Below, piece after piece: positions 1 through 64,000 of a stretch of 64,000 nucleotides of DNA. How positions within the stretch are numbered: the first letter of the stretch is position 1; each line of letters opens with the position of its first letter. Under the pieces are notes generated by a model. It ran no database searches. It worked only from the letters and a program-made list of their open reading frames with translations, and had not been told where the DNA came from. Source of the stretch: Mesorhizobium sp. Root157 (GTDB lineage Bacteria > Pseudomonadota > Alphaproteobacteria > Rhizobiales > Rhizobiaceae); the NCBI RefSeq assembly GCF_001427385.1, contig NZ_LMGJ01000005.1, positions 1 through 64,000 on the forward strand. Direction: 5' to 3'. The position numbers and the translations under genes are program-made.

Positions 1-34
1 CCCCCGCCACTCACCGCGTTGGGGGAAGGTTCAC

Positions 35-151
35 ATGGCTCAATTCTCAATGGAAATTATGCGCCTAACCGGCTCAGTTCCGCGTGGAAACCAACAGTTC
101 GGGGGTCAATTTCTCATTTCGCCTGACACGTTCCTCCCAACACCTTGTTGA
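35..151 (+). CDS. small ORF, 38 aa, unknown
   Basis: A short reading frame starts with ATG behind a good ribosome binding site (GGGGAAGG, 6 bases upstream) and encodes a 38-residue peptide beginning MAQFSMEIMRL. No domain, signal peptide or membrane segment is visible. It lies inside the integrated element that ends at the tRNA fragment near 2564. The ribosome binding site is the main support. It could be the tail of something starting left of the window or a chance frame. I do not recognise a function. Confidence 0.35.
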   Translation: MAQFSMEIMRLTGSVPRGNQQFGGQFLISPDTFLPTPC

Positions 152-197
152 AGCCAGTCTTGCTCGGCTTTCGCTTCATGTGATCTCGTGCTCACCC

Positions 198-227
198 TAA
201 AAATAATGCCCCGTCGTTTGGCGGGGC
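198..227 (-). terminator. intrinsic terminator, minus strand
   Basis: Stem GCCCCG (208-213) pairs with CGGGGC (222-227). Read on the minus strand, the stem is followed by a T-rich tract (the A-run on the plus strand at 199-206). Confidence 0.75.
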
Positions 228-350
228 TTCGTTCACTGTCAAGGATATAATCTTCCTGAGGAGAATTTTAGCACGGCAGGTCATAAGCACAAAGCCGGTG
301 TTGGCAATTTTACCTGTTATGGCGGAAGCTGGGCTACTTTTCACTGCTGC

Positions 351-376
351 AAAAAAAAGCCGCCCCGAAGGACGGC
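351..376 (-). terminator. intrinsic terminator, minus strand
   Basis: On the minus strand a GC-rich stem, GCCGTCC with GGGCGGC closed by a TTCG tetraloop, is followed by eight T residues (A-run 351-358 on the plus strand). This is a textbook intrinsic terminator. Confidence 0.85.
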
Positions 377-452
377 CAAGCTGCTTTGATTCATGCCACC
401 ACGAAAGGTTGCACCAAAACAAAATACACGCATCATCTCTTTATGAAAGCAC

Positions 453-476
453 AAAAAAGCCCCGCCGAAGCGAGGC
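453..476 (-). terminator. intrinsic terminator, minus strand
   Basis: On the minus strand GCCTCGC pairs with GCGGGGC across a TTCG loop (one G-U pair) and runs into six T residues (A-run 453-458 on the plus strand). It is the third minus-strand terminator in a row with no clear gene between them. Confidence 0.8.
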
Positions 477-684
477 TGAGTTGATGGTAGAAGGTGAGGC
501 CCGGCACTATGGACTTGGGGGGGGGTGCGTGCCGTGCCCCGCACTGACTATGGGTGGCCAGCACCCGCTACAATATAGGACAGCGAGCGCAAGAAAAAGC
601 CCGGTCGAGCCAGGGAGGGGGTAGGGGCGTTGCGTTTAGATAAGTCGGCGAATAGATTCAGCGGATCAAATCGAGACGCATATC

Positions 685-1074
685 TTGAAGCCTCCCAAAT
701 TTAAGCACCTCGTGCTAGGTGCCCTCCCTTGCGATCAACTGAAAGCAGCCGGGCTGGTCCTCCCAGACGGTGAAGTGCATTTCCGTATCCCGGCACAGCG
801 CCATGCATTCACCAGGCACCCGACAACCTATATGACATGCGTGCCATTTCTGTCGGACGCCGTTCAAAACCCGAGTCATGCCGGCCAGTCGCCCTTGCAC
901 AAGAATGATGGCTTTGAACTGGTGAAGGAAGTGAGGGCGTCCGGCCTTATTGTGCTGGTGTCGATCTATTTAAAGCCTTCAAATAACGGCATTTATTTTG
1001 CGACAAGCACATATCCGCTAGACGAGAAGAAGCTAACTTCCCGGCTCAAAAAGGGCCATCTTTTCGAGCTTTAA
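685..1074 (+). CDS. phage-type protein, possible PBECR (barnase/EndoU/RelE-like) nuclease domain
   Basis: A 129-residue frame with a TTG start. No ATG lies upstream before the in-frame stop at 622, so the 5' end may have been lost. The C-terminal two thirds carry a His-rich segment (QRHAFTRHP), a central P/N-P turn, a beta strand (GLIVLVSIYLK) and a late T-x-Y motif (ATSTY). This pattern resembles the phage-encoded barnase/EndoU/colicin E5/RelE-like toxin fold found at the C-terminus of phage head-morphogenesis proteins. The match is by eye only. A strong terminator follows within 5 bases, which supports a real transcript end. It may be a detached toxin-like module or the remnant of a larger phage gene. 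Confidence 0.5.
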   Translation: MKPPKFKHLVLGALPCDQLKAAGLVLPDGEVHFRIPAQRHAFTRHPTTYMTCVPFLSDAVQNPSHAGQSPLHKNDGFELVKEVRASGLIVLVSIYLKPSNNGIYFATSTYPLDEKKLTSRLKKGHLFEL

Positions 1075-1078
1075 AACA

Positions 1079-1103
1079 GAAACCCCGCACAGGGCGGGGT
1101 TTT
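1079..1103 (+). terminator. intrinsic terminator after the phage-type gene
   Basis: Perfect 8-bp stem AACCCCGC (1081-1088) / GCGGGGTT (1094-1101) with a 5-nt loop and flanking A and T residues on both sides, so it may work in both directions. Confidence 0.85.
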
Positions 1104-1363
1104 GTGCATGTTCGAGCCGGATGCCAAGTCCCGGATCTCTTCACCTTGCGGCTACTTCCCTGTTTCCAGGAGCGTGAGAAGGCCGTTCTCACCTCTGCGA
1201 ACATGCTGACTTTCAACGTGATAGATACGCTAACTGTTCCTTATAAACAATCCGTTACACGATCACATTTTTTCTACTTCCATTCCAATGGGTTGCCGCA
1301 GGTCGTTCTATACCCGTTCCGGCATTGTTACGTTCGTCGCCCCACATATCGACCATAGAGAGC

Positions 1364-1547
1364 TCAGGCGTTGCCTTCCGGCTCAACATCCTCAAACCGC
1401 CCTATCGCCACCAGCACGGCTTTTGCTTCAGCAAGGTAGCTCATCCACATAGGCCGGCCATTTCATCAGAATGTTCTCGGGGTGGCCGTCGAACGTGCAC
1501 AGCGCGCGGGCGGCTTTCTCCCAGTCAGTCTGCGGTTTCTTCGCCAT
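1364..1547 (-). pseudogene. small phage-type gene broken by a +1 frameshift
   Basis: On the minus strand an ATG at 1547 opens a frame starting MAKKPQTDWEKAARALC that runs 39 codons to a stop at 1428-1430. In the next frame, from about base 1438, the sequence YLAEAKAVLVAIGRFEDV continues to a stop at 1364. Joining them at the extra base near 1439 gives one coherent helical protein of about 60 residues, so the gene appears frameshifted. The upstream small genes on the same strand suggest one former phage operon. A sequencing error or two separate tiny genes cannot be excluded. Confidence 0.5.
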
Positions 1548-1593
1548 AGCCGATCTAACCGTCTTTCCCCGCTCATCACAAGCCGCTGCGGGG

Positions 1594-1701
1594 TTATCTC
1601 GCCAGCGCGCCCAAGAGGATGAGCAGCGCCAGAAGAGCCAGCAAAATCCAGAGCCGGTGACGCGCCGCCGTTTCGCGCAGATTTTTCGGCTTCTTGACCA
1701 T
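1594..1701 (-). CDS. 35-aa single-pass membrane peptide
   Basis: An ATG frame of 35 residues with a basic N-terminus (MVKKPKNLRETAARHR) and a single hydrophobic helix (LWILLALLALLILLGALA). The arrangement is that of a small inner-membrane peptide with the positive side in the cytoplasm. It lies 28 bases downstream of the preceding minus-strand gene in the same short phage-type operon. The role is unknown; small membrane peptides of this kind occur in prophages. Confidence 0.55.
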   Translation of the reverse strand: MVKKPKNLRETAARHRLWILLALLALLILLGALAR

Positions 1702-1729
1702 GCCCCAAGCCCCCAGAGCTACATATCAA

Positions 1730-1903
1730 TCATAAAGCGCTGCCCGCCGGTTTCTTCTTGCTTGGGTAACGCCGAAGCGTTCGCGCCTTGCTGATGGCCT
1801 TTGAGGCCTCTCCCAGCCTGCCTGCCAGTTCTTCCTTGGTGAACAGTTCGGGATGCTCGGCCATATAGGCGAGTTCGGATGCTAGTTCTGTCATGTCTGC
1901 CAT
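1730..1903 (-). CDS. 57-aa hypothetical, phage-type
   Basis: The frame begins MADMTELASELAYMAEHP and is acidic and helical at the front, ending in a basic tail (SKKKPAGSAL). The ATG at 1903 is chosen because AAGGTGG lies just upstream; a second ATG three codons in is possible. The gene follows its upstream neighbour by 38 bases on the same strand. No known domain is recognised. Confidence 0.55.
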   Translation of the reverse strand: MADMTELASELAYMAEHPELFTKEELAGRLGEASKAISKARTLRRYPSKKKPAGSAL

Positions 1904-1941
1904 GCCACCTTCTACCGGGCATAGCTTCTCCTCTGCAAGCC

Positions 1942-2205
1942 TTACTCCATGTCCGGCACGTCGCCTGCAGTGAACAGCGTGGTGGGCGGTCCATACTCGC
2001 CCAGATCGGGATTTGCTTCCCGGCTCCATGCAATGACGCCGACGTGCTTGTCGGCAAGTGAGCGAGCCAGCGTTACGGCACGTTCCTCTGTCCGCTGATC
2101 GGCAGGGCCGAAAGCAGTGAGCAGATTGCCGTCGTCATCCTTGTCGAACGCCATGACGACAATGAGCTTCGGCATCTTGCGTTGGGGCAATACGTCATCG
2201 GACAT
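1942..2205 (-). CDS. conserved hypothetical, 87 aa
   Basis: The product contains a beta-rich start (MPKLIVVMAFDKDDDGNLL), an acidic and Arg-rich helix (ADQRTEERAVTLARSLADK) and the segment HVGVIAWSREANPDLGEYG followed by PPTTLF. It looks like a soluble protein of the kind often carried in rhizobial prophages, but the function is unknown. Its ATG overlaps the stop codon of the upstream gene, so the two are probably translationally coupled. A start ten codons further in (MPKLIVV) is also possible. Confidence 0.65.
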   Translation of the reverse strand: MSDDVLPQRKMPKLIVVMAFDKDDDGNLLTAFGPADQRTEERAVTLARSLADKHVGVIAWSREANPDLGEYGPPTTLFTAGDVPDME

Positions 2206-2383
2206 AGCGAGCCTTCAAAGGTGGCCGACGCGGTTGTGGATCTTGGAGGGGAACCAGCGCCGGCCCGACGTTCCTTTTCAGGTCCGCCGCTTGGAATAGA
2301 TGGAGCGCCCTGCCCTGTTCGTCAATCATCTCAAAACGGGCTGTCAAAGAGACAAAAATCGCTCCGGCTCCAAACGTGAACAA
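2195..2383 (-). CDS. 62-aa hypothetical, first gene of the phage-type operon
   Basis: The frame begins MFTFGAGAIFVSLTARFEMI and ends in a Pro/Arg-rich tail. Its stop codon (TGA) overlaps the ATG of the next gene, which supports a real coding unit. It is the gene nearest the att site and starts the minus-strand run of small genes. No domain is recognised. Confidence 0.5.
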   Translation of the reverse strand: MFTFGAGAIFVSLTARFEMIDEQGRALHLFQAADLKRNVGPALVPLQDPQPRRPPLKARYVR

Positions 2384-2514
2384 GTGCGCAACGTATGTTC
2401 CTCTTGCACGTTCCTTGCACGTTGGACCGCTTTCGTTCTACCGACGTTCGCCCCCGGTTCTCAAGGGGTTGCAGGCGGTAAACCGCAGAATACCGGGCTT
2501 TTTGCGATCTCTGA

Positions 2515-2564
2515 TTACGTTGACATCGTAGGGGTCACAGGTTCAATCCCTGTTACGCCCACCA
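2515..2564 (+). other. tRNA-Val(GAC) 3' fragment, attachment site of the integrated element
   Basis: The 3' half of a tRNA can be read: anticodon stem 2515-2519 with 2527-2531, loop TTGACAT with anticodon GAC (2522-2524), T stem ACAGG/CCTGT around loop TTCAATC (2537-2553), acceptor strand TACGCCC, discriminator A and CCA (2562-2564). The 5' half is absent: no matching GGGCGTA acceptor strand or D arm lies upstream. A tRNA 3' end without its 5' half is the usual mark left by a tyrosine-recombinase element. The intact tRNA and the integrase would lie left of the window. Confidence 0.85.
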
Positions 2565-2921
2565 TCCAATCCCTTGAAGATATTGAGAAAAACAGCCCGC
2601 AAAGGGCGAACCACCGGCGATTCGCCGCTGCTGCGAATGGGACAAACAAGCTTTCGCAGATATCGTTTGCGGCACCATGTGCTCAAGGCTCTATCTTCAT
2701 TGGCAATTCGGGCTTTCGAGCAACCGGCTGAGCCCCAAAAACGCTCAACGCCTCGCCGCAACCAAGGTTGCCTTATGCATCTGCTTGCCATCGTTCTTTA
2801 GTCGCAAAGCATTTAAACCGATTGAAGAGGCGTTGCGCAAAGCCGGCAACAGGTCCTATTGTTTGTGCGCCGGGGTAGTCGCGCCAATGTCGAGACGCCC
2901 AGTCGCCGAGAGGATGGAGCC
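2565..2921. other. intergenic region between the att site and the ABC ATPase gene
   Basis: This is 357 bases of chromosomal DNA just outside the element. No convincing gene is seen. A ribosome binding site (GAGGATGGAG) sits at the right end before the ATPase gene. No permease or binding-protein remnant for that ATPase was recognised. Confidence 0.5.
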
Positions 2922-4037
2922 ATGGCATTTCTTGAGATCGACGGGCTGAGGAAGCGTTTCGGCTCGGTGGAAATCCTCAAAGGCATCGATCTCGAACTGG
3001 AAAAGGGTGGTTTCCTCGTTCTGGTCGGGCCATCGGGTTGCGGCAAGTCCACGCTTCTCAACACCATTGCCGGGCTGGAAACGGTCACCTCCGGCCAGAT
3101 CCGCGTCGACGGGCGGGCGATCAACGACCTGCATCCGTCCAAGCGCGACATCGCCATGGTTTTCCAGAGCTACGCGCTCTATCCGAACATGACGGTGGCC
3201 GGCAACATCGCCTTCGGCCTGGAGATGCGCGGCATTGCCGCAGCCGAACGCGAGGTGGCCGTGGCCAAGGTCGCCAAGACCCTGCAGATCGAGCATCTGT
3301 TGCAACGCAAGCCCTCGCAATTGTCCGGCGGCCAGCGGCAGCGCGTCGCCATGGGGCGCGCGCTGGTGCGCGATCCCAAGCTGTTCCTGTTCGACGAACC
3401 CCTGTCGAACCTTGACGCCAAGCTGCGCGTCGACATGCGCATCGAGATCAAACGCCTGCACGCCGCCACCGGCACGACGATTGTCTACGTCACCCACGAC
3501 CAGATCGAAGCAATGACGCTGGCATCCAAGATCGCCGTGATGCGTGACGGCGAGGTGCAGCAGTTCGGCACGCCGGCGGAAATCTACAACAACCCCGGCA
3601 ATTTGTTCGTCGCCGATTTCATGGGCTCTCCTGCCATGAACCTGATCCCGGCCACGGTCGGCGGCAGTGGCGGCGATCTCAGCATCGTCCTCGAACGCGA
3701 GGCGCGCACACCCATCATCCTGCCTTTGGCCAATGCACCGAACGGCCTTTCCGCATTCAAGGGCAAGCCGGTGGTGTTCGGGGTTCGCCCGGAAGCCCTG
3801 ACCGATCCGGAAGGCGCCGAGCGCAACGCCACCAACATCGCCACGGCCGATTGCCATATCGAGGTCGTCGAACCGGCGGGTTCCGACACTTTCGCGGTGA
3901 CCAATCTGGGCGGCAAGGGCGTGGTGGCGCGCTTGCGCGCCGACGCGAGCATCCGGCCGGGCACGGATACGCCGCTGGCCTTCAACCTGGCCAAGGCGGT
4001 GTTCTTCGATCCCGCCACCGAAGGCCGCATCGTCTGA
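2922..4037 (+). CDS. ugpC: carbohydrate-type ABC transporter ATP-binding protein (UgpC/MalK family)
   Basis: A 371-residue nucleotide-binding subunit that would power uptake of a sugar, polyol or glycerol-3-phosphate. Walker A GPSGCGKST lies at 36-44, the signature LSGGQRQR at 134-141, Walker B LFLFDEP at 154-160, and a C-terminal MalK-like TOBE/OB region follows from about 235. The ATG at 2922 is preferred because GAGGATGGAG precedes it and the family starts M-x-F-L-E-I. No permease or binding-protein gene is adjacent, so it is an orphan in this window; it may serve permeases encoded elsewhere, as MsmK-type ATPases do. The symbol names the closest family and does not define the substrate. 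Confidence 0.85.
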   Translation: MAFLEIDGLRKRFGSVEILKGIDLELEKGGFLVLVGPSGCGKSTLLNTIAGLETVTSGQIRVDGRAINDLHPSKRDIAMVFQSYALYPNMTVAGNIAFGLEMRGIAAAEREVAVAKVAKTLQIEHLLQRKPSQLSGGQRQRVAMGRALVRDPKLFLFDEPLSNLDAKLRVDMRIEIKRLHAATGTTIVYVTHDQIEAMTLASKIAVMRDGEVQQFGTPAEIYNNPGNLFVADFMGSPAMNLIPATVGGSGGDLSIVLEREARTPIILPLANAPNGLSAFKGKPVVFGVRPEALTDPEGAERNATNIATADCHIEVVEPAGSDTFAVTNLGGKGVVARLRADASIRPGTDTPLAFNLAKAVFFDPATEGRIV

Positions 4038-4136
4038 AGCGGGCCCGCCCGGCGCCGTTATTGACGGGCGCGTTTCATCATCGCCACGCCCGGCATTGCC
4101 GTCTGAGCGTCTTTGCCCCGCTGGTTTTTTGGTTTC

Positions 4137-4180
4137 GCAATTCCGAACGGAAAACCGATTCCCACTTTTCCTGGAATTGC
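4137..4180 (+). repeat. dispersed hairpin repeat family A, copy 1
   Basis: Perfect 8-bp arms GCAATTCC (4137-4144) and GGAATTGC (4173-4180) enclose a 28-nt core with the family signature AAAACCG ... TTCCCACTTTT. Other copies lie at 32933, 43612 and 53086 with different arms. Confidence 0.75.
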
Positions 4181-4332
4181 TCTTAAGCTCGCTCGCTACG
4201 CTCGTCGCTGGCGGGGACCCCGGATGACCAGACGGCTGTCGGAGTTCGTGCTGTATGGTTGCCACGCCCGGCTTTGCCGTCTGGCCATTGTCAAAGAACT
4301 GACCTCTGCTTGTTGCGCGAAAGGTCGGGAAG

Positions 4333-4388
4333 ACGGGCGGCCGTTCGGACGCTCGTTTAGTAAGTAATGCGACCTTGCGGCCGCCCGT
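4333..4388. repeat. perfect 11-bp inverted repeat
   Basis: ACGGGCGGCCG (4333-4343) is the exact reverse complement of CGGCCGCCCGT (4378-4388). AAGGTCG (4321-4327) and CGACCTT (4370-4376) inside and outside offer a competing pairing. No T-run follows. Confidence 0.6.
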
Positions 4389-4651
4389 CCGGTGGTCTTG
4401 CCTCACCGGGGGGCGCTGCCGCTTCAATGCGGCCCGCTGGCCCAGTCGAGGCCCGGACTTGGGGGCTCATCACCCAGCCGCACACTTCCCCTCGATACCC
4501 GGTGCGCACCGAGTTTCCCGCAGAAGCGATGGGCGGAGTATGGAAGGGATTGAGAGGGCGTGGATGAATGTTCTTGCGATAGCAAGCGCAATCAATGGCT
4601 TGGCGAAGTTACCGGGCTGTTTGATCCCCATTCCGCACCGTAGATAGGCTG

Positions 4652-4727
4652 CCGCTTCGTCACGGAATGGATCCCGGACATTGCCATCCCGCTCCGCTCG
4701 AAAGAGAATTCCGGGATGACGAAGCGG
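4652..4727. repeat. palindromic intergenic repeat with 11-bp arms
   Basis: CCGCTTCGTCA (4652-4662) is the reverse complement of TGACGAAGCGG (4717-4727). The inner part carries ATCCCGG and CCGGGAT in opposite orientation. The GTCA/TGAC-flanked CCGGGAT pattern is a common bacterial intergenic palindrome. Confidence 0.65.
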
Positions 4728-4899
4728 AGAGGTTGCGCTTCGGTTTGCGAACGGCGGCAGGCCGCAAGATCAGCGCTACACTACGCCTTCAACCAATCGA
4801 GAGCGGGCCAGACTTTGCAGCACGCCGGTTTTAAAATCTGTCTTAAATCACCCGCAGGCGTTAAACTGACGACAGGGCCATTCTGGCAAGGGTGCCGCC

Positions 4900-5556
4900 A
4901 TGCCTTCTACACCGGATAGTAACAGTGCCGCAGTGACGGATGAACGAGAACGGCACTGGAATTCGGCATACCTCGCCAAGGGTGAAACGGGCGTCAGTTG
5001 GTTCGAGGAAACACCGGAGCTGTCGCTGGAACTGATTGCGCAGACCGGGGCCGGACGGACATCTTCGCTGATCGATATCGGTGGCGGGGCTTCGCGCCTC
5101 GTCGATGCACTATTGCTGGAGGGTTGGAAATCGGTCGCCGTGCTGGACATATCGCAGGCCGCCATCGAAACGGCTCAGGCGCGTCTCGGCAAAAGCGCAG
5201 CGCAGGTCGATTGGATCGTCAGCGATGTGACGCGCTGGATGCCGGTGCGCAGCTATGACGTCTGGCACGACCGTGCCGCTTTTCACTTCCTGACCGAACC
5301 TGCCGATCGGGAAGCCTATATCGACAAACTCCGGTCGGCGCTCGCGCCGGGCGGCCACGCCATAATCGCCACATTTGCGCCGGACGGACCCGAGCGTTGC
5401 AGCGGCCTGTCCGTGATGCGCTACGATCCGCAAGCGCTTGCTGAAACGATCGGTGCTGCATTTGAACCCGTTGGCTCCCGCCGCCATGTCCACACGACGC
5501 CATGGGGATCGAGGCAGGCGTTCCAGTTCAGCGTACTGCGCCGGAAACCGGATTGA
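4900..5556 (+). CDS. class I SAM-dependent methyltransferase
   Basis: A 218-residue soluble methyltransferase. Motif I is SLIDIGGGASRLVDAL (about 57-72), the acidic post-I residue is in VAVLDIS, motif II surrounds WIVSDVTRW, and the later strand is HAIIATFAPDG. The front motif RHWNSAYLAKGETGVSWFEE matches a group of small Rossmann methyltransferases related to protein-lysine and thiol methyltransferases. The substrate cannot be read from the sequence. The ATG has AAGGG 8 bases upstream. The gene stands alone, facing the 3' end of the ABC operon to its right. Confidence 0.8.
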   Translation: MPSTPDSNSAAVTDERERHWNSAYLAKGETGVSWFEETPELSLELIAQTGAGRTSSLIDIGGGASRLVDALLLEGWKSVAVLDISQAAIETAQARLGKSAAQVDWIVSDVTRWMPVRSYDVWHDRAAFHFLTEPADREAYIDKLRSALAPGGHAIIATFAPDGPERCSGLSVMRYDPQALAETIGAAFEPVGSRRHVHTTPWGSRQAFQFSVLRRKPD

Positions 5557-5694
5557 CCTAAGCAGGGTTTTTCTGACGCGGCACTGGTGCTGCGGTCGAG
5601 ACGAAGGCCGACGGATTTTGCCCAATCCGGCCCACCCTTCGGGTTTCCGGGCGGCGCCCGAGAAACAGAATGATCCATGTAGCCATGAAAGGCT

Positions 5695-6759
5695 CTAATG
5701 CAGGACCAGAACGTCGCCGGATGAGAAGCTGATTTCGGCCTTTTCGCCGACCGCCGGGGGCGGTGTCGTGGGGCTGTTGAAAGTGTCGAGCGAAATGCTG
5801 TTTTCGCCGACGCCAACCCGAACCCGAATGACTGAGCCGAGGAAATGAACGTCCGATATTTCCCCGGACAGGCTGGCGTCGTTCCCGGGCCGGCGTCCCA
5901 GCGAAATGGCTTCGGGCCTGAGCGCCAGGGAGAGCGTGTCCCCGGTCTTCGAACCGTTGAGCTTGCCCTTCAGCGCGATCTCTTCGCTATTGACCCTGAC
6001 CTTGCCCGCACCGGCGTCACTGACGGTGCCTTCAAGCACGTTCAGCGTGCCGACGAAATTGGCGACGAACTTGGTGGCCGGCCGGTTGTAGATCTCGAAC
6101 GGCGTGCCGACCTGCTCGGCCTTGCCGCTATACATGACCGCGATGCGGTCGGAGATCGACAGTGCCTCTTCCTGGTCATGGGTGACGAAGATGGTGGTGA
6201 TGCCGAGTCGCTTCTGGATGGCGCGAATCTCCTCGCGCAGCGACACGCGCACCTTGGCGTCGAGTGCCGACAACGGCTCGTCGAGCAGAAGCAGCTTCGG
6301 CTTCGGCGCCAAAGCGCGGGCGAGCGCAATGCGCTGCTGCTGGCCGCCGGAGAGCTGATAGGGGTAACGGTCGCCGAACTGCGGCAACTTGATCATCTCC
6401 AGCATTTCGGCAACGCGCGCATCGGCCTCTGCTTTCGGAACGCCGGCGACCTTGAGGCCGAAGCCGATGTTTTGCGCCACCGTCAGGTTGGGAAACAACG
6501 CATAGGCCTGGAATACCATGCCGACATTGCGCTGGTTCGGCTTGAGAAAGGTGATGTCCTTGCCACCGACGAAGATGCGGCCGCCGGTCGGCTCCTCGAA
6601 GCCGGCCACCATGCGCAACACGGTGGTCTTGCCGCAGCCGGACGGCCCGAGGAACGAGACGAACTCGCCTCTTTCGACCTCGAGGTTGAAGTTTTCCACC
6701 ACCGTGGTCTGGCCGAACGCCTTGTTGACGCTCTGGATGCTGAGAAATGGATCGGCCAT
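5695..6759 (-). CDS. polyamine-type ABC transporter ATP-binding protein (PotA-like)
   Basis: A 354-residue ATPase with Walker A GPSGCGKTT at about 38-46, signature LSGGQQQR, Walker B LLLLDEP, the switch His in THDQEEAL and a C-terminal TOBE domain. It closes a minus-strand operon of binding protein, two permeases and ATPase. The permease upstream ends 17 bases away. The PotA/FbpC-like family moves polyamines, 2-aminoethylphosphonate, thiamine or iron. Context with amine-catabolic genes upstream favours an amine (inference). Confidence 0.85.
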   Translation of the reverse strand: MADPFLSIQSVNKAFGQTTVVENFNLEVERGEFVSFLGPSGCGKTTVLRMVAGFEEPTGGRIFVGGKDITFLKPNQRNVGMVFQAYALFPNLTVAQNIGFGLKVAGVPKAEADARVAEMLEMIKLPQFGDRYPYQLSGGQQQRIALARALAPKPKLLLLDEPLSALDAKVRVSLREEIRAIQKRLGITTIFVTHDQEEALSISDRIAVMYSGKAEQVGTPFEIYNRPATKFVANFVGTLNVLEGTVSDAGAGKVRVNSEEIALKGKLNGSKTGDTLSLALRPEAISLGRRPGNDASLSGEISDVHFLGSVIRVRVGVGENSISLDTFNSPTTPPPAVGEKAEISFSSGDVLVLH

Positions 6760-6776
6760 GGGTCAGTATCTCCAGG

Positions 6777-7568
6777 TCAGTTCCGATGGTTAGCCGATTT
6801 TGGGGCGAAGCGCGACAACACCTGGATGACCGACATGCAGCCCCAGGTTATGGCAAAGGCGATGATGGCGAGCGCCGCCGGCTCGTAGGCCCGGTTGGCA
6901 CCGATGTTCTGCAAATAAGGGCCGAACGCCGGCCGGTTGAGCAGGCTTGCCATGGTGAATTCGCCGATGACGATGGCGAAGGTGAGGAAAGCGCCGGACA
7001 GAACCGCGATCAGGACATTGGGCAGGATGATGCGGCCGATGATGGTCGCCCAGCCGGCGCCGAGGATTTGCGCCGCTTCGGTCAGCGTGCGCACGTCTAT
7101 GGTTCTGAGCCCGGTATCGACGGCACGATACATTAAGGGCAGCGCCAGCATGGCGTAGCCGATGATGAGCAAGGCGTCGGTCCCTCGCGTCGAACCAAGG
7201 AAGGGCAAGGGCGAGTTGGAGCCATACATGCGGATATAGCCGAACACGATGACGATGGCCGGAATGATCAGCGGCAACAGCGTGATGAACTCGACGACCG
7301 GCCGCAGATGCGGCATGCGCAGCCTGATCCAGTAGGCGGTGGGCACCACGATCAGCACGCCGAGCAGAATGGTGAACACGGCCACGATGACGGAATAGCC
7401 GAACGTCGCCTGAAAGCGGTCGTCGCCAAGCACGACTTTGTAGGCGTCGAAGGAATAGGTGCCGCGCCGCATGCGCATGGAGAATTCCACGGTCGCGATG
7501 AGCGGGATGAAGAAATAGGCGGCGCCCAGGATGAAGGTGACCCAGGCCCAGAAGCGTCCCGACTTCAT
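6777..7568 (-). CDS. ABC transporter permease (PotC-like)
   Basis: A 263-residue inner-membrane permease with about six hydrophobic segments and the cytoplasmic coupling motif around EAAQILGAGWATIIGRIILP (the EAA loop). The ATG at 7568 overlaps the stop of the upstream permease as ATGA, and AAAGG lies upstream, which favours this start over the GTG nine bases earlier. It pairs with the following permease to form the channel of the transporter. Confidence 0.85.
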   Translation of the reverse strand: MKSGRFWAWVTFILGAAYFFIPLIATVEFSMRMRRGTYSFDAYKVVLGDDRFQATFGYSVIVAVFTILLGVLIVVPTAYWIRLRMPHLRPVVEFITLLPLIIPAIVIVFGYIRMYGSNSPLPFLGSTRGTDALLIIGYAMLALPLMYRAVDTGLRTIDVRTLTEAAQILGAGWATIIGRIILPNVLIAVLSGAFLTFAIVIGEFTMASLLNRPAFGPYLQNIGANRAYEPAALAIIAFAITWGCMSVIQVLSRFAPKSANHRN

Positions 7569-8479
7569 GTGAGCCACCTTTCGCTACGGGTCCGGAACCA
7601 GATGTAGAAGATGTTGGCGAGGCCCGTGATGAAGATCATGCCGAAGGCCAGCGCGTAACCCAGATGCGGGTTGTGCAGGACGTCGCCGCGGATCTGCGCA
7701 TAGAGCAGGATCGGCACGATGTTGAGCGACGAACCGGTGAGCGCATAGGCGGTGGCGATGGCGCCGAAGGCGTTGGCGAACAACAAGATGACCGTGCCGA
7801 GGAAACTCGGCCACAGCACCGGGATGACGACCATGCGCCAATATTGCGACTGGGTTGCGCCGAGCGTGGCGGCGGCTTCACCCCATTCGCGCTTGATGCC
7901 GTCGATGGCCGGCGTGATGATGACCACCATCAGCGGGATCTGGAAGTAGATATAGGTCAGCGTCAGGCCCCAGAACGACAGTATGTTGAAGCCGTGGGCA
8001 TAAAGGTTGACGCCAAACACGGTGTTGAGGATGACGGTGACGAGGCCGAGGCGGCCCAACGTGGCGAGGAAGGCGAAAGCCAGCGGAACGCCGGCGAAAT
8101 TCGAGGCGACACCGGAAAAGGTGAGGGTGGTGGCGCGCACCCAATTGGGCAGGCCCCCGCGCACGATGGCAATGGCGATGGCCAACCCGGCAAAGGCACC
8201 GATCAGGGCCGAGGCGAGGCTGACCTTTATCGATATCCAGTAGGCGGCGAGGATGGACGGCTGCGACAGCGCGACGATGTTTTCCAGCGTGTATTCGCCG
8301 GCATCGTTCTGGAAGGCGCCGACGATCAGATAGCCTGTCGGCAAGATCAGGAACATCAGCGCGAAAATGAAGAACGGCGCCACGCCGAGCCATTGGGTCG
8401 GCAGCCTGAAACCGCGGGCCCCGGCTGGAGGAGCCGTCTTGCCGGCAACCGCCGGATTGGTAAGGCTGAGATCGCTCAT
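7565..8479 (-). CDS. ABC transporter permease (PotB-like)
   Basis: A 304-residue permease: a charged N-terminal tail, a first helix near 30-50, then five further hydrophobic segments. The EAA-like loop reads EWGEAAATLGATQSQYW. It is translationally coupled to the second permease by a 4-bp overlap. A GC-rich hairpin separates it from the binding-protein gene upstream. Confidence 0.85.
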   Translation of the reverse strand: MSDLSLTNPAVAGKTAPPAGARGFRLPTQWLGVAPFFIFALMFLILPTGYLIVGAFQNDAGEYTLENIVALSQPSILAAYWISIKVSLASALIGAFAGLAIAIAIVRGGLPNWVRATTLTFSGVASNFAGVPLAFAFLATLGRLGLVTVILNTVFGVNLYAHGFNILSFWGLTLTYIYFQIPLMVVIITPAIDGIKREWGEAAATLGATQSQYWRMVVIPVLWPSFLGTVILLFANAFGAIATAYALTGSSLNIVPILLYAQIRGDVLHNPHLGYALAFGMIFITGLANIFYIWFRTRSERWLT

Positions 8480-8501
8480 GCGCCGGCTACCGTTTGAGAG
8501 G

Positions 8502-8525
8502 CCGGGCGGCCGTCAAGCCGCCCGG
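8502..8525 (-). terminator. intercistronic hairpin after the binding-protein gene
   Basis: Perfect 9-bp stem CCGGGCGGC / GCCGCCCGG with a 6-nt loop, between the binding-protein stop and the first permease start. There is no T-run, so it more likely protects or attenuates the mRNA than fully terminates it. Confidence 0.6.
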
Positions 8526-8538
8526 ATTATGTGGTCAA

Positions 8539-9645
8539 TTACTGGACGTTGGCGCCGACCACCGTATCCCAGTTCTTGGTGATCGCTTCCTTGGAAGCGG
8601 CCTGTTCGTCGAGCGTCGGGAACACGGCCTGTTCATAGGCAGCGGCCGGCGGCATCTTGTCGAGCAACTCCTGCGGAATCTTGCCGTTCTTGGCCAGATC
8701 GTTGAAGCGGATCGGGTGGCAATAACCCTTCAGCCAGCCGAGTTGGCCGTCGTCGGAGTAGAGATGCTCCATCCACAGCTTGGCTGCATTGGGATGCGGC
8801 GCATAGGCGCTGATGGCCTGGATGTAGACGCCCGCGACAACGCCAGTGGCAGGAACGACGACGTCGATCGGCGGATTGCCGTTCAGCGTATCGCGACCCG
8901 CAAGGGCGTTGTAGTCCCAGGTGATCAGGATCGGAGTCTGGCCCTGGGCAAGCGTTGCCGACTTGCCGATGACCGGCACGAAGTTGCCCTTGGCGTTGAG
9001 TTCCTTGAAGAACTCGAGCCCGGAAGTGCCGGCAGCCTCGCCAGCGGCAGCGCCCTTCGACAGGCCGGCGGCGTAGACGCCCTGGATGGCCTGGTTCGAA
9101 GCACGCGGATCACCCGCCAGTGCGATCGAGTTTGCATATTCGGGCTTCAACAGGTCCGCCCAGTCCTTCGGCGCTTCCTTGACGAGGTCCTTGTTCACCT
9201 CGAAAGCGAGAACGCCGTAGTAATCGCCGTACCAGTAGCCCTCGGCATCCTTGGCACTGTCGGGGATCGAATCCCAGGTCGACACCTTGTAGGGCTGGAT
9301 CAGGCCATCTGCCTTGGCCTGCGGGCCATAGGAGAGACCGACGTCGATGACGTCGGGCGCCTGCGGACCCTTGTTGTCCTTGTTGGCCTTGATCGCCTCG
9401 ATCTCGTCGCCGGAGCCAGCGTCGGGATTGAGTTCATTGACGGTGATTTCCGGATACTTCTGCTTGAAGGCATCGATGACTGCACCATAGCCGCACCAAT
9501 CATGCGGCAAGGCGATGGTCGTGAGCTGACCTTCCGCCTTGGCGGCGGCAACCAGTTCGTCCATCGACTGGGCGGACGAAATGGCAGAGGTCACCATGAG
9601 GGTGGCCGCCGTAAGGGAAAGTACCTTTCCCGTAAACTTGAACAT
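8539..9645 (-). CDS. ABC transporter periplasmic substrate-binding protein (PotD/FbpA-like)
   Basis: A 368-residue secreted protein with a signal peptide (MFKFTGKVLSLTAATLMVTS, cleavage near SAQS). The mature part has the two-lobe fold of extracellular solute-binding proteins: the early strand QLTTIALPHDWCGYG, hinge regions around PDVIDVGLSYG, and a late aromatic segment LGWLKGYCHPIRF. ATG has GGAGAG 6 bases upstream. The ligand cannot be assigned. The subfamily includes carriers of polyamines, 2-aminoethylphosphonate and related small cations, and the neighbouring genes suggest an amine or amino alcohol (inference). Confidence 0.8.
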   Translation of the reverse strand: MFKFTGKVLSLTAATLMVTSAISSAQSMDELVAAAKAEGQLTTIALPHDWCGYGAVIDAFKQKYPEITVNELNPDAGSGDEIEAIKANKDNKGPQAPDVIDVGLSYGPQAKADGLIQPYKVSTWDSIPDSAKDAEGYWYGDYYGVLAFEVNKDLVKEAPKDWADLLKPEYANSIALAGDPRASNQAIQGVYAAGLSKGAAAGEAAGTSGLEFFKELNAKGNFVPVIGKSATLAQGQTPILITWDYNALAGRDTLNGNPPIDVVVPATGVVAGVYIQAISAYAPHPNAAKLWMEHLYSDDGQLGWLKGYCHPIRFNDLAKNGKIPQELLDKMPPAAAYEQAVFPTLDEQAASKEAITKNWDTVVGANVQ

Positions 9646-9779
9646 TGGGTTCTCTCCGTTGAACTGACGCCGTAAGACGCCTGCGACGCGGTATCGGGTT
9701 CATGTGACGGTTAGATGAAACCCAAATGAAGCCAACCCGCCGCAGTACGAAAATCTAACTCTTTTTAAGCGATTGAAGC

Positions 9780-9810
9780 AATTAGCCAGAGCTTGTTTTT
9801 CCGGCTAATT
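9780..9810. promoter_or_regulatory. inverted repeat upstream of the ABC operon
   Basis: AATTAGCC (9780-9787) and GGCTAATT (9803-9810) form a perfect 8-bp inverted repeat in the AT-rich 217-bp gap before the binding-protein gene. It may be an operator for an internal promoter of the transporter genes. No binding protein is known. Confidence 0.45.
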
Positions 9811-9862
9811 ATTTGGCTTCCTGCCTAACCCTTTTGTTCACTTTCGGGTTACCTGCCGGTGG

Positions 9863-11035
9863 TCAGATCGTGCCTTCGATGGCGTTTTCGAGCAGGCCAA
9901 GCGCCGCCTTCTTGGTCAGCTTGACGGGGTTGCCGCCGGCGGTTGGATCGACAACGGCCATGTCGGCGATCAGGCCCTTGCGCTTCTTGTCCATGTCGAG
10001 CCCCTTGATGAGGCCCGGCAGCGCATGCGGAACCTTGAGTTCCTTCCTGAGCTTGATGATGGCCTTGGCGAAACCGTCGAAGCCGCCCTTGATGCCGCAA
10101 TAGGCGGCAAGGCGAACGATGCGCTCCTCGATGGCGTCACGGTTGAAGGCGATGACGTAAGGCATGAACACGGCATTGGTCATGCCGTGGTGGGTGTCGT
10201 AGAGCGCGCCGATCGGATGCGACAGCGAATGGATGGCGCCGAGCCCCTTCTGGAAGGCGGTGGCGCCCATGGCGGCGGCGGCCATCATGTTGGCGCGCGC
10301 GGTCAGATCCTTGCCGTTGGCGAAGGCCTTGGGCAGGTTCTCGAACACCAGCCGGATGCCTTCCACCGCGATGCCGTCGGCCATCGGATGATAGCCGGGC
10401 GCGCAATAGGCTTCGAGGCAGTGGGCGAGCGCATCCATGCCGGTGCCGGCGGTGATGAAGCCCGGCATGCCGACCGACAATTCGGGGTCGGCGATGACGA
10501 TTTCCGGCAGCAGCTTCGGATGGAAGATGACCTTCTTGGTGTGGGTCTCTTCATTGGTGATGACGCCGGCGCGGCCGACTTCCGAGCCGGTGCCGGCAGT
10601 GGTGGGCACCGCGATGATCGGCGCGATCACGTCGGCATTGGCGCGCGTCCACCAGTCGCCGACGTCTTCGAAGTCCCAGACCGGGCGGGTTTGGCCGGCC
10701 TGGAATGCGATCAGTTTGCCGAGATCGAGCGCCGAGCCGCCGCCGAAGGCGATGACGCCGTCATGCTTGCCTTTCTTGAAGACGACGATGCCCGCGGTGA
10801 GGTTCGACTCGACCGGGTTCGGCTTGACGTCGGAGAAGACTCCGTAAGGCACCTTGGCGTCGTCGAGGATCTTCAGCGTCGAGGCGACGACCGGCAGCTT
10901 GGCCAGGCCCGGATCGGTGACGAACAAAGGCCGCTTGATGCCGGTGGCGGCAAGCACCTCCGGCAGTTCCTTGATGCGGCCGGCGCCGAAGCGAACGGTG
11001 GTGGGGTAATTCCATTTGGAGACGAGCTTGGACAT
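9863..11035 (-). CDS. iron-containing (group III) alcohol dehydrogenase
   Basis: A 390-residue NAD(P)-dependent dehydrogenase of the Fe-ADH family. The dinucleotide-binding GGGSALDLGK lies near 98-107, and the metal site residues lie in GMDALAHCLEAY, HSLSHPIGALYD and THHGMTNAV. It would interconvert an alcohol and an aldehyde. The aldehyde dehydrogenase gene lies 18 bases upstream and a GS-like ligase next to that, so the alcohol is probably one formed after gamma-glutamylation of an amino alcohol (inference). The metal may be Fe or Zn. Confidence 0.85.
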   Translation of the reverse strand: MSKLVSKWNYPTTVRFGAGRIKELPEVLAATGIKRPLFVTDPGLAKLPVVASTLKILDDAKVPYGVFSDVKPNPVESNLTAGIVVFKKGKHDGVIAFGGGSALDLGKLIAFQAGQTRPVWDFEDVGDWWTRANADVIAPIIAVPTTAGTGSEVGRAGVITNEETHTKKVIFHPKLLPEIVIADPELSVGMPGFITAGTGMDALAHCLEAYCAPGYHPMADGIAVEGIRLVFENLPKAFANGKDLTARANMMAAAAMGATAFQKGLGAIHSLSHPIGALYDTHHGMTNAVFMPYVIAFNRDAIEERIVRLAAYCGIKGGFDGFAKAIIKLRKELKVPHALPGLIKGLDMDKKRKGLIADMAVVDPTAGGNPVKLTKKAALGLLENAIEGTI

Positions 11036-11053
11036 GTCTTGTTCTTTCGAAAA

Positions 11054-12442
11054 TCAGATCGTTTCGCGCAGGTGATAGGATTTCGGCCTTGTCAGGTTGT
11101 CGTAGCCGATGGCCGAAAGGGCGGCGCCCTTGCCGGTGTCCTTGACCCCGGTCCACACCAGCGCCGGATCGAGATAGTCGCAGCGGTTCATGAACACGGT
11201 GCCGGTTTCGACGCGGTCACCGATGGCGACGGCACGATCGGTATCGCTGGTCCAGAGCGAGGCCGTCAGCCCGTAGGGGCTGTCGTTCATCAAGGCGATG
11301 GCCTCCTCGTCATTGCGCACCTTCATGATGCCGACGATCGGGCCAAAACTTTCCTCGCGCATGACGCTCATCTGGTGATCGACATTGGTCAGGACTTCCG
11401 GTGCGAGATAGGGCGAACCGGCCTTGTCCTGATCGACCTTCATGTTGACGTGTGCCGTGGCGCCCTTGCGCAGCGCTTCGGCCTTCTGCTCGCGGATCAG
11501 GTCGGCAAAGCGCGCCTGCGCCATCGGTCCCATCGTGGTCGCCTGTTCGAGCGGATTGCCGACGACATAGTTCTTTGTCTCGGCAATGAAGCCCTCTACG
11601 AATTCGTCATAGACCTTCTCGTGCACATAGACACGCTCGATGCCGCAGCAGCACTGGCCGGAATTGAAGAAGGCGCCGTCGACCAGATTGGCTACCGCAT
11701 GGTCGAGCCTGGCATCGGGCAGCACATAGGCCGGATCCTTGCCGCCAAGTTCGAGCCCAAGCGTCATGAAGGTGCCCGCCGCAGCCTTCTCGATGGCGCG
11801 GCCGCCACCGACAGAACCGGTGAAATTGACGTGGTCGATCTTGCCCGAGCCAAGCAGTTTCTCGGTCTGGGCGTGGTTGAGAACGAGGTTCTGGAACACA
11901 TGCTTCGGCAGCCCGGCCTTGTCGAAGGCCTGGGCAAAACGCTCGCCGACAAGCAACGTCTGCGCCGCATGTTTCAGGATCACCGTCGAGCCGGCCATCA
12001 GCGCCGGAACGATGGTGTTGACGGCGGTCAAATAGGGATAGTTCCACGGCGCGATGACCATGACGACGCCAAGCGGGTCCTTCCTCACATAGCGGCGGAA
12101 ACCATCCTTCGGATTGGACGCCAGCACCGGCTTCAAAGCCTGTTCGGCAATCTCGACCATATAGCCGACGCGTTCCTTGACGCCGCCGAATTCGCCGCCA
12201 TAGCGCACCGGACGCCCCATCTGCCAGGCGATCTCCGGCACGATCTCGTCGGTCATGGCGACCAATGCTTCCAGCATGGCCAGCATGTACTTGCCGCGCT
12301 CGGCGATCGAGGTCTGCGCCCAGGCGACCTGTGCGGCGCGCGCGCGCTCGACTGCGGCATTGATGGCCTGGTCCGTTGCGACTGGCCGCTCGACATAGAT
12401 CGAGCCGTCGATGGGAGATTTGAGCTTGACCGTTTCGGTCAT
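11054..12442 (-). CDS. NAD(P)-dependent aldehyde dehydrogenase
   Basis: A 462-residue member of the aldehyde dehydrogenase superfamily. The catalytic Cys lies in FFNSGQCCCGIERVYVHE, the general-base Glu in LGLELGGKDPAYV, the cofactor-binding Asn in VIAPWNYPYL, and the late motif in EESFGPIVGIMKV. The start is an ATG a short way downstream of the GS-like gene. In this operon it would oxidise the aldehyde made by the adjoining alcohol dehydrogenase to an acid, as the gamma-glutamyl-aminoaldehyde dehydrogenases (PuuC type) do (inference for substrate). Confidence 0.88.
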   Translation of the reverse strand: MTETVKLKSPIDGSIYVERPVATDQAINAAVERARAAQVAWAQTSIAERGKYMLAMLEALVAMTDEIVPEIAWQMGRPVRYGGEFGGVKERVGYMVEIAEQALKPVLASNPKDGFRRYVRKDPLGVVMVIAPWNYPYLTAVNTIVPALMAGSTVILKHAAQTLLVGERFAQAFDKAGLPKHVFQNLVLNHAQTEKLLGSGKIDHVNFTGSVGGGRAIEKAAAGTFMTLGLELGGKDPAYVLPDARLDHAVANLVDGAFFNSGQCCCGIERVYVHEKVYDEFVEGFIAETKNYVVGNPLEQATTMGPMAQARFADLIREQKAEALRKGATAHVNMKVDQDKAGSPYLAPEVLTNVDHQMSVMREESFGPIVGIMKVRNDEEAIALMNDSPYGLTASLWTSDTDRAVAIGDRVETGTVFMNRCDYLDPALVWTGVKDTGKGAALSAIGYDNLTRPKSYHLRETI

Positions 12443-12510
12443 CGTCCTTGTCCTTCAGTCAGAGTTTGCGGGCAGCGCGGGAGGCGTTGCTGCCCATTGT
12501 CGTTGATCAA

Positions 12511-13881
12511 TCAGTACCGCTCGAAACCGCGATGCAGTTCCCAATCGGTGATGCGGCGGTCGTATTCGAGTTGTTCCCAGCGCGCCGTATGCACGTAGTG
12601 CTCGACAACGTCCTCGCCGAAAGCCTCTTTCAGCATTTTCGACTTTGCCATGGCTTCGGTGGCATCGCGCAGCGTTTTCGGGACGTCCTGCAGCCGCGAT
12701 GCCTGGTAGGCGTCGCCGACGAACGGCTTTTGCAGTTCCAGCTTCTCGTCAATGCCGGCGAGCCCCGCCGCGATCAGACCCGCGAAGGCGAGATAGGGAT
12801 TGAGGTCGGCACCGCCGATGCGGCACTCCATGCGGATGCCCTTGGTGCCTTCGCCGCACAGCCGGAAGCCGGCGGTGCGATTGTCTTCCGACCACATGAT
12901 CTTGGTCGGTGCGAAAGTGCCGGACTGGAATCGCTTGTACGAATTGATGTAGGGCGCCAAAAGCAGCGTGTATTCCCTGGCGTATTTGAGCTGCCCTGCC
13001 GACCATTGCTGGCCGAGTTCCGACAACGTCCACGGTGCTTGTTTGTCGAAGAATAGCGGCGTCTTGCCGTCGGCGCTCCACAGTGAATTGTGGATGTGGC
13101 TGGAATTTCCGGCGAGGCCGTAATTGTACTTGGCCATGAAGGAAACCGCCTTGCCCTCGATGTCGGCGATCTCCTTGGCGCCGTTCTTGAGGAAGACGTG
13201 GCGGTCGGCCATTTCGAGCGCCTCGGCATAGCGCACGTTGATCTCCTCCTGCCCCGGCCCCCACTCGCCCTTGGAGTTCTCGATCGGAATTCCGGCCGCA
13301 TTCATGTCGTTGCGCAGCCGGCGCATGTAACCTTCTTCCTTGGTGGTGATGCCGATCAGATAGTCGCCAATATGCGGCGAAGCCGTATCGAGGTCCTGCC
13401 AGTGCTTGGCGCGCGCCGATTTGTAGGTTTCGGAGAACAGGTAGAATTCCAGCTCGGAGGCGAAATAGCCCATGTAGCCGCGGTCGGTCAGGCGCTTGAT
13501 CTGCTTCTTCAGGATGCCGCGCGGCGAATGCGGCAGGTCGTCGTGGGTATGATGGTCAAGCAGGTCGCACAGCACCAGCGCGGTTTTTTCCAGCCAAGGA
13601 ACGAGGCGGATGGTGGCAAGGTCCGGCTTCATGACGAAGTCGCCATAGCCTTTCGACCAGCTTGCCGCCTTGTAGCCCGGAACCGGCTCCATATCGATGT
13701 CGTCGGCCAGAAGATAGTTGCAGCCATGCGTCTCGTCATGTGCGGACTCGACGAAGAACTGGGCCAGGAATCGCTTGCCGATCAACCGGCCCTGCATGTC
13801 CACGGCAGCCGTCAGCACCGTGTCGATGTCGCCTGACGCCACCAGCTTCTTCAACTGATCGAATGAAAGATTTCCGGCCAT
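12511..13881 (-). CDS. glutamine synthetase-like gamma-glutamyl-amine ligase
   Basis: A 456-residue GS-fold enzyme. Conserved GS blocks are visible: FASELEFYLF (metal Glu), GPGQEEINVRYA, AGNSSHIHNSLW (ATP/ammonium-site region), NRTAGFRLCGEGTKGIRMEC and GGADLNPYLAFAG. The length and the substituted loops fit the GS-like ligases that glutamylate amines (PuuA, IpuC and GlnA4 groups) rather than GlnA (established for those families). An alcohol and an aldehyde dehydrogenase follow in the operon and two transporters flank it. The likely job is ATP-dependent attachment of glutamate to an amine or amino alcohol, the first catabolic step. ATG at 13881 follows GGAGCGG. Confidence 0.8.
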   Translation of the reverse strand: MAGNLSFDQLKKLVASGDIDTVLTAAVDMQGRLIGKRFLAQFFVESAHDETHGCNYLLADDIDMEPVPGYKAASWSKGYGDFVMKPDLATIRLVPWLEKTALVLCDLLDHHTHDDLPHSPRGILKKQIKRLTDRGYMGYFASELEFYLFSETYKSARAKHWQDLDTASPHIGDYLIGITTKEEGYMRRLRNDMNAAGIPIENSKGEWGPGQEEINVRYAEALEMADRHVFLKNGAKEIADIEGKAVSFMAKYNYGLAGNSSHIHNSLWSADGKTPLFFDKQAPWTLSELGQQWSAGQLKYAREYTLLLAPYINSYKRFQSGTFAPTKIMWSEDNRTAGFRLCGEGTKGIRMECRIGGADLNPYLAFAGLIAAGLAGIDEKLELQKPFVGDAYQASRLQDVPKTLRDATEAMAKSKMLKEAFGEDVVEHYVHTARWEQLEYDRRITDWELHRGFERY

Positions 13882-13930
13882 TCTTTTTCCGCTCCAACGC
13901 CACCCTTGACGCATCGGGTTTCAACACGAG

Positions 13931-13954
13931 AGCCGGCCGCCGAAGCGGCCGGCT
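13931..13954 (-). terminator. intercistronic hairpin after the TRAP binding-protein gene
   Basis: Perfect 10-bp stem AGCCGGCCGC / GCGGCCGGCT with a CGAA (TTCG on the minus strand) loop, between the DctP-like gene and the GS-like gene. No T-run follows on the minus strand, so partial termination or mRNA protection is more likely. Confidence 0.65.
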
Positions 13955-13977
13955 TGTACTTTCAATCCAGAACCGAC

Positions 13978-15042
13978 TCAGCTGTAACGATACGGCGCGC
14001 CGGCTTTGACCATCGACTCGTTGTACTTCTTGATGATCTCGACCACCTTCGCGGAGCGCGGGCTCTGGCTGGCCACCTCGTCCCAGAACTTGACGGCCTC
14101 GGTTTCGACCTGCTTCCACTCGGATTCAGGAATCGTCGTGAGTTCCAGCTTGCCTTCGTTGCGGTACTTGGCCTCGCCTGCCCAGTACCAATGCTGGCGG
14201 TAGTAGTGCGAGGTGTCGATGGACATCATGAACAGTTGCTGGAGATGCTCCGGCACTGCCTTCCACTTGTCGGTGTTGACGAAGTAGGAACCGGCCCAGG
14301 CGCCCGACAGCGGGTTGGTGAGGAAGTATTTCAACACATCGGCCCAGCCGACGGTGTGCATTTCGGTGATACCGCACCAGCACACACCATCCAGTTCGCC
14401 GGTCTGCATCGCAGGCGCCACGTCCTCGTAGGGCAACGACACCGGCACCACGCCGAACTTCGACAGGAACTGGCCACCCGTCGGGAAGGTGTAGACGCGC
14501 AGGCCCTTCAAATCCTCGATCGACTTGATCGGCTTGGTGGTGCCGAAGTTGCACGGATCCCACGCGCCGGTCGAAAGCCAGGTGACGCCGGGGATCTCCG
14601 CATAGGCCTCTTCCCAGACTTCCTTGAGTCCATGCCAGTGCCAAAGCGCCGGCACGTCGAGCGAATAGCGAGAAGCGAGCGGGAAATAGGCCCCGAACAC
14701 GCGCACATCGACCGGAGCCGCAGCCGAATCGTCGTCGCTTTGTGCTGCGTCGAGGGTGCCCGCCTGCACGGCGCGGAACAACTCGCCCTGCGGCACGAGC
14801 TGGTCGGCCGTGTACATCTCGATTTCCATCTCGCCATGCGCGGCCTTGTTGAAGGCATCCACACCGGTCTTGCACACATGCTCGGCCAGCGCCGGGCCGG
14901 CATAGGTCTGGAGGCGCCACTTGATCGGCGCCTGCGCCTTCACGTAGGGCGCGGCCAAGGTGGTCGCACCGACTGCGCCGGCTCCCGTCAGGATGGATTT
15001 GCGCAGGAAATCGCGCTTGTTCATCTTTTCTTTTATCGTCAT
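13978..15042 (-). CDS. TRAP transporter solute-binding protein (DctP family)
   Basis: A 354-residue periplasmic protein with a Tat-like leader: KRDFLRKS followed by the hydrophobic stretch ILTGAGAVGATTLAAPYV. The first Arg of the twin pair is Lys. The mature chain has DctP features such as the Arg-containing segment GLRVYTFPTGG and CWCGITEMH. It supplies the DctQ/DctM membrane subunits upstream in the operon. The ligand is unknown; DctP relatives bind organic acids, amino acids and ectoine. ATG at 15042 has GGAG 9 bases upstream. Confidence 0.85.
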   Translation of the reverse strand: MTIKEKMNKRDFLRKSILTGAGAVGATTLAAPYVKAQAPIKWRLQTYAGPALAEHVCKTGVDAFNKAAHGEMEIEMYTADQLVPQGELFRAVQAGTLDAAQSDDDSAAAPVDVRVFGAYFPLASRYSLDVPALWHWHGLKEVWEEAYAEIPGVTWLSTGAWDPCNFGTTKPIKSIEDLKGLRVYTFPTGGQFLSKFGVVPVSLPYEDVAPAMQTGELDGVCWCGITEMHTVGWADVLKYFLTNPLSGAWAGSYFVNTDKWKAVPEHLQQLFMMSIDTSHYYRQHWYWAGEAKYRNEGKLELTTIPESEWKQVETEAVKFWDEVASQSPRSAKVVEIIKKYNESMVKAGAPYRYS

Positions 15043-15173
15043 TTCACAACTCTCCCATCATCATCAACGTTAAGTTGTCACCCCCGGCAAAGGCGCCGGC
15101 AAGTGGTCTGGTCGGACTTTCGAAAACTCTGCATCGCTCCCCTTTCACCTGGTCCATTCACATTCCCCCACCG

Positions 15174-16499
15174 CTAGCGGCCTGTAATGACATGCGGCAG
15201 CCACAGCGCGATCTGCGGAAAGATCATTATGATGATCAGCGACAATACCATCAGGAAGAAGAACGGCACGATCGACCGATAGATGTCCATCAGCGAAATT
15301 TCAGGCGGAGCCATGGCCCGCATGAGAAATAGATTGTACCCGAACGGCGGCGTTATATACGCGATCTGGCAGGTGATCGTGTAGAGGATGCCGAACCAGA
15401 TCGCGTTGAAGCCGAGGCTGACGACCAGCGGAATATAGAGCGGCGCGACGATGACCAGCATCGCGGTGTCGTCCAGGAACATGCCCATGATGATGAACGA
15501 AAGCAGCATCAGGCAGAGGATCGTCCAGGGCTGGAAATCCCAGGTGTCGAGCATCAGCGTCTTGACCGCCTTGACCGCGCCCAGACCGTCATAGACCGCG
15601 CTGAAGCACAGCGCGCCGAGAATGATCCACATGAACATGCAGCTGATGGCCAGCGTGTTGCGCGTCGAATCCTCGAAGACCTTGCGGTTGAGATTGCCAC
15701 CCCACCACGCGGCCAGCGTAGCAAGGCCCGCTCCCACGGCGGAGCTTTCGACCAGGCTCGTCGTACCCGTCATGAACAGGCCCATCATGATGAAGAAGAT
15801 GGCGAGCGGCAGCAGCCCTTCACGCAGAAGCTTGTATTTTTCGGCCCGCGTGATCTGGGCGCGCTCTTCCGCAGGCAGCGCCGGCCCAACGTCGGGCTGC
15901 AACAGGCACCGGATATAGACGTAGCCCGCAAAGACGACCGCCATCAAAAGGCCGGGGCCGACGCCCGCCAGCCACAGATCGAGCACCGGCTGGCGCGCGA
16001 TCATGGAATAAAGCACCAGCACCACGCTGGGCGGGATCAGGATGCCCAGCGACGACCCTGCCTGGATAACGCCCGTCACCATGACCTTGTCGTAGCCGTG
16101 GCGCAGCAGCTGCGGCAGCGCGATCGTCGCGCCGATCGCCATGCCGGCGACCGAAAGGCCGTTGAGCGCCGCGACCAGAACCATCAACCCGATAGTGCCG
16201 AGCGCCAGACCGCCGCGCACCGGCCCGAACCACACATGGAACATGCGGTACAGGCCCGAAGCGATGCCCGATTCCGAAAGCATGTAGCCCATGAACACGA
16301 AGAACGGCACGGTGATCAGCGGATACCAGTTCAGCACCTGGAACGAGGCGTTGAACGGCATTTCGAACGAGCCCTGCCCCCACAGCCACAAGGCCGCGGC
16401 AGAGCCGACGAAGCCGATGACACCGAAGACGCGCTGGCCGGTAAACAGCAGCACCATCATGGTGCCGAACATGAAAAGGGTAATGAGTTCCGAGCTCAT
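15174..16499 (-). CDS. TRAP transporter large permease (DctM family)
   Basis: A 441-residue protein with about 12 hydrophobic segments, including LPQLLRHGYDK after the conserved GMAIGATIALPQLL and a second repeat GILYTITCQIAYITPPFG. It carries the ion-coupled transport step. The start is the ATG at 16499, which overlaps the stop of the small subunit (ATGA); a longer upstream frame lacks membrane character. Together with DctQ and DctP it makes one complete TRAP system. Confidence 0.88.
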   Translation of the reverse strand: MSSELITLFMFGTMMVLLFTGQRVFGVIGFVGSAAALWLWGQGSFEMPFNASFQVLNWYPLITVPFFVFMGYMLSESGIASGLYRMFHVWFGPVRGGLALGTIGLMVLVAALNGLSVAGMAIGATIALPQLLRHGYDKVMVTGVIQAGSSLGILIPPSVVLVLYSMIARQPVLDLWLAGVGPGLLMAVVFAGYVYIRCLLQPDVGPALPAEERAQITRAEKYKLLREGLLPLAIFFIMMGLFMTGTTSLVESSAVGAGLATLAAWWGGNLNRKVFEDSTRNTLAISCMFMWIILGALCFSAVYDGLGAVKAVKTLMLDTWDFQPWTILCLMLLSFIIMGMFLDDTAMLVIVAPLYIPLVVSLGFNAIWFGILYTITCQIAYITPPFGYNLFLMRAMAPPEISLMDIYRSIVPFFFLMVLSLIIIMIFPQIALWLPHVITGR

Positions 16500-16999
16500 G
16501 CGATCGGCTTTCCGCGTGCGATGGCGACATCTTTGATGAATGTCGAGATGAGTTGCAAAAGCATCAGGAAGATGCCCACCGTCATCACGACCTTGATCGG
16601 CCACAATGGCGGCCCCCAGGCCGAATAATTCTTTTGACCGTAGACGATCGCATAGTTCGTACTCGACAGGGCGCCGCCGAACAGCACTACCAGGTAAAAG
16701 ATCACGAACAGGATGGTAAAGGCGTCGGTGACAGCCCGCTTTCGCGCCGACAGCCGGCCATAGAACAGATCCATGCGCACATGCTGGTCGAGTTGAAGGG
16801 TGTAGGCCCCGCCAAGAAGATAATAGGCCGAGAGCAGGAACTGCGACATTTCCAGCGCCCAGTTGATGGGAATGCCAAGAACGAGACGTGAAACCGTGGA
16901 GGCGAGCAAAATCGCGCCCATGACGAAGAACAGGTACATGGCGACCCGCCCAACTCGATAGTTGAGGGCGTCGACATATCTGACGAAGAGCTTTGCCAT
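16496..16999 (-). CDS. TRAP transporter small permease (DctQ family)
   Basis: A 167-residue protein with four predicted membrane helices (starts near 19, 47, 92 and 138) and the DctQ-typical short charged loop QLDQHVRMDLFYGRLS. It is coupled to the large permease by a 4-bp overlap and lies 19 bases downstream of the amidohydrolase gene, so the four genes are probably co-transcribed. Confidence 0.85.
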   Translation of the reverse strand: MAKLFVRYVDALNYRVGRVAMYLFFVMGAILLASTVSRLVLGIPINWALEMSQFLLSAYYLLGGAYTLQLDQHVRMDLFYGRLSARKRAVTDAFTILFVIFYLVVLFGGALSSTNYAIVYGQKNYSAWGPPLWPIKVVMTVGIFLMLLQLISTFIKDVAIARGKPIA

Positions 17000-17018
17000 T
17001 CGGGTCTTTCTTGCCGAG

Positions 17019-17876
17019 TCAACGGGTTGGTCGAAGGAAACTCTTCACATTGCCGGCGGCATCGCCAATGTGCGGTGCGACCGACTTTTCAGAAACAACG
17101 GGAGCCGTATTCTCTGCGGAAACAGTAATGGCGCCCAGCATGGTTCCCAGCAGTTGCGCCCATTTGCGCTGTCCCGCACCGGTCGAAATCTCGTCGTTGC
17201 GGATTTCGATCATGGCGCAGGCAAGCCCGCGCGAACGTGCGTGGCGCTCCAGCGTGAAATACACCAGATCGGCCGGTGAGTACGGCTCGTTGTCGCCGAC
17301 GACGATGCCGGCGACGCCGTTCAGCGCCCGCAGAAGCGGGACCGCGATGCGTTCGTCCTCGTCATGGATGATGCCGATATGCCAAGGCCGCGCCTTGCCG
17401 AGGTAGACGGGCGTGTAGGAATGGACCGACACGAGGCGCGTCTCGCGGCCGGCCGCGCTGCGCTCCTCGATCGTACGCTCGATGGTCTCGTGGAACGGCA
17501 GCCAGGCCAGATCGATGCGGGCCTGGCGCTGCGCCTGTGTGAGTTCGGCATTGCCCGGAATGGCGGTGGTCTCGCTGACTTCCGAAATCAGGTTCGGCGC
17601 ATCGAGCGGACGGTTGCAGTCGATGACAAGGCGCGAAACGCAGGTTTCGATGAGCGTGGCGTCAAGCGCCTGCGCCATGAGCCTTGCCACGGGAAGCGCG
17701 CCGGGGTCCCAGGCGATGTGGCGGGTGAGTTCGCTTGAAGCCAGACCAAGCGTACCGAATTCGGCGGGAATGAAATTGGAGGCATGGTCGCAGGTGAACA
17801 GATACGGACTCGATCCGCCCGGATTCGTCACCTTGACCGTCCCGGCCGGAACAAGGCTGTCTGGCTGTCTCCCCAT
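17019..17876 (-). CDS. N-formylglutamate amidohydrolase family protein
   Basis: A 285-residue member of the FGase (HutG-type) amidohydrolase family. Motifs are FTCDHASNFIP, HIAWDPGALPVARLM, SRLVIDCNRPLDAPN, VSVHSYTPVYLG and ACAMIEIRNDEIS, which carry the expected metal and substrate residues. There are no other hut genes nearby, so histidine breakdown is unlikely. First in an operon with a GS-like ligase and two dehydrogenases, it could cleave the final gamma-glutamyl amide and release glutamate (inference). The ATG at 17876 and a TTG two codons earlier both sit behind GGGGAG. Confidence 0.8.
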   Translation of the reverse strand: MGRQPDSLVPAGTVKVTNPGGSSPYLFTCDHASNFIPAEFGTLGLASSELTRHIAWDPGALPVARLMAQALDATLIETCVSRLVIDCNRPLDAPNLISEVSETTAIPGNAELTQAQRQARIDLAWLPFHETIERTIEERSAAGRETRLVSVHSYTPVYLGKARPWHIGIIHDEDERIAVPLLRALNGVAGIVVGDNEPYSPADLVYFTLERHARSRGLACAMIEIRNDEISTGAGQRKWAQLLGTMLGAITVSAENTAPVVSEKSVAPHIGDAAGNVKSFLRPTR

Positions 17877-17900
17877 AGCCAAAAAATCTCCCCTAGGCGC

Positions 17901-17974
17901 CGTATCATATGTTACGGATTTTACTTGGTTGCGCCAACGTGGATGATTTCATACACATTGTTCGAGTTTGTCAA
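17901..17974 (-). promoter_or_regulatory. divergent promoter region with a 16-bp palindrome
   Basis: CGTATCATATGTTACG (17901-17916) is a palindrome with one mismatched pair, placed just upstream of the amidohydrolase start. On the minus strand TTGACA (17969-17974) with TGAAAT 17 bases on (17946-17951) could be the promoter of the catabolic operon. The site lies between this operon and the divergent rpiR-type gene, so it is a candidate operator for that regulator. Confidence 0.5.
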
Positions 17975-18032
17975 ACGTGTTTTGTGAGCAGCGGGCCGGT
18001 TTGCGGCCCTTCGCCTGCGGAATGAGGATAAG

Positions 18033-18860
18033 ATGGCCTCCAGCATCGCCGAGCTGATCTCCGAACGCATAGACACCCTACCCGCCAGCGAGCGCCGGGC
18101 CGCCCAGACGCTGATCGCCAATTATCCGCTGATCGGGCTGAAGACGGTCGCCGATTTCTCGCAGCAGGCGGGTGTATCGTCGCCGACGATCCTGCGCTTC
18201 GTCGCCCGACTCGGTTTCCACAACTACCCCGAATTCCAGTCGGCGCTTCAGGACGAGCTTGCCGCGCAACTGCAGTCGCCGGCCTCGCGCACGTTTGCTC
18301 CGGCCGCATCCGGCGACGGCATCGTGTCGCCGACACTGGAAGCGACGCTCGACAATCTGCGCGAAACGTTCCGGCACATTTCCGACCGCCAGCTGGCCGG
18401 CATCGCCGCCAAGCTTTCGGACCGGCGCGGCCACATGTACCTGATCGGCGGACGCTTCACCGATCCGCTGGCCCGCTACATGGCGGCCCACATGGCGATC
18501 ATCCGCCCCAACGTCTTTCACCTCTCCGGGCAGGAAAGCATCTGGCGCGACCGGCTGATCGACATGGGCAAGCATGACGTGCTTTTGATCTTCGACATCC
18601 GCCGCTACCAGGAAAGCCTGGTCCGCTTTGCGGAAAAGGCCCATCACCGCGGAGTCCAGATCGTGTTGGTCACCGATCAGTGGCTGTCGCCGATCGCCCG
18701 CTTTGCCAGGCATGTCGTCGCCGGCCGCACGGCCATGCCCTCGGCCTGGGACTCTTCGGCTTCGCTCTTCGTCATCGCCGAAACGCTGATCGACGCGGTT
18801 ACGCGCCAACTCGATACGGAAGGCGCACGCCGCATCCGCGAGATGGAAGAGCTGCGCTAA
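18033..18860 (+). CDS. MurR/RpiR family transcriptional regulator
   Basis: A 275-residue regulator with an N-terminal HTH_6 domain (about 1-80, recognition region SQQAGVSSPTILRFVARLGF) and a C-terminal SIS domain (about 120-260: MYLIGGRFTDPLARYMA, DVLLIFDIRRY, IVLVTDQWLSP). The SIS domain usually binds a small metabolite that controls DNA binding. It is divergent from the minus-strand catabolic operon and is the natural candidate for its control. ATG has GAGGAT 5 bases upstream. Confidence 0.9.
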   Translation: MASSIAELISERIDTLPASERRAAQTLIANYPLIGLKTVADFSQQAGVSSPTILRFVARLGFHNYPEFQSALQDELAAQLQSPASRTFAPAASGDGIVSPTLEATLDNLRETFRHISDRQLAGIAAKLSDRRGHMYLIGGRFTDPLARYMAAHMAIIRPNVFHLSGQESIWRDRLIDMGKHDVLLIFDIRRYQESLVRFAEKAHHRGVQIVLVTDQWLSPIARFARHVVAGRTAMPSAWDSSASLFVIAETLIDAVTRQLDTEGARRIREMEELR

Positions 18861-19020
18861 CCACGCGAACGTTACGCAGATTTAATGTGCTTTGGGACCA
18901 GACACTTGGCATAAGGGCTCCATATCGAGCATTCCTTGCAAATTCTCGGTATAATGTGCCCAGCTATCCCGGCGCTGTGAAGCCGGCAGGCGCAATATCA
19001 GATTGCATACCGGAGCTCCG

Positions 19021-20178
19021 ATGACCGCCTGGAAGCAGCTAGTTTTGGCCCTCGTGATCCTTGTCGCGGCCGCCGCCGCCTGGGTTCGCTTTTTTCCGGG
19101 CGCGCCGGAAGTGCTCGCGCGCTGGGGCATCGAATGGGCGCATGCCTCGACGCCGGCGACGGAGACCGGTTCGATCCGGCGCAACGCGCAGGGCGCAGGC
19201 GAGCACCAGAAGGTCATCGTCGTCACGGCCCCGGCAACGGCCGCCACCATCAACGACAGGCTGCAGGCAATCGGCACCGGCCGCGCCAAGGCGACCGTCG
19301 GCGTAACCCCCTACGGCTCCGGCCGGCTGACGGAGGTTCTTGTCCAGTCCGGCGCGCATGTCGCGAAGGACCAGATTATCGCCAAGCTCGATTCGGCGAC
19401 CGAGGAAATCGCCGTCGAACGCGCCCGCGCCGAGCGCGACGATGCTGTTGCCAAGGCCGAGCGCATGCGCCAGTTGCGGGCCTCGAACGCGGCGACGCAG
19501 GTGCAGTTGACGGATGCCGAACTGGCGCAGCGCAACGCCGAATTGTCCCTGCATGACGCCGAGGTGGCGCTCGAACGCCGCTCCATCACCTCGCCCATTT
19601 CCGGTATCGTCGGCATCTTGCCGATCGAAGCCGGCAATTACGTCACCAGCCAGTCGTCCATCGCCACCATCGACGACCGCTCGAGCATCCTGGTTGATTT
19701 CTACGTGCCGGAGCGCTTCGCCCCGGCAATCAATATCGGCGCACCGATCACCGCGACACCGCTGGCCAACCCCGACAACCGCTATGACGGTGCGGTTTCG
19801 GCGATCGACAACAGGATCGACGAGAAGAGCCGCACGCTGTGGGTGCAGGCGACGATCGACAACCCCTCCGATTCGTTGCGCGCCGGCATGGCCTTCCAGA
19901 TCGGCATGCAATTTGCCGGCAACACCTATCCTGCCGTAAGCCCGCTGGCGGTGCAGTGGGGCACCGACGGCGCCTTCATCTGGACGGTGGAGGGCGGCAA
20001 GGCCAAGCGCGTTCCCGTACGCATCATCCAGCGCAATACTGAAAACGTCCTCGTAGACGGCCCGGTCAAGGCCGGCGCCATCGTCGTGACCGAGGGCGTG
20101 CAAAGCGTTCGTGAAGGCAGCGGCGTGAGCATTGCGGCGAGCGGCGAACCGCAAGCTGCCGAAGCCGGCGGCTCGTGA
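19021..20178 (+). CDS. RND efflux system periplasmic adaptor (membrane fusion protein)
   Basis: A 385-residue adaptor with one N-terminal membrane anchor (LVLALVILVAAAAAW) and no lipobox. It has the typical order of beta-barrel/lipoyl half (LTEVLVQSGAHVAKDQIIAKL), alpha-hairpin (about 135-180), second lipoyl half (RRSITSPISGIVGILPIEAG) and a C-terminal barrel. It bridges the RND pump to an outer-membrane channel, which is not encoded nearby. The ATG at 19021 has GGAG 6 bases upstream. The pump gene starts 13 bases after its stop. Confidence 0.9.
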   Translation: MTAWKQLVLALVILVAAAAAWVRFFPGAPEVLARWGIEWAHASTPATETGSIRRNAQGAGEHQKVIVVTAPATAATINDRLQAIGTGRAKATVGVTPYGSGRLTEVLVQSGAHVAKDQIIAKLDSATEEIAVERARAERDDAVAKAERMRQLRASNAATQVQLTDAELAQRNAELSLHDAEVALERRSITSPISGIVGILPIEAGNYVTSQSSIATIDDRSSILVDFYVPERFAPAINIGAPITATPLANPDNRYDGAVSAIDNRIDEKSRTLWVQATIDNPSDSLRAGMAFQIGMQFAGNTYPAVSPLAVQWGTDGAFIWTVEGGKAKRVPVRIIQRNTENVLVDGPVKAGAIVVTEGVQSVREGSGVSIAASGEPQAAEAGGS

Positions 20179-20191
20179 GCGGGATGCCACG

Positions 20192-23100
20192 ATGAAGAAC
20201 GAAACCCAAAACGGCGAAACCGGCCTGACAGCGCTGTTCATCCGCCGTCCCGTCATGGCCTTCGTCATCAATACGCTGATCGCCGTTGCCGGCCTCGCCG
20301 CCTTCTACGGCGTGGAGGTGCGCGAACTGCCGGACGTGGACCGGGCGGTGATTTCGGTCAGCACCAACTTCTCGGGCGCCGCCGCCGAAACCGTGGACCG
20401 GGAACTGACCGATGTGATCGAGGGCGTCGTCGCCCGCGTTTCCGGCGTCAAGTCGATATCGTCGCGATCCTCTTACGGCTCCAGCCGCGTGACCGTCGAA
20501 TTCAACGACGGCGTGGACCTGAACGTTGCGGCTTCCGACGTGCGCGACGCGGTCGGGCGCATCACCAGCCAGATACCGGACGAGGCGGATGCGCCCCGCA
20601 TCGTCAAGGCCGACGCCAATGCCGATGCGGTGATACGCCTTGCCGTGACTTCGGACACCATGTCGGTCGAAGACATGACGACCATCGTGGAAGACCAGAT
20701 CGAGGATACGCTGGCTTCGGTATCCGGCGTGGCCGACGTGCAGATCTACGGCGACCGCGAAAAGATATTCCGCATCGACGTCGACCAGGCCAAACTGGCC
20801 AGCCTTGGCTACACCGTCGCCGACCTGCGCCGCGTGCTTGCTTCGGTCGCCTTCGATTCGCCGTCCGGATCGATCACCACCAGCGATCAGAACCTGATCG
20901 TGCGCACCACCGCTGAAGTGAACACGCCAGAGGCCTTCGAGCAGATCGTCATCGACGGCACGACCCATATCGGCGACGTGGCGACGGTGACGCTGGGCCC
21001 CGACACCGGCCAGAGCACGTTGCGCTCGGACGGCAAGGCCGGCATCGGCATCGGCATCGTGCGCGCCGCCGAATCCAACACGCTGGATATCTCCAACGGC
21101 GTGAAGGCAGCCGTCGCCTCAATTCAGGAAAATCTTCCGCAAGGCATGACCATCAAGGTGACCAGCGACGACGCGGTGTTCGTCAGCGGCGCCGTGCACG
21201 AAGTCGAGATCGCGCTGATGCTGGCCATCTCCATCGTGCTGATCGTCATCTACGTGTTCCTGCTCGACTGGCGCGCGACGCTGATCCCCGCCCTGTCGAT
21301 GCCGGTGGCGATGATCGGGACCATCGCGGCCATCTATCTTGCCGGTTTCTCGATCAACATCCTGACCTTGCTGGCGCTGGTGCTTGCCACCGGACTTGTG
21401 GTGGACGACGCCATCGTAGTGCTGGAAAACATCGTGCGCCGCCGCAACGAGGGGCTGGGGCCGCGCGCTGCCGCCGTGCTCGGCGCCAAGGAAGTGTTCT
21501 TCGCCGTCATCGCCACCACCGCCACGCTGGTCGCCGTGTTCGTGCCGATCTCCTTTCTGCCCGGCCAGACCGGCGGCCTGTTTCGCGAATTCGGCTTCGT
21601 GCTCGCCATCGCGGTGCTTCTGTCCTGCGTCGTGGCGCTGACGCTCTGCCCGATGCTGGCATCGCGCATGCTGACCGGCGCCTCGCTTCATCCCGGCGGC
21701 AATCGCGGCATCGTCGGCAGGATCGGCAGGGCGCTGGGAAATCTCTACCGGCGCTGCCTGCGCGCCTGCCTCGACGCACCGTGGCTGGTCGTTTTGGCGG
21801 CAATTCTGTTTGCCGGCACCGCCTTTGCCCTGTTCGGCACCATCCGCCAGGAATTGACGCCTACCGAGGACCGCTCCGTCGTGCTGATGCGCATCAACGC
21901 ACCGCAAGGCGTGAGCCTCGACTATACCGCCTCGCAGATCCGCCAGATCGAAGCGCTCCTGGAGCCGATGCGCAAATCGGGCGAGATCGAAAGCACCTTC
22001 CAGTTTGCCGGTAACGGCGGTTCCTACAACAGCGGCTTCATGGTGGTGACGCTGGCGCCGTGGGATCAGCGCAGCCGCACCCAGCAGCAGATCATGGCTG
22101 AGATCAGGGCGCTTGCCGCGGCCGTGCCAAGCGTGCAGGTCTTCACCATGCAGCCGAACAGCCTCGGCATTCGCGGCGCCGGCAACGGCCTGCAGTTCGC
22201 TTTGGTCGGCAACGATCGCACGGCTTTGAGCGAGGCGGCGAACAAGATCATCGACGAATTGCGCAACGACCCGCGCTTCCAGCAGCCCCGGCTGTCGATC
22301 GACCCGACCCAGCCGCAGCTTGCCGTGGCCATCGACCGGGAGCGCGCCTCCGATCTCGGCATCGACATCACCGGCCTTGCCAACACCTTGCAAGCCATGC
22401 TGGACGGCAACGACATCGGCGACGTCTATATCGGCGACCGCGCCTATGGCGTGAAGCTGGTGTCGACCACCAATCCGATCAACGATCCGACCGATCTGGA
22501 GAACGTGTTCCTCAAGACCGGCGACGGACGCTACGTGCCGATGTCGACCATCGCCACGCTGACCGAGAAGGCGGTGCCGCCGACGCTGACACGCGAGCAA
22601 AGGCAGCCTTCGGTCGCCGTCACCACCAACCTCGCCGACGATTTCGCACTGGGCGACGCGCTGAGCCGGGTAAAGGAGATCGCCAATCCGCTGCTGCCCG
22701 CAGGCGCGCGGCTGCTGCCGCAGGCCGAGGCCGCGACGCTTGGCGAAACCAACAGCGGCATGGTCACCATCTTCGGCTTCGCGCTGGTCATCATCCTCCT
22801 GGTGCTGGCGGCGCAGTTCGAGAGCTTCGTTTCGGCAATCATCATCATGGCGACGGTGCCGCTGGGGCTGGCCTGCGCCATCCTGGCCATGATCCTGACC
22901 GGCACCAGCCTCAACGCCTACAGCCAGATCGGCCTTGTGCTCCTGGTCGGCGTGATGGCCAAGAACGGCATCCTCATCGTCGAGTTCGCCAATCAGTTGC
23001 GTGATCGGGGGCTTGGCGTGCGCGAAGCGATCGAAGAAGCATCCAACATCCGGCTCAGGCCGGTGATGATGACGATGATCTGTACCGTGCTTGGCGGCCT

Positions 23101-23320
23101 GCCGCTGGTGCTGGCCAGCGGTGCCGGCGCCGAGGCGCGCATTGCGCTGGGCTGGGTGATCGTCGGGGGTCTCGGCCTTGCGGCGATCTCGACGCTGTTC
23201 CTGACGCCGGTCGCCTATCTCCTGCTCGGCCGTTTCGTCCAGCCGAAGTCGCACGAAGAGGCCCGCCTGAAGCGCGAACTGGAGGAAGCCGCCTACACCA
23301 ATGTGGAGCCGGCCGAATAA
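20192..23320 (+). CDS. RND efflux transporter permease (AcrB/HAE1-type)
   Basis: A 1042-residue inner-membrane pump with the expected two repeats of six helices and two large periplasmic loops (about 40-330 and 560-860). The proton-relay pair is in VLATGLVVDDAIVVLENI. It exports drugs, dyes or other hydrophobic compounds by proton antiport with the adaptor upstream. The ATG at 20192 gives the usual family N-terminus (FIRRPVMAFVIN follows). The substrate is unknown. Confidence 0.92.
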   Translation: MKNETQNGETGLTALFIRRPVMAFVINTLIAVAGLAAFYGVEVRELPDVDRAVISVSTNFSGAAAETVDRELTDVIEGVVARVSGVKSISSRSSYGSSRVTVEFNDGVDLNVAASDVRDAVGRITSQIPDEADAPRIVKADANADAVIRLAVTSDTMSVEDMTTIVEDQIEDTLASVSGVADVQIYGDREKIFRIDVDQAKLASLGYTVADLRRVLASVAFDSPSGSITTSDQNLIVRTTAEVNTPEAFEQIVIDGTTHIGDVATVTLGPDTGQSTLRSDGKAGIGIGIVRAAESNTLDISNGVKAAVASIQENLPQGMTIKVTSDDAVFVSGAVHEVEIALMLAISIVLIVIYVFLLDWRATLIPALSMPVAMIGTIAAIYLAGFSINILTLLALVLATGLVVDDAIVVLENIVRRRNEGLGPRAAAVLGAKEVFFAVIATTATLVAVFVPISFLPGQTGGLFREFGFVLAIAVLLSCVVALTLCPMLASRMLTGASLHPGGNRGIVGRIGRALGNLYRRCLRACLDAPWLVVLAAILFAGTAFALFGTIRQELTPTEDRSVVLMRINAPQGVSLDYTASQIRQIEALLEPMRKSGEIESTFQFAGNGGSYNSGFMVVTLAPWDQRSRTQQQIMAEIRALAAAVPSVQVFTMQPNSLGIRGAGNGLQFALVGNDRTALSEAANKIIDELRNDPRFQQPRLSIDPTQPQLAVAIDRERASDLGIDITGLANTLQAMLDGNDIGDVYIGDRAYGVKLVSTTNPINDPTDLENVFLKTGDGRYVPMSTIATLTEKAVPPTLTREQRQPSVAVTTNLADDFALGDALSRVKEIANPLLPAGARLLPQAEAATLGETNSGMVTIFGFALVIILLVLAAQFESFVSAIIIMATVPLGLACAILAMILTGTSLNAYSQIGLVLLVGVMAKNGILIVEFANQLRDRGLGVREAIEEASNIRLRPVMMTMICTVLGGLPLVLASGAGAEARIALGWVIVGGLGLAAISTLFLTPVAYLLLGRFVQPKSHEEARLKRELEEAAYTNVEPAE

Positions 23321-23431
23321 GGCATGGCCGTAGGCCTGTCGCCGCCGGATGACAAGGCGGGCTCAACCCTCTATTGGTGCCGCATCAGGTCGCAGTGACC
23401 TGGGCGCGACCCAAGACGAGAACCGATCCGA

Positions 23432-23911
23432 ATGACCCCGATCACGCTCGAGCAGTTACTGGACAGCCCCGGCAAGGAAGTCGGCGTTTCGCCATGGCGG
23501 GTGGTCTCGCAGACCATGATCGACCAATTCGCCGACGCCACCGACGATCACCAGTTCATCCATTGCGACCCGGAACGCGCGGCGCGCGAAACGCCTTTCG
23601 GCGGCACCATCGCCCACGGATTCCTGCTTCTGTCGCTGTTGTCCGCCATGACCTTCGAGACTTTGCCGCCCCTGGAAAACGGCAAGATGGGCGTCAATCA
23701 AGGCTTCGACCAGATCCGCTTCCTGGCACCGGTCAAGACCGGGTCGCGCATCCGCGCCCGCTTCGTCTTGGCCGACGTCAAGGCCCGCCCCTCCGGCTGG
23801 GTGCAGGTAACGCATGACGTTACCGTCGAAATCGAAGGCGCCAGGAAGCCGGCGCTCACCGCACGCTGGCTGACGCTGACCTTTGTCGAGCCGCAACGGC
23901 AGCCCGCCTGA
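23432..23911 (+). CDS. MaoC-like (R)-specific enoyl-CoA hydratase (NodN-related)
   Basis: A 159-residue hot-dog fold enzyme. The hydratase motif is visible as DQFADATDDHQFIHCDPERA followed by TPFGGTIAHGFLLLSL, with the catalytic Asp and His of the D-x5-H type site. It is similar in length and motif to NodN and related hydratases. It would add water to a 2-enoyl-CoA. The pump genes upstream and the regulator downstream are not obviously connected. Confidence 0.85.
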   Translation: MTPITLEQLLDSPGKEVGVSPWRVVSQTMIDQFADATDDHQFIHCDPERAARETPFGGTIAHGFLLLSLLSAMTFETLPPLENGKMGVNQGFDQIRFLAPVKTGSRIRARFVLADVKARPSGWVQVTHDVTVEIEGARKPALTARWLTLTFVEPQRQPA

Positions 23912-24030
23912 TTTCCCGAGCGGCGTAGCGGGCAGCGGTTGCGCGTCAACCATGTTCCCTTGCGGCATCTTGCTCCCTCGCCCACGGGCTTTATATAGGA
24001 ATCGGGGACGGGAGTGAGAAAGGTCAGCTG

Positions 24031-24675
24031 TTGTTGCACAACGCCAAGCAGCGTCGTGAGCTGCGCAGGGCGAGTTTGCGTTCCGAACTGATCGCCGCAG
24101 CCCACAAGCTCGTCCAGGAAGAGGGCTATGACGCCCTGACCATCCGAAAATTGGCACAGCGTGTCGGCCTCGCGCCGATGTCGGTCTATTCCTATTTCGC
24201 CGACAAGCAGGACATCCTCTACGCCCTGGCCGAAGACGCGTTCGAAGCGCTGGCCCAGCGTATCGAGCAACACCAGTCCGACGATCCGCTGGAGGCATTG
24301 CGCGCCGTGATGGTCGAATATGCCGCCTTCGGCCTCGGCAACCCCGACGAATACCGCATCGTCGCCATGACCGAACATGTCACGCCTGCGGAAAAACTGG
24401 AGGCGGGCCAGCCGCAAGAGCGCAATCCGGCTATGGAACTGCTGATCGGCCGCGTCGAGGCGTGCGTGAAAGCCGGCAAGCTGAGCGGCGACGCCCGCGC
24501 GATCGCCACCATGCTGTGGGCGGTGGGGCACGGCACGATCGCCTTGCTGATCACATTTCCTCACTATCAGTTCGGCGAGGCGAAGGTCTTCGCAGAACGC
24601 ATGTACGATCTCACCCTCGCAGGCCTGACCGCCCAACACATCGCGCCATTGAGCGACGAACCCGCCACCTGCTGA
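24031..24675 (+). CDS. TetR/AcrR family transcriptional regulator
   Basis: A 214-residue regulator with an N-terminal HTH (about 14-60: AAHKLVQEEGYDALTIRKLA, then VGLAPMSVYSYFADKQDILY) and an alpha-helical ligand domain. The start appears to be TTG, with no in-frame ATG before the HTH. GTAC palindromes downstream (24775-24837) could be its operators (inference). The RND pump lies about 0.7 kb upstream in the same orientation. Confidence 0.85.
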   Translation: MLHNAKQRRELRRASLRSELIAAAHKLVQEEGYDALTIRKLAQRVGLAPMSVYSYFADKQDILYALAEDAFEALAQRIEQHQSDDPLEALRAVMVEYAAFGLGNPDEYRIVAMTEHVTPAEKLEAGQPQERNPAMELLIGRVEACVKAGKLSGDARAIATMLWAVGHGTIALLITFPHYQFGEAKVFAERMYDLTLAGLTAQHIAPLSDEPATC

Positions 24676-24774
24676 TCGCGGCAAGACGCCCTGCTTGCCG
24701 GCACCCACGTTCAACCCGCTTGCGCGAATGGCGGCCTTTGAGCGTTACTTCAGGTTGTGCCTAGATCAAAAGCC

Positions 24775-24837
24775 GTACATGTACAATTTTACTTGAAATC
24801 GACCTTCCGTAAGGGTAGGTGTATTGCGTACACGTAC
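24775..24837. promoter_or_regulatory. pair of GTAC palindromes upstream of the small secreted protein
   Basis: GTACATGTAC (24775-24784) and GTACACGTAC (24828-24837) lie 53 bases apart centre to centre, close to five helical turns, in the gap between the TetR gene and the secreted-protein gene. The spacing and symmetry suggest cooperative operator sites. Confidence 0.45.
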
Positions 24838-24869
24838 GAACAATCAACCAGCCTGATGGAGAATTGACG

Positions 24870-25103
24870 GTGAAGAAGACCGCTCTCGCCCTCGCGGCCC
24901 TGCTGATCCTGCCGAGCGGCGCAATGGCTGCTCAATCCGCGTCGAAGTCGAAGGCCAAACCGGCCCCTGCCTGCACGCAAACCACCACCAATCTCGATTG
25001 CGCGACGACTGGAACGGTCGAGAGGCCGAATACCGCCGTATCCGCCGGCAAGCCAAAGGTAGGCATCGACGTCAATCCATGGATCATGCCGTCTGCCTTC
25101 TGA
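24870..25103 (+). CDS. small secreted protein, 77 aa
   Basis: A GTG-started frame with a clear signal peptide (KKTALALAALLILPSGAMA, cleavage after AMA) and a short mature part of about 57 residues containing two Cys (CTQTTTNLDC) that could form a disulfide. GGAG lies 9 bases upstream of the GTG. The function is unknown. An intrinsic terminator follows. Confidence 0.65.
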   Translation: MKKTALALAALLILPSGAMAAQSASKSKAKPAPACTQTTTNLDCATTGTVERPNTAVSAGKPKVGIDVNPWIMPSAF

Positions 25104-25133
25104 TCACCTGCGTTCGACTAGCGACGCAGATCG

Positions 25134-25165
25134 ACGGGCGCGCCATGTCATGGCCGCCCGTTTTG
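25134..25165 (+). terminator. terminator after the small secreted protein
   Basis: ACGGGCG (25134-25140) pairs with CGCCCGT (25155-25161), extended by an inner GCCATG/CATGGC stem, followed by TTTT. Confidence 0.7.
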
Positions 25166-25190
25166 CTTGAAAAGCGCTTTGGAAGCCGGA

Positions 25191-25445
<255 letters not shown>

Positions 25446-25482
25446 TTAGATAGGGTGGCAGCCGGGCAAACCCAAATCCGGC

Positions 25483-26070
25483 TCAGACTGCCGCGTCACG
25501 TGCTGCGTCCTTGAGGAAAGTAAAGACATAGTCCGAGAAGGAACGCCAGCATTCGACCCGGAAGGTGTACGCCGCCGGGCGATAGAGCAGGATTTCGGAC
25601 TTGCCGAACACGGTGCGGGTTGAGGCGCCGACCGGGAAGGCATCGAGCGACAGGTCCTGCGGGCAACCGGCACTCACCGTCGCCTCGCCCCCCGGACCGG
25701 AAACGGCAAAGGCAACGTTGCGGTGTGAGACGCCGACCGCGGAGTGCATGGCTTTCGCCTTGGCGCAATCGGCAAGCAGATCGCCGCCGGCCTCATCGAA
25801 GATGAACCATTCGTCCGGCCCCAACCATAGAGCGGTGCGGCCATTCTTGCTGGCCGACGTCTTGGGCTTTTGCGGCAAAGTCAGCCCAAGCGCTCTCGAC
25901 AGCGAGGCAACCGACGCCTCGGGCGCCCTCAGTGACAGGCGCTCGGCCGGCGGCAGTACGGTGATCTTGACGTTTGGCCCCGACACGTCGTTCCCAGCCA
26001 GCGCCGGCCGGCGCTCGACGGACGCCACCGCCTGCGCGGAAGCCGCTTTTTTCACAGCCGCCTTAGCCAT
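25483..26070 (-). CDS. soxG: sarcosine oxidase gamma subunit
   Basis: A 195-residue subunit of heterotetrameric sarcosine oxidase with the family segments WLGPDEWFIFDEAGGDLL, VGVSHRNVAFAVSGPG and LSLDAFPVGASTRTVFGKSE. The Ala/Lys-rich N-terminal tail is not conserved. Its ATG overlaps the end of soxA by 8 bp (ATGGCTAA), so it is the last gene of the soxBDAG operon. The gamma subunit has a structural role beside the folate-binding part of alpha. Confidence 0.88.
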   Translation of the reverse strand: MAKAAVKKAASAQAVASVERRPALAGNDVSGPNVKITVLPPAERLSLRAPEASVASLSRALGLTLPQKPKTSASKNGRTALWLGPDEWFIFDEAGGDLLADCAKAKAMHSAVGVSHRNVAFAVSGPGGEATVSAGCPQDLSLDAFPVGASTRTVFGKSEILLYRPAAYTFRVECWRSFSDYVFTFLKDAARDAAV

Positions 26071-29056
26071 TGAGATGCTCTCCCTTTTCATCGAAGAACA
26101 CCATGCCGGTAATCTCGACCTCGATGGTGCGGTCCGGCATCGGCACGTAGAGCGTTTCGCCCATGCGCCCACGTCCGCCGGCGACGAGCGCCAGTGCGAT
26201 TGAGCGGCCACAGTTCTCCGACCAATAGCTCGACGTGACGTGGCCGATCATCTTCATCGGGATCGGCTGCTTGGGATCGGCGACGATCTGGGCGCCCTCT
26301 TCCAGCACGGTGTTCGGATCCTTCGTCTTCAAGCCGACCAGTTGCTTGCGGCCCCTGGCGAGCAGATCGGGGCGCCTCAGCCCGCGGATACCGACGAAGT
26401 CGGTCTTCTTCTTGCCGACCACCCAGTCGAGACCGGCATCGTTCGGCGTGACCGTGCCGTCCGTGTCCTGGCCGACGATGATGTAGCCTTTCTCGGCGCG
26501 CAGAACGTGCATGGTTTCGGTGCCGTAGGTGCAGGCGCCGTGCTTCTGGCCTTCGGCCCAAAGCGCTTCCCACACCGCCTCGCCGTAGTCGGCCGGCACA
26601 TTGACCTCGAAGCCGCGCTCACCCGAAAACGACATGCGGAACAGGCGCGTCGGCACGCCGCAGATCTTGCCTTCGCGCACCGACATATGCGGCATCGCCG
26701 CGTCCGACATGTCGATGCCTTCGACCAGCGGCTCGATGATTTTGCGGGAGTTAGGCCCCTGCACGGCAATGACGGCCCATTGCTCCGAAATGGAGGTCAG
26801 CCAGACATTGAGGTCAGGAAACTCGGTCTGGAGGTAATCCTCCATATGGTTCATGACTCGGGCGGCACCGCCGGTGGTCGTGGTGACGTGGAAGCGGTCG
26901 GCGGCAAGGCGGCCGACGACGCCGTCGTCATAGATGAAGCCGTCCTCGCGCAGCATGACGCCGTAGCGGCAGCGACCGACTTCCAGCTTCTCCCACGGGT
27001 TGGTGTAGAGAAGCTCCATGAATTTTGCCGCATCCGGCCCGACGACTTCGATCTTGCCGAGGGTCGAGGCGTCGAACAGGCCGGCCGCCTTGCGCACGGT
27101 GACGCATTCGCGGTTGACGGAGGCGTGAATGTCCTCGCCTTCCTTGGGGAAGTACCAGGCGCGCTTCCACTGGCCGACATCCTCGAACACCGCGCCGTTG
27201 CGCTCCGCCCAGCCATGGGTTGTGGTGCGGCGGGTGGGATCGAACAGCTTGCCACGCGCATGGCCGACGATTGCGCCGAAGGTGACCGGCGTATAGGGCG
27301 CACGGAAGGTGGTCAGTCCGACTTCCGGAATCTGCTTGCCGAGTTCGTCGGCGGCAATCGCCAGACCGTGCATGTTGGAGGTTTTGCCCTGGTCGGTCGC
27401 CATGCCGTTGGTGGTGAAACGCTTGACGTGCTCGATGGAGCGCATGCCTTCATGGACTGCCTGGCGGATATCCTTGGCCGTGACGTCGTTCTGGAAATCC
27501 ACGAACGCCTTGACCGTGGTGCCGGAGCCAGCACCGGGGGCAGCACCCAGCATGCCGCGCGACCAGCTTTCGCTGGCCTCGACTTTCGGCTTGGCGGGTT
27601 TCGCGGCCTTGCCGCCGGCTTCCTTGGCCGCCTTGGCGCCAGCCGCATAGGCTTCGTCGAGGCAGGCCGACAGACCGTCGGTGCCGTTGCAGGCGCCGGC
27701 TGAAATGCAGTCCTGCGCATAGGTGCCGGGCAGGAAGCGCTTGACCTCGTCGTTGAAGGCAACCTTGCCCCGCGACTGCGAGAACAGATGCACCGAAGGC
27801 GTCCAGCCGGCAGACATCAACACAGCGTCGACAGGGATGGTGCGCTCGCCGCCACCATTCTTGGGCTGAACGGTCATCGAATTGACCCGCAGCTTACCGC
27901 CGACGCGCACGACCGCGCGCCCGCCATGGATTTCGATGCCGAGCGCGCGCGCCTCGTCGATGACGCTGCCTGCCGGATTGTCGCGCAGATCGACGATGGC
28001 GGCGACGTTGACGCCCGCCTTCTTCAGGTCGATGGCAGCGGCATAGGCGCTGTCATTGGCGGTGTAGACACCGACATTTCGGCCAACCGCGACGCCATAA
28101 TGGTTGAGATAGGCGCGTGCAGCAGAGGCCAGCATGACGCCGGGGCGGTCGTTGTCGGCGAACACCATATGGCGCTCGATGGCGCCGGTGGCAATGACGA
28201 CGCGCTTGGCCCTGACCTGCCAAAGCCGCTCGCGCGGCAGGTCGGGATCGGGGCTCTGCAAGTGGTCGCTGACGCGTTCGACCAGCCCGACGAAGTTCTG
28301 CGCATAATAACCGAAGGCGGTTGTGCGCGGCAGAACCCGCACATTGTCCATGGCGACGAGCCTAGCGATGGCGGCCTGGGCCCAATCCCAGCCGTTCCGG
28401 CCGTCAATGGTCGAGCCGCTTTCGAAGCGCAGCGCACCGCCAAGCTCGGCCTGTTCGTCGCACAGTATGACGCGAAGTCCCGTTTCGGCGGCGGCAAGGG
28501 CGGCGGCGATGCCGGCGGCTCCTCCCCCCAGCACCAGCACCTCGCAATGAGCAAAACGCGCGGCGTAGTGGTCCGGGTCCGGCAGGTCGGGCGAAACACC
28601 AAGGCCGGCGGCGGCGCGGATCTTCGGCTCGTAAAGGCTCTTCCAGGCGGCCTTCGGCCACATGAAGGTCTTGTAGTAGAAACCGGCGGAAAACAGCGGC
28701 GAGGCAACATCATTGACCGCGCCGACGTCGAAGGAAAGCGAGGGCCAGCGGTTTTGCGACACCGCCGTCAGGCCGTCATAGAGTTCCTGCACGGTCGCGC
28801 GCACATTGGGCGTCTTGCGTGCGGCATCGCGATGGATGCCGACCAGAGCATTCGGCTCCTCCGCACCTGCCGACAGAATGCCGCGCGGACGGTGATACTT
28901 GAACGAACGGCCGACGAGATGGACGCCGTTGGCTAGAAGCGCCGACGCCAATGTATCGCCGGCGAGACCGGAATAGGCCTTGTCGTCGAAGGTGAAACGG
29001 GCCGTCCTGGCCTGGGTCAGGCGACCCTTGCCGGAGATGCGGAAGGATGCACTCAT
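26063..29056 (-). CDS. soxA: sarcosine oxidase alpha subunit
   Basis: A 997-residue subunit. The N-terminal ferredoxin-like part reads FTFDDKAYSGLAGDTLASAL, the NAD-binding Rossmann motif VLGGGAAGIAAALAAAETG starts near 174, and from about 600 a GcvT-like tetrahydrofolate domain runs to the end (GRCRYGVMLREDGFIYDDG, MSFSGERGFEVNVPADYG). The complex demethylates sarcosine to glycine, making 5,10-methylene-THF and hydrogen peroxide. It overlaps soxD upstream by 4 bp and soxG downstream by 8 bp. Confidence 0.93.
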   Translation of the reverse strand: MSASFRISGKGRLTQARTARFTFDDKAYSGLAGDTLASALLANGVHLVGRSFKYHRPRGILSAGAEEPNALVGIHRDAARKTPNVRATVQELYDGLTAVSQNRWPSLSFDVGAVNDVASPLFSAGFYYKTFMWPKAAWKSLYEPKIRAAAGLGVSPDLPDPDHYAARFAHCEVLVLGGGAAGIAAALAAAETGLRVILCDEQAELGGALRFESGSTIDGRNGWDWAQAAIARLVAMDNVRVLPRTTAFGYYAQNFVGLVERVSDHLQSPDPDLPRERLWQVRAKRVVIATGAIERHMVFADNDRPGVMLASAARAYLNHYGVAVGRNVGVYTANDSAYAAAIDLKKAGVNVAAIVDLRDNPAGSVIDEARALGIEIHGGRAVVRVGGKLRVNSMTVQPKNGGGERTIPVDAVLMSAGWTPSVHLFSQSRGKVAFNDEVKRFLPGTYAQDCISAGACNGTDGLSACLDEAYAAGAKAAKEAGGKAAKPAKPKVEASESWSRGMLGAAPGAGSGTTVKAFVDFQNDVTAKDIRQAVHEGMRSIEHVKRFTTNGMATDQGKTSNMHGLAIAADELGKQIPEVGLTTFRAPYTPVTFGAIVGHARGKLFDPTRRTTTHGWAERNGAVFEDVGQWKRAWYFPKEGEDIHASVNRECVTVRKAAGLFDASTLGKIEVVGPDAAKFMELLYTNPWEKLEVGRCRYGVMLREDGFIYDDGVVGRLAADRFHVTTTTGGAARVMNHMEDYLQTEFPDLNVWLTSISEQWAVIAVQGPNSRKIIEPLVEGIDMSDAAMPHMSVREGKICGVPTRLFRMSFSGERGFEVNVPADYGEAVWEALWAEGQKHGACTYGTETMHVLRAEKGYIIVGQDTDGTVTPNDAGLDWVVGKKKTDFVGIRGLRRPDLLARGRKQLVGLKTKDPNTVLEEGAQIVADPKQPIPMKMIGHVTSSYWSENCGRSIALALVAGGRGRMGETLYVPMPDRTIEVEITGMVFFDEKGEHLNG

Positions 29057-29349
29057 TTGCCCGCTCCCGGCAGTTTTTTGGGCTTCGGCTCGCCCGCCTT
29101 GTAGGTCATGATGAATTTGTCGGACACGGAATCACGCACCGCATTGAAGAAGCGGGCGCAGCCGTGCACATGCCGCCAGCGCTCGTAGACGAGGCCCTTG
29201 GTATTGGCGCGGATGAAGAAGAATTTCTCGAAATCCTCGTCGCTTTCCGCAACGATGTTGGCCGGGCGCGCGATATGCGCCTCGCCGGCATTGCGGAATT
29301 CGAGTTCCGGACGCTCTTCTTCGCAGTAAGGGCAATGGATCAGAAGCAT
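29053..29349 (-). CDS. soxD: sarcosine oxidase delta subunit
   Basis: A 98-residue zinc-binding subunit with the family start LLIHCPYCEEERPELEFRN, giving two Cys of the zinc site, followed by a conserved FFIRANTKGLVYERW-type segment and CARFFN with a further Cys. It is placed between soxB and soxA as in known soxBDAG operons. Confidence 0.92.
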   Translation of the reverse strand: MLLIHCPYCEEERPELEFRNAGEAHIARPANIVAESDEDFEKFFFIRANTKGLVYERWRHVHGCARFFNAVRDSVSDKFIMTYKAGEPKPKKLPGAGK

Positions 29350-29358
29350 GGTTTCCCC

Positions 29359-30612
29359 TCAGTGCGCCACGGCGGCGGCTGCCGCCTCGTCGATCAGCCG
29401 GCCGGTGCGGAAGCGCTCCAGCGTAAAGGGCGCATTGATCGGATGAGGTTCGTCCCGGGCGATGGTGTGGGCAAAGACATTGGCCGAGCCCGGCGTCGCC
29501 TTGAAGCCGCCCGTACCCCAGCCGCAGTTCACGTAGAGGCCCTTGACCGGCGTCTTGGCGAGGATCGGCGAACGATCCGGCGTGACGTCGACGATGCCGC
29601 CCCACGAGCGCAGCATCTTCATGCGCGTGAACATGGGGAACATCTCGCAGATGGCGTCGAGCGTGTGTTCAAGGATGTGCAGGCCGCCGGTCTGCGAATA
29701 GGAGGTGTACTGGTCGGTACCGGCGCCGATGACCAGTTCTCCCTTGTCGGACTGGGAGATATAGGCGTGCACGGTGTTGGACATCACCACGCAGGGCACG
29801 ATCGGCTTGACCGGTTCGGACACCAGCGCCTGCAGCGGATAGCTTTCAAGCGGCATGCGAACGCCGGCCATGTTCATCAGCACCGAAGTGTGGCCGGCAG
29901 CGACGACTCCGACCTTTTTCGCGCCGATGAAGCCGCGCGCCGTCTCGACGCCGGCAACTTCGCCGTTCGGTCCGCGCTTGATGCCGGTGACCTCGCAATT
30001 CTGGATGATGTCGACGCCGCGCGCCGAAGCGCCGCGCGCATAGCCCCACGCCACCGCGTCGTGGCGGGCGGTGCCGCCACGCCGCTGAAGGGCAGCCCCC
30101 AGAACCGGATAACGGGCGTCCTTCGAGATGTTGAGCGGCGGGCAGAATTCCTTGGCCTGCTCCGGCGTCAGCCACTCATTGTCGATGCCGTTCAGCCGGT
30201 TGGCATGGATGTGGCGCTTGAACACCTGGATGTCATGGATGTTGTGGGCGAGCATCATGACGCCGCGGGCCGAATACATGACGTTGTAGTTGAGGTCCTG
30301 GGAAAGCCCGTCCCACAACTTCAGTGCATGGTCGTAGATGCCGGCCGATTCGTCATAGAGATAGTTGGAACGGATGATGGTGGTGTTGCGGCCGGTGTTG
30401 CCGCCGCCCAGCCATCCCTTTTCCAGAACGGCCACATTGGTGATGCCGTGTTCCTTGGCAAGATAGTAGGCGGTGCCCAGTCCATGGCCGCCGGCACCGA
30501 TGATAATGACGTCATATTCTTTCTTGGGTTCGGGCGAGGACCATTGTTCCTCCCAGCCCTTGTGGGCACGCATGGCCTCGCGGGCGATGGCGAATACTGA
30601 ATATTTTTTCAC
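29359..30612 (-). CDS. soxB: sarcosine oxidase beta subunit
   Basis: A 417-residue FAD/FMN-binding subunit. The dinucleotide motif is [20 protein letters not shown] near 39, and the covalent-FMN His is in [16 protein letters not shown]. It oxidises the N-methyl group of sarcosine. The start is set at GTG (30612), 9 bases after GAGG; this gives the standard length, whereas the TTG three codons earlier lies against the ribosome binding site. It is first in the operon. The glyA, folD and purU genes that often flank soxBDAG are not in the window. Confidence 0.92.
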
Positions 30613-30835
30613 GTGTTCCAAGCCTCGCGGATGACGAGCGGCGCTCGATACGCCTGGTGCGCGAGGTGTACCACTAGCGAAACCGTGCGGCCATCCTTGC
30701 GCTGTTTGCGACGACTAGTGCCGCTTTGCGCGATACGCAAGCGGCGCGGCAAACGGCCTGTGGGTATTGCCGCTTGAAGCTTCGCAAGGGGAGCATGGCG
30801 GTGCTAGAGGCATAAGGTCCACAAAGGAGGGACGC

Positions 30836-32344
30836 GTGAAGGTAGATATAGACATGGGAGCAGCCGCGCCGGGCAAGCCTGCCATGCTGGATCTTGAGGA
30901 ATTGCTGGCCACCCGCTTGCTCGTGCAGGGCAATTCGGGTTCCGGCAAGTCGCACCTTCTGCGCCGTTTGCTGGAACAGAGCGCGCCGTGGGTGCAGCAA
31001 TGCGTCATCGACCCGGAGGGCGACTTCGTCACCTTGGCCGACAAGTTCGGCCATATTGTCGTCGACGCGCAGCGCACCGAGAACGAACTGACGCGTATTG
31101 CCGGCCGCATCCGCCAGCACCGGGTGTCGGTGGTGCTCAACCTCGAGGGCCTCGACGTCGAGCAGCAGATGCGCGCTGCCGCAGCCTTCCTTGGCGGCAT
31201 GTTCGATGCCGAGCGCGAATACTGGTATCCGGTGCTTGTCGTGGTCGACGAGGCGCAGCTGTTTGCACCGGCAGTGGCGGGTGAAGTTTCGGACGAAGCG
31301 CGCAAGGTTTCGCTCGGCGCCATGACCAATTTGATGTGCCGCGGCCGCAAGCGCGGGCTTGCCGGCGTCATCGCCACGCAGCGGCTGGCCAAGCTCGCCA
31401 AGAACGTGGCGGCGGAAGCTTCGAATTTCCTGATGGGCCGCACCTTCCTCGACATCGACATGGCCCGCGCCGCCGACCTGCTCGGCATGGACCGCAGGCA
31501 AGCCGAGATGTTCCGCGACCTTGCACGCGGCCATTTCGTGGCGCTAGGCCCCGCGATCTCGCGCAGGCCGCTGCCGGTGACGATCGGCGCGGTCGAGACC
31601 TCGGCCCGATCGGTCAGCCCCAAACTGATGCCGCTGCCCGAAACGACGGAGGACACCCGCGACCTGATCTTCACGCCCGGCCCCGAGGAGACGAGGCAGC
31701 CGGTGCGGCGTGCGCCGCCGCCCGCCCCGACACCGACCGCCGACATCATCGCCCAGCTGTCGCGCCCGCAGCCGGCGCCGGAACCGCCGGCGGAACCGGT
31801 GTTCGCCATCATCGACGAGGCCGAGCGGGCGGCGGGCATCGATGCGGTGATGCACGAAATCCTCGAAGACCCCGACGCGGCGTTCCGTACAGATGCTGTT
31901 CTTTACCAGGATTTCCTGGTGCGCTGCCGCATCCGCCGCGTTGCCGGCGAACCTGTCCAGCTTTCCGCTTTCCGCCGCAAGCTGGCGGTGGCGCGCGCCG
32001 GCGTCGACCGCGAGACGGCTGGCGGCGAAAACTGGGCAACGGCGCTCAGCCTGTCTGAAAGCCTGCCGGAAGACCTGCAAGGCGTGTTCCTGGTGGTGGC
32101 GCAAGCGGCCATCTCCAGCGCGCCCTGCCCGTCGGACGCCACGTTGGCCCGCACCTATGGCAGCCATTCGCCGCGCCGGGCGCGCCGGCTGCTCACCTAT
32201 TTCGAGGAACGCAACCTGCTCGTGGTGCGCACCGACTTCCACGGCAAGCGGGTGCTGGCTTTTCCCGACCTCGGCTGCGAAACCGCACCCGGCGACCCCA
32301 ATGCGCCGGACGACGCGGCAAGCGCGCGCGACGCCGCGGAATAG
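30836..32344 (+). CDS. HerA-like/DUF87 P-loop ATPase with C-terminal winged helix
   Basis: A 502-residue cytoplasmic ATPase. Walker A is GNSGSGKSH near 32-40, Walker B LVVVDEAQLF near 137-146, and the arginine-finger region RGRKRGLAGVIATQRLAKL follows. A Pro-rich linker (about 270-320) leads to a C-terminal domain with a helix-turn-helix-like segment (TLARTYGSHSPRRARRLLTY). HerA-type ATPases move DNA or proteins and often pair with a nuclease; no NurA partner is nearby. GTG is the likely start, 4 bases after a strong AAAGGAGGG. Confidence 0.75.
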   Translation: MKVDIDMGAAAPGKPAMLDLEELLATRLLVQGNSGSGKSHLLRRLLEQSAPWVQQCVIDPEGDFVTLADKFGHIVVDAQRTENELTRIAGRIRQHRVSVVLNLEGLDVEQQMRAAAAFLGGMFDAEREYWYPVLVVVDEAQLFAPAVAGEVSDEARKVSLGAMTNLMCRGRKRGLAGVIATQRLAKLAKNVAAEASNFLMGRTFLDIDMARAADLLGMDRRQAEMFRDLARGHFVALGPAISRRPLPVTIGAVETSARSVSPKLMPLPETTEDTRDLIFTPGPEETRQPVRRAPPPAPTPTADIIAQLSRPQPAPEPPAEPVFAIIDEAERAAGIDAVMHEILEDPDAAFRTDAVLYQDFLVRCRIRRVAGEPVQLSAFRRKLAVARAGVDRETAGGENWATALSLSESLPEDLQGVFLVVAQAAISSAPCPSDATLARTYGSHSPRRARRLLTYFEERNLLVVRTDFHGKRVLAFPDLGCETAPGDPNAPDDAASARDAAE

Positions 32345-32498
32345 CGACGGCAGATTCGATCGGGTTCTCGACTCTTTGTGTGGACATCCGATGTTGATTC
32401 TGCTATCAGCCGCCAAAATTCGTGGTGGGGTCTGCCACGGAGGCGAGCGGCTATCGCCGTTTGTTGGATGGCTTTGAACCCGAAAGACAGGATTGCCC

Positions 32499-32756
32499 GT
32501 GCAGGTACTCGTCCGCGACAATAACGTTGACCAGGCGCTCCGCGCACTGAAGAAGAAGATGCAGCGCGAAGGCATCTTCCGTGAAATGAAGATGCGCGGA
32601 CATTACGAGAAGCCGTCGGAAAAGCGTGCGCGCGAGAAGGCCGAAGCCGTTCGCCGCGCCCGCAAGCTGGCCCGCAAGCGCGCCCAGCGCGAAGGCCTGC
32701 TGCCGATGACGCCGCGCCCGGTCGCTGCTCCCGGCGCTGCACGCGCGCCGCGCTGA
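32499..32756 (+). CDS. rpsU: 30S ribosomal protein S21
   Basis: An 85-residue basic protein that starts [20 protein letters not shown] and carries the S21 motif [20 protein letters not shown]. It has an Ala/Arg/Pro-rich tail longer than in Escherichia coli, as is usual in rhizobia. It binds the 3' end region of 16S rRNA on the small subunit. The start is GTG with AGGA 6 bases upstream. A strong terminator follows. Confidence 0.95.
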
Positions 32757-32792
32757 CCACGTCAGTTTTTCGCCCCTTTCGGGGGATATTTG

Positions 32793-32830
32793 AGGTGGCG
32801 CGATGCTCGATCGCGGCCACCTTTTTATTT
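32793..32830 (+). terminator. rpsU terminator
   Basis: GGTGG-CGCGAT pairs with ATCGCG-CCACC (one bulged G) around a short loop and runs into CTTTTTATTTT. Confidence 0.85.
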
Positions 32831-32932
32831 TGGTCTGGCATTTGGAGCGGAAATGAACCAGCACCAGGCGGCGTGGGGCTGCAGCGGCGCGTCCGGCAGG
32901 ACGCGCAAACGACGTTGTAGTACTATGAATCT

Positions 32933-32978
32933 GCGCATGATTTCTTGAGGATCGATTCCGATTTTCAGGGTGATGCGC
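32933..32978 (+). repeat. dispersed hairpin repeat family A, copy 2 (diverged)
   Basis: Arms GCGCAT (32933-32938) and ATGCGC (32973-32978) flank a core containing CGATTCCGATTTTC, a degenerate form of the family core. It lies just upstream of the TPR lipoprotein gene. Confidence 0.55.
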
Positions 32979-33002
32979 CAAGCCAGCTAACGAGACGAGG
33001 AC

Positions 33003-33857
33003 ATGACAGCGATGGATGCTTTGACCGAAAGGCGCACAACCGCGCGTCACAGCTTTGCCTTGGCGATGGCCTTTGCCTCCCTGTTGGCGCTGGCCGCATG
33101 CCAGTCAGGTCCCGTGGGCGAACTCGCCAGCATCGACACGGCGCAAGGTTCGGCCGAAAACATTTCCTCGCTGACCCAGGTGATCAGCAGCAATCCGCGC
33201 GATCCGGAGGGCTACAACGTACGCGGCTCCGCCTATGGCCGCGGCGGCAAGTATCAGCAGGCACTGAAGGATTTCGACACGGCGATCGAACTCAATCCGA
33301 ACTTCTACCAGGCCTATTCCAACCGCGCGCTGATTTATCGCTTCCTTGGTGACCAGAACAAGGCACTGGCCGACTACAACCGTTCGATCCAGATCAATGC
33401 GAGCTACGATGCCGCCTATATCGGCCGCGGCAACCTCTACCGCAGGGCGGGACGCACGCAGGAAGCTTTCAACGATTTCCAGAAGGCCATCCAGCTCGAC
33501 ACGACCGACGCCCGCGCCTACCACAATCGCGGCCTGATCTATCAGAGCCAGGGCCAGCACAAATATGCCATCGAGGATTTCTCGACCTCGATTTCGCTGG
33601 CGCCCGATGCATCCGAGCCATACAACGGCCGCGGCCTTTCCTATCTGGCGCTGAATCAGGAAGACAACGCCTTCGCCGACTTCAACATGGCGATCAAGCT
33701 AGACGCCAAGAACGCCGAAGCCTGGACCAACCAGGCGCTCGTCTATGAGCGGCGCGGCGACAAGGCGAAGGCGGCGAAGTCTTATCGCGAAGCCGTGCGG
33801 CTCAATCCGACCTACCAGCCGGCCAAGGACGGCCTTTCACGCACCCAGACGGGTTGA
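33003..33857 (+). CDS. TPR-repeat lipoprotein
   Basis: A 284-residue envelope protein with a lipoprotein signal: hydrophobic FALAMAFASLLALAAC with lipobox LAAC near 33-36. Six to seven tetratricopeptide repeats follow (for example YNVRGSAYGRGGKYQQALKD, YSNRALIYRFLGDQNKALAD, YHNRGLIYQSQGQHKYAIED), spaced 34 residues. TPR lipoproteins of this NlpI-like kind act as scaffolds for envelope enzymes. The partner is unknown. A second ATG three codons in is equally possible. Confidence 0.85.
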   Translation: MTAMDALTERRTTARHSFALAMAFASLLALAACQSGPVGELASIDTAQGSAENISSLTQVISSNPRDPEGYNVRGSAYGRGGKYQQALKDFDTAIELNPNFYQAYSNRALIYRFLGDQNKALADYNRSIQINASYDAAYIGRGNLYRRAGRTQEAFNDFQKAIQLDTTDARAYHNRGLIYQSQGQHKYAIEDFSTSISLAPDASEPYNGRGLSYLALNQEDNAFADFNMAIKLDAKNAEAWTNQALVYERRGDKAKAAKSYREAVRLNPTYQPAKDGLSRTQTG

Positions 33858-33889
33858 TCGCGGCGTTCGATCTCCACTGAAGGCTGAGT

Positions 33890-33944
33890 AGAGCGCGTCG
33901 CGACCTCCCAGATTCGCCGGCCGCGCTCCAAGTATTTGTTTTTG
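33890..33944 (+). repeat. dispersed hairpin repeat family B, copy 1
   Basis: AGAGCGCG (33890-33897) and CGCGCTC (33922-33928) form the stem; the tail reads CAAGTATTTGTTTTTG. Other copies lie at 53131 (inverted) and 55929. Confidence 0.7.
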
Positions 33945-34097
33945 GCTTTGCGGGCAGATGCGCAGCCGTTTTCGACGGTTGCGTTTTCGCCATGCCATCA
34001 TCACGCCATGGTTGCAGGGAACGCTTTGCCTGCCTGGGGCGTTTTTCAATCGTCCAACGCCCCACCTGTTACTGGATCCTGCTTCAGGAGAGATTTC

Positions 34098-34574
34098 ATG
34101 ATCAAGAAACTTGCCCTCGCCGCGACGTTTGCCGCCCTTGGCCTGGCAACCTCGGCGAACGCCACCGGCCGCTTCGAACTCGGCGTCCTCGACTGCTCGA
34201 TCGATGGAGGTACGGCCTACGTCGTGACATCCAACAAGGGCGTGTCTTGCACATTCCGCCCGTCGAACGGCGGCGCGTCCGAAGTCTACACCGGCGTCAT
34301 TTCCAAGCTGGGCGTCGACCTCGGCACCACCCATCAGGGCCAACTGGTGTGGGCGGTCCTTGCCGCCACGCGCGACTATGACAGCGGCAACCTTGCCGGC
34401 AACTATTATGGCGTCAACGCCGAGGCGAGCGTCGTGACCGGCGGCGGCGCCAACCTGATGCTCGGCGGCTTCCAGCGCTCCTATGCCTTGCAGCCGCTGA
34501 GCGTGCAGGCTCAGACCGGGCTGAACCTGGCTGTCGCGGTAACGTCGCTCGAACTGATGCATTCGCTGAAATAA
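34098..34574 (+). CDS. DUF992 family secreted protein
   Basis: A 158-residue protein with a signal peptide (KKLALAATFAALGLATSANA) and the DUF992 pattern: FELGVLDCSI with the first Cys, SNKGVSCTFRP with the second, and a C-terminal Gly/Ala-rich segment ANLMLGGFQRSYALQPLS. It is an exported beta-rich protein of unknown function, typical of Rhizobiales. AGGAGA lies 6 bases before the ATG and a terminator follows. Confidence 0.85.
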   Translation: MIKKLALAATFAALGLATSANATGRFELGVLDCSIDGGTAYVVTSNKGVSCTFRPSNGGASEVYTGVISKLGVDLGTTHQGQLVWAVLAATRDYDSGNLAGNYYGVNAEASVVTGGGANLMLGGFQRSYALQPLSVQAQTGLNLAVAVTSLELMHSLK

Positions 34575-34612
34575 CCAGCGATGGGCATCGCCCTGGCAAG
34601 GCCCGATCCCGC

Positions 34613-34640
34613 AAAGGCGGCGCTGATACGCCGCCTTTTT
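34613..34640 (+). terminator. terminator after the DUF992 gene
   Basis: Perfect 10-bp stem AAAGGCGGCG / CGCCGCCTTT with a 6-nt loop and trailing T residues. The flanking A-run means it may also serve coaBC from the other side. Confidence 0.85.
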
Positions 34641-34659
34641 CTCGTTCAAGGAGGCAGGC

Positions 34660-36141
34660 TCAGGCCTTGGCTTCCGCGCTTTCCAATTTCTCGGCAATCA
34701 CGGCGGCAAGCCGCTCCGCCACCTCTGCCTTGGTCATCTCGGGCCATGCGTCGACGCCGGTGCGCGAAACGATGCGCACGCTGTTGCGGTCGCCGCCCAT
34801 GACACCGGACGGCCCGACGCCACTGTCGTGCGAAACGTCGTTAGCGACGATGAAATCGGCGCCCTTCTTGTTCAGCTTGGCTTCGGCATTCTTTTGAATG
34901 TTCTGGGTTTCGGCGGCAAAACCGATGACCAGGAAGGGCCGCTTGGCGTGATGGCCGACGCCGGCCAGGATGTCGGGGTTCTCCACCATCTGCAACGCCG
35001 GCGGTCCTTCCCCCACGACCTTCTTGATCTTTTCATCCGCCGAATTGGCCGTGCGCCAGTCGGCCACAGCAGCCACGAACACGGCAGCGTCTGCCGGCAG
35101 CAATTGCTCGACGGCGGCCTGCATTTCGCGGGCGCTTTCCACGTGGGTGGTGTTGACGCCTGCGGGGTCGGGGATCGTCACTGGCCCAGAGACGAGCCGC
35201 ACGTCCGCGCCGAGCTTCGCCAAGGCCGCGGCGATGGCGTGGCCCTGCTTTCCCGACGAGCGGTTGGCAATGTAGCGGACCGGGTCGATGGGCTCATGCG
35301 TGGGGCCTGACGTGACGATGATCTTGCGGCCGGTCAACGGTTTCGCACTCTGGTCGAGCATCGTTTCGACCGCGGCTACGATGTCCAGCGGCTCGGCCAT
35401 GCGCCCCTCGCCGGATTCACCGCTTTCGGCCATTTCGCCGCGCGCCGGCCCGATGAACCCGACGCCGTCCTTCTCAAGCGTGGCGCGGTTGCGGCGCGTC
35501 GCCGGGTGGCTCCACATTCTCGGATTCATGGCAGGCGCCATCAACACCGGCTTGTCGGTGGCCAGAAGCACGGTCGAGGCCAGATCGTTGGCAAGCCCAT
35601 TGGCAAGCTTGGCCATCAAGTCGGCCGTCGCCGGGGCGACCACGATCAGGTCGGCCTCGCGCGACAGGCGGATATGGCCGATGTCATGCTCATCCTTGCG
35701 GTCAAACAGATCGGTGAAGACATGGTCCGCCGCAAGCGCGCCGACCGACAGAGACGTGACGAATTCCTGCGCTGCCGCAGTCATCACCGGCCGCACGGCA
35801 GCCCCTCGCTCGCGCAGGCGGCGGATGAGGTCGAGTACCTTGTAGGCGGCAATGCCGCCGCCGATGATGAGAAGGATGCGCTTGTTGGAGAGCTTGAAAG
35901 GCGGATCGCGCTCAGCCAAGCTTCGCGGGGGAATATCCAGTTCGAAGCCGCCGTGGGGTTCAACCATGTCGCGGATCGCATCATGGAGATTGTCGAATGG
36001 CACAGGTTTCTCGGGATGCCTTGCTTCACGCCGCAGGATGGAGCGTATCTCCTCCTCAAGCGATACACCCCTTCTGGCAGCATTGACTTTGAGCTGCTGT
36101 TTCGTGCCGTCATCCAGGTTGCGGACAGTAAGTGTGGCCAT
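34660..36141 (-). CDS. coaBC: FitA-type antitoxin domain fused to CoaBC
   Basis: A 493-residue fusion. Residues 1-40 (MATLTVRNLDDGTKQQLKVN onwards) form a FitA/VapB-like ribbon-helix-helix domain; residues 41-82 look like the normal antitoxin tail (GGFELDIPPRSLAE). The CoaC flavoprotein (phosphopantothenoylcysteine decarboxylase) runs from about 87, with catalytic His156 in GHIRLS and PAMNPRMW at 203-210. CoaB (phosphopantothenate-cysteine ligase) runs from about 272, with SGPTHEPIDPVRYIANRSSG. Normal CoaBC is about 400 residues. The ATG at 36141 has AGGAGG 5 bases upstream. No ATG or GTG start lies next to the CoaC part, so the fusion seems to be the only product. The gene follows ubiB and no PIN toxin gene is present. 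Confidence 0.88.
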   Translation of the reverse strand: MATLTVRNLDDGTKQQLKVNAARRGVSLEEEIRSILRREARHPEKPVPFDNLHDAIRDMVEPHGGFELDIPPRSLAERDPPFKLSNKRILLIIGGGIAAYKVLDLIRRLRERGAAVRPVMTAAAQEFVTSLSVGALAADHVFTDLFDRKDEHDIGHIRLSREADLIVVAPATADLMAKLANGLANDLASTVLLATDKPVLMAPAMNPRMWSHPATRRNRATLEKDGVGFIGPARGEMAESGESGEGRMAEPLDIVAAVETMLDQSAKPLTGRKIIVTSGPTHEPIDPVRYIANRSSGKQGHAIAAALAKLGADVRLVSGPVTIPDPAGVNTTHVESAREMQAAVEQLLPADAAVFVAAVADWRTANSADEKIKKVVGEGPPALQMVENPDILAGVGHHAKRPFLVIGFAAETQNIQKNAEAKLNKKGADFIVANDVSHDSGVGPSGVMGGDRNSVRIVSRTGVDAWPEMTKAEVAERLAAVIAEKLESAEAKA

Positions 36142-36155
36142 GGCAGCCTCCTGCA

Positions 36156-36196
36156 TGCATTGAAAGCAATGTAAGCATTGCTGTCAATGCAGTCAA
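36156..36196 (-). promoter_or_regulatory. coaBC promoter embedded in a four-half-site operator
   Basis: GCATTG and CAATG half-sites occur four times: GCATTG (36157-36162), CAATG (36167-36171), GCATTG (36175-36180) and CAATGCA (36185-36191), making two nested palindromes. On the minus strand -35 TTGACT (36191-36196) and -10 TACATT (36168-36173) are 17 bases apart, so repressor binding would cover the promoter. The -35 overlaps the ubiB stop codon. This layout is typical of ribbon-helix-helix autoregulation. Confidence 0.75.
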
Positions 36197-37770
36197 ATCG
36201 CCACCTTCCAGGCGATAAAGACAAGGGTCAGCGCAATCACCCAAAGCGCCAGCCGCCCTGAGCGCGTGTGGCGCGCCTCGGCCTTGCCGATGGCGTGAGC
36301 CGTGGCCTCGTCGAAGCGCAAGCCGTTTTCGGCCATGAGGTCGATCTCGCGCGACAGCCGTTCGGTTCGCAGTGCCATGTCCGGCAGGTGCCGCGCCAGC
36401 GACGACAGTGCATGCAGGCCATCGCGGGCGTCGGCCAGCATGCCGCGCGGGCCGAGATTGTCGCGAATCCAGTTGCCGACCACAGGCTCCGAAGTCTTCC
36501 ACATGTTAAAGGATGGATCGAGGGTGCGGGCGACGCCCTCCACCACGACCATGGTCTTTTGCAGGAGGACCAGTTCCGTTCGCGTCTGCATGTCGAAAAG
36601 CTCGGTCACCTCGAACAGCAGCGTGAGTAGCTTGGCCATCGAGATGGTCTCGGCCGGCTGGCCGTGGATCGGCTCGCCGATGGCGCGGATGGCCTGGGCG
36701 AAGGCGGCGACATCGTGCTTCGCCGGCACATAGCCGGCCTCGAAATGCACTTCGGCAACGCGCAGATAATCGCGGGTAATGAAGCCATAGAGGATTTCGG
36801 CCAGGAAACGGCGTTCCTTCTTGCCGAGGCGGCCGGCAATGCCGAGATCGACCGCCACGATGGTGCCGTCGGCTTCCACGAACAGATTGCCCGGATGCAT
36901 GTCGGCATGGAAGAAGCCGTCGCGCAGCGTGTGGCGCAGGAACGACTGGATCAAATTGGTGGCGATGGCCTTGAGGTCGTGACCGGCAGCATCGAGCGCC
37001 GCGATGTCGTTCATCTTGATGCCGTCGACCCACTCCATGGTGAGCACATCGCGGCCGGTGCGTTCCCAATCGACGGCTGGGACCCGGAAGCCCGGATCTT
37101 CCTTGATGTTTTCGCCAAGCTCAGAAAGGGCCGCCCCTTCAAGCCTGAGATCCATTTCGATGCGCGTTGTCTGGGCAAGGGTCTGGGTGACCTCAACGGG
37201 CCTCAGACGGCGCGACGAAGGTATGTATCTTTCCTGCAGGCGGGCGGCGAGGAAGTAGCTTTCGAGATCGTGCTGGAAGCGGCGGCGCACGCCAGGCCGG
37301 ATGACCTTGACCGCGACGCGCTTGTTCGCTCCCGCCTCATAGACGTCCGCCGGATGCACTTGGGCGATGGACGCGGCGGCAACCGCATCGCCGAAGCTTG
37401 AATAAAGTTCGCTGACCGAGCGCCCGAGCGAAGCTTCGATTGCCGCAACGGCCTCGGTCTTCGGGAAGGTCTGCATCTTGTCCTGCAAGAGCGCGAGATC
37501 GAGCGCGATGTCGTTGCCGACGACATCGGGGCGCGTGGCGAGGAACTGGCCGAGCTTCACATAGGAAGGACCGAGCCGCGCCACCGCATGCGCCAGCCGG
37601 TCGGTGCGTTGCTGCCTGAGCGCGCGGCGGCGCGTGAACAAGACCGCGGCGCGCCAGCCGAACTTGGGCAGGCCTGTAAGCTGGTCACCGGGAACCGCCG
37701 CCACCACGCCTTCGCGCACCAGCACCCAACCGGCCCGAACGAGGCGGAACGCTGCGCCGATACTGCTCAT
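36193..37770 (-). CDS. ubiB: ubiquinone biosynthesis ABC1-kinase-like protein UbiB
   Basis: A 525-residue atypical kinase of the ABC1/UbiB family, needed for aerobic ubiquinone synthesis. The KxGQ motif is in VKLGQFLATRPD, the Ala-rich loop in DAVAAASIAQVHPA, the ATP Lys in VAVKVIRPG, and the catalytic loop in FFHADMHPGNLF with VAVDLGIAG. Two hydrophobic C-terminal segments (LALWVIALTLVFIAW) anchor it in the inner membrane. It lies 13 bases downstream of ubiE. Confidence 0.93.
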   Translation of the reverse strand: MSSIGAAFRLVRAGWVLVREGVVAAVPGDQLTGLPKFGWRAAVLFTRRRALRQQRTDRLAHAVARLGPSYVKLGQFLATRPDVVGNDIALDLALLQDKMQTFPKTEAVAAIEASLGRSVSELYSSFGDAVAAASIAQVHPADVYEAGANKRVAVKVIRPGVRRRFQHDLESYFLAARLQERYIPSSRRLRPVEVTQTLAQTTRIEMDLRLEGAALSELGENIKEDPGFRVPAVDWERTGRDVLTMEWVDGIKMNDIAALDAAGHDLKAIATNLIQSFLRHTLRDGFFHADMHPGNLFVEADGTIVAVDLGIAGRLGKKERRFLAEILYGFITRDYLRVAEVHFEAGYVPAKHDVAAFAQAIRAIGEPIHGQPAETISMAKLLTLLFEVTELFDMQTRTELVLLQKTMVVVEGVARTLDPSFNMWKTSEPVVGNWIRDNLGPRGMLADARDGLHALSSLARHLPDMALRTERLSREIDLMAENGLRFDEATAHAIGKAEARHTRSGRLALWVIALTLVFIAWKVAI

Positions 37771-37783
37771 AAGGCCGGTCCCG

Positions 37784-38560
37784 TCAAAGTTTCCAGCCCG
37801 AATGCAGCGCGGCTATGCCGCCGGAATAGTTGCGGAACGTGACCCGGTCGAAGCCGGCCTTGGAAATCATTTCGGCAAAATTCTTCTGGTTGGGGAACTT
37901 TCGGATCGATTCGACCAGATAGGAATAGGGTTCGGCGTCGCCCGTCACCATCTTGCCGATGCGCGGGATGGCGTTGAACGACCACGCTTCATAGACCCGG
38001 TCGAGCAACGGCATATCGACATCGGAGAATTCAAGGCACAGCAAACGGCCGCCGGGTTTCAACACGCGATAGGCTTCCGTCAGCGCCACGTCGATGCGCG
38101 GCACATTGCGGATGCCGAAAGCGATCGTATAGGCATCGAAAGTCGCATCGGCAAACGGCAGTTCCTCGGCATTGGCCTCGACGAAGTCGGTATTTGCGGC
38201 AAGGCCGTTCTTCTCGGCACGGTCACGACCGACGCCGAGCATGGAGCCGTTGATGTCGAGCACCGTTGCGTGCGCGTTGCGGTGACTGGCCTCGATGATG
38301 CGAAAGGCGATGTCGCCGGTACCGCCGGCAACGTCGAGCACCTTCCAGCCGGGCCGCTTGGGCGGATTCAGCCAGGCGACCATGGCGTCCTTCCACAAAC
38401 GGTGCAGGCCCGCCGACATCAGGTCGTTCATCAGGTCGTAGCGGTTGGCAACCTTATGGAAAACCTCGTTGACCAGCGGCTGCTTGTCGCCGACGTCGAC
38501 CTGCTTGAAACCGTAGGAGGTTTCCATGCCGCCCTGCGCGGTCGTTCTTTCAACTGACAT
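37784..38560 (-). CDS. ubiE: demethylmenaquinol/2-methoxy-6-polyprenyl-benzoquinol methyltransferase
   Basis: A 258-residue SAM methyltransferase of quinone synthesis. UbiE motifs are [44 protein letters not shown] and [12 protein letters not shown]. The ATG at 38560 (MSVERTTAQ) is chosen; a longer frame has no family similarity. It heads the ubiE-ubiB-coaBC run, a common order in alphaproteobacteria, and is divergent from add. Confidence 0.93.
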
Positions 38561-38662
38561 GACTTCGATCCGCCTTAAAACCGGCGGGACCATAGCCGAT
38601 CAGGATACCGGGCGCTATGGTTTAAGGCGCGGCTGTCAGCCGCTGCAGGACGGGAAAAGCTG

Positions 38663-39640
38663 ATGCCTTTGAAAGCGGAACTGCACTGCCACATCGAAGG
38701 GGCCGCATCGCCCGAACTGGTCATCCGGCAGGCGCGGAAGTACGGCAGGGACCCCTCGCCTTTCATCCAGAACGGCTCGTTCGTGTGGCATGACTTCACC
38801 AGTTTCCTCGCCGCCTATGATTTTTCCGCCGACCTTTTCCGCAGCGAAGACGACTACGCATTGCTGGCCGAGCACTACCTGACCAGTCTCGCCCGCGACG
38901 GCGCGATCTATTCGGAAGTGTTCACCTCGCCCGATCACGCCAAGCGGGCGGGCCTGTCGCCGCAAGCCTATACCGATGCGCTGGGCGAAGGCATGCTGCG
39001 CGCCAAGGCCAAGACCGGTATCGAAGGCCGCATGATCGTCACCGGCGTGCGCCATGTCGGTATCGAGGCAATCGAGCAGGCAGCGCGCTTTGCCGCCAGA
39101 TGCGGCCATCCGCTGGTAACCGGCTTCGGAGTTGCCGGCGACGAGCGCATGGGCGACTTCGAGGACTATGTGCGCGCCTTCGAGATCGCCCGCGAAGCGG
39201 GGCTCGGCATCACCATCCACGCCGGCGAATTGATGGGGTGGGAAAGCGTTGCCGCAGCTCTCGACCACATCCGCCCGTCCCGCATCGGCCATGGCGTGCG
39301 CGCTATCGAAAATGCCGACCTGGTGCGCCGCATCTCTGAAGAGGGTGTCGTTCTGGAGTGCTGCCCAGGCTCCAACATCGCGCTCTCCGTGTTCTCGGAT
39401 TTCGGCTCCCATCCTTTTCCGGCCCTGAAGGCCGCCGGCTGCAAGGTGACGCTGAATTCCGACGACCCGCCCTATTTCTGGACTTCGCTGAAGCGCGAGT
39501 ACGACATCGGGCGCGAGCATTTCGGGATGGACGACAAGGCACTCACTGCCGTTACGCGCACGGCAATCGAGGCCGCCTTCGTCGACAGGAAGACGCGATC
39601 GGAACTGCTTTCCCGGTTGAACAGCAGTACTAGTCGTTGA
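38663..39640 (+). CDS. add: adenosine deaminase
   Basis: A 325-residue zinc hydrolase that deaminates adenosine to inosine. Motifs are [10 protein letters not shown] (metal His pair), [14 protein letters not shown] (catalytic His and Glu), [10 protein letters not shown] and [15 protein letters not shown] (the metal and catalytic Asp pair). Adenine deaminases share this fold, so an adenine substrate cannot be fully excluded. It opens the nucleoside-salvage region. Confidence 0.85.
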
Positions 39641-39732
39641 TTCTGACGGTGAAAGCTGTGATTGGCATCGGGCTGACGGTTTCTTGCACAAGCGCCGCCC
39701 GCTAGTATCGCTGCCAAACACGGAGAAGATTC

Positions 39733-40362
39733 ATGCAGGGCGTCACCGTCGTCGACCATCCGCTTGTGCAGCACAAGCTGAGCATCATGCGCAACAAGGA
39801 GACCTCGACGGCCAGTTTTCGGCGGCTGCTGCGCGAGATTTCGCTGTTGCTGTGCTACGAAGTGACCCGCAACCTGGAATTGACCACAACCAAGATCCAG
39901 ACGCCGATCGAGGAAATGGACGCGCCGATCCTCGAGGGCAAGAAGCTGGTGTTTGCCTCGGTGCTGCGCGCCGGCAACGGTTTGTTGGAAGGATTGCTCG
40001 ATCTCGTGCCTGCGGCGCGCGTCGCTCATATCGGGCTCTACCGCGATCACGACACGCTGGAAGCGATCGAATATTTCTTCAAGGCGCCGAGCGACCTCGC
40101 CGACCGGCTGGTGATCGTCGTCGACCCGATGCTGGCGACCGCCAATTCGGCAATTGCCGCGGTCGACAAGCTGAAGGGGCGCGGCGCCACCAATATCCGC
40201 TTCCTGTGCCTGCTTGCCGCGCCTGAGGGCATCGAACGCTTCACCACCGCACACCCGGACGTGCCGGTGTTCACCGCATCCATCGACCGGCAACTCAACG
40301 AAAAAGGCTACATCATGCCCGGCCTCGGCGACGCCGGCGACCGCATGTACGGCACCAAATAG
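39733..40362 (+). CDS. upp: uracil phosphoribosyltransferase
   Basis: A 209-residue cytoplasmic enzyme that makes UMP from uracil and PRPP. Motifs are [36 protein letters not shown] (substrate loop), the PRPP motif [20 protein letters not shown], and [13 protein letters not shown] at the C-terminus. ATG has GGAGAAG upstream. It works with the nearby nucleoside-breaking enzymes. Confidence 0.95.
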
Positions 40363-40479
40363 ACGGCCGTTTACCGGACATTTACGCAATCGGCCGGTCG
40401 AAACAGCCAATTGGCCCGTCTTTAAAGGGCTGGATACCAAGACCAGCGTAGGCTGTGTGCCTCCGATCGGGGCAAGCCC

Positions 40480-41043
40480 ATGCTGCGCAGTCTCATCTTT
40501 CTCGGCATTGTCGTCGGCGTCTCCTCGGCGATCCCGATGCTTTACCAATCGAACCCGCAAGCGTTCGACGAAGTGGTCAGGTCGCTGACAGGCCACGGCG
40601 AACCGGCAGGGGCAACCGTCTCCGAGGTGAAGCTGACAGCCATGCAAGAACCACCGATCGAACAGCCGCTCGGCCGCAAGGTCATGTTGAAGCAGGATCA
40701 ACTCGGCCATTTCTCGGCGCCCTTCAGGGTGAACGGCCGCCAGATCGACGCTCTCGTGGACACCGGCGCGACGCTGGTCGCGCTCAATACATCAACGGCG
40801 CGTCGGGTTGGAATTTCACTGAACCCATCCGATTTCAGGCATGAGGTCAGCACAGCCAACGGCAAGATCAGGGGTGCAGCCGTCATCATCGAGCGGCTGC
40901 AGATCGGCAAGATCAACCTGGACGACGTTCAGGCGATCGTGCTTGACGACAAGGCGCTACAGACCAACCTGATCGGCATGAGCTTTCTTGGCCGATTGGC
41001 GAGCTACAAGGCCGAAAACGGCACGCTGCTGCTGGCACAGTAG
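40480..41043 (+). CDS. retropepsin-like aspartic protease (TIGR02281 type)
   Basis: A 187-residue protein with an N-terminal membrane anchor (SLIFLGIVVGVSSAIPML) and a periplasmic retropepsin-like domain (about 75-185). The active-site motif is ALVDTGATLVALN and the second fold strand is TNLIGMSFLGRLASY. This family works as a dimer of single-Asp halves. Its substrates are unknown. It converges on deoA with 4 bases between the stops. Confidence 0.85.
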   Translation: MLRSLIFLGIVVGVSSAIPMLYQSNPQAFDEVVRSLTGHGEPAGATVSEVKLTAMQEPPIEQPLGRKVMLKQDQLGHFSAPFRVNGRQIDALVDTGATLVALNTSTARRVGISLNPSDFRHEVSTANGKIRGAAVIIERLQIGKINLDDVQAIVLDDKALQTNLIGMSFLGRLASYKAENGTLLLAQ

Positions 41044-41047
41044 TACG

Positions 41048-42367
<1,320 letters not shown>

Positions 42368-42400
42368 TAAAGGCCTTCACCCCCTCTGGCCGACAGAACA

Positions 42401-43207
42401 CTATCCATCGAGCAGCCCTTTGCGGAAGAGATGGTTCAGCACCTTGGCCAGGCGCGCCCCGCCAAGCGGCGCCATGTCCTTGGTTTCCTGATGCGATAGC
42501 TCGGCTCCCGTCATGCCGGCGGCAAGATTGGTGATGACCGAGCAAGCCGCGACCCTGACCCCGAAAAACCGGGCGAGGATGACCTCGGGCACGGTGGACA
42601 TGCCGACTGCATTGGCACCAAACAGCCGAGCCATGCGGATTTCGGCCGGCGTCTCGAAGGACGGCCCCGAGAACCACATATAGACGCCCTTGTGCAGCTT
42701 GGTGCGGGTGGCCTTCGCCGCCTTTTCGAAGGCCGCGCGCATACCGGCATCATAGGCCTCGGTCAGCCCGACGAAGCGGCGGTCGCTCGGCTCACCGAAC
42801 AAGGGATTGGAGCCGGAAAAATTGATGTGGTCGGTAATCAGCATCACCGAGCCGGGCGGCATGTCGGGGTCGAGCGAGCCTGCCGCATTGGTGAGGATGA
42901 GCCTGGTCACGCCGAGGCCGGCAAGCGTCTCGATGACCGGGCGCATGACGGCGGCGTTGCCGCTCTCATAGTAGTGGGCGCGGCCGGAAAGCATCAGCAC
43001 CGGCTGGCCGGCAAGCCTGCCTGCCACAACCTCGCCGACATGCCCGGTGACGCCGCTTTTGGGAAAGCCAGGCAGTTCGGCATGCGGAACCCGAATGGCA
43101 TCCTCGACCTGTTCGGCCAGGTTGCCGAGGCCGGACCCCAGCACCAGGGCGGTTGTCGGCATCAAACCGCCGAGACGCTCGGTGAGACGATCGACGGCTT
43201 GCTTCAT
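42401..43207 (-). CDS. punA: purine-nucleoside phosphorylase (trimeric, class I)
   Basis: A 268-residue enzyme that releases purine bases from inosine, guanosine or xanthosine. Key segments are LVLGSGLGNLAEQVED (phosphate site), LSGRAHYYESGNAAVM, LILTNAAGSLDPDM and MWFSGPSFETPAEIRM. The ATG at 43207 overlaps the cdd stop (ATGA). A longer upstream frame is an artefact of overlap with cdd. Confidence 0.9.
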   Translation of the reverse strand: MKQAVDRLTERLGGLMPTTALVLGSGLGNLAEQVEDAIRVPHAELPGFPKSGVTGHVGEVVAGRLAGQPVLMLSGRAHYYESGNAAVMRPVIETLAGLGVTRLILTNAAGSLDPDMPPGSVMLITDHINFSGSNPLFGEPSDRRFVGLTEAYDAGMRAAFEKAAKATRTKLHKGVYMWFSGPSFETPAEIRMARLFGANAVGMSTVPEVILARFFGVRVAACSVITNLAAGMTGAELSHQETKDMAPLGGARLAKVLNHLFRKGLLDG

Positions 43208-43596
43208 TTCAGCATATCGCCGCGAAAGCCGTAGGGCAGCATGTCGCCCATCGTCACGGTTTCGGCGACGCCGGTTTCGTCGCACAGATAGAGCCTGGTG
43301 TCGGGCCGGGTGAACTCGGCCAGCCGCTGGCGGCAGCCGCCGCACGGCGTGCATCTGGCCATGCGCTCGGCAATCACCGCGACCTCGACGATCTTGCCGC
43401 CGCCGCCCATGATGTAGTGGCCGAGCGCCGTGGTTTCGGCGCACCAGCCTTCCGGATAGGAAGCGACCTCGATGTTGGCGCCGGCAAAGATACGACCATC
43501 CTCGGTGCGGATCGCAGCACCGACCGGGAATTTCGAATAGGGCGCATAGGCCTTGGCCATGGCAGCCCTGGCGGCAAGATAAAGGTCATGCGACAT
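43204..43596 (-). CDS. cdd: cytidine deaminase
   Basis: A 130-residue zinc enzyme that deaminates cytidine to uridine. The catalytic CAETTALGHYI and the second metal block CTPCGGCRQRLAEF are complete. It is coupled to punA by a 4-bp overlap. AAGGAAA lies 8 bases before its ATG. Confidence 0.94.
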   Translation of the reverse strand: MSHDLYLAARAAMAKAYAPYSKFPVGAAIRTEDGRIFAGANIEVASYPEGWCAETTALGHYIMGGGGKIVEVAVIAERMARCTPCGGCRQRLAEFTRPDTRLYLCDETGVAETVTMGDMLPYGFRGDMLK

Positions 43597-43611
43597 TACT
43601 TGTTTCCTTGC

Positions 43612-43656
43612 GCATGATCTTGACCAAAAGCCGGCATCCCCTTTTTGGGATCATGC
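43612..43656 (-). repeat. dispersed hairpin repeat family A, copy 3
   Basis: Perfect 8-bp arms GCATGATC (43612-43619) and GATCATGC (43649-43656) around a core with AAAAGCCGG and CCCCTTTTT. It sits inside the nucleoside operon, between the last permease gene and cdd, so it is transcribed. Confidence 0.75.
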
Positions 43657-44628
43657 TTACCGCTCCTTCACATAGGGCACGCCGCCGGCGCGCGGCGGGA
43701 TCGCCTTGCCGATGAAGCCGGCCAGAAGCACGACGGTGAGGATGTAGGGCAGCGCCTGCATGAACTGCACCGGCACCTTGCCGATGATCGGTAAGGGCGT
43801 GCCTTGGAGACGGATCGCCAATGCGTCGAGGAAGCCGAACAGGAGGCAAGCGAACATCGCGTTGACCGGCTTCCACTTGGCGAAGATGAGTGCGGCAAGT
43901 GCGATATAGCCCTTGCCGGCAGTCATGTCCTTCACGAAGCCGCCATTCTGCGTCATCGACAGATAGGCGCCTGCCAGCCCGGTCAGCACGCCGGTGCACA
44001 AAAGCGCACGATAGCGCAGCCACGTCACCGAAATGCCGGCGGTATCGACGGCGGCCGGGTTCTCGCCCACCGCGCGCAGGCGCAAACCGAAGCGCGTGCG
44101 GTAGAGCACCCACCAAGTGATCGGAACCATGGCAAAGGCGATATAGGCGATCAGCGAATGCCCCGACAAAAGTTCGGAATAGAGCTGACCGATGACCGGC
44201 ACGTCCTTGACCGCATTGGCGCCGGGCAAGGTGATTGACGAAAACCGCTCGCCTTCGGACAGAGCCGGCGTGCGGCCACCCTGGTGGAACCACGCCTGCC
44301 CGAGAATGACGGTCGACCCGGCTGCGATGAAGTTGATGGCCACGCCCGACACGATCTGGTTGCCGCGATGGGTGATCGAGGCGAAGCCATGGATCATCGC
44401 AAAGGCAATGGAGATGAGGATCGCCATGCCAAGGCCGATAAAGGCCGAATGAAACACGGAGGCAGCCGCCGCGCCTGCAAAAGCGCCGACCAGCATCTTG
44501 CCTTCCAGCCCGATGTCGAAAATGCCGGAGCGCTCCGAATAAAGGCCGGCGAGGCAGGCAAGCAGCAGCGGCACCGACAGCCTCAGCGTAGAATCGAGCG
44601 TCTGGATAACGGCGTTGAAGATATCCAT
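43657..44628 (-). CDS. nucleoside ABC transporter permease (NupQ/YufQ-like)
   Basis: A 323-residue permease with 8-9 hydrophobic segments and the BPD_transp_2 motifs SERSGIFDIGLEGKMLVGAF and RFGLRLRAVGENPAAVDTAG. It pairs with the other permease gene, from which it is separated by a single base. The ATG at 44628 is preferred because upstream codons do not match the family. Confidence 0.85.
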   Translation of the reverse strand: MDIFNAVIQTLDSTLRLSVPLLLACLAGLYSERSGIFDIGLEGKMLVGAFAGAAAASVFHSAFIGLGMAILISIAFAMIHGFASITHRGNQIVSGVAINFIAAGSTVILGQAWFHQGGRTPALSEGERFSSITLPGANAVKDVPVIGQLYSELLSGHSLIAYIAFAMVPITWWVLYRTRFGLRLRAVGENPAAVDTAGISVTWLRYRALLCTGVLTGLAGAYLSMTQNGGFVKDMTAGKGYIALAALIFAKWKPVNAMFACLLFGFLDALAIRLQGTPLPIIGKVPVQFMQALPYILTVVLLAGFIGKAIPPRAGGVPYVKER

Positions 44629-44629
44629 C

Positions 44630-45769
44630 CTACGCCCCCTTTCCCTTGGCCGGAGCCATGCCGACCGACCTGGGACTGAACGAGGCGAAAAGCGCCTGGA
44701 TCGACGGCCTGAACATATGTTCGAGCGCTCCGGCAAACAGGATGACCAACCCCTGGATGATGACGATCATGTCGCGGCTGATCGCCGGCATTTCGAAGGC
44801 GAGTTCCGCCCCGCCCTGGTAAAGCATACCGAACAGGATCGCCGCCAGTACGACGCCGAGGGGATGCGAGCGGCCCATCAGCGCCACCGCAATGCCGACG
44901 AAACCGGCACCGGCGACGAAATCGATCGCCACATTGTGCTGATCGCCCATGGTCGGGTTGAGCGCCATCATGCCGCCCAGCGCACCCGAAATCATCATGG
45001 TGATGACGATAATGCGCGTTTCGGAAATGCCGGCATAGCGTGCAGCCTTGGGGCTGAACCCATAGGTGCGGATTTCGTAGCCGAGCCGCGTGCGCCAGAT
45101 CAGCACCCATGTCAGGAAGGCCATGACCAGAGCGAGCAGGAAGGAAATATTGAGCGGAGCCGAGCGCACCCTGGCGCCGAACAGCTCGATGATCCAGTTG
45201 AGCTTCGGCAACTGAGCGCCTTCGAGGAAAATGCGCGTCTGCGGCGCCATCGAGCCCGCCGGCTTCAACACGCCGACCAGTAGATAAACCATGATCGAGG
45301 CGGCGATGAAGTTGAACATGATGGTGGTGATGACGATGTGGGAGCCGCGCTTTGCCTGCAGGTAGGCGGGGATCAATGCCCAGAACGCGCCGAAAGCCGC
45401 AGCCGCCAGGATGGCCAGCGGAAAGGTCAGCCACCACGGCAAGGTGGCATCGAATGTCAGGCACACCAACGCGACACCAAGGCCGGCGATGTAGGCCTGC
45501 CCTTCGGTGCCGATGTTGAACAGGCCACAATGCACGGCCACCGCCACGGAAAGGCCGGTAAAGATGAAGGTCGTGGCGTAGTAGAGGGTAAAGGCAATGC
45601 CCTGCCCGCGTCCGAACGCCCCTTCGACGAGGATAGCGGCAGCCCGCAACGGATTCTCGCCGACCAGAAGCACGACGAAGCCGGCGACGAGGAAAGCGAC
45701 CAGAAGATTGATCAACGGAATGAGCCCATAGTCGGCCCAGGCGGGAAGCTTGGCGTAAGGGGTGCTCAC
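44630..45769 (-). CDS. nucleoside ABC transporter permease (NupP/YufP-like)
   Basis: A 379-residue permease with about nine hydrophobic segments, including FVVLLVGENPLRAAAILVEG and TGLSVAVAVHCGLFNIGTEG, and the coupling motif GYEIRTYGFSPKAARYAG. It overlaps the ATPase gene by 4 bp. Together the two permeases form the channel of a BMP-type nucleoside importer. Confidence 0.85.
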   Translation of the reverse strand: MSTPYAKLPAWADYGLIPLINLLVAFLVAGFVVLLVGENPLRAAAILVEGAFGRGQGIAFTLYYATTFIFTGLSVAVAVHCGLFNIGTEGQAYIAGLGVALVCLTFDATLPWWLTFPLAILAAAAFGAFWALIPAYLQAKRGSHIVITTIMFNFIAASIMVYLLVGVLKPAGSMAPQTRIFLEGAQLPKLNWIIELFGARVRSAPLNISFLLALVMAFLTWVLIWRTRLGYEIRTYGFSPKAARYAGISETRIIVITMMISGALGGMMALNPTMGDQHNVAIDFVAGAGFVGIAVALMGRSHPLGVVLAAILFGMLYQGGAELAFEMPAISRDMIVIIQGLVILFAGALEHMFRPSIQALFASFSPRSVGMAPAKGKGA

Positions 45770-47298
45770 TCCGCAGCCTCCAGTTGTTCGACGCCGGCCA
45801 TGAGCAGGCCAAGTTCGCCTTCGCTCGCCTCCGGGCCGCGCTCGCCGACGATACGGCCGGCGAACATCACCACGATACGGTCGGACAGCGAACGGATCTC
45901 GTCGAGTTCGACCGAAATCAGAAGAACGGCCTTGCCCTGATCGCGCATGGCGATGAGACGCTTGTGGATGAACTCGATGGCGCCGACATCGACGCCGCGC
46001 GTCGGCTGGCCGACGATGAGAACGCCGGGGTCCTGCTCCATCTCGCGCGCCAGCACGATCTTCTGCTGGTTGCCGCCGGAAAAATTGGCGGTCCTCAGCC
46101 GACAGTCGGGTGGACGGATATCGTAGCCGTCGATCTTGGATTTCGCATCGTTTCGAATGGCGTCGACATCGAGAAGGAAACCTTTCAGGTAGCGTACATC
46201 GTCGTGATAGCCGAGAATCGAATTCTCGTTCTCCTCGAAGGCCAGCACTAACCCGACGTGATGGCGGTCCTCCGGCACATGGGCAAGACCACGGTCGCGC
46301 AATTCGCCGGGATCGGCTGTGCCGGTCACGTCGATCGGCTTGCCGTCGAGCAGGACGGTGCCCGAGACCGCGCGCCTGATCCCGGAAATCGCCTCGATCA
46401 GTTCGGACTGGCCGTTGCCGGCGACACCGGCGATGCCGACGATCTCGCCAGCGCGCACCTCGAAAGAGACATCATCCACCATGGTGACGCCGCGCTGGTC
46501 CCGCACGACGAGATTGTTCACCGCGAGCTTGACGCCACCAGGATTGGCCGCACCCTTTTCCACCCGAAGCAGGACGCGCCGCCCGACCATGAGTTCGGCC
46601 AGTTCCTCGACAGTCGTCTGCTTCGTCTGACGGGTCGCCACCATGGTGCCTTGCCGCATGACCGAGACATTGTCGGTAATCGCCATGATCTCGCGCAGCT
46701 TGTGGGTGATCAGGACGATGGTCTTGCCCTGCTCCTTCAACTGCTTGAGGATGCGGAACAGATGGTCGGCCTCGGCCGGGGTGAGAACGCCCGTCGGCTC
46801 GTCGAGGATCAAGATTTCAGCGCCGCGATAGAGTGCTTTCAGGATTTCCACGCGCTGCTGGATGCCGACCGGCAGTTCCTCGATGATCGCATCGGGATCG
46901 ACCTCCAGCCCGTATTCGCGCTCCAATCGATCGAGTTCGGAACGCGCCTTGGCGATGCTCTTCTTGAGCAGCGCTTCGCCTTCGGCTCCGAGGATGATGT
47001 TTTCCAGAACCGAGAAGTTCTCCACAAGCATGAAGTGCTGGTGGACCATGCCGATGCCGGCCGCGATGGCGTCGTTGGAAGTCCTGATCGTCGTCGGCTG
47101 GCCGTTGACCCGGATCTCGCCGCTGTCGGCCTGATAGAAGCCGTACAGGATCGACATCAGGGTCGACTTGCCGGCCCCATTCTCGCCAACGATGCCATGG
47201 ATGGTTCCGCGCGGGATTTCGAGGTTAATGTCGCGATTGGCATGGACAGCGCCAAAGCTCTTGTTGATGCCGATCAATTCGATGGCGGCCTGTCCCAT
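45766..47298 (-). CDS. nucleoside ABC transporter ATP-binding protein (two ABC domains)
   Basis: A 510-residue protein with two fused ATPase domains. The first has Walker A VGENGAGKST near 36-45 and Walker B ILILDEP. The second has a degenerate Walker A (GVAGNGQSELIEAI) and a full signature FSGGNQQKIVLARE. This domain pair is typical of RbsA/YufO-like proteins. It is the first gene of the minus-strand operon that continues to deoA. Confidence 0.9.
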   Translation of the reverse strand: MGQAAIELIGINKSFGAVHANRDINLEIPRGTIHGIVGENGAGKSTLMSILYGFYQADSGEIRVNGQPTTIRTSNDAIAAGIGMVHQHFMLVENFSVLENIILGAEGEALLKKSIAKARSELDRLEREYGLEVDPDAIIEELPVGIQQRVEILKALYRGAEILILDEPTGVLTPAEADHLFRILKQLKEQGKTIVLITHKLREIMAITDNVSVMRQGTMVATRQTKQTTVEELAELMVGRRVLLRVEKGAANPGGVKLAVNNLVVRDQRGVTMVDDVSFEVRAGEIVGIAGVAGNGQSELIEAISGIRRAVSGTVLLDGKPIDVTGTADPGELRDRGLAHVPEDRHHVGLVLAFEENENSILGYHDDVRYLKGFLLDVDAIRNDAKSKIDGYDIRPPDCRLRTANFSGGNQQKIVLAREMEQDPGVLIVGQPTRGVDVGAIEFIHKRLIAMRDQGKAVLLISVELDEIRSLSDRIVVMFAGRIVGERGPEASEGELGLLMAGVEQLEAAE

Positions 47299-47478
47299 GC
47301 GGGCGTTCCCATTGTTTTTATCGCTTGGTCAAAATGACTAGCATGCCAATCATGCCCACTCTCGACAAAAGGCGGACCGCTTGTCAATTTCCCTCACCAC
47401 ACCCTGTCGTGATATTTGCGCAGGACGCACCGATAGCTCTTTTGTGCCGGGCAGATGACAAGACAAGGGAATAAGCGG

Positions 47479-47688
47479 ATGATCACGACAGACGACCGAC
47501 AGACGGCGCTGGAAATCCGGTCCGCCGAACAGGAAAAAGCCATCGAAGAGCTATCCGGCCAGATAGCCGAACAATGGAAAGTGATCGAACGCCTGCAGCA
47601 TAAGCTCAACGCGCTGACGGAGCGCTTCCTGGAATTGGAAGAGCAGTCGGCCGGTGAGATACCGGTAACGAAACCGCCTCATTGGTAA
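47479..47688 (+). CDS. slyX: SlyX family protein
   Basis: A 69-residue coiled-coil protein (ALEIRSAEQEKAIEELSGQI) ending in the family signature PPHW. The cellular role of SlyX is not known. It is divergent from the nucleoside ATPase gene. The ATG at 47479 follows AAGGGA; an upstream in-frame ATG lacks family support. Confidence 0.85.
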   Translation: MITTDDRQTALEIRSAEQEKAIEELSGQIAEQWKVIERLQHKLNALTERFLELEEQSAGEIPVTKPPHW

Positions 47689-47710
47689 AACGCGCGACTT
47701 GTCGCGCGTT
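47689..47710 (+). terminator. perfect 10-bp hairpin after slyX
   Basis: AACGCGCGAC and GTCGCGCGTT pair perfectly around two T residues and are followed by a G-run rather than T residues. It may be a protective or attenuating hairpin before the next gene. Confidence 0.5.
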
Positions 47711-47725
47711 GGGGGGACAACCGCA

Positions 47726-48136
47726 ATGACAGGTGAACGCGACCGCATCAGGCGGGCCGGCAATTATGTGCTTGGCCTGCTGGACGATGAAGAGAGGGAA
47801 CGCGCCGAGCGCGATCTCGAGATCGACCCGGCATTTCGCGACGCCGTGTTGCAACTGGCCGAACGGGCGCATGTATTCGACCTCGGCGAAACGCCTGCCA
47901 ATCAAGCCGATGCGGGGTGGCGTGCCATTCTCCAGCGGATATCGGAATTGCCGCAGGTTCAAGCCGGCGCCCAGGGGGCCAGTGCAAACGGCGCGGCCGT
48001 CAGGCCGCCAATCTCCAGCCTGCGCCACGGGGTCCACGGTGCGGGTCTTCGCCCGACGGGTGGCAAGCTTGGCCCGATCGTGGCGCTGGGCCTGATCCTG
48101 ATGTTCGCCCTCGGCTATCTCGTAGGGAAATTATGA
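47726..48136 (+). CDS. anti-sigma-factor-like single-pass membrane protein
   Basis: A 136-residue protein. The cytoplasmic N-terminus (GNYVLGLLDDEERERAERDL and on through DPAFRDAVLQLAER) resembles the anti-sigma domain of RskA-type proteins. A disordered Ala/Gly linker leads to one C-terminal helix (IVALGLILMFALGYLVG). No ECF sigma factor gene is adjacent and no periplasmic domain follows, so it is an unusual, truncated anti-sigma type. The ATG follows GGGGGGACAA. Confidence 0.65.
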   Translation: MTGERDRIRRAGNYVLGLLDDEERERAERDLEIDPAFRDAVLQLAERAHVFDLGETPANQADAGWRAILQRISELPQVQAGAQGASANGAAVRPPISSLRHGVHGAGLRPTGGKLGPIVALGLILMFALGYLVGKL

Positions 48137-48172
48137 GCGCCAGTCGCGCGCCGTAAACATCGGCACTCCGGC

Positions 48173-48203
48173 AAACGAAAACCGCCGGGAACGATCCCGG
48201 CGG
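48173..48203 (-). terminator. terminator after the BMP binding-protein gene
   Basis: Perfect 9-bp stem CCGCCGGGA (48182-48190) / TCCCGGCGG (48195-48203) with loop ACGA. On the minus strand it runs into TTTTCGTTT. Confidence 0.85.
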
Positions 48204-48224
48204 TCCGCCTCAACACAATTGCGG

Positions 48225-49214
48225 TCAGTAAGGGCAGGCGCTGTCCGAGGTGTAGTCGTGAACCTCGACCGTACCGGCGATGATGTCGGCCTTGGCCTTT
48301 TCGACAGCGGCCTTCATGTCGGCCGTGACGAGGTCCTTGTTGTTGTCGTCCATAGCATAGTCGACGCCACCTTCCTTGAGGCCAAGGTTGTTGAGACCGG
48401 CGGTGAACTTGTCGTCCTTGGCATCCATGAACGAGTTGTAGACGGCAACGTCGACCCGCTTGAGCATCGAGGTCAGCACCTTGCCGGGCTGCAGACCGTT
48501 CTGGTTGGAATCGACGCCGATGCCGAGTTTGCCGGCATCAGCCGCAGCTTGCAGAACGCCGACGCCTGTGCCGCCAGCTGCGGCATAGATGACATCCGCG
48601 CCCTGATCGATCTGGGTCTTGGCGATTTCGCCGCCCTTTGCCGGGTCGTTCCATGCCGCCGGGGTATCGCCAGTCATGTTCTGGATCACCTCGGTCGCGC
48701 CGGCAGCCTTGGCGCCACCGACATAGCCGCAGCCGAACTTGCGGATCAGCGGAATGTCCATGCCGCCGATGAAGCCGACTTTCTTGCTTTGGGAAGCGAT
48801 CGCAGCCATGACGCCGACCAGATAGGAGCCTTCATGCTCCTTGAACACCAGCGAGCGCACGTTGGGCAGGTCGACCGCGTCATCTATGATCGCGAACTTG
48901 AGTTCGGGATACTCGGCGGCAACCTTCTTCAGGGAATCCACCCAGGAGAAGCCGGCCATGACGATCGGGCTGCGGCCGTCCTCGGCAAAGCGGCGCAGCG
49001 CCTGCTCGCGCTGCGAGGCGTTGGAGACCTCGAACTCGACATAGGCAATGCCGGTTTCGGTCTTGAACTTCTCGGCGCCGTTGAAGGCAGCCTCGTTGAA
49101 GGATTTGTCGAATTTTCCGCCGAGATCGTAGAGCAGAGCCGGCTGGATGTCTGCGGCAAAGGCCGGGAAAATCATGGCTGTAGCGGCCAAAAGGCCGAGG
49201 ACGATGCGTTTCAT
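48225..49214 (-). CDS. BMP-family nucleoside-binding protein
   Basis: A 329-residue periplasmic protein with a signal peptide (MKRIVLGLLAATAMIFPAFA) and no lipobox. The BMP/Med pattern is ALLYDLGGKFDKSFNEAAFN, PIVMAGFSWVDSLKKVAAEY and GADVIYAAAGGTGVGVLQAA. It is the likely substrate-binding part of the nucleoside transporter, whose ATPase gene starts 0.9 kb to the left. slyX and an anti-sigma-like gene, both on the other strand, lie between. Confidence 0.88.
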   Translation of the reverse strand: MKRIVLGLLAATAMIFPAFAADIQPALLYDLGGKFDKSFNEAAFNGAEKFKTETGIAYVEFEVSNASQREQALRRFAEDGRSPIVMAGFSWVDSLKKVAAEYPELKFAIIDDAVDLPNVRSLVFKEHEGSYLVGVMAAIASQSKKVGFIGGMDIPLIRKFGCGYVGGAKAAGATEVIQNMTGDTPAAWNDPAKGGEIAKTQIDQGADVIYAAAGGTGVGVLQAAADAGKLGIGVDSNQNGLQPGKVLTSMLKRVDVAVYNSFMDAKDDKFTAGLNNLGLKEGGVDYAMDDNNKDLVTADMKAAVEKAKADIIAGTVEVHDYTSDSACPY

Positions 49215-49422
49215 GTGGTCCACACCCTGTCGGTTGTTTTTCCGTTGTCGTGCAGCGTGTCGGTCGTTTCCGCGCCGGCACGCCGCTTGGGCGGGAGCTT
49301 GCGGCCCCTGCCAAAGTCAATCTGGCATGGCCGCAAACAAAATTCATCCGGAATTTTTGACCTTTTGGAAAATCACCGCCAACGGATTGCCAAACGGCGA
49401 CCCGGTGTTATCCGAATAACAT

Positions 49423-50088
49423 TCAGGCAGGGGCGGAAGCCGGAATCGGACAGGACACGCCCGTTCCCTGCAGTCCGCAATAGCCGTTCGGATTCCTGGC
49501 CAGATATTGCTGATGTTCTTCCTCGGCGAAGTAGAATTCGGGCGCCGGTGAAATCTCGGTGCTGATCCTGGCGCGACCGGCGTTGCGCAGTGACGTCTCA
49601 TACGCGTCACGCGAGGCGATTGCCGCCTGATGTTGAGCCTCACCATAGGTAAAGATCGCCGAACGGTAGGTCGTGCCGACGTCATTGCCCTGGCGCATGC
49701 CCTGCGTCGGGTCATGGCTTTCCCAAAACAACTTGAGCAGTTCGCTGTAGGAGACGATCTTGGGATCGAAGACAACGAGCACGACCTCGGCGTGACCGGT
49801 CAAACCTGTGCAGGTTTCCTGATAGGTCGGGTTGGGCGTGAAACCGCCGGCATACCCCGCCGCCGTCACCCACACACCTTCGGTTTGCCAGAATAGCCGC
49901 TCGGCGCCCCAGAAACATCCCATGCCGAACAGGGCCACCTCCAGCCCGTCCGGATATGGCCCCTTGAGCGGGTGCTTGGATACATAGTGTTTCGCCGCTG
50001 TCGGAATGGCTTTGGCACGTCCGGGCAGCGCCTCACCGGCTTTCGGCAAGGCGAGCTTCTTGTTCAAGATGTCGCTTAGAAAAAACAT
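49423..50088 (-). CDS. msrA: peptide-methionine (S)-S-oxide reductase
   Basis: A 221-residue enzyme that repairs oxidised methionine. The catalytic Cys is in [17 protein letters not shown]; other blocks are [18 protein letters not shown] and [18 protein letters not shown]-terminal Cys (GTGVSCPIP) and NGYCGL provide resolving Cys. The ATG at 50088 starts the usual [11 protein letters not shown]-terminus. Confidence 0.92.
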
Positions 50089-50128
50089 CGCGGTCTTCCT
50101 TTCGTTGTGCCGAGGCACCGGAAAGATA

Positions 50129-50452
50129 TCAAGTCGCAGCGTATCGCCCGGCGGCCCGCTCGCGCCTGTAGCCGACGGCATAGAAAAGCAGCGCAAGGCC
50201 ACAGAAAACGGCAAAGCCCGGCAGGCTGAGCAGCCAGTTGGCACCCATGTCCCACAAAATCGGCGACAACTTTTCGCGCACGAACATTTCCGCGGCAGCC
50301 ATCGTCTGCGGCGACACGGCGTTCCAGCTCGTTTTGAGCGGCGTCAGCACCAATTGCGAGGCGGCGACAGTGCGCGTCGCATCAAGCACCGCCATGATGA
50401 CGGCAATCGAAAGCGAAACCATCGCGGCCAACCGGAACACAAAGCGAAACAT
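50129..50452 (-). CDS. hypothetical membrane protein, 107 aa
   Basis: Two hydrophobic helices, near 6-25 ([20 protein letters not shown]) and near 70-95 ([20 protein letters not shown]), flank a soluble loop. The Arg-rich C-terminus puts both ends in the cytoplasm. It lies 40 bases upstream of msrA on the same strand and may be co-transcribed. A family common in rhizobia is suspected but no function is recognised. Confidence 0.6.
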
Positions 50453-50601
50453 CCAGATCTTTCCAATGTCTGTTTCGGATAGACAGATATGGCGGACGAC
50501 GCCCAGGTGCAATCGTCCAGACGAGAAATTGAGCTGTCATCCGGTCAGGCCGACAGCGCATCAATTAGCGAATTCTTGAGTTTCTTGTGCAAAGCAAGGC
50601 C

Positions 50602-51528
50602 ATGAAACCGGCAACGACGCATCTTCTTCCGGCAGAGGTTTTCGTCTTCAGGGTGACTGCGACTGCGGCACTGATCGATGTCGCGTTGATCCTGCTGCGC
50701 GGTTCGAAGGTCGATTTTATTGCCTACGGAACGCTTGCCGGACTGGTGACGGCGCTTTTGGTTCTGGGTCTTTTCTATCGCCGGTCGGGACGCAGCGACA
50801 CCATCGGCGCTGTGGCGACCAGTGCCGGGCTTTTCATTGCTTTCACAGCGGTCATGTCGCTGTTCAATTATCTGCTGACGCCGAACTCCAACCCGACGAT
50901 CGACCACTGGCTCATGCAGGTCGATGCCGCACTCGGTTTTGATTGGCCGGGAATGCTCGGATGGGCCGCGCACCATCCGTGGTTCAACGAATTCATGCGC
51001 CTTTCCTATGCATCTACCTTGCCGCAGATTGCACTGCTGCTCGTGGTGCTTGGCCTGAGTTCCCGTCTTGACGATTTGCAGGCGTTGATGGTCACCGTGG
51101 TCACGGCTGGAGCAATCTCCGTGATGTTTTGGGGTCTGTTTCCTAGCCTCGGTCCGAGCGCATTTTATGACCTTCCAGCGCAAACTCTGCATACCGTCCG
51201 GCCAATAGTCGGTCCTGACTATGGCGCGGAAATCCTGGCGCTATTGAAAAATGGCGCGCCTTTTCTCAGTCCGAACGAACTCCGCGGATTGATCGCGTTC
51301 CCGTCTTTCCACATCGTGCTAGCATTCGCGGCCACCTACTATGCGCGCAATGTGCGGTGGTTGTTTGCGCCCTATCTGGTCATCAACCTCATCGTACTAC
51401 CGGCTGTTCTCGTTCATGGTGGCCATCACCTTGCCGACATTCCGGCTGGCATGGCCGTATTCGCCTTTGCAGTTGTTTGCGCGCGCTTGGCGGTTCGCAG
51501 GCGTCGGCCCGCACTGGCAACCGCTTAA
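50602..51528 (+). CDS. PAP2-family membrane phosphatase/phosphotransferase
   Basis: About 308 residues with six or more helices. The PAP2 motifs are FPSFHIVLAF (motif 2) and GGHHLADIPAG (motif 3); motif 1 is weak. The wide spacing between the N-terminal helices and motif 2 resembles the inositolphosphotransferase-like group of PAP2 proteins. It may act on lipid-linked phosphates. A GTG five codons upstream (50587) is an alternative start; neither start has an ideal ribosome binding site. Confidence 0.75.
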   Translation: MKPATTHLLPAEVFVFRVTATAALIDVALILLRGSKVDFIAYGTLAGLVTALLVLGLFYRRSGRSDTIGAVATSAGLFIAFTAVMSLFNYLLTPNSNPTIDHWLMQVDAALGFDWPGMLGWAAHHPWFNEFMRLSYASTLPQIALLLVVLGLSSRLDDLQALMVTVVTAGAISVMFWGLFPSLGPSAFYDLPAQTLHTVRPIVGPDYGAEILALLKNGAPFLSPNELRGLIAFPSFHIVLAFAATYYARNVRWLFAPYLVINLIVLPAVLVHGGHHLADIPAGMAVFAFAVVCARLAVRRRRPALATA

Positions 51529-51806
51529 AGCGCACGGCCCCTCAGCCGTTTATTTACGCCAAGGCGTCCGATAGCGCAGTGAACGCCGAAATCGCAATGG
51601 TTGCGTGGTCGGCCATATCAGCCTCAACCACTTTATTTGCTTAGAAAAGCAGCCGCATTGTTCGGCATTTGTTAAGCACGCACAGCCACAACTATTCCTT
51701 TACCATTCCTTTTAACGCAACCGAAATTGGTTCCCGGCATGGTTGGGCCACGGTTCGACAAGAGACCGTCTACGGAAGTCACAACCTGGGCAAAAGGAAT
51801 ACTGTC

Positions 51807-52004
51807 ATGACCAAGCTTCTTTCGCGTTTCGCCAAGGACGAGTCGGGCGCCACGGCAATCGAATACGGCCTCATCGCTGCCCTGATCGCTCTGGCCATCA
51901 TCGTCGGCGCCGGCGCGCTCGGCTCTTCGCTCAATACGCAGTTCGGCAAAATCGCAACGTGCGTTGGCGATGCAGAGGCTTGCGCTGAAGCGGCTGCTAA
52001 CTGA
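51807..52004 (+). CDS. Flp/Fap-type pilin
   Basis: A 65-residue prepilin with the leader RFAKDESGATAIEYGLIAAL. The processing site is at G-A-T-A-I-E-Y-G, with Glu5 and the hydrophobic helix that builds the fibre. No tad or cpa secretion genes are in the window, so it is an orphan. AAAGGA lies 8 bases before the ATG, and a long gap (51529-51806) upstream probably holds its promoter. Confidence 0.93.
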   Translation: MTKLLSRFAKDESGATAIEYGLIAALIALAIIVGAGALGSSLNTQFGKIATCVGDAEACAEAAAN

Positions 52005-52032
52005 TTAGCGGTAGCAAAAGTAACAACTGTAG

Positions 52033-52067
52033 AAAGGCCACCCCTCAGGGGTGGCCTTTTTCTTTTT
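52033..52067 (+). terminator. pilin gene terminator
   Basis: AAAGGCCACCCC and GGGGTGGCCTTT form a perfect 12-bp stem around TCA, followed by TTCTTTTT. Strong intrinsic terminator. Confidence 0.93.
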
Positions 52068-52186
52068 GAAGCCCACCGAAGCCGCAAGCCACAAGATTCT
52101 TCTACCGTAGACTCGGAACGCACAACCTGCGACTGGAACATGCGCGAGATGTCCCTACATACAACAAGAATAGCGACGGATCGGCC

Positions 52187-52504
52187 ATGTCACGAACCCA
52201 CAAGCTGGCGATTGTTCTTTCAGCAGCCCTCGCCCTGTTGCCGGCTACGGCCGGGCCCGGAGCGACGGAACCGCTGCCCGCGATCAATCAGGGCACAATA
52301 GGCGCTCAGGATCGCACAACCGAGATGATGATCCTGCAGAACCGGCTGCAGCGGCAGCAATTCCAGCAGCAGCAGCAACAGTTCCGCCAGCAAGACAGGC
52401 AGCAGGTCGTGCCGCCGCAAGTGCAGCGCCCCGAAGTACCGGCGCTGGGGCTGAACTGCCGGATCGAAGTGTTCGGCAACAGCTACGTAAAGAAATGCCG
52501 CTGA
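52187..52504 (+). CDS. secreted Gln-rich protein, 105 aa
   Basis: A signal peptide (KLAIVLSAALALLPATAG) is followed by a coiled, Gln-rich stretch (LQNRLQRQQFQQQQQQF region, about 52-75) and a short C-terminus with two Cys (LNCRIEV and VKKC). The Q tract is encoded by CAG and CAA codons and may vary in length between strains. The function is unknown. Confidence 0.65.
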   Translation: MSRTHKLAIVLSAALALLPATAGPGATEPLPAINQGTIGAQDRTTEMMILQNRLQRQQFQQQQQQFRQQDRQQVVPPQVQRPEVPALGLNCRIEVFGNSYVKKCR

Positions 52505-52623
52505 CGCACCGGCTTGCCTGAATTCATTAGCCGTCTATCTTATCGCGCGAGAAACAAAGCCGAATCGCCTTGTTCCGATGACACAGAACCGTGCGCTATA
52601 AGCACGGCAAAATGAGACAGCTA

Positions 52624-53085
52624 ATGCCGACACCCAAGAAACGTGCGATCCGCAAGGCCAAGAAGGGACAAAGGGTCCGCCAGGTGGCCGCCATTCCGTT
52701 CCGGATCGGCGAGACCGGCGAGATCGAGGTGATGCTGGTCACCTCGCGGGAGACGAAGCGCTTCATCGTGCCGAAGGGTTGGCCGATGAAGGGTAAGAGC
52801 GGGCGCAAGACGGCAACGATCGAAGCGCTGGAGGAAGCCGGAGTTGCCGGCAAGACGCTCAAGGCCCCGGCGGGCAGCTATTCTTACTGGAAACGCTTGC
52901 CGGCAGGCTTCGTGCGCGTCGATGTCACCGTCTACCTGCTGGAGGTCCAGGAGGAATTGTCGAAATGGAAGGAGACGGCCAAGCGCCAGCGCGCGTGGCT
53001 GTCCGCCCCGCAGGCAGCCACTTTGATCGATGAGCCCGACCTGTCGACACTGATGAAGACATTGAAAGTGCCCGAAGAACTCTAA
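52624..53085 (+). CDS. Nudix hydrolase-like protein with an altered Nudix box
   Basis: A 153-residue Nudix-fold protein. The box reads GWPMKGKSGRKTATIEALEE followed by AGV. The helix Glu pair EE is kept but the first Glu (GX5E) is Lys and the usual R-E is I-E, as in some diphosphoinositol/diadenosine polyphosphate phosphatase relatives. The N-terminal tail is very basic (PKKRAIRKAKKGQRVR). The ATG at 52624 is preferred; one four codons earlier is possible. Confidence 0.75.
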   Translation: MPTPKKRAIRKAKKGQRVRQVAAIPFRIGETGEIEVMLVTSRETKRFIVPKGWPMKGKSGRKTATIEALEEAGVAGKTLKAPAGSYSYWKRLPAGFVRVDVTVYLLEVQEELSKWKETAKRQRAWLSAPQAATLIDEPDLSTLMKTLKVPEEL

Positions 53086-53130
53086 GCATGTCGCCCGAGA
53101 GTGGGAACCGATTTCGGGATAACGACATGC
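53086..53130 (-). repeat. dispersed hairpin repeat family A, copy 4
   Basis: Perfect 8-bp arms GCATGTCG (53086-53093) and CGACATGC (53123-53130). The core is in the opposite orientation to copy 1. It abuts a family B copy, forming a composite repeat. Confidence 0.8.
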
Positions 53131-53185
53131 ATAAAAACAAACACTTAGAGCGCGCCGGCGAATCTGAAAGATCGCGACGCGCTCT
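53131..53185 (-). repeat. dispersed hairpin repeat family B, copy 2
   Basis: AGAGCGCG (53147-53154) and CGCGCTCT (53178-53185) form the stem, preceded by ATAAAAACAAACACTT. Reverse-complemented, it matches the copy at 55929 over most of its length. Confidence 0.8.
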
Positions 53186-53224
53186 AAGCATGCGTAAAGC
53201 GAGGCCTTTCAGGCGCAACGCGCT

Positions 53225-53467
53225 TTAAGTCGCGGCACCATGGCCCCTTCCATCCTTGACATGGGCGGCCGGACCCTTAGGGTGGCGCGCCATGATGAAG
53301 GTATACGCCACAAGGCGGCTCGAGCCTCGCTGCTCGCAGCCAAATTCCGCCAGGTCAAGCGTCTGACTTGACGCCAGACGTTCCGGCGTAACCGGAACCA
53401 GCCTTAACATTGTACGGAAATCTCGCACCCTATCCGTGTCCGGCACGGCCGACGCGACAGCCGGCAT
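53225..53467 (-). CDS. doubtful 80-aa ORF
   Basis: A minus-strand frame (MPAVASAVPDTDRVRDF...) divergent from the decarboxylase gene, with AAGGAAG about 9 bases before its ATG and 28 bases between the two starts. No domain is recognised. It could be real or chance. Confidence 0.3.
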   Translation of the reverse strand: MPAVASAVPDTDRVRDFRTMLRLVPVTPERLASSQTLDLAEFGCEQRGSSRLVAYTFIMARHPKGPAAHVKDGRGHGAAT

Positions 53468-53495
53468 ACTCGTTCTTCCTTCAAACGGAACCTCG

Positions 53496-54593
53496 ATGAT
53501 CACCACCCCATACTACCTGATCGACAAATCCGGGCTGCTCAAGAACATGGAGACCATTGCGCGCATACGCGAGCAATCCGGCGCCAAGGCTCTTCTTGCC
53601 CTGAAATGCTTCGCGACATGGTCTGTTTTCGACCTCATGCGCGACTACATGGACGGCACGACATCGTCTTCGCTGTTCGAGGTCAAGCTCGGCCGCGAAA
53701 AGTTCGGAGGCGAAACGCACGCCTATAGTGTCGCTTATGCCGACAACGAGATCGACGAGGTCGTCTCCAATGCGGACAAGATCATCTTCAACTCCATCGG
53801 CCAGTTGCAGCGTTTCGAAGGCCGGACTGGCGCCATTGCGCGCGGGTTGAGGCTCAATCCCGGCATTTCGTCCTCCACTTTCGATCTCGCCGATCCCGCA
53901 CGTCCGTTCAGCCGCCTGGGTGAATGGGATGCCGCCAGGGTCGAAGCGGTCATGGACGGCATCAGCGGCTTCATGATCCACAACAATTGCGAGAACACGG
54001 ATTTTACCCTGTTCGACCGCATGCTCGGCCAGATCGAGGAGAAATTCGGGCCGCTGCTGAAGCGCGCCGACTGGGTCAGCCTCGGCGGCGGCATCCATTT
54101 CACCGGAGAAGGCTATGCGGTCGACGCCTTCTGCGAGCGCCTGAAGGCCTTTGCAGACCGCTTCGGCGTGCAAGTGTACCTGGAACCCGGCGAAGCTGCG
54201 ATCACCAACAGCACGACGCTGGAGGTCAGCGTGCTGGATACGCTCTACAACGGCAAGCAACTGGCCATCGTCGACAGTTCGATCGAAGCCCACATGCTCG
54301 ATCTGCTGATCTACCGCGAAAGCGCCAAGGTCGCCCCGAACGAAGGGCCGCACAGCTACATGGTGTGCGGCAAGTCGTGCCTGGCGGGCGACGTGTTCGG
54401 CGAATTCGCCTTCCCGAACGAACTGAAGGTCGGCGACCGCATTTCGATCAAGGATGCCGCCGGTTATACCATGGTCAAGAAGAACTGGTTCAATGGCGTG
54501 AAAATGCCGGCGATCGCGATCCGCGAGATCGACGGATCGATCAAGGTCGTTCGCGAGTTCACCTTCGCGGACTACGAGCAGAGCCTGTCCTAG
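53496..54593 (+). CDS. nspC: carboxynorspermidine/carboxyspermidine decarboxylase
   Basis: A 365-residue PLP enzyme of the alanine racemase-fold decarboxylases. The PLP Lys is in ALLALKCFATWSVFD; other blocks are HNNCENTDF, VSLGGGIHFTGEGY, YLEPGEA and VCGKSCLAGDVFGEF. It releases CO2 from carboxy(nor)spermidine as the last step of the alternative polyamine route. The dehydrogenase partner follows 73 bases later. The ATG at 53496 gives the family N-terminus TPYYLIDK. Confidence 0.9.
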   Translation: MITTPYYLIDKSGLLKNMETIARIREQSGAKALLALKCFATWSVFDLMRDYMDGTTSSSLFEVKLGREKFGGETHAYSVAYADNEIDEVVSNADKIIFNSIGQLQRFEGRTGAIARGLRLNPGISSSTFDLADPARPFSRLGEWDAARVEAVMDGISGFMIHNNCENTDFTLFDRMLGQIEEKFGPLLKRADWVSLGGGIHFTGEGYAVDAFCERLKAFADRFGVQVYLEPGEAAITNSTTLEVSVLDTLYNGKQLAIVDSSIEAHMLDLLIYRESAKVAPNEGPHSYMVCGKSCLAGDVFGEFAFPNELKVGDRISIKDAAGYTMVKKNWFNGVKMPAIAIREIDGSIKVVREFTFADYEQSLS

Positions 54594-54666
54594 GAGACGG
54601 CTTTCCGCCTGCAATTGCGTGAAACACGCAGGCACTCCCCCAACCAAGAAGGAATTGTCCCCCGGA

Positions 54667-55911
54667 ATGAAAAAGAACGTGCTCATAATCGGCGCTGGCG
54701 GTGTGGCGCAGGTCGTGGCGCATAAGTGCGCGCAGAACAACGATGTGCTCGGCGACATCCATATCGCCTCGCGCACCCTTGCGAAGTGCCAGAAGATGGC
54801 GCAATCCGTCCGGGACAAGAACAGCTTCAAGACAGGCGGCGCCATCGAGGCGCACCAGCTTGACGCCATGGATGTCGAGGCAACCAAGGCGCTGATCAAG
54901 AAGACGAGCGCTGAAATCGTCATCAATGTCGGCTCGCCCTTTCTCAATATGTCGGTGATGACCGCCTGCATCGAAACAGGCGCCGCCTATATCGATACCG
55001 CCATTCACGAGGACTCTGCCAAGGTGTGCGAAACGCCGCCATGGTATGCCAACTACGAATGGAAGCGGCGCGAGGCGTGCGAGAAGGCGGGCATCACCGC
55101 CATCCTCGGCGCCGGCTTCGATCCGGGCGTCGTCAACGCCTATGCCAAGCTTGCCGTTGACGATTATTTCGACCGCGTCGATTCCATCGACATCATCGAC
55201 ATCAACGCCGGCAGCCATGGCCGCTACTTCGCGACGAATTTCGATCCGGAGATCAATTTCCGCGAGTTCACCGGCCGTGTGTGGTCGTGGCAGGACAGCA
55301 AGTGGACCGAGAACAAGATGTTCGAAATCCGCAGGGATTGGGACCTGCCGGTGGTTGGAACGAGCCAGAGCTACCTCACCGGCCATGACGAGGTGCATTC
55401 GATTTCGCAGATCCTGGGCGTGCCGAATGTCCGCTTCTGGATGGGCTTCGGCGACCATTACATCAACGTCTTCACCGTGCTCAAGAACCTCGGCCTCTTG
55501 TCGGAGCAGCCAGTCACGACCGCTGAGGGGCTCGAAGTGGTGCCGCTCAAGGTGGTGAAGGCCGTGCTGCCGGATCCGGCCTCGCTGGCGCCTAATTATT
55601 CGGGCAAGACCTGCATCGGCGACCTGGTCAAGGGCATGAAGGACGGCAAGGAGCGCGAGGTCTTCATCTACAACGTCGCCGATCACAAGGAGGCATTCGA
55701 GGAAGTCGGCTCCCAAGGCATTTCCTACACCGCAGGCGTGCCGGCGGTGGCGGCGGCCATGCTGATTGCCACAGGCGAATGGGACGTGAGGAAAATGGCC
55801 AATATCGAGGAACTGCCGCCGCGGCCATTCCTGGATCTGCTTGGCCGGATCGGTCTTCCGACCCGTGTCCGTGAAGGCGACCGCGACGAGGCCCTTGCAC
55901 CGACAACCTGA
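54667..55911 (+). CDS. carboxynorspermidine/carboxyspermidine dehydrogenase (saccharopine dehydrogenase family)
   Basis: A 414-residue enzyme with an N-terminal Rossmann motif (VLIIGAGGVAQVVAHKCAQN) and the saccharopine-dehydrogenase C-terminal fold (ILGAGFDPGVVNAYAKLAVD, GTSQSYLTGHDEVHSI). It couples aspartate semialdehyde to putrescine or diaminopropane with NADPH, giving the substrate of NspC. The pairing with NspC separates it from lysine-metabolism saccharopine dehydrogenases. Confidence 0.88.
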   Translation: MKKNVLIIGAGGVAQVVAHKCAQNNDVLGDIHIASRTLAKCQKMAQSVRDKNSFKTGGAIEAHQLDAMDVEATKALIKKTSAEIVINVGSPFLNMSVMTACIETGAAYIDTAIHEDSAKVCETPPWYANYEWKRREACEKAGITAILGAGFDPGVVNAYAKLAVDDYFDRVDSIDIIDINAGSHGRYFATNFDPEINFREFTGRVWSWQDSKWTENKMFEIRRDWDLPVVGTSQSYLTGHDEVHSISQILGVPNVRFWMGFGDHYINVFTVLKNLGLLSEQPVTTAEGLEVVPLKVVKAVLPDPASLAPNYSGKTCIGDLVKGMKDGKEREVFIYNVADHKEAFEEVGSQGISYTAGVPAVAAAMLIATGEWDVRKMANIEELPPRPFLDLLGRIGLPTRVREGDRDEALAPTT

Positions 55912-55928
55912 CCACAGGCAGCAGGCTT

Positions 55929-55983
55929 GAGCGCGTCGCGATCTTTCAGTTCGCTGGCGCGCTCCAAGTGCTTGTTTTTATGC
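55929..55983 (+). repeat. dispersed hairpin repeat family B, copy 3
   Basis: GAGCGCG (55929-55935) and CGCGCTC (55958-55964) form the stem, followed by CAAGTGCTTGTTTTTATGC. It lies between convergent genes. Confidence 0.8.
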
Positions 55984-56006
55984 ACAGCACCGAAGCGCCT
56001 GTCCGT

Positions 56007-56855
56007 TCAGCCGGAAGCGTCGTCTTGCGGCAGCGGGCGCTTCGGCGCGCCGGTATAGGCCCAGAGCCACTCGCGCGGCAGCGGCCCCTTGTTGCGCTCG
56101 CCGCGTTGCGACTGTTCCCACGCATGGGCAAGGATGCCGACCGAGCGCGACAGAACGAACAGGCCGCGCGTCAGCGGCGGCGGGAAACCAAGCTCGCCAT
56201 AGATGACGGCTGTGGCACCGTCGATATTGAGCGGGATCGTCTTGCCTTTCCGGCGCGAGATTTCTGCTTCGATCGCTTCGGCAATGGCGGCGAAGCGGCC
56301 GCCGACGACACCGCGAGCGGCAAAATCGCGCGTAACTTCCAGGAGGCGCGGCGCACGCGGGTCGACCGGATGGAAGCGATGGCCAAAGCCCGGCACATAG
56401 CCGCGCTCCTCGGCAAAGAACCGGTCGAGCCGAGCGACGACAGCCTGCTCGATCGCTGTTCCGGCGTCCATCGCAGCGGCGATATCTCCGTAGAACGACA
56501 GCGCCTGTTCGCCAGCCCCACCATGCACGTCGCCAAGAACATTGATGGCCGAGGCCATGGCGCTGTTGATGCCGACTCCACAGGTTGCCGCCATGCGGGC
56601 AATGGCAATCGAGGGTGCCTGCGGGCCGTGATCCACCGCCGCCGCCAAGGCGATGCCCAGAAGGTCCGCCTGGTCCTCGCTCGGCAGTTCGCCGCGCAGC
56701 ATCAGCCAGATCGTTGCCGGGAAGCTGACGCGCCCGATGAGATCCTGGATTTCATAGCCGCGCAGACGGATGACGCCGGGGTACATCTCGATGATGGACG
56801 TTTCCCACCACCCCTCGCCGTGCGCACGGCCTGCGTCCTTGTCCTGTTCACTCAT
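56007..56855 (-). CDS. citryl-CoA lyase-type protein (citrate synthase fold)
   Basis: A 282-residue citrate-synthase-like enzyme, shorter than true citrate synthase. All three catalytic residues are visible: His111 in VHGGAGEQ, His159 in GFGHRFHP and Asp212 in NIDGATAV. Proteins of this size paired with a CaiB-type CoA-transferase act as citryl-CoA lyase, splitting citryl-CoA to acetyl-CoA and oxaloacetate (family knowledge; the reaction is inferred here). The ATG at 56855 overlaps the transferase stop (ATGA). Confidence 0.8.
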   Translation of the reverse strand: MSEQDKDAGRAHGEGWWETSIIEMYPGVIRLRGYEIQDLIGRVSFPATIWLMLRGELPSEDQADLLGIALAAAVDHGPQAPSIAIARMAATCGVGINSAMASAINVLGDVHGGAGEQALSFYGDIAAAMDAGTAIEQAVVARLDRFFAEERGYVPGFGHRFHPVDPRAPRLLEVTRDFAARGVVGGRFAAIAEAIEAEISRRKGKTIPLNIDGATAVIYGELGFPPPLTRGLFVLSRSVGILAHAWEQSQRGERNKGPLPREWLWAYTGAPKRPLPQDDASG

Positions 56856-58030
56856 GCCGACGCCTCGCCGCGCTTCGGCAAATTCGAGAATATCTCGTCC
56901 ATATGCTGGCCAAGTGCCGGCGGCGGCATGGCCGGCGACGGCGCATCTCCGTCGACGAGCACCCCGCCGCGTACGACAGTCAGGGGGCCATCGACACCGG
57001 CAACGGATTCGAAACGGGTCGTAAGCTGCCGCTCGACCACTTGCGGCTCGATAAGCACCTGCGGGATCGTGAGGACCCGGCCAGCCGGAATGCCGGCCCG
57101 GTTCATCCGTTCTTCCCACACCGCCGCCGGCGCCACCGCAAGAGCGGCTTCGATCCGCTCGGTCAGCGCCTTGCGGTTGCGCTTGCGTATCTCGCGCTCG
57201 GAAAAACGGGGGTCCTCGGCCAGTTCCGGCTCGCCGATGAGGCGGCAAAGCGCAACGAACTGCTCCTGTTTGTTTGCCGCAATGTTGAGCAGCCCCTCGG
57301 CCGTGCGGAACGTGCCGGAAGGGGCGGCCGTCATGTTGTCATTGCCCATCGGGCGCGGATCGACACCGGCGGTGAGATAGTTGGAGACCGGCCAGCCCAG
57401 CGCCGACAGCGTGCATTCCAGCATCGACACGTCGAGGAAGGCGCCCTTCCCGCTCGCCTTCTGCCGCACCAAGGCTGCCGCAATCGAAAACGCCCCGACC
57501 AGGCCGCCCAGCGTATCGGCTACCGGATAGCCGACACGCAGCGGCGCCGTCTCCGGCGTGCCGGTGATGCTCATGATGCCGGACAGGCCCTGGATGATCT
57601 GGTCGTAGGCCGGGTTGTCGCGCATCGGGCCGGTTTGTCCGAAGCCCGAAATCGCGCAATAGACGAGACTGGGCCGCACCTCTTTCAGCGCCTCGTAGCC
57701 AAGGCCAAGCCGCGTCATGACGCCGGGCCGGAAATTCTCGACCAGCGCGTCCGCCGTGGCGACAAGGTCGAGGAAACGGTCGCGGTCGGCGGCATTCTTC
57801 AGGTCGATCACGACCGAGCGCTTGCCGGCGTTTTGAGCCAGAAAGGAAGCGCCCATCCGGGCTTCGTTGAGTTTGGGCGAAGCACCGAGTTGCCTGGCGA
57901 GATCGCCGCCGGACGGCGCTTCGACCTTGATGACGTCGGCCCCGAGCAGCGCCAGTTGATAAGCGCAATAAGGCCCTGCCAATACATTGGTCAGGTCGAG
58001 GACACGGATGCCGGAAAGCAGGTCGATCAC
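56852..58030 (-). CDS. CaiB/BaiF family CoA-transferase
   Basis: A 392-residue class III CoA-transferase. Features are LAGPYCAYQLALLGADVIKV at the front, the catalytic Asp in GYPVADTLGGLVGAF, and the interlocked-dimer segment LLNIAANKQEQFVALCRLIG. It would load CoA on the tricarboxylate brought in by TctABC, with the lyase next in the operon. The start is GTG with only a weak ribosome binding site; it lies 13 bases after tctA. Confidence 0.88.
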   Translation of the reverse strand: MIDLLSGIRVLDLTNVLAGPYCAYQLALLGADVIKVEAPSGGDLARQLGASPKLNEARMGASFLAQNAGKRSVVIDLKNAADRDRFLDLVATADALVENFRPGVMTRLGLGYEALKEVRPSLVYCAISGFGQTGPMRDNPAYDQIIQGLSGIMSITGTPETAPLRVGYPVADTLGGLVGAFSIAAALVRQKASGKGAFLDVSMLECTLSALGWPVSNYLTAGVDPRPMGNDNMTAAPSGTFRTAEGLLNIAANKQEQFVALCRLIGEPELAEDPRFSEREIRKRNRKALTERIEAALAVAPAAVWEERMNRAGIPAGRVLTIPQVLIEPQVVERQLTTRFESVAGVDGPLTVVRGGVLVDGDAPSPAMPPPALGQHMDEIFSNLPKRGEASA

Positions 58031-58043
58031 TTCAATTCACCGT

Positions 58044-59567
58044 TCAGGCGTCGCCGGGGACATTCTCAGGCCCGCGCATGCGCTTGCGGTCGAAATAGGA
58101 CCAGACCATCGGCCCGAGCATGCCGAGTGCCGCAAGGATAAGCAGCGACAACGACAGGGGTTGGGTAAAGAACACCGTCCAATCGCCATTGGCGATGGTC
58201 ATGGCGCGGCGGAACTGCGCTTCCGCCAGCGGACCGAGGATCATGCCGATGATGACCGGGGCGGTGGGGAAGTCGAAACGCCGCATCAGGAACCCTGCCG
58301 CCCCAAGCAGATAGAGCACCACCAGGTCGGTCACCGAACGCGATATGCCGTAGGTGCCGACCGTGGCGAACACCAGAATGCCGGCATACATCTGCGGAGC
58401 AGGGATTTTAAGCAGCCGGATCCACAGGCCGATCAGCGGCAGGTTGAGGATGACGAGGATGACGTTGGCGATGAACAGGCTGGCGATCAGGCCCCAGACC
58501 AGATTGCCCTGCGTGGTCAAAAGAAGCGGCCCGGGATTGATGCCGTAGCTCTGGAATGCCGAGAGCATGATGGCCGCCGTCGCCGATGTCGGCAGGCCGA
58601 GCGTCAGCATCGGCACCAGCACGCCGGCAGCCGAGGCGTTGTTTGCGGCTTCCGGGCCTGCGACGCCCTCAATGGCGCCCACCGTGCCGAATTCTTCCTT
58701 GTGCTTGGAAAGCTTCTTTTCCAGCGCATAGGACAGGAATGTCGGGATTTCTGCGCCGCCCGCCGGCATTGCGCCGATGGGAAAGCCGATCAAGGCGCCT
58801 CTGATCCAGGCCTTCCATGAACGTTTCCATTCCTGCGCGGTCATATAGAGCGAACCGCGCAGCGGAACGATCTCGTCCTTGCCTGCATAGCGGCGTGAAG
58901 CGACGTAAAGCGTTTCGCCAACCGCAAAGAGCCCGACCGCGCCGATGATGACGTCCACCCCGTCGAGCAGTTCCGTCGAGCCGAAGGTGAAACGCGGCTG
59001 CCCCGTCTGCAGGTCGATGCCGATCAGCCCGATGACGAAACCGATGAACAGGCTGGTGAGGCCGCGCACTGCCGAAGAGCCGAGCACGGCAGAGACGGTG
59101 ATGAAGGCCAGAACCATGAGCGAGAAATATTCGGCCGGTCCGAAAGCCAGCGCGATCCCGACAACGACGGGTGCAAGGAAGGCGACGCCGAGCGTGCCGA
59201 TGGTGCCAGCCACGAAGGAGCCAATGGCGGATGTCGCCAATGCCGCCCCGCCACGGCCGGAGCGGGCCATCTTGTTGCCTTCCAGCGCCGTGACGATGGT
59301 GGCGCTTTCACCGGGCGTGTTGAGCAGGATCGAGGTGGTCGAGCCTCCATACATGGCGCCGTAGTAGATGCCGGCAAACAGGATGAACGAAGCTTCTGGC
59401 GCCACCTGATAGGTGATGGGCAACAACAGCGCGATGGTGAGCGCAGGGCCAAGGCCGGGCAGCACGCCGATGGCCGTGCCAAGCGTGGTGCCAAGCAGGC
59501 ACCACAGCAGGTTGACAGGCGTGAACGCAACAGTGAAGCCGTGTGCAAGCTGGCTGAGAGTGTCCAT
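58044..59567 (-). CDS. tctA: tripartite tricarboxylate transporter large permease
   Basis: A 507-residue permease with about 12 hydrophobic segments and the TctA hallmarks [20 protein letters not shown] and [20 protein letters not shown]. It carries out the ion-coupled import of the tricarboxylate delivered by TctC. It lies 3 bases after tctB. Confidence 0.92.
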
Positions 59568-59570
59568 GCA

Positions 59571-60074
59571 TCAGGCTCCCAGCAGGTTTTCGATGAAGCC
59601 GGCGCCGATATTGACGCCCAACGCCTTGGCAAAGCCGAAATAGGCGGCGAGTGCCAGCACCAGTCCGATCAGCACATCGCGCAATGGATTGCGGCTGCCG
59701 AAACCGTAACAGACAAGCACATACATCGCCGCGGATGCCACGGTGAAGCCGAGGGGCTGTATGAGGACCAGATTGGCAATCAGGCCCGCGACGACGAAGC
59801 CCATGGCCTTCCAGTCGGTCGGGGTCTCTTTTTCTTCCTCGGGCTGCCACCCGCCGCGCACAGCCTTCAAGACCAGCAGCAGGGAAAGCACCGTCATGCC
59901 GAGGGTGGTTATATACGGAAAAACGGTCGGGCCTACCTTCGAGTAAAGCGGGGAGACCGGGATCGCCAGGGTTTGCCAAAGGGCGGCGCCCGAGGCCGCC
60001 AGCATGCCGAGGCCAATCAGGAGTTCAGGAACCGCAAGTCGCGGACGCACGGCAGGCTGTTCGCCGTTGCTCAT
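59571..60074 (-). CDS. tctB: tripartite tricarboxylate transporter small permease
   Basis: A 167-residue protein with four hydrophobic segments and the TctB pattern [20 protein letters not shown]. The ATG at 60074 follows GGGAGG by 5 bases; the GTG two codons earlier would overlap the ribosome binding site. Confidence 0.88.
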
Positions 60075-60171
60075 TCTCACCTCCCATGACGACCGCGCCT
60101 TGGCTCAGTGTCTGGCGCCGGACCGACGAAGCCGGACGACGCATCGCCTGGCGATTGCAAGACAGAGAACG

Positions 60172-60194
60172 CGGGGCGGCGTGAAGCCGCCCCG
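60172..60194 (-). terminator. intercistronic hairpin after tctC
   Basis: Perfect 9-bp stem CGGGGCGGC / GCCGCCCCG with loop GTGAA, just downstream of the tctC stop. No T-run, so it likely acts as an mRNA protector or attenuator. Confidence 0.65.
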
Positions 60195-60203
60195 GCAATA
60201 TGC

Positions 60204-61181
60204 TTAAGCGAGGCCAAGATCCTTCAGGATCGTTTGAATGCGCGCCGTATCCTCGGCAAGGAATTTGGCGTAGTCGTCACCGGTAAGCAGAATGGACGAC
60301 CAATTGCGGTTCTTGCACTCTTCCGCCCACGCTGCGGAACCAGCCATCTTCTCAACCAGCGCGACCATGGCCGCCTTGTCGTCGTCCGAAACACCGGGAG
60401 GTGCAAAGACGCCGCGCCAATTGAACAGTTCGACGTCGATGCCGGACTCTTTCAGTGTCGGCGCATCGATACCTTCCTGGCGCTCACCGGACGAAACCGC
60501 GAGCAGCCGCAGCGTTCCCGCCTTCACCTGCTCGGCAAACTCGCCATAGCCGGAAATACCTGCCGCGACCTGATTGCCAAGCAAGGCCGCCAGCGCCTCC
60601 CCACCCCCGGCGAACGGCACGTAGGACAGGCTGGTCGCCGGAACGCCGACGGTCTTGGCGATGAGGCCGAACAGGATGTGATCCGATCCGCCGGCGGAAC
60701 CGCCAGCGACGGGAACCTTGGTCGGGTCCGCCTTAAGTGCGGCTGCGAAATCCTGCACCGTCTTGAACGGCGAGGCCGCCGGAACGACGATCGCCTCGAA
60801 TTCGCCGGTAAGACGCGCAATCGGCGTTACCTGGTCCAGCGTGACTGGCGACTTGTTGGTCAGCAAGGCGCCAACCATGACCATGCCCGCCACCATCAGC
60901 GAATTGCCCTTGCCGTTCCACTGGCTGACGAACTGCGGCAGGCCAACCGCACCGCCGGCGCCGCCGACATTGGTGATCTGCGAACCCGAGATCAGGTTTT
61001 CCTTGCGCATGACCTGATCCATCGTGCGGGCCGTCTGGTCCCAGCCGCCTCCCGGCGCGGCGGGCACGAAGATCGAAAGCTGCGGCGCATTTTGCGCAAG
61101 TGCGAGCGTGGAATGCGATGCTACCAGCCCGGCTACGCCCGCCATAGCGGTGCCAGCCAGAAAACGGCGTCTATTCAACAT
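60204..61181 (-). CDS. tctC: tripartite tricarboxylate transporter binding protein (Bug family)
   Basis: A 325-residue periplasmic receptor with a twin-arginine leader (NRRRFLAGTAMAGVAGLVAS). Bug-family segments are FVPAAPGGGWDQTARTMDQV, TNVGGAGGAVGLPQF and ILFGLIAKTVGVPATSLSYV. It binds a tri- or dicarboxylate and hands it to TctAB. The ATG at 61181 has GGAGGA upstream. A divergent IclR gene and a perfect palindrome lie to the right. Confidence 0.92.
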   Translation of the reverse strand: MLNRRRFLAGTAMAGVAGLVASHSTLALAQNAPQLSIFVPAAPGGGWDQTARTMDQVMRKENLISGSQITNVGGAGGAVGLPQFVSQWNGKGNSLMVAGMVMVGALLTNKSPVTLDQVTPIARLTGEFEAIVVPAASPFKTVQDFAAALKADPTKVPVAGGSAGGSDHILFGLIAKTVGVPATSLSYVPFAGGGEALAALLGNQVAAGISGYGEFAEQVKAGTLRLLAVSSGERQEGIDAPTLKESGIDVELFNWRGVFAPPGVSDDDKAAMVALVEKMAGSAAWAEECKNRNWSSILLTGDDYAKFLAEDTARIQTILKDLGLA

Positions 61182-61290
61182 GAGGTTCCTCCAATCTGCG
61201 GCGCCTCCTGCCGGCGCCTTCGAAACGTACCCGCGATAGGGCGCGTCGTCAAAAATTGTGCAATCTCGGCTGCATTCTGTCAAGCGCAAC

Positions 61291-61313
61291 ATCATTCTGC
61301 TGGACAGAATGAT
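61291..61313. promoter_or_regulatory. perfect 9-bp palindrome, candidate IclR operator
   Basis: ATCATTCTG (61291-61299) and CAGAATGAT (61305-61313) are exact reverse complements with a 5-base spacer. A further half-site GCATTCTG lies at 61272-61279. The site is in the divergent gap between tctC and the IclR gene, just upstream of the regulator start. Confidence 0.7.
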
Positions 61314-61330
61314 TTATTTGCAGGAAAAGT

Positions 61331-62125
61331 ATGAGAACCCGAGGAAACGACATGAGCGTGTCCCGCAAATCCGAACCCGTCACACAGCCGCCGAGCGACG
61401 GCGTCGCGGCCCTGGACCGCGCCATCGCCATACTTGGCGCCTTCACGGCGTCCGAGCCTTCGCTCGGCCTTGCAGAGATCGCGGCGCGCACGGGCTTCTA
61501 CAAAAGTACAATCCTGCGGATTTGCAGGTCCCTGTTGCGGGGACAATTGCTGGAACGATCGGACGACGGCCGTTACCGCGTAGGCCAGGCGGCGTTTCGG
61601 CTCGGAACCCTTTATCAGCGCTCGGTCGTGACGGCTGATGTCCTGCTGCCCGTCATGCGCGATCTGGCGGAATTGAGTTGGGAAAGCGTCGCGTTCTATG
61701 TCCGCGCCGGCGACGTCAGAACGTGCCTGTATCGGGTCGAGTCCAAACACCCGATCCGCTATACGGTGCGCGAAGGCGACATCCTGCCGCTTGGCGCCGG
61801 CTCCGGCGGACGGGTGCTGTCGGCCTTTTCAGGCGAGCCGGGTGCAGAATACGACGCTATCCGCTCGGCATTTTGCTGGCTGTCGGTCGGCGACCGTGAC
61901 CCGGAGACCTCAGGTATTTCAGCACCGGTCTTCGGTCCGGGCCGCGCACTCTTGGGAGCCATGACTCTGGCTGGGCCGCGCTCGCGGGTCGATGAAGCCT
62001 TCCTGCGGCGCATGACCCCTCCACTACTAGCGGCGGCGGCGCGCGCGACACGCGCCTTCGGCAACGACGCGCATGATCTCGACGAGGCGGCCCAACACGC
62101 AAAGGCAAAACTCGCGAACGAGTGA
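61331..62125 (+). CDS. IclR family transcriptional regulator
   Basis: A 264-residue regulator with an N-terminal winged helix (about 25-85: LAEIAARTGFYKSTILRICR) and a C-terminal GAF-like effector domain with PLGAGSGGRVLSAF. It probably controls the divergent tctCBA-transferase-lyase operon in response to the imported acid. A second ATG at 61352 (MSVSRKS) has the better ribosome binding site (GAGGA, 6 bases). Confidence 0.88.
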   Translation: MRTRGNDMSVSRKSEPVTQPPSDGVAALDRAIAILGAFTASEPSLGLAEIAARTGFYKSTILRICRSLLRGQLLERSDDGRYRVGQAAFRLGTLYQRSVVTADVLLPVMRDLAELSWESVAFYVRAGDVRTCLYRVESKHPIRYTVREGDILPLGAGSGGRVLSAFSGEPGAEYDAIRSAFCWLSVGDRDPETSGISAPVFGPGRALLGAMTLAGPRSRVDEAFLRRMTPPLLAAAARATRAFGNDAHDLDEAAQHAKAKLANE

Positions 62126-62186
62126 CGCCAGCGTCAGGACCTGTCAATTTGACTGGAAGGGCGTTCGAGGTGGCGAGAAATGCGAG

Positions 62187-62224
62187 GAAAAGCCCGATGA
62201 GCGGTGTTGTTCGCCTCGGGCTTC
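62187..62224 (-). terminator. terminator between the IclR and GNAT genes
   Basis: AGCCCGA (62191-62197) pairs with TCGGGCT (62216-62222); on the minus strand the stem is followed by TTTTCC. It ends the GNAT gene and may also stop iclR transcription. Confidence 0.6.
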
Positions 62225-62232
62225 CAAGCAGG

Positions 62233-62775
62233 TCAGTTGAGGCTGTTCCTTTCGAGCAGGATCGTATCGTGCTCGTGGTAGACGGTGCGCAGCACTTCCC
62301 GATAGCCGCATTTTTGCGCAACGTTCAGCGACGCACCGTTTTCAGGATCGATGATGCAAACGGTGCGTGACGGACCGAAAACCTCATCACTCCAGGCAAC
62401 AAATCGGTTGACCACCTCCGTGGCAATTCCCTTGCCGTGAACATCGGAGACAAAGCCCCAGCCTGCCTCGGGAACCCCCTCGATCGAAGGCACAAGGTCG
62501 CGTTTCAAATCATGCAACCCGGCTTCCCCGATAAAGCGGCCGCTGGCTTTTTCCTCGATGGCCCAGAAACCGAAGCCAATCAGCGACCACATGCCTGCGT
62601 GCCTCAGCAGGCGTTGCCAGCTTTCCTCGCGAGTCCTTGCCCTGCCGCCGATGAAGCGGAAAAAGGCCGGATCGGCCCCCATGGCGCAATACGCGTCGAA
62701 GTCTTCGAGTTTGTGCGGGCGAAGGACCGTTCGCTCCGTTTCCAAGATGGGAGCGCTGGCATGCGAAACCGTCAT
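62233..62775 (-). CDS. GNAT acetyltransferase (RimJ/RimL-like)
   Basis: A 180-residue N-acetyltransferase with the acyl-CoA site region WGFVSDVHGKGIATEVVNRF (Q/R-x-x-G-x-G/A type) and the late strand ENGASLNVAQKCGYREVLR. The early segment LETERTVLRPHKLEDFDAY is typical of RimJ/RimL-like enzymes that modify protein N-termini or small amines. The substrate is unknown. Confidence 0.85.
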   Translation of the reverse strand: MTVSHASAPILETERTVLRPHKLEDFDAYCAMGADPAFFRFIGGRARTREESWQRLLRHAGMWSLIGFGFWAIEEKASGRFIGEAGLHDLKRDLVPSIEGVPEAGWGFVSDVHGKGIATEVVNRFVAWSDEVFGPSRTVCIIDPENGASLNVAQKCGYREVLRTVYHEHDTILLERNSLN

Positions 62776-62808
62776 GGAATTCAGTCTCCAAATGGAAGCA
62801 GGCAGGAT

Positions 62809-63039
62809 TCACCCGCGCCAGGCCATGTTCATGTAGACGCCGCCGCGCTGCAATTCGTCCAGCATCTGGTCGATGCGCCTTTGCCGCGTCTTGCGCTGTT
62901 TGGCACTGGCGATCCAGCCGAGATAGTCGTTGCGTTGATAGGCCGGACGCTCGGCATAGGCTTGCGCCAGTGCGTGCGCATCAAGTAGGGCACGCACGTC
63001 ATCCGGCATGGGATTGATGGCTCGCTTCAACCCGCTCAT
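62809..63039 (-). CDS. YdeI/OmpD-associated family protein, short form
   Basis: A 76-residue protein matching the C-terminal helical part of the YdeI family: NPMPDDVRALLDAHALAQAY and QRNDYLGWIASAKQRKTRQR, then RIDQMLDELQRGGVYMNMAW. The ATG at 63039 gives a complete short form of this domain. The function is not known; it lies upstream of the GNAT gene on the same strand. Confidence 0.8.
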   Translation of the reverse strand: MSGLKRAINPMPDDVRALLDAHALAQAYAERPAYQRNDYLGWIASAKQRKTRQRRIDQMLDELQRGGVYMNMAWRG

Positions 63040-63158
63040 GGATCAAAGGTAGCCTGTCAGGAGATGGCGTCAATGTGCGCCAATCCGCATTCGGCGCATG
63101 GGCTTTTCAATAACGGCTGCTAGTTTACGGCCGGTTCAAAGCCAAGCTGGAGCAAGCC

Positions 63159-63614
63159 ATGGACACGACCGAACTCATACTCGCAATCCTGCATCATCTT
63201 CTGGTGTTTTCGCTGGCAGGCATCATCGCGGCGGAATTCGTGCTGGTGCGCAACACCATGGACGCCTCGACCATAAGGCGGCTCGCGCGCATCGACCGCC
63301 ACTACGGCATGATTGCAATGCTGGTCATCCTCGCCGGCGCGGCACGCGTCGTCTACGGCCTCAAGGGGTGGGAATTCTACGTCTACAACTGGGTGTTCTG
63401 GGCAAAGATGGTCGCCTTCGCCATCGTCGGAATTCTGTCCATCAAACCGACCAGGCGCTTCATCGCGTGGAGCCGCCAAACTGCCGCCGATGCCGCCTTC
63501 AATGTGCCGGCTGGCGAGCTTGCGGCGGTGCGCAAGACCATTCTGGCGCAAGCGATCGTCTTCCTGCTCATCCCGATCTTCGCGGCGGCAATGGCGCGCG
63601 GCTTCGGTCTATAA
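63159..63614 (+). CDS. DUF2214 family membrane protein
   Basis: A 151-residue protein with four hydrophobic segments. The family pattern is HHLLVFSLAGIIAAEFVLVR with a His pair, IDRHYGMIAMLVILAGAARV and KPTRRFIAWSRQ. The function is unknown. Its stop overlaps the nth stop codon on the other strand. Confidence 0.85.
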   Translation: MDTTELILAILHHLLVFSLAGIIAAEFVLVRNTMDASTIRRLARIDRHYGMIAMLVILAGAARVVYGLKGWEFYVYNWVFWAKMVAFAIVGILSIKPTRRFIAWSRQTAADAAFNVPAGELAAVRKTILAQAIVFLLIPIFAAAMARGFGL

Positions 63615-64000
63615 GGCTTCCGCCGCCATCTGATCCAGCGTTGCGATCTCGACAAGCGGCGCCGGTATGCTGGTGGTCCTTTCCGCCGCCTTGCAGATGT
63701 CGGCAATGACGCAGGAAGGGCAATCGGGCTTGCGCGCCTTGCAGACATAGCGTCCGTGCAGGATCAGCCAGTGATGCGCATGACGCATGAACTCGTCCGG
63801 GATGATCTTGACCAGCCCCCGCTCGACCTGTTCGGGCGTTTTGCCCGGAGCCAGCCCCAAGCGATTGCCGATGCGCAGGATGTGGGTATCGACGGCCATC
63901 GTATGCTGCCCAAAAGCCATGTTGAGCACGACATTGGCGGTCTTTCGCCCGACGCCCGGCAGCTTGACCAGCGCCTCGCGGTCGTCAGGCACCATGCCGC
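63609..64000 (-). CDS. nth: endonuclease III, C-terminal part (5' end beyond the window)
   Basis: The last 130 or so residues of the base-excision repair glycosylase/AP lyase. The helix-hairpin-helix is LPGVGRKTANVVLNMAFG, the catalytic Asp is in AVDTHILRIGNRL, and the 4Fe-4S ligands are in CKARKPDCPSCVIADIC (C-x6-C-x2-C-x5-C). The catalytic Lys lies within or just before the hairpin segment. The reading frame stays open to the window edge. Confidence 0.93.
   Translation of the reverse strand, partial: GMVPDDREALVKLPGVGRKTANVVLNMAFGQHTMAVDTHILRIGNRLGLAPGKTPEQVERGLVKIIPDEFMRHAHHWLILHGRYVCKARKPDCPSCVIADICKAAERTTSIPAPLVEIATLDQMAAEAL

Follow-up and report, generated by a model that had tools for sequence, protein, structure and literature searches.

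The window (the whole stretch of 64,000 nucleotides analysed here) carries on its minus strand the gene order ubiE, ubiB, coaBC, the first of which we take to be ubiE from its translation. Between ubiB and the enzyme proper, coaBC begins with an in-frame module of the FitA-like ribbon-helix-helix (RHH) kind. The features of the locus are as follows.

34660 to 36141, minus strand: RHH-CoaBC fusion gene, 493 residues; start from homology with sister genes and from AGGAGG at 36152-36147
36019 to 36141, minus strand: FitA-like RHH core, residues 1-41 (PF22513, E 8e-16; AlphaFold2 helices 11-24 and 28-41)
35893 to 36018, minus strand: antitoxin tail serving as linker, residues 42-83 (alignment to the free antitoxin of L004)
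35365 to 35883, minus strand: CoaC flavoprotein domain (PF02441, E 1e-32)
34771 to 35337, minus strand: CoaB (DFP) domain (PF04127, E 5e-66)
36193 to 37770, minus strand: ubiB, upstream neighbour in the same direction (TIGR01982, E 5e-170)
36156 to 36191, no strand: operator-like inverted repeat TGCATTGACAGCAATG-CTTA-CATTGCTTTCAATGCA (as read on the minus strand; inverted-repeat search and shuffles)
36191 to 36196, minus strand: -35 element TTGACT of a promoter-like site, overlapping the ubiB stop codon
36168 to 36173, minus strand: -10 element TACATT of the same site, within the inverted repeat
34613 to 34638, no strand: hairpin between coaBC and its convergent neighbour, a possible terminator (terminator-like on the plus strand, with 1.5 such sites expected in the region from chance alone)

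The frame from 36156 to 34660 on the minus strand is open throughout and gives 498 amino acids when read from 36156. In this 498-residue frame PF22513 (FitA-like_RHH) covers residues 7-44 (E 8e-16, 58.1 bits against a cut-off of 27; Pfam scan), and the CoaBC equivalog TIGR00521 is matched at full length over residues 89-486 (E 3e-122, 408.4 bits against a cut-off of 219.7; NCBIfam scan). Together with the PF02441 and PF04127 matches, this bears out the preliminary description, which had read the gene as an antitoxin-like module running uninterrupted into CoaC and CoaB: the product is a FitA-like RHH, an antitoxin tail and a complete CoaBC in a single open frame. The same description had assigned the strong ribosome binding site to the antitoxin start; AGGAGG does precede that start, which homology with sister genes places at the second ATG, 36141, rather than at 36156, giving a head of 83 residues. 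Elsewhere in the genome neither part has a recognised counterpart, as this gene is the only coaBC match in a whole-genome profile search and its head the only FitA-like RHH at E 0.001. The 51 nt from the ubiB stop to the start of the head leave no room for a toxin gene, and the head is followed by CoaBC in frame; the reported absence of a PIN toxin beside the head thus stands, two PIN proteins being encoded elsewhere in the genome.

The RHH assignment is based on Pfam and on an AlphaFold2 model built from an alignment of 31 fused proteins, from which L207 and L208 were excluded (mean pLDDT 82.1). In this model the head, a monomer, forms two helices (11-24 and 28-41), as expected of an RHH, with pLDDT 76-84 in the blocks spanning 11-40; the block of residues 1-10, the RHH strand region, is poorly predicted when modelled as a monomer (pLDDT 59), the tail is mostly of low confidence with one helix, and the CoaBC part is largely confident. 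The segments GGIAAYK, APAMNPxMW and KxKK, which we take to be the conserved catalytic segments of CoaBC, are invariant across the 31 aligned fusions. No homology to PutA, proline dehydrogenase or P5C dehydrogenase was found in the fusion (Pfam returns RHH, Flavoprotein and DFP only, and NCBIfam no PutA).

An operator-like repeat over the coaBC promoter

The promoter proposed at first, TTGACT-17-TACATT, is the sole promoter-like site in 34500-36400, where 0.3 would be expected. The four half-sites described around it are present in the sequence; they are, however, parts of one inverted repeat of 36 bp, whose 16-nt arms pair at 15 of 16 positions (94% complementary) around a loop of 4 and which scores 12 against a maximum of 11 in 200 dinucleotide shuffles. 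It spans the last base of the -35 element to base 36156 and covers the -10 element, so that the autoregulatory arrangement suggested earlier is supported as a layout, that of an inverted repeat over the gene's own promoter. The gonococcal FitA operator is also made of such half-sites (TGCTATCA). GCATTGN4CAATGC, the core of the repeat, is present at two further places in the same genome and its reversed control at one.

The operator-like motif goes with fused genes. Within 90 nt before the start, 32 of the 38 fused named genes carry the half-site TGATTGCA/TGCAATCA, compared with 1 of the 42 unfused ones (six fused genes having no exact half-site there); the named loci and those of the genus are related, and neither these nor the other counts given here are independent. 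Among the 90 majority-type Mesorhizobium genes defined below, 77 carry the extended motif TGAT[TAC]GC[AG]TTGCTATCA and 84 a TGCAATC half-site at most 12 nt from the start codon, which might let a majority-type head contact the beginning of its gene as well. When 78 sequences are aligned on GC[AG]TTGCTATCA, an anchor whose columns are conserved by construction, the flanking TTGAT (before) and TTGC (after) are 90-100% conserved, as is CTTG at the -35 place, most of the columns in between being at 32-78%. At one mismatch or fewer, TTGATTGCATTGCWATCA has a single occurrence, immediately upstream of coaBC, in four of the six genomes searched; it was not found in the other two, G209 (which has a different head) and G387, and its reversed control was found in none of the six. 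Genes with other heads carry other repeats, such as the TGCAATGCTAGCA arms in L036. Eighteen fused loci were tested for an inverted repeat, and none above chance was found at L002, L032, L100 and L175, with L102 at P 0.06. The fourth of these (L175:1211-2581) lies in G373, a genome of 1.6 Mb that keeps the RHH head on CoaBC in the absence of an above-chance upstream repeat.

Distribution of the fusion and history of the junction

Judged by its sequence matches, RHH-CoaBC is widespread in the order and spans several families. The genus sample comprises 146 genomes, 145 of them with coaBC; all 145 loci were examined, and the ubiB-coaBC junction is fused in 103, holds an intact toxin-antitoxin module in 34, is empty in seven and could not be read in one where ubiB was not found (L125 and L140, whose frames open further upstream, were assigned to the fused class by hand). 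The intact modules are RHH+PIN in 23 genomes and RHH+RHH+PIN in 11, and include the ordinary antitoxin and PIN locus L099. In none of the 145 loci is a headless coaBC preceded by a lone, unfused antitoxin. Separately, at G826:C153:8887-9628 an RHH match in a different frame from CoaC lies 166 nt upstream of it and may be a lone antitoxin that is not fused. Sorted by motif, the heads of the 103 fused genus genes are 88 of a majority type, two 'other' (counted with the majority type, giving 90), eight with a PIN0-type antitoxin tail, four of PIN1 type and one second antitoxin. Apart from L108, none of the fused genus loci (102) has an RHH or PIN match in the gap between ubiB and the head. That gap measures 174-520 nt, likewise with no RHH or PIN match, in the fused loci L046, L059, L137, L145 and L167. 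In L108 itself an intact first antitoxin precedes a fused head that is the second antitoxin of a two-antitoxin module.

Beyond the genus, at least 64 of the 109 genomes of the G387 family carry RHH-CoaBC; counted by eye among the matches listed, 54 match the whole profile and ten more show head and CoaC segments in one frame. Thirty-eight of the best-scoring 80 of 569 named relatives are fused, which is no frequency; they belong to Mesorhizobium, Phyllobacterium, Nitratireductor, Zhengella, Bradyrhizobium, Afipia, Nitrobacter, Rhodopseudomonas, Pseudolabrys and others, and include Brucella cytisi as well as L207 and L208, counted as fused with coaBC frames that end early, at 299 and 212 residues. 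Loci of Rhizobium, Ensifer, Sinorhizobium, Agrobacterium and Shinella among the same 80 are not fused, and Mesorhizobium is represented on both sides. In the order sample of 397 genomes, searched with the window's own sequence as query, at least 11 matches including the window's reach the head, an undercount, as G373 appears headless though fused (L175) and G035, also fused, falls outside the matches listed. In the class sample (289 genomes, 4 of them of the order), 228 genomes had a match, and among the roughly 150 matches listed none outside the order reaches the RHH. The preliminary description had named a sequencing error hiding a stop among the things that would undo the fusion; this is very unlikely, the same architecture being present in 102 other genomes of the genus, and with 103 of 145 genus genomes fused we reject an artefact or hidden stop as the explanation.

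The sister locus L004 (genome G248, same genus) suggests where the head came from. At its junction an intact antitoxin and a PIN toxin precede a coaBC with its own ATG, and the free antitoxin aligns with the window head over 83 of 83 residues at 75% identity, which, with PF22513, supports the antitoxin origin claimed for the head. In the window's DNA the antitoxin's TTCAAG runs straight into the codons that stand behind ATGACC in free coaBC; from L004 we infer that antitoxin codon 83 and coaBC codon 3 were brought together when the toxin was lost. The head had been described as a captured toxin-less antitoxin; most likely it was instead an intact pair at this junction, as in L004, that lost its toxin, the antitoxin probably being fused in place. 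The window's nearest relatives by coaBC, L031 and L033, both have the majority head type. The simplest history would have the inherited head replaced by a module and a new fusion then made through toxin loss, in an order of steps that we infer.

In a tree of the RHH (42 columns; the bootstrap had not settled), the heads L108, L063/L109, L007, L110, L032/L034/L038 and L035/L036/L039 are placed among the junction's free antitoxins, and the Xanthobacteraceae-type, Phyllobacterium/Brucella-type and majority Mesorhizobium heads form separate groups; the window head (L001) groups with L004 at support 88/70, together with a third, very long row. Since heads fall among free antitoxins and the junction sequences differ between fused lineages, the fusion probably arose several times. 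A coaBC tree made by a quick method, in which 48 of the 171 inner branches are open, requires no fewer than 28 changes among the three junction states, which suggests frequent change at the junction. The one-off capture of the preliminary description gives way before an architecture that is widespread in the order and whose head groups are separate: a single late capture unique to this genome is rejected, as RHH-CoaBC occurs in the genus, the G387 family and named relatives, and we also reject one head inherited everywhere in the case of the window and of several relatives, as their heads are nearer to free antitoxins. For the majority heads, one inherited head is plausible.

Modules occupy the ubiB-coaBC junction outside the genus also (L104, L106, L243, L263 and others). 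The RHH-PIN modules at the junctions of L004, L008, L062 and L066-L097 are diverse. Compared by eye, the antitoxin starts and PIN1 toxin ends of the junction modules are alike, and the antitoxin tails and toxin fronts strongly different, a pattern that looks as if it came from cassette exchange.

A proposed autogenous circuit, its rivals and its precedents

We consider it quite probable that the gene encodes an autogenously regulated, PutA-like CoaBC, whose heads would act as repressors from the repeat over the gene's promoter. In the CoaBC oligomer the N-terminal RHH heads would pair into dimers, and these dimers would bind the inverted repeat over the -35 and -10 elements of coaBC's own promoter, so that the amount of CoaBC would set its own synthesis and the promoter would be shut when CoaBC is plentiful. 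If the fusion assembles like mycobacterial CoaBC, twelve heads could form six RHH dimers, clamping the repeat. The sequences show the fusion, its breadth, purifying selection on the inherited heads and an operator-like motif accompanying fused genes; DNA binding, the sign of the regulation and any modulation by coenzyme A or substrates are predictions. A more elaborate version can be offered tentatively: RHH-CoaBC might be a coenzyme-A-responsive autorepressor, in which ligand or oligomer assembly alters the spacing of the RHH dimers and hence their grip on the promoter, and the ubiB-coaBC junction a cassette site where toxin-antitoxin modules repeatedly swap the head together with its operator.

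The dN/dS ratios (Nei-Gojobori sums over pairs, at most 1500 pairs per group, with synonymous sites near saturation in some groups; CoaC taken as its first 170 codons) are, for RHH, CoaC and linker respectively, 0.063, 0.076 and 0.379 in the 88 Mesorhizobium-type genes, 0.275, 0.219 and 0.463 in 15 Xanthobacteraceae-type genes, and 0.141, 0.099 and 0.453 in 11 Phyllobacterium-type genes, a group that keeps L207 and L208, the last L208 codons lying past its stop. In eight heads of the window's antitoxin type they are 0.228, 0.089 and 0.276; here the RHH is under weaker constraint than CoaC, and head and linker differ little, these heads having also diverged as free antitoxins. As the RHH ratio of the majority heads is low like that of CoaC, these heads are constrained as functional parts. 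The comparison supports a head that is functional rather than vestigial, most strongly for the inherited heads of the relatives and less so for the window's own type.

These figures bear directly on the view that toxin loss left an in-frame antitoxin which merely supplies a promoter and a start codon, the RHH sequence being irrelevant. Lineage-specific junction sequences, as chance events would give, and the weaker constraint on window-type heads agree with it; yet the RHH is as constrained as the enzyme in the 88 majority-type genes, the conserved block in the promoter exceeds the length of a -10 element, a second block being present at the start codon, and the architecture spans several families, which together make such a vestige extremely unlikely. 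Production of two proteins, with CoaBC made from an internal start or the head cut off to act as a separate regulator, is in our estimate very unlikely. A Met stands at or just before the old second CoaBC residue in eight of the 103 fused genus genes, and the window's tail contains an in-frame TTG, but the other 95 have no such Met, and in the alignment the linker is variable in both sequence and length and shows no visible cleavage motif.

The main alternative would make the head a retained antitoxin, one that still neutralises PIN toxins arriving with new modules (anti-addiction) or protects against a PIN protein encoded elsewhere in the genome. In the window the tail is preserved as it stands in L004's free antitoxin, and 34 of 145 genus genomes carry modules of this family at the junction. 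In addition, L179, one of the genome's own PIN proteins, shares 41% identity over 129 residues with second-type junction toxins (L008), and no RHH gene was recognised in the surrounding 3.4 kb. The window head, however, groups with the antitoxins of the other toxin type (L004) and not with L179's type; the second PIN protein, L180, is a weak match (29%, E 2e-5) with, by eye, an AbrB-like partner; and the majority heads have tails unlike those of the junction's free antitoxins and weakly constrained linkers. We regard this reading as unlikely and favour autogenous repression by the head. Many root-nodule bacteria and related species would thus have an essential enzyme of coenzyme A synthesis that probably regulates the gene encoding it. 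To our knowledge, no transcriptional control of CoaBC has been reported in these bacteria, and no description of an RHH- or antitoxin-fused CoaBC was found in the searched PMC literature. RHH-CoaBC offers a concrete, testable regulatory circuit in rhizobia, in which toxin-antitoxin modules seem to have become, on several occasions, part of an enzyme of central metabolism; likely intermediate stages of the conversion persist in sister species.

The fusion shares its complete CoaC and CoaB with the CoaBC of Mycobacterium smegmatis, which is described as a dodecamer with CoaC at its core, inhibited by CoA thioesters (PMC7794376); as CoaC is given there as residues 1-179, the mycobacterial protein has no N-terminal head. 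The CoaBC of Brucella ovis, listed in a flavoproteome survey, is the same enzyme in a relative of the fused named loci; the survey places its Flavoprotein domain at 7-180 with no head, which may reflect either true absence or the annotated start (PMC9045290). With the type II modules FitAB and VapBC the fusion shares a head (and, in the window, a tail) homologous to their antitoxins and an inverted repeat over its own promoter, but it has no adjoining toxin gene and its antitoxin runs in frame into CoaBC. Trifunctional PutA provides the precedent: it is a flavoenzyme that carries an N-terminal RHH and represses its own gene (PMC5293562), and for RHH-CoaBC too the proposed target is its own promoter. 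RHH-CoaBC differs from it in its enzyme, its biosynthetic pathway, its FitA/VapB-type head and its probably repeated origin from toxin-antitoxin modules, and no counterpart of the membrane switch of PutA is known for it; it may work like PutA, while not being a PutA by homology.
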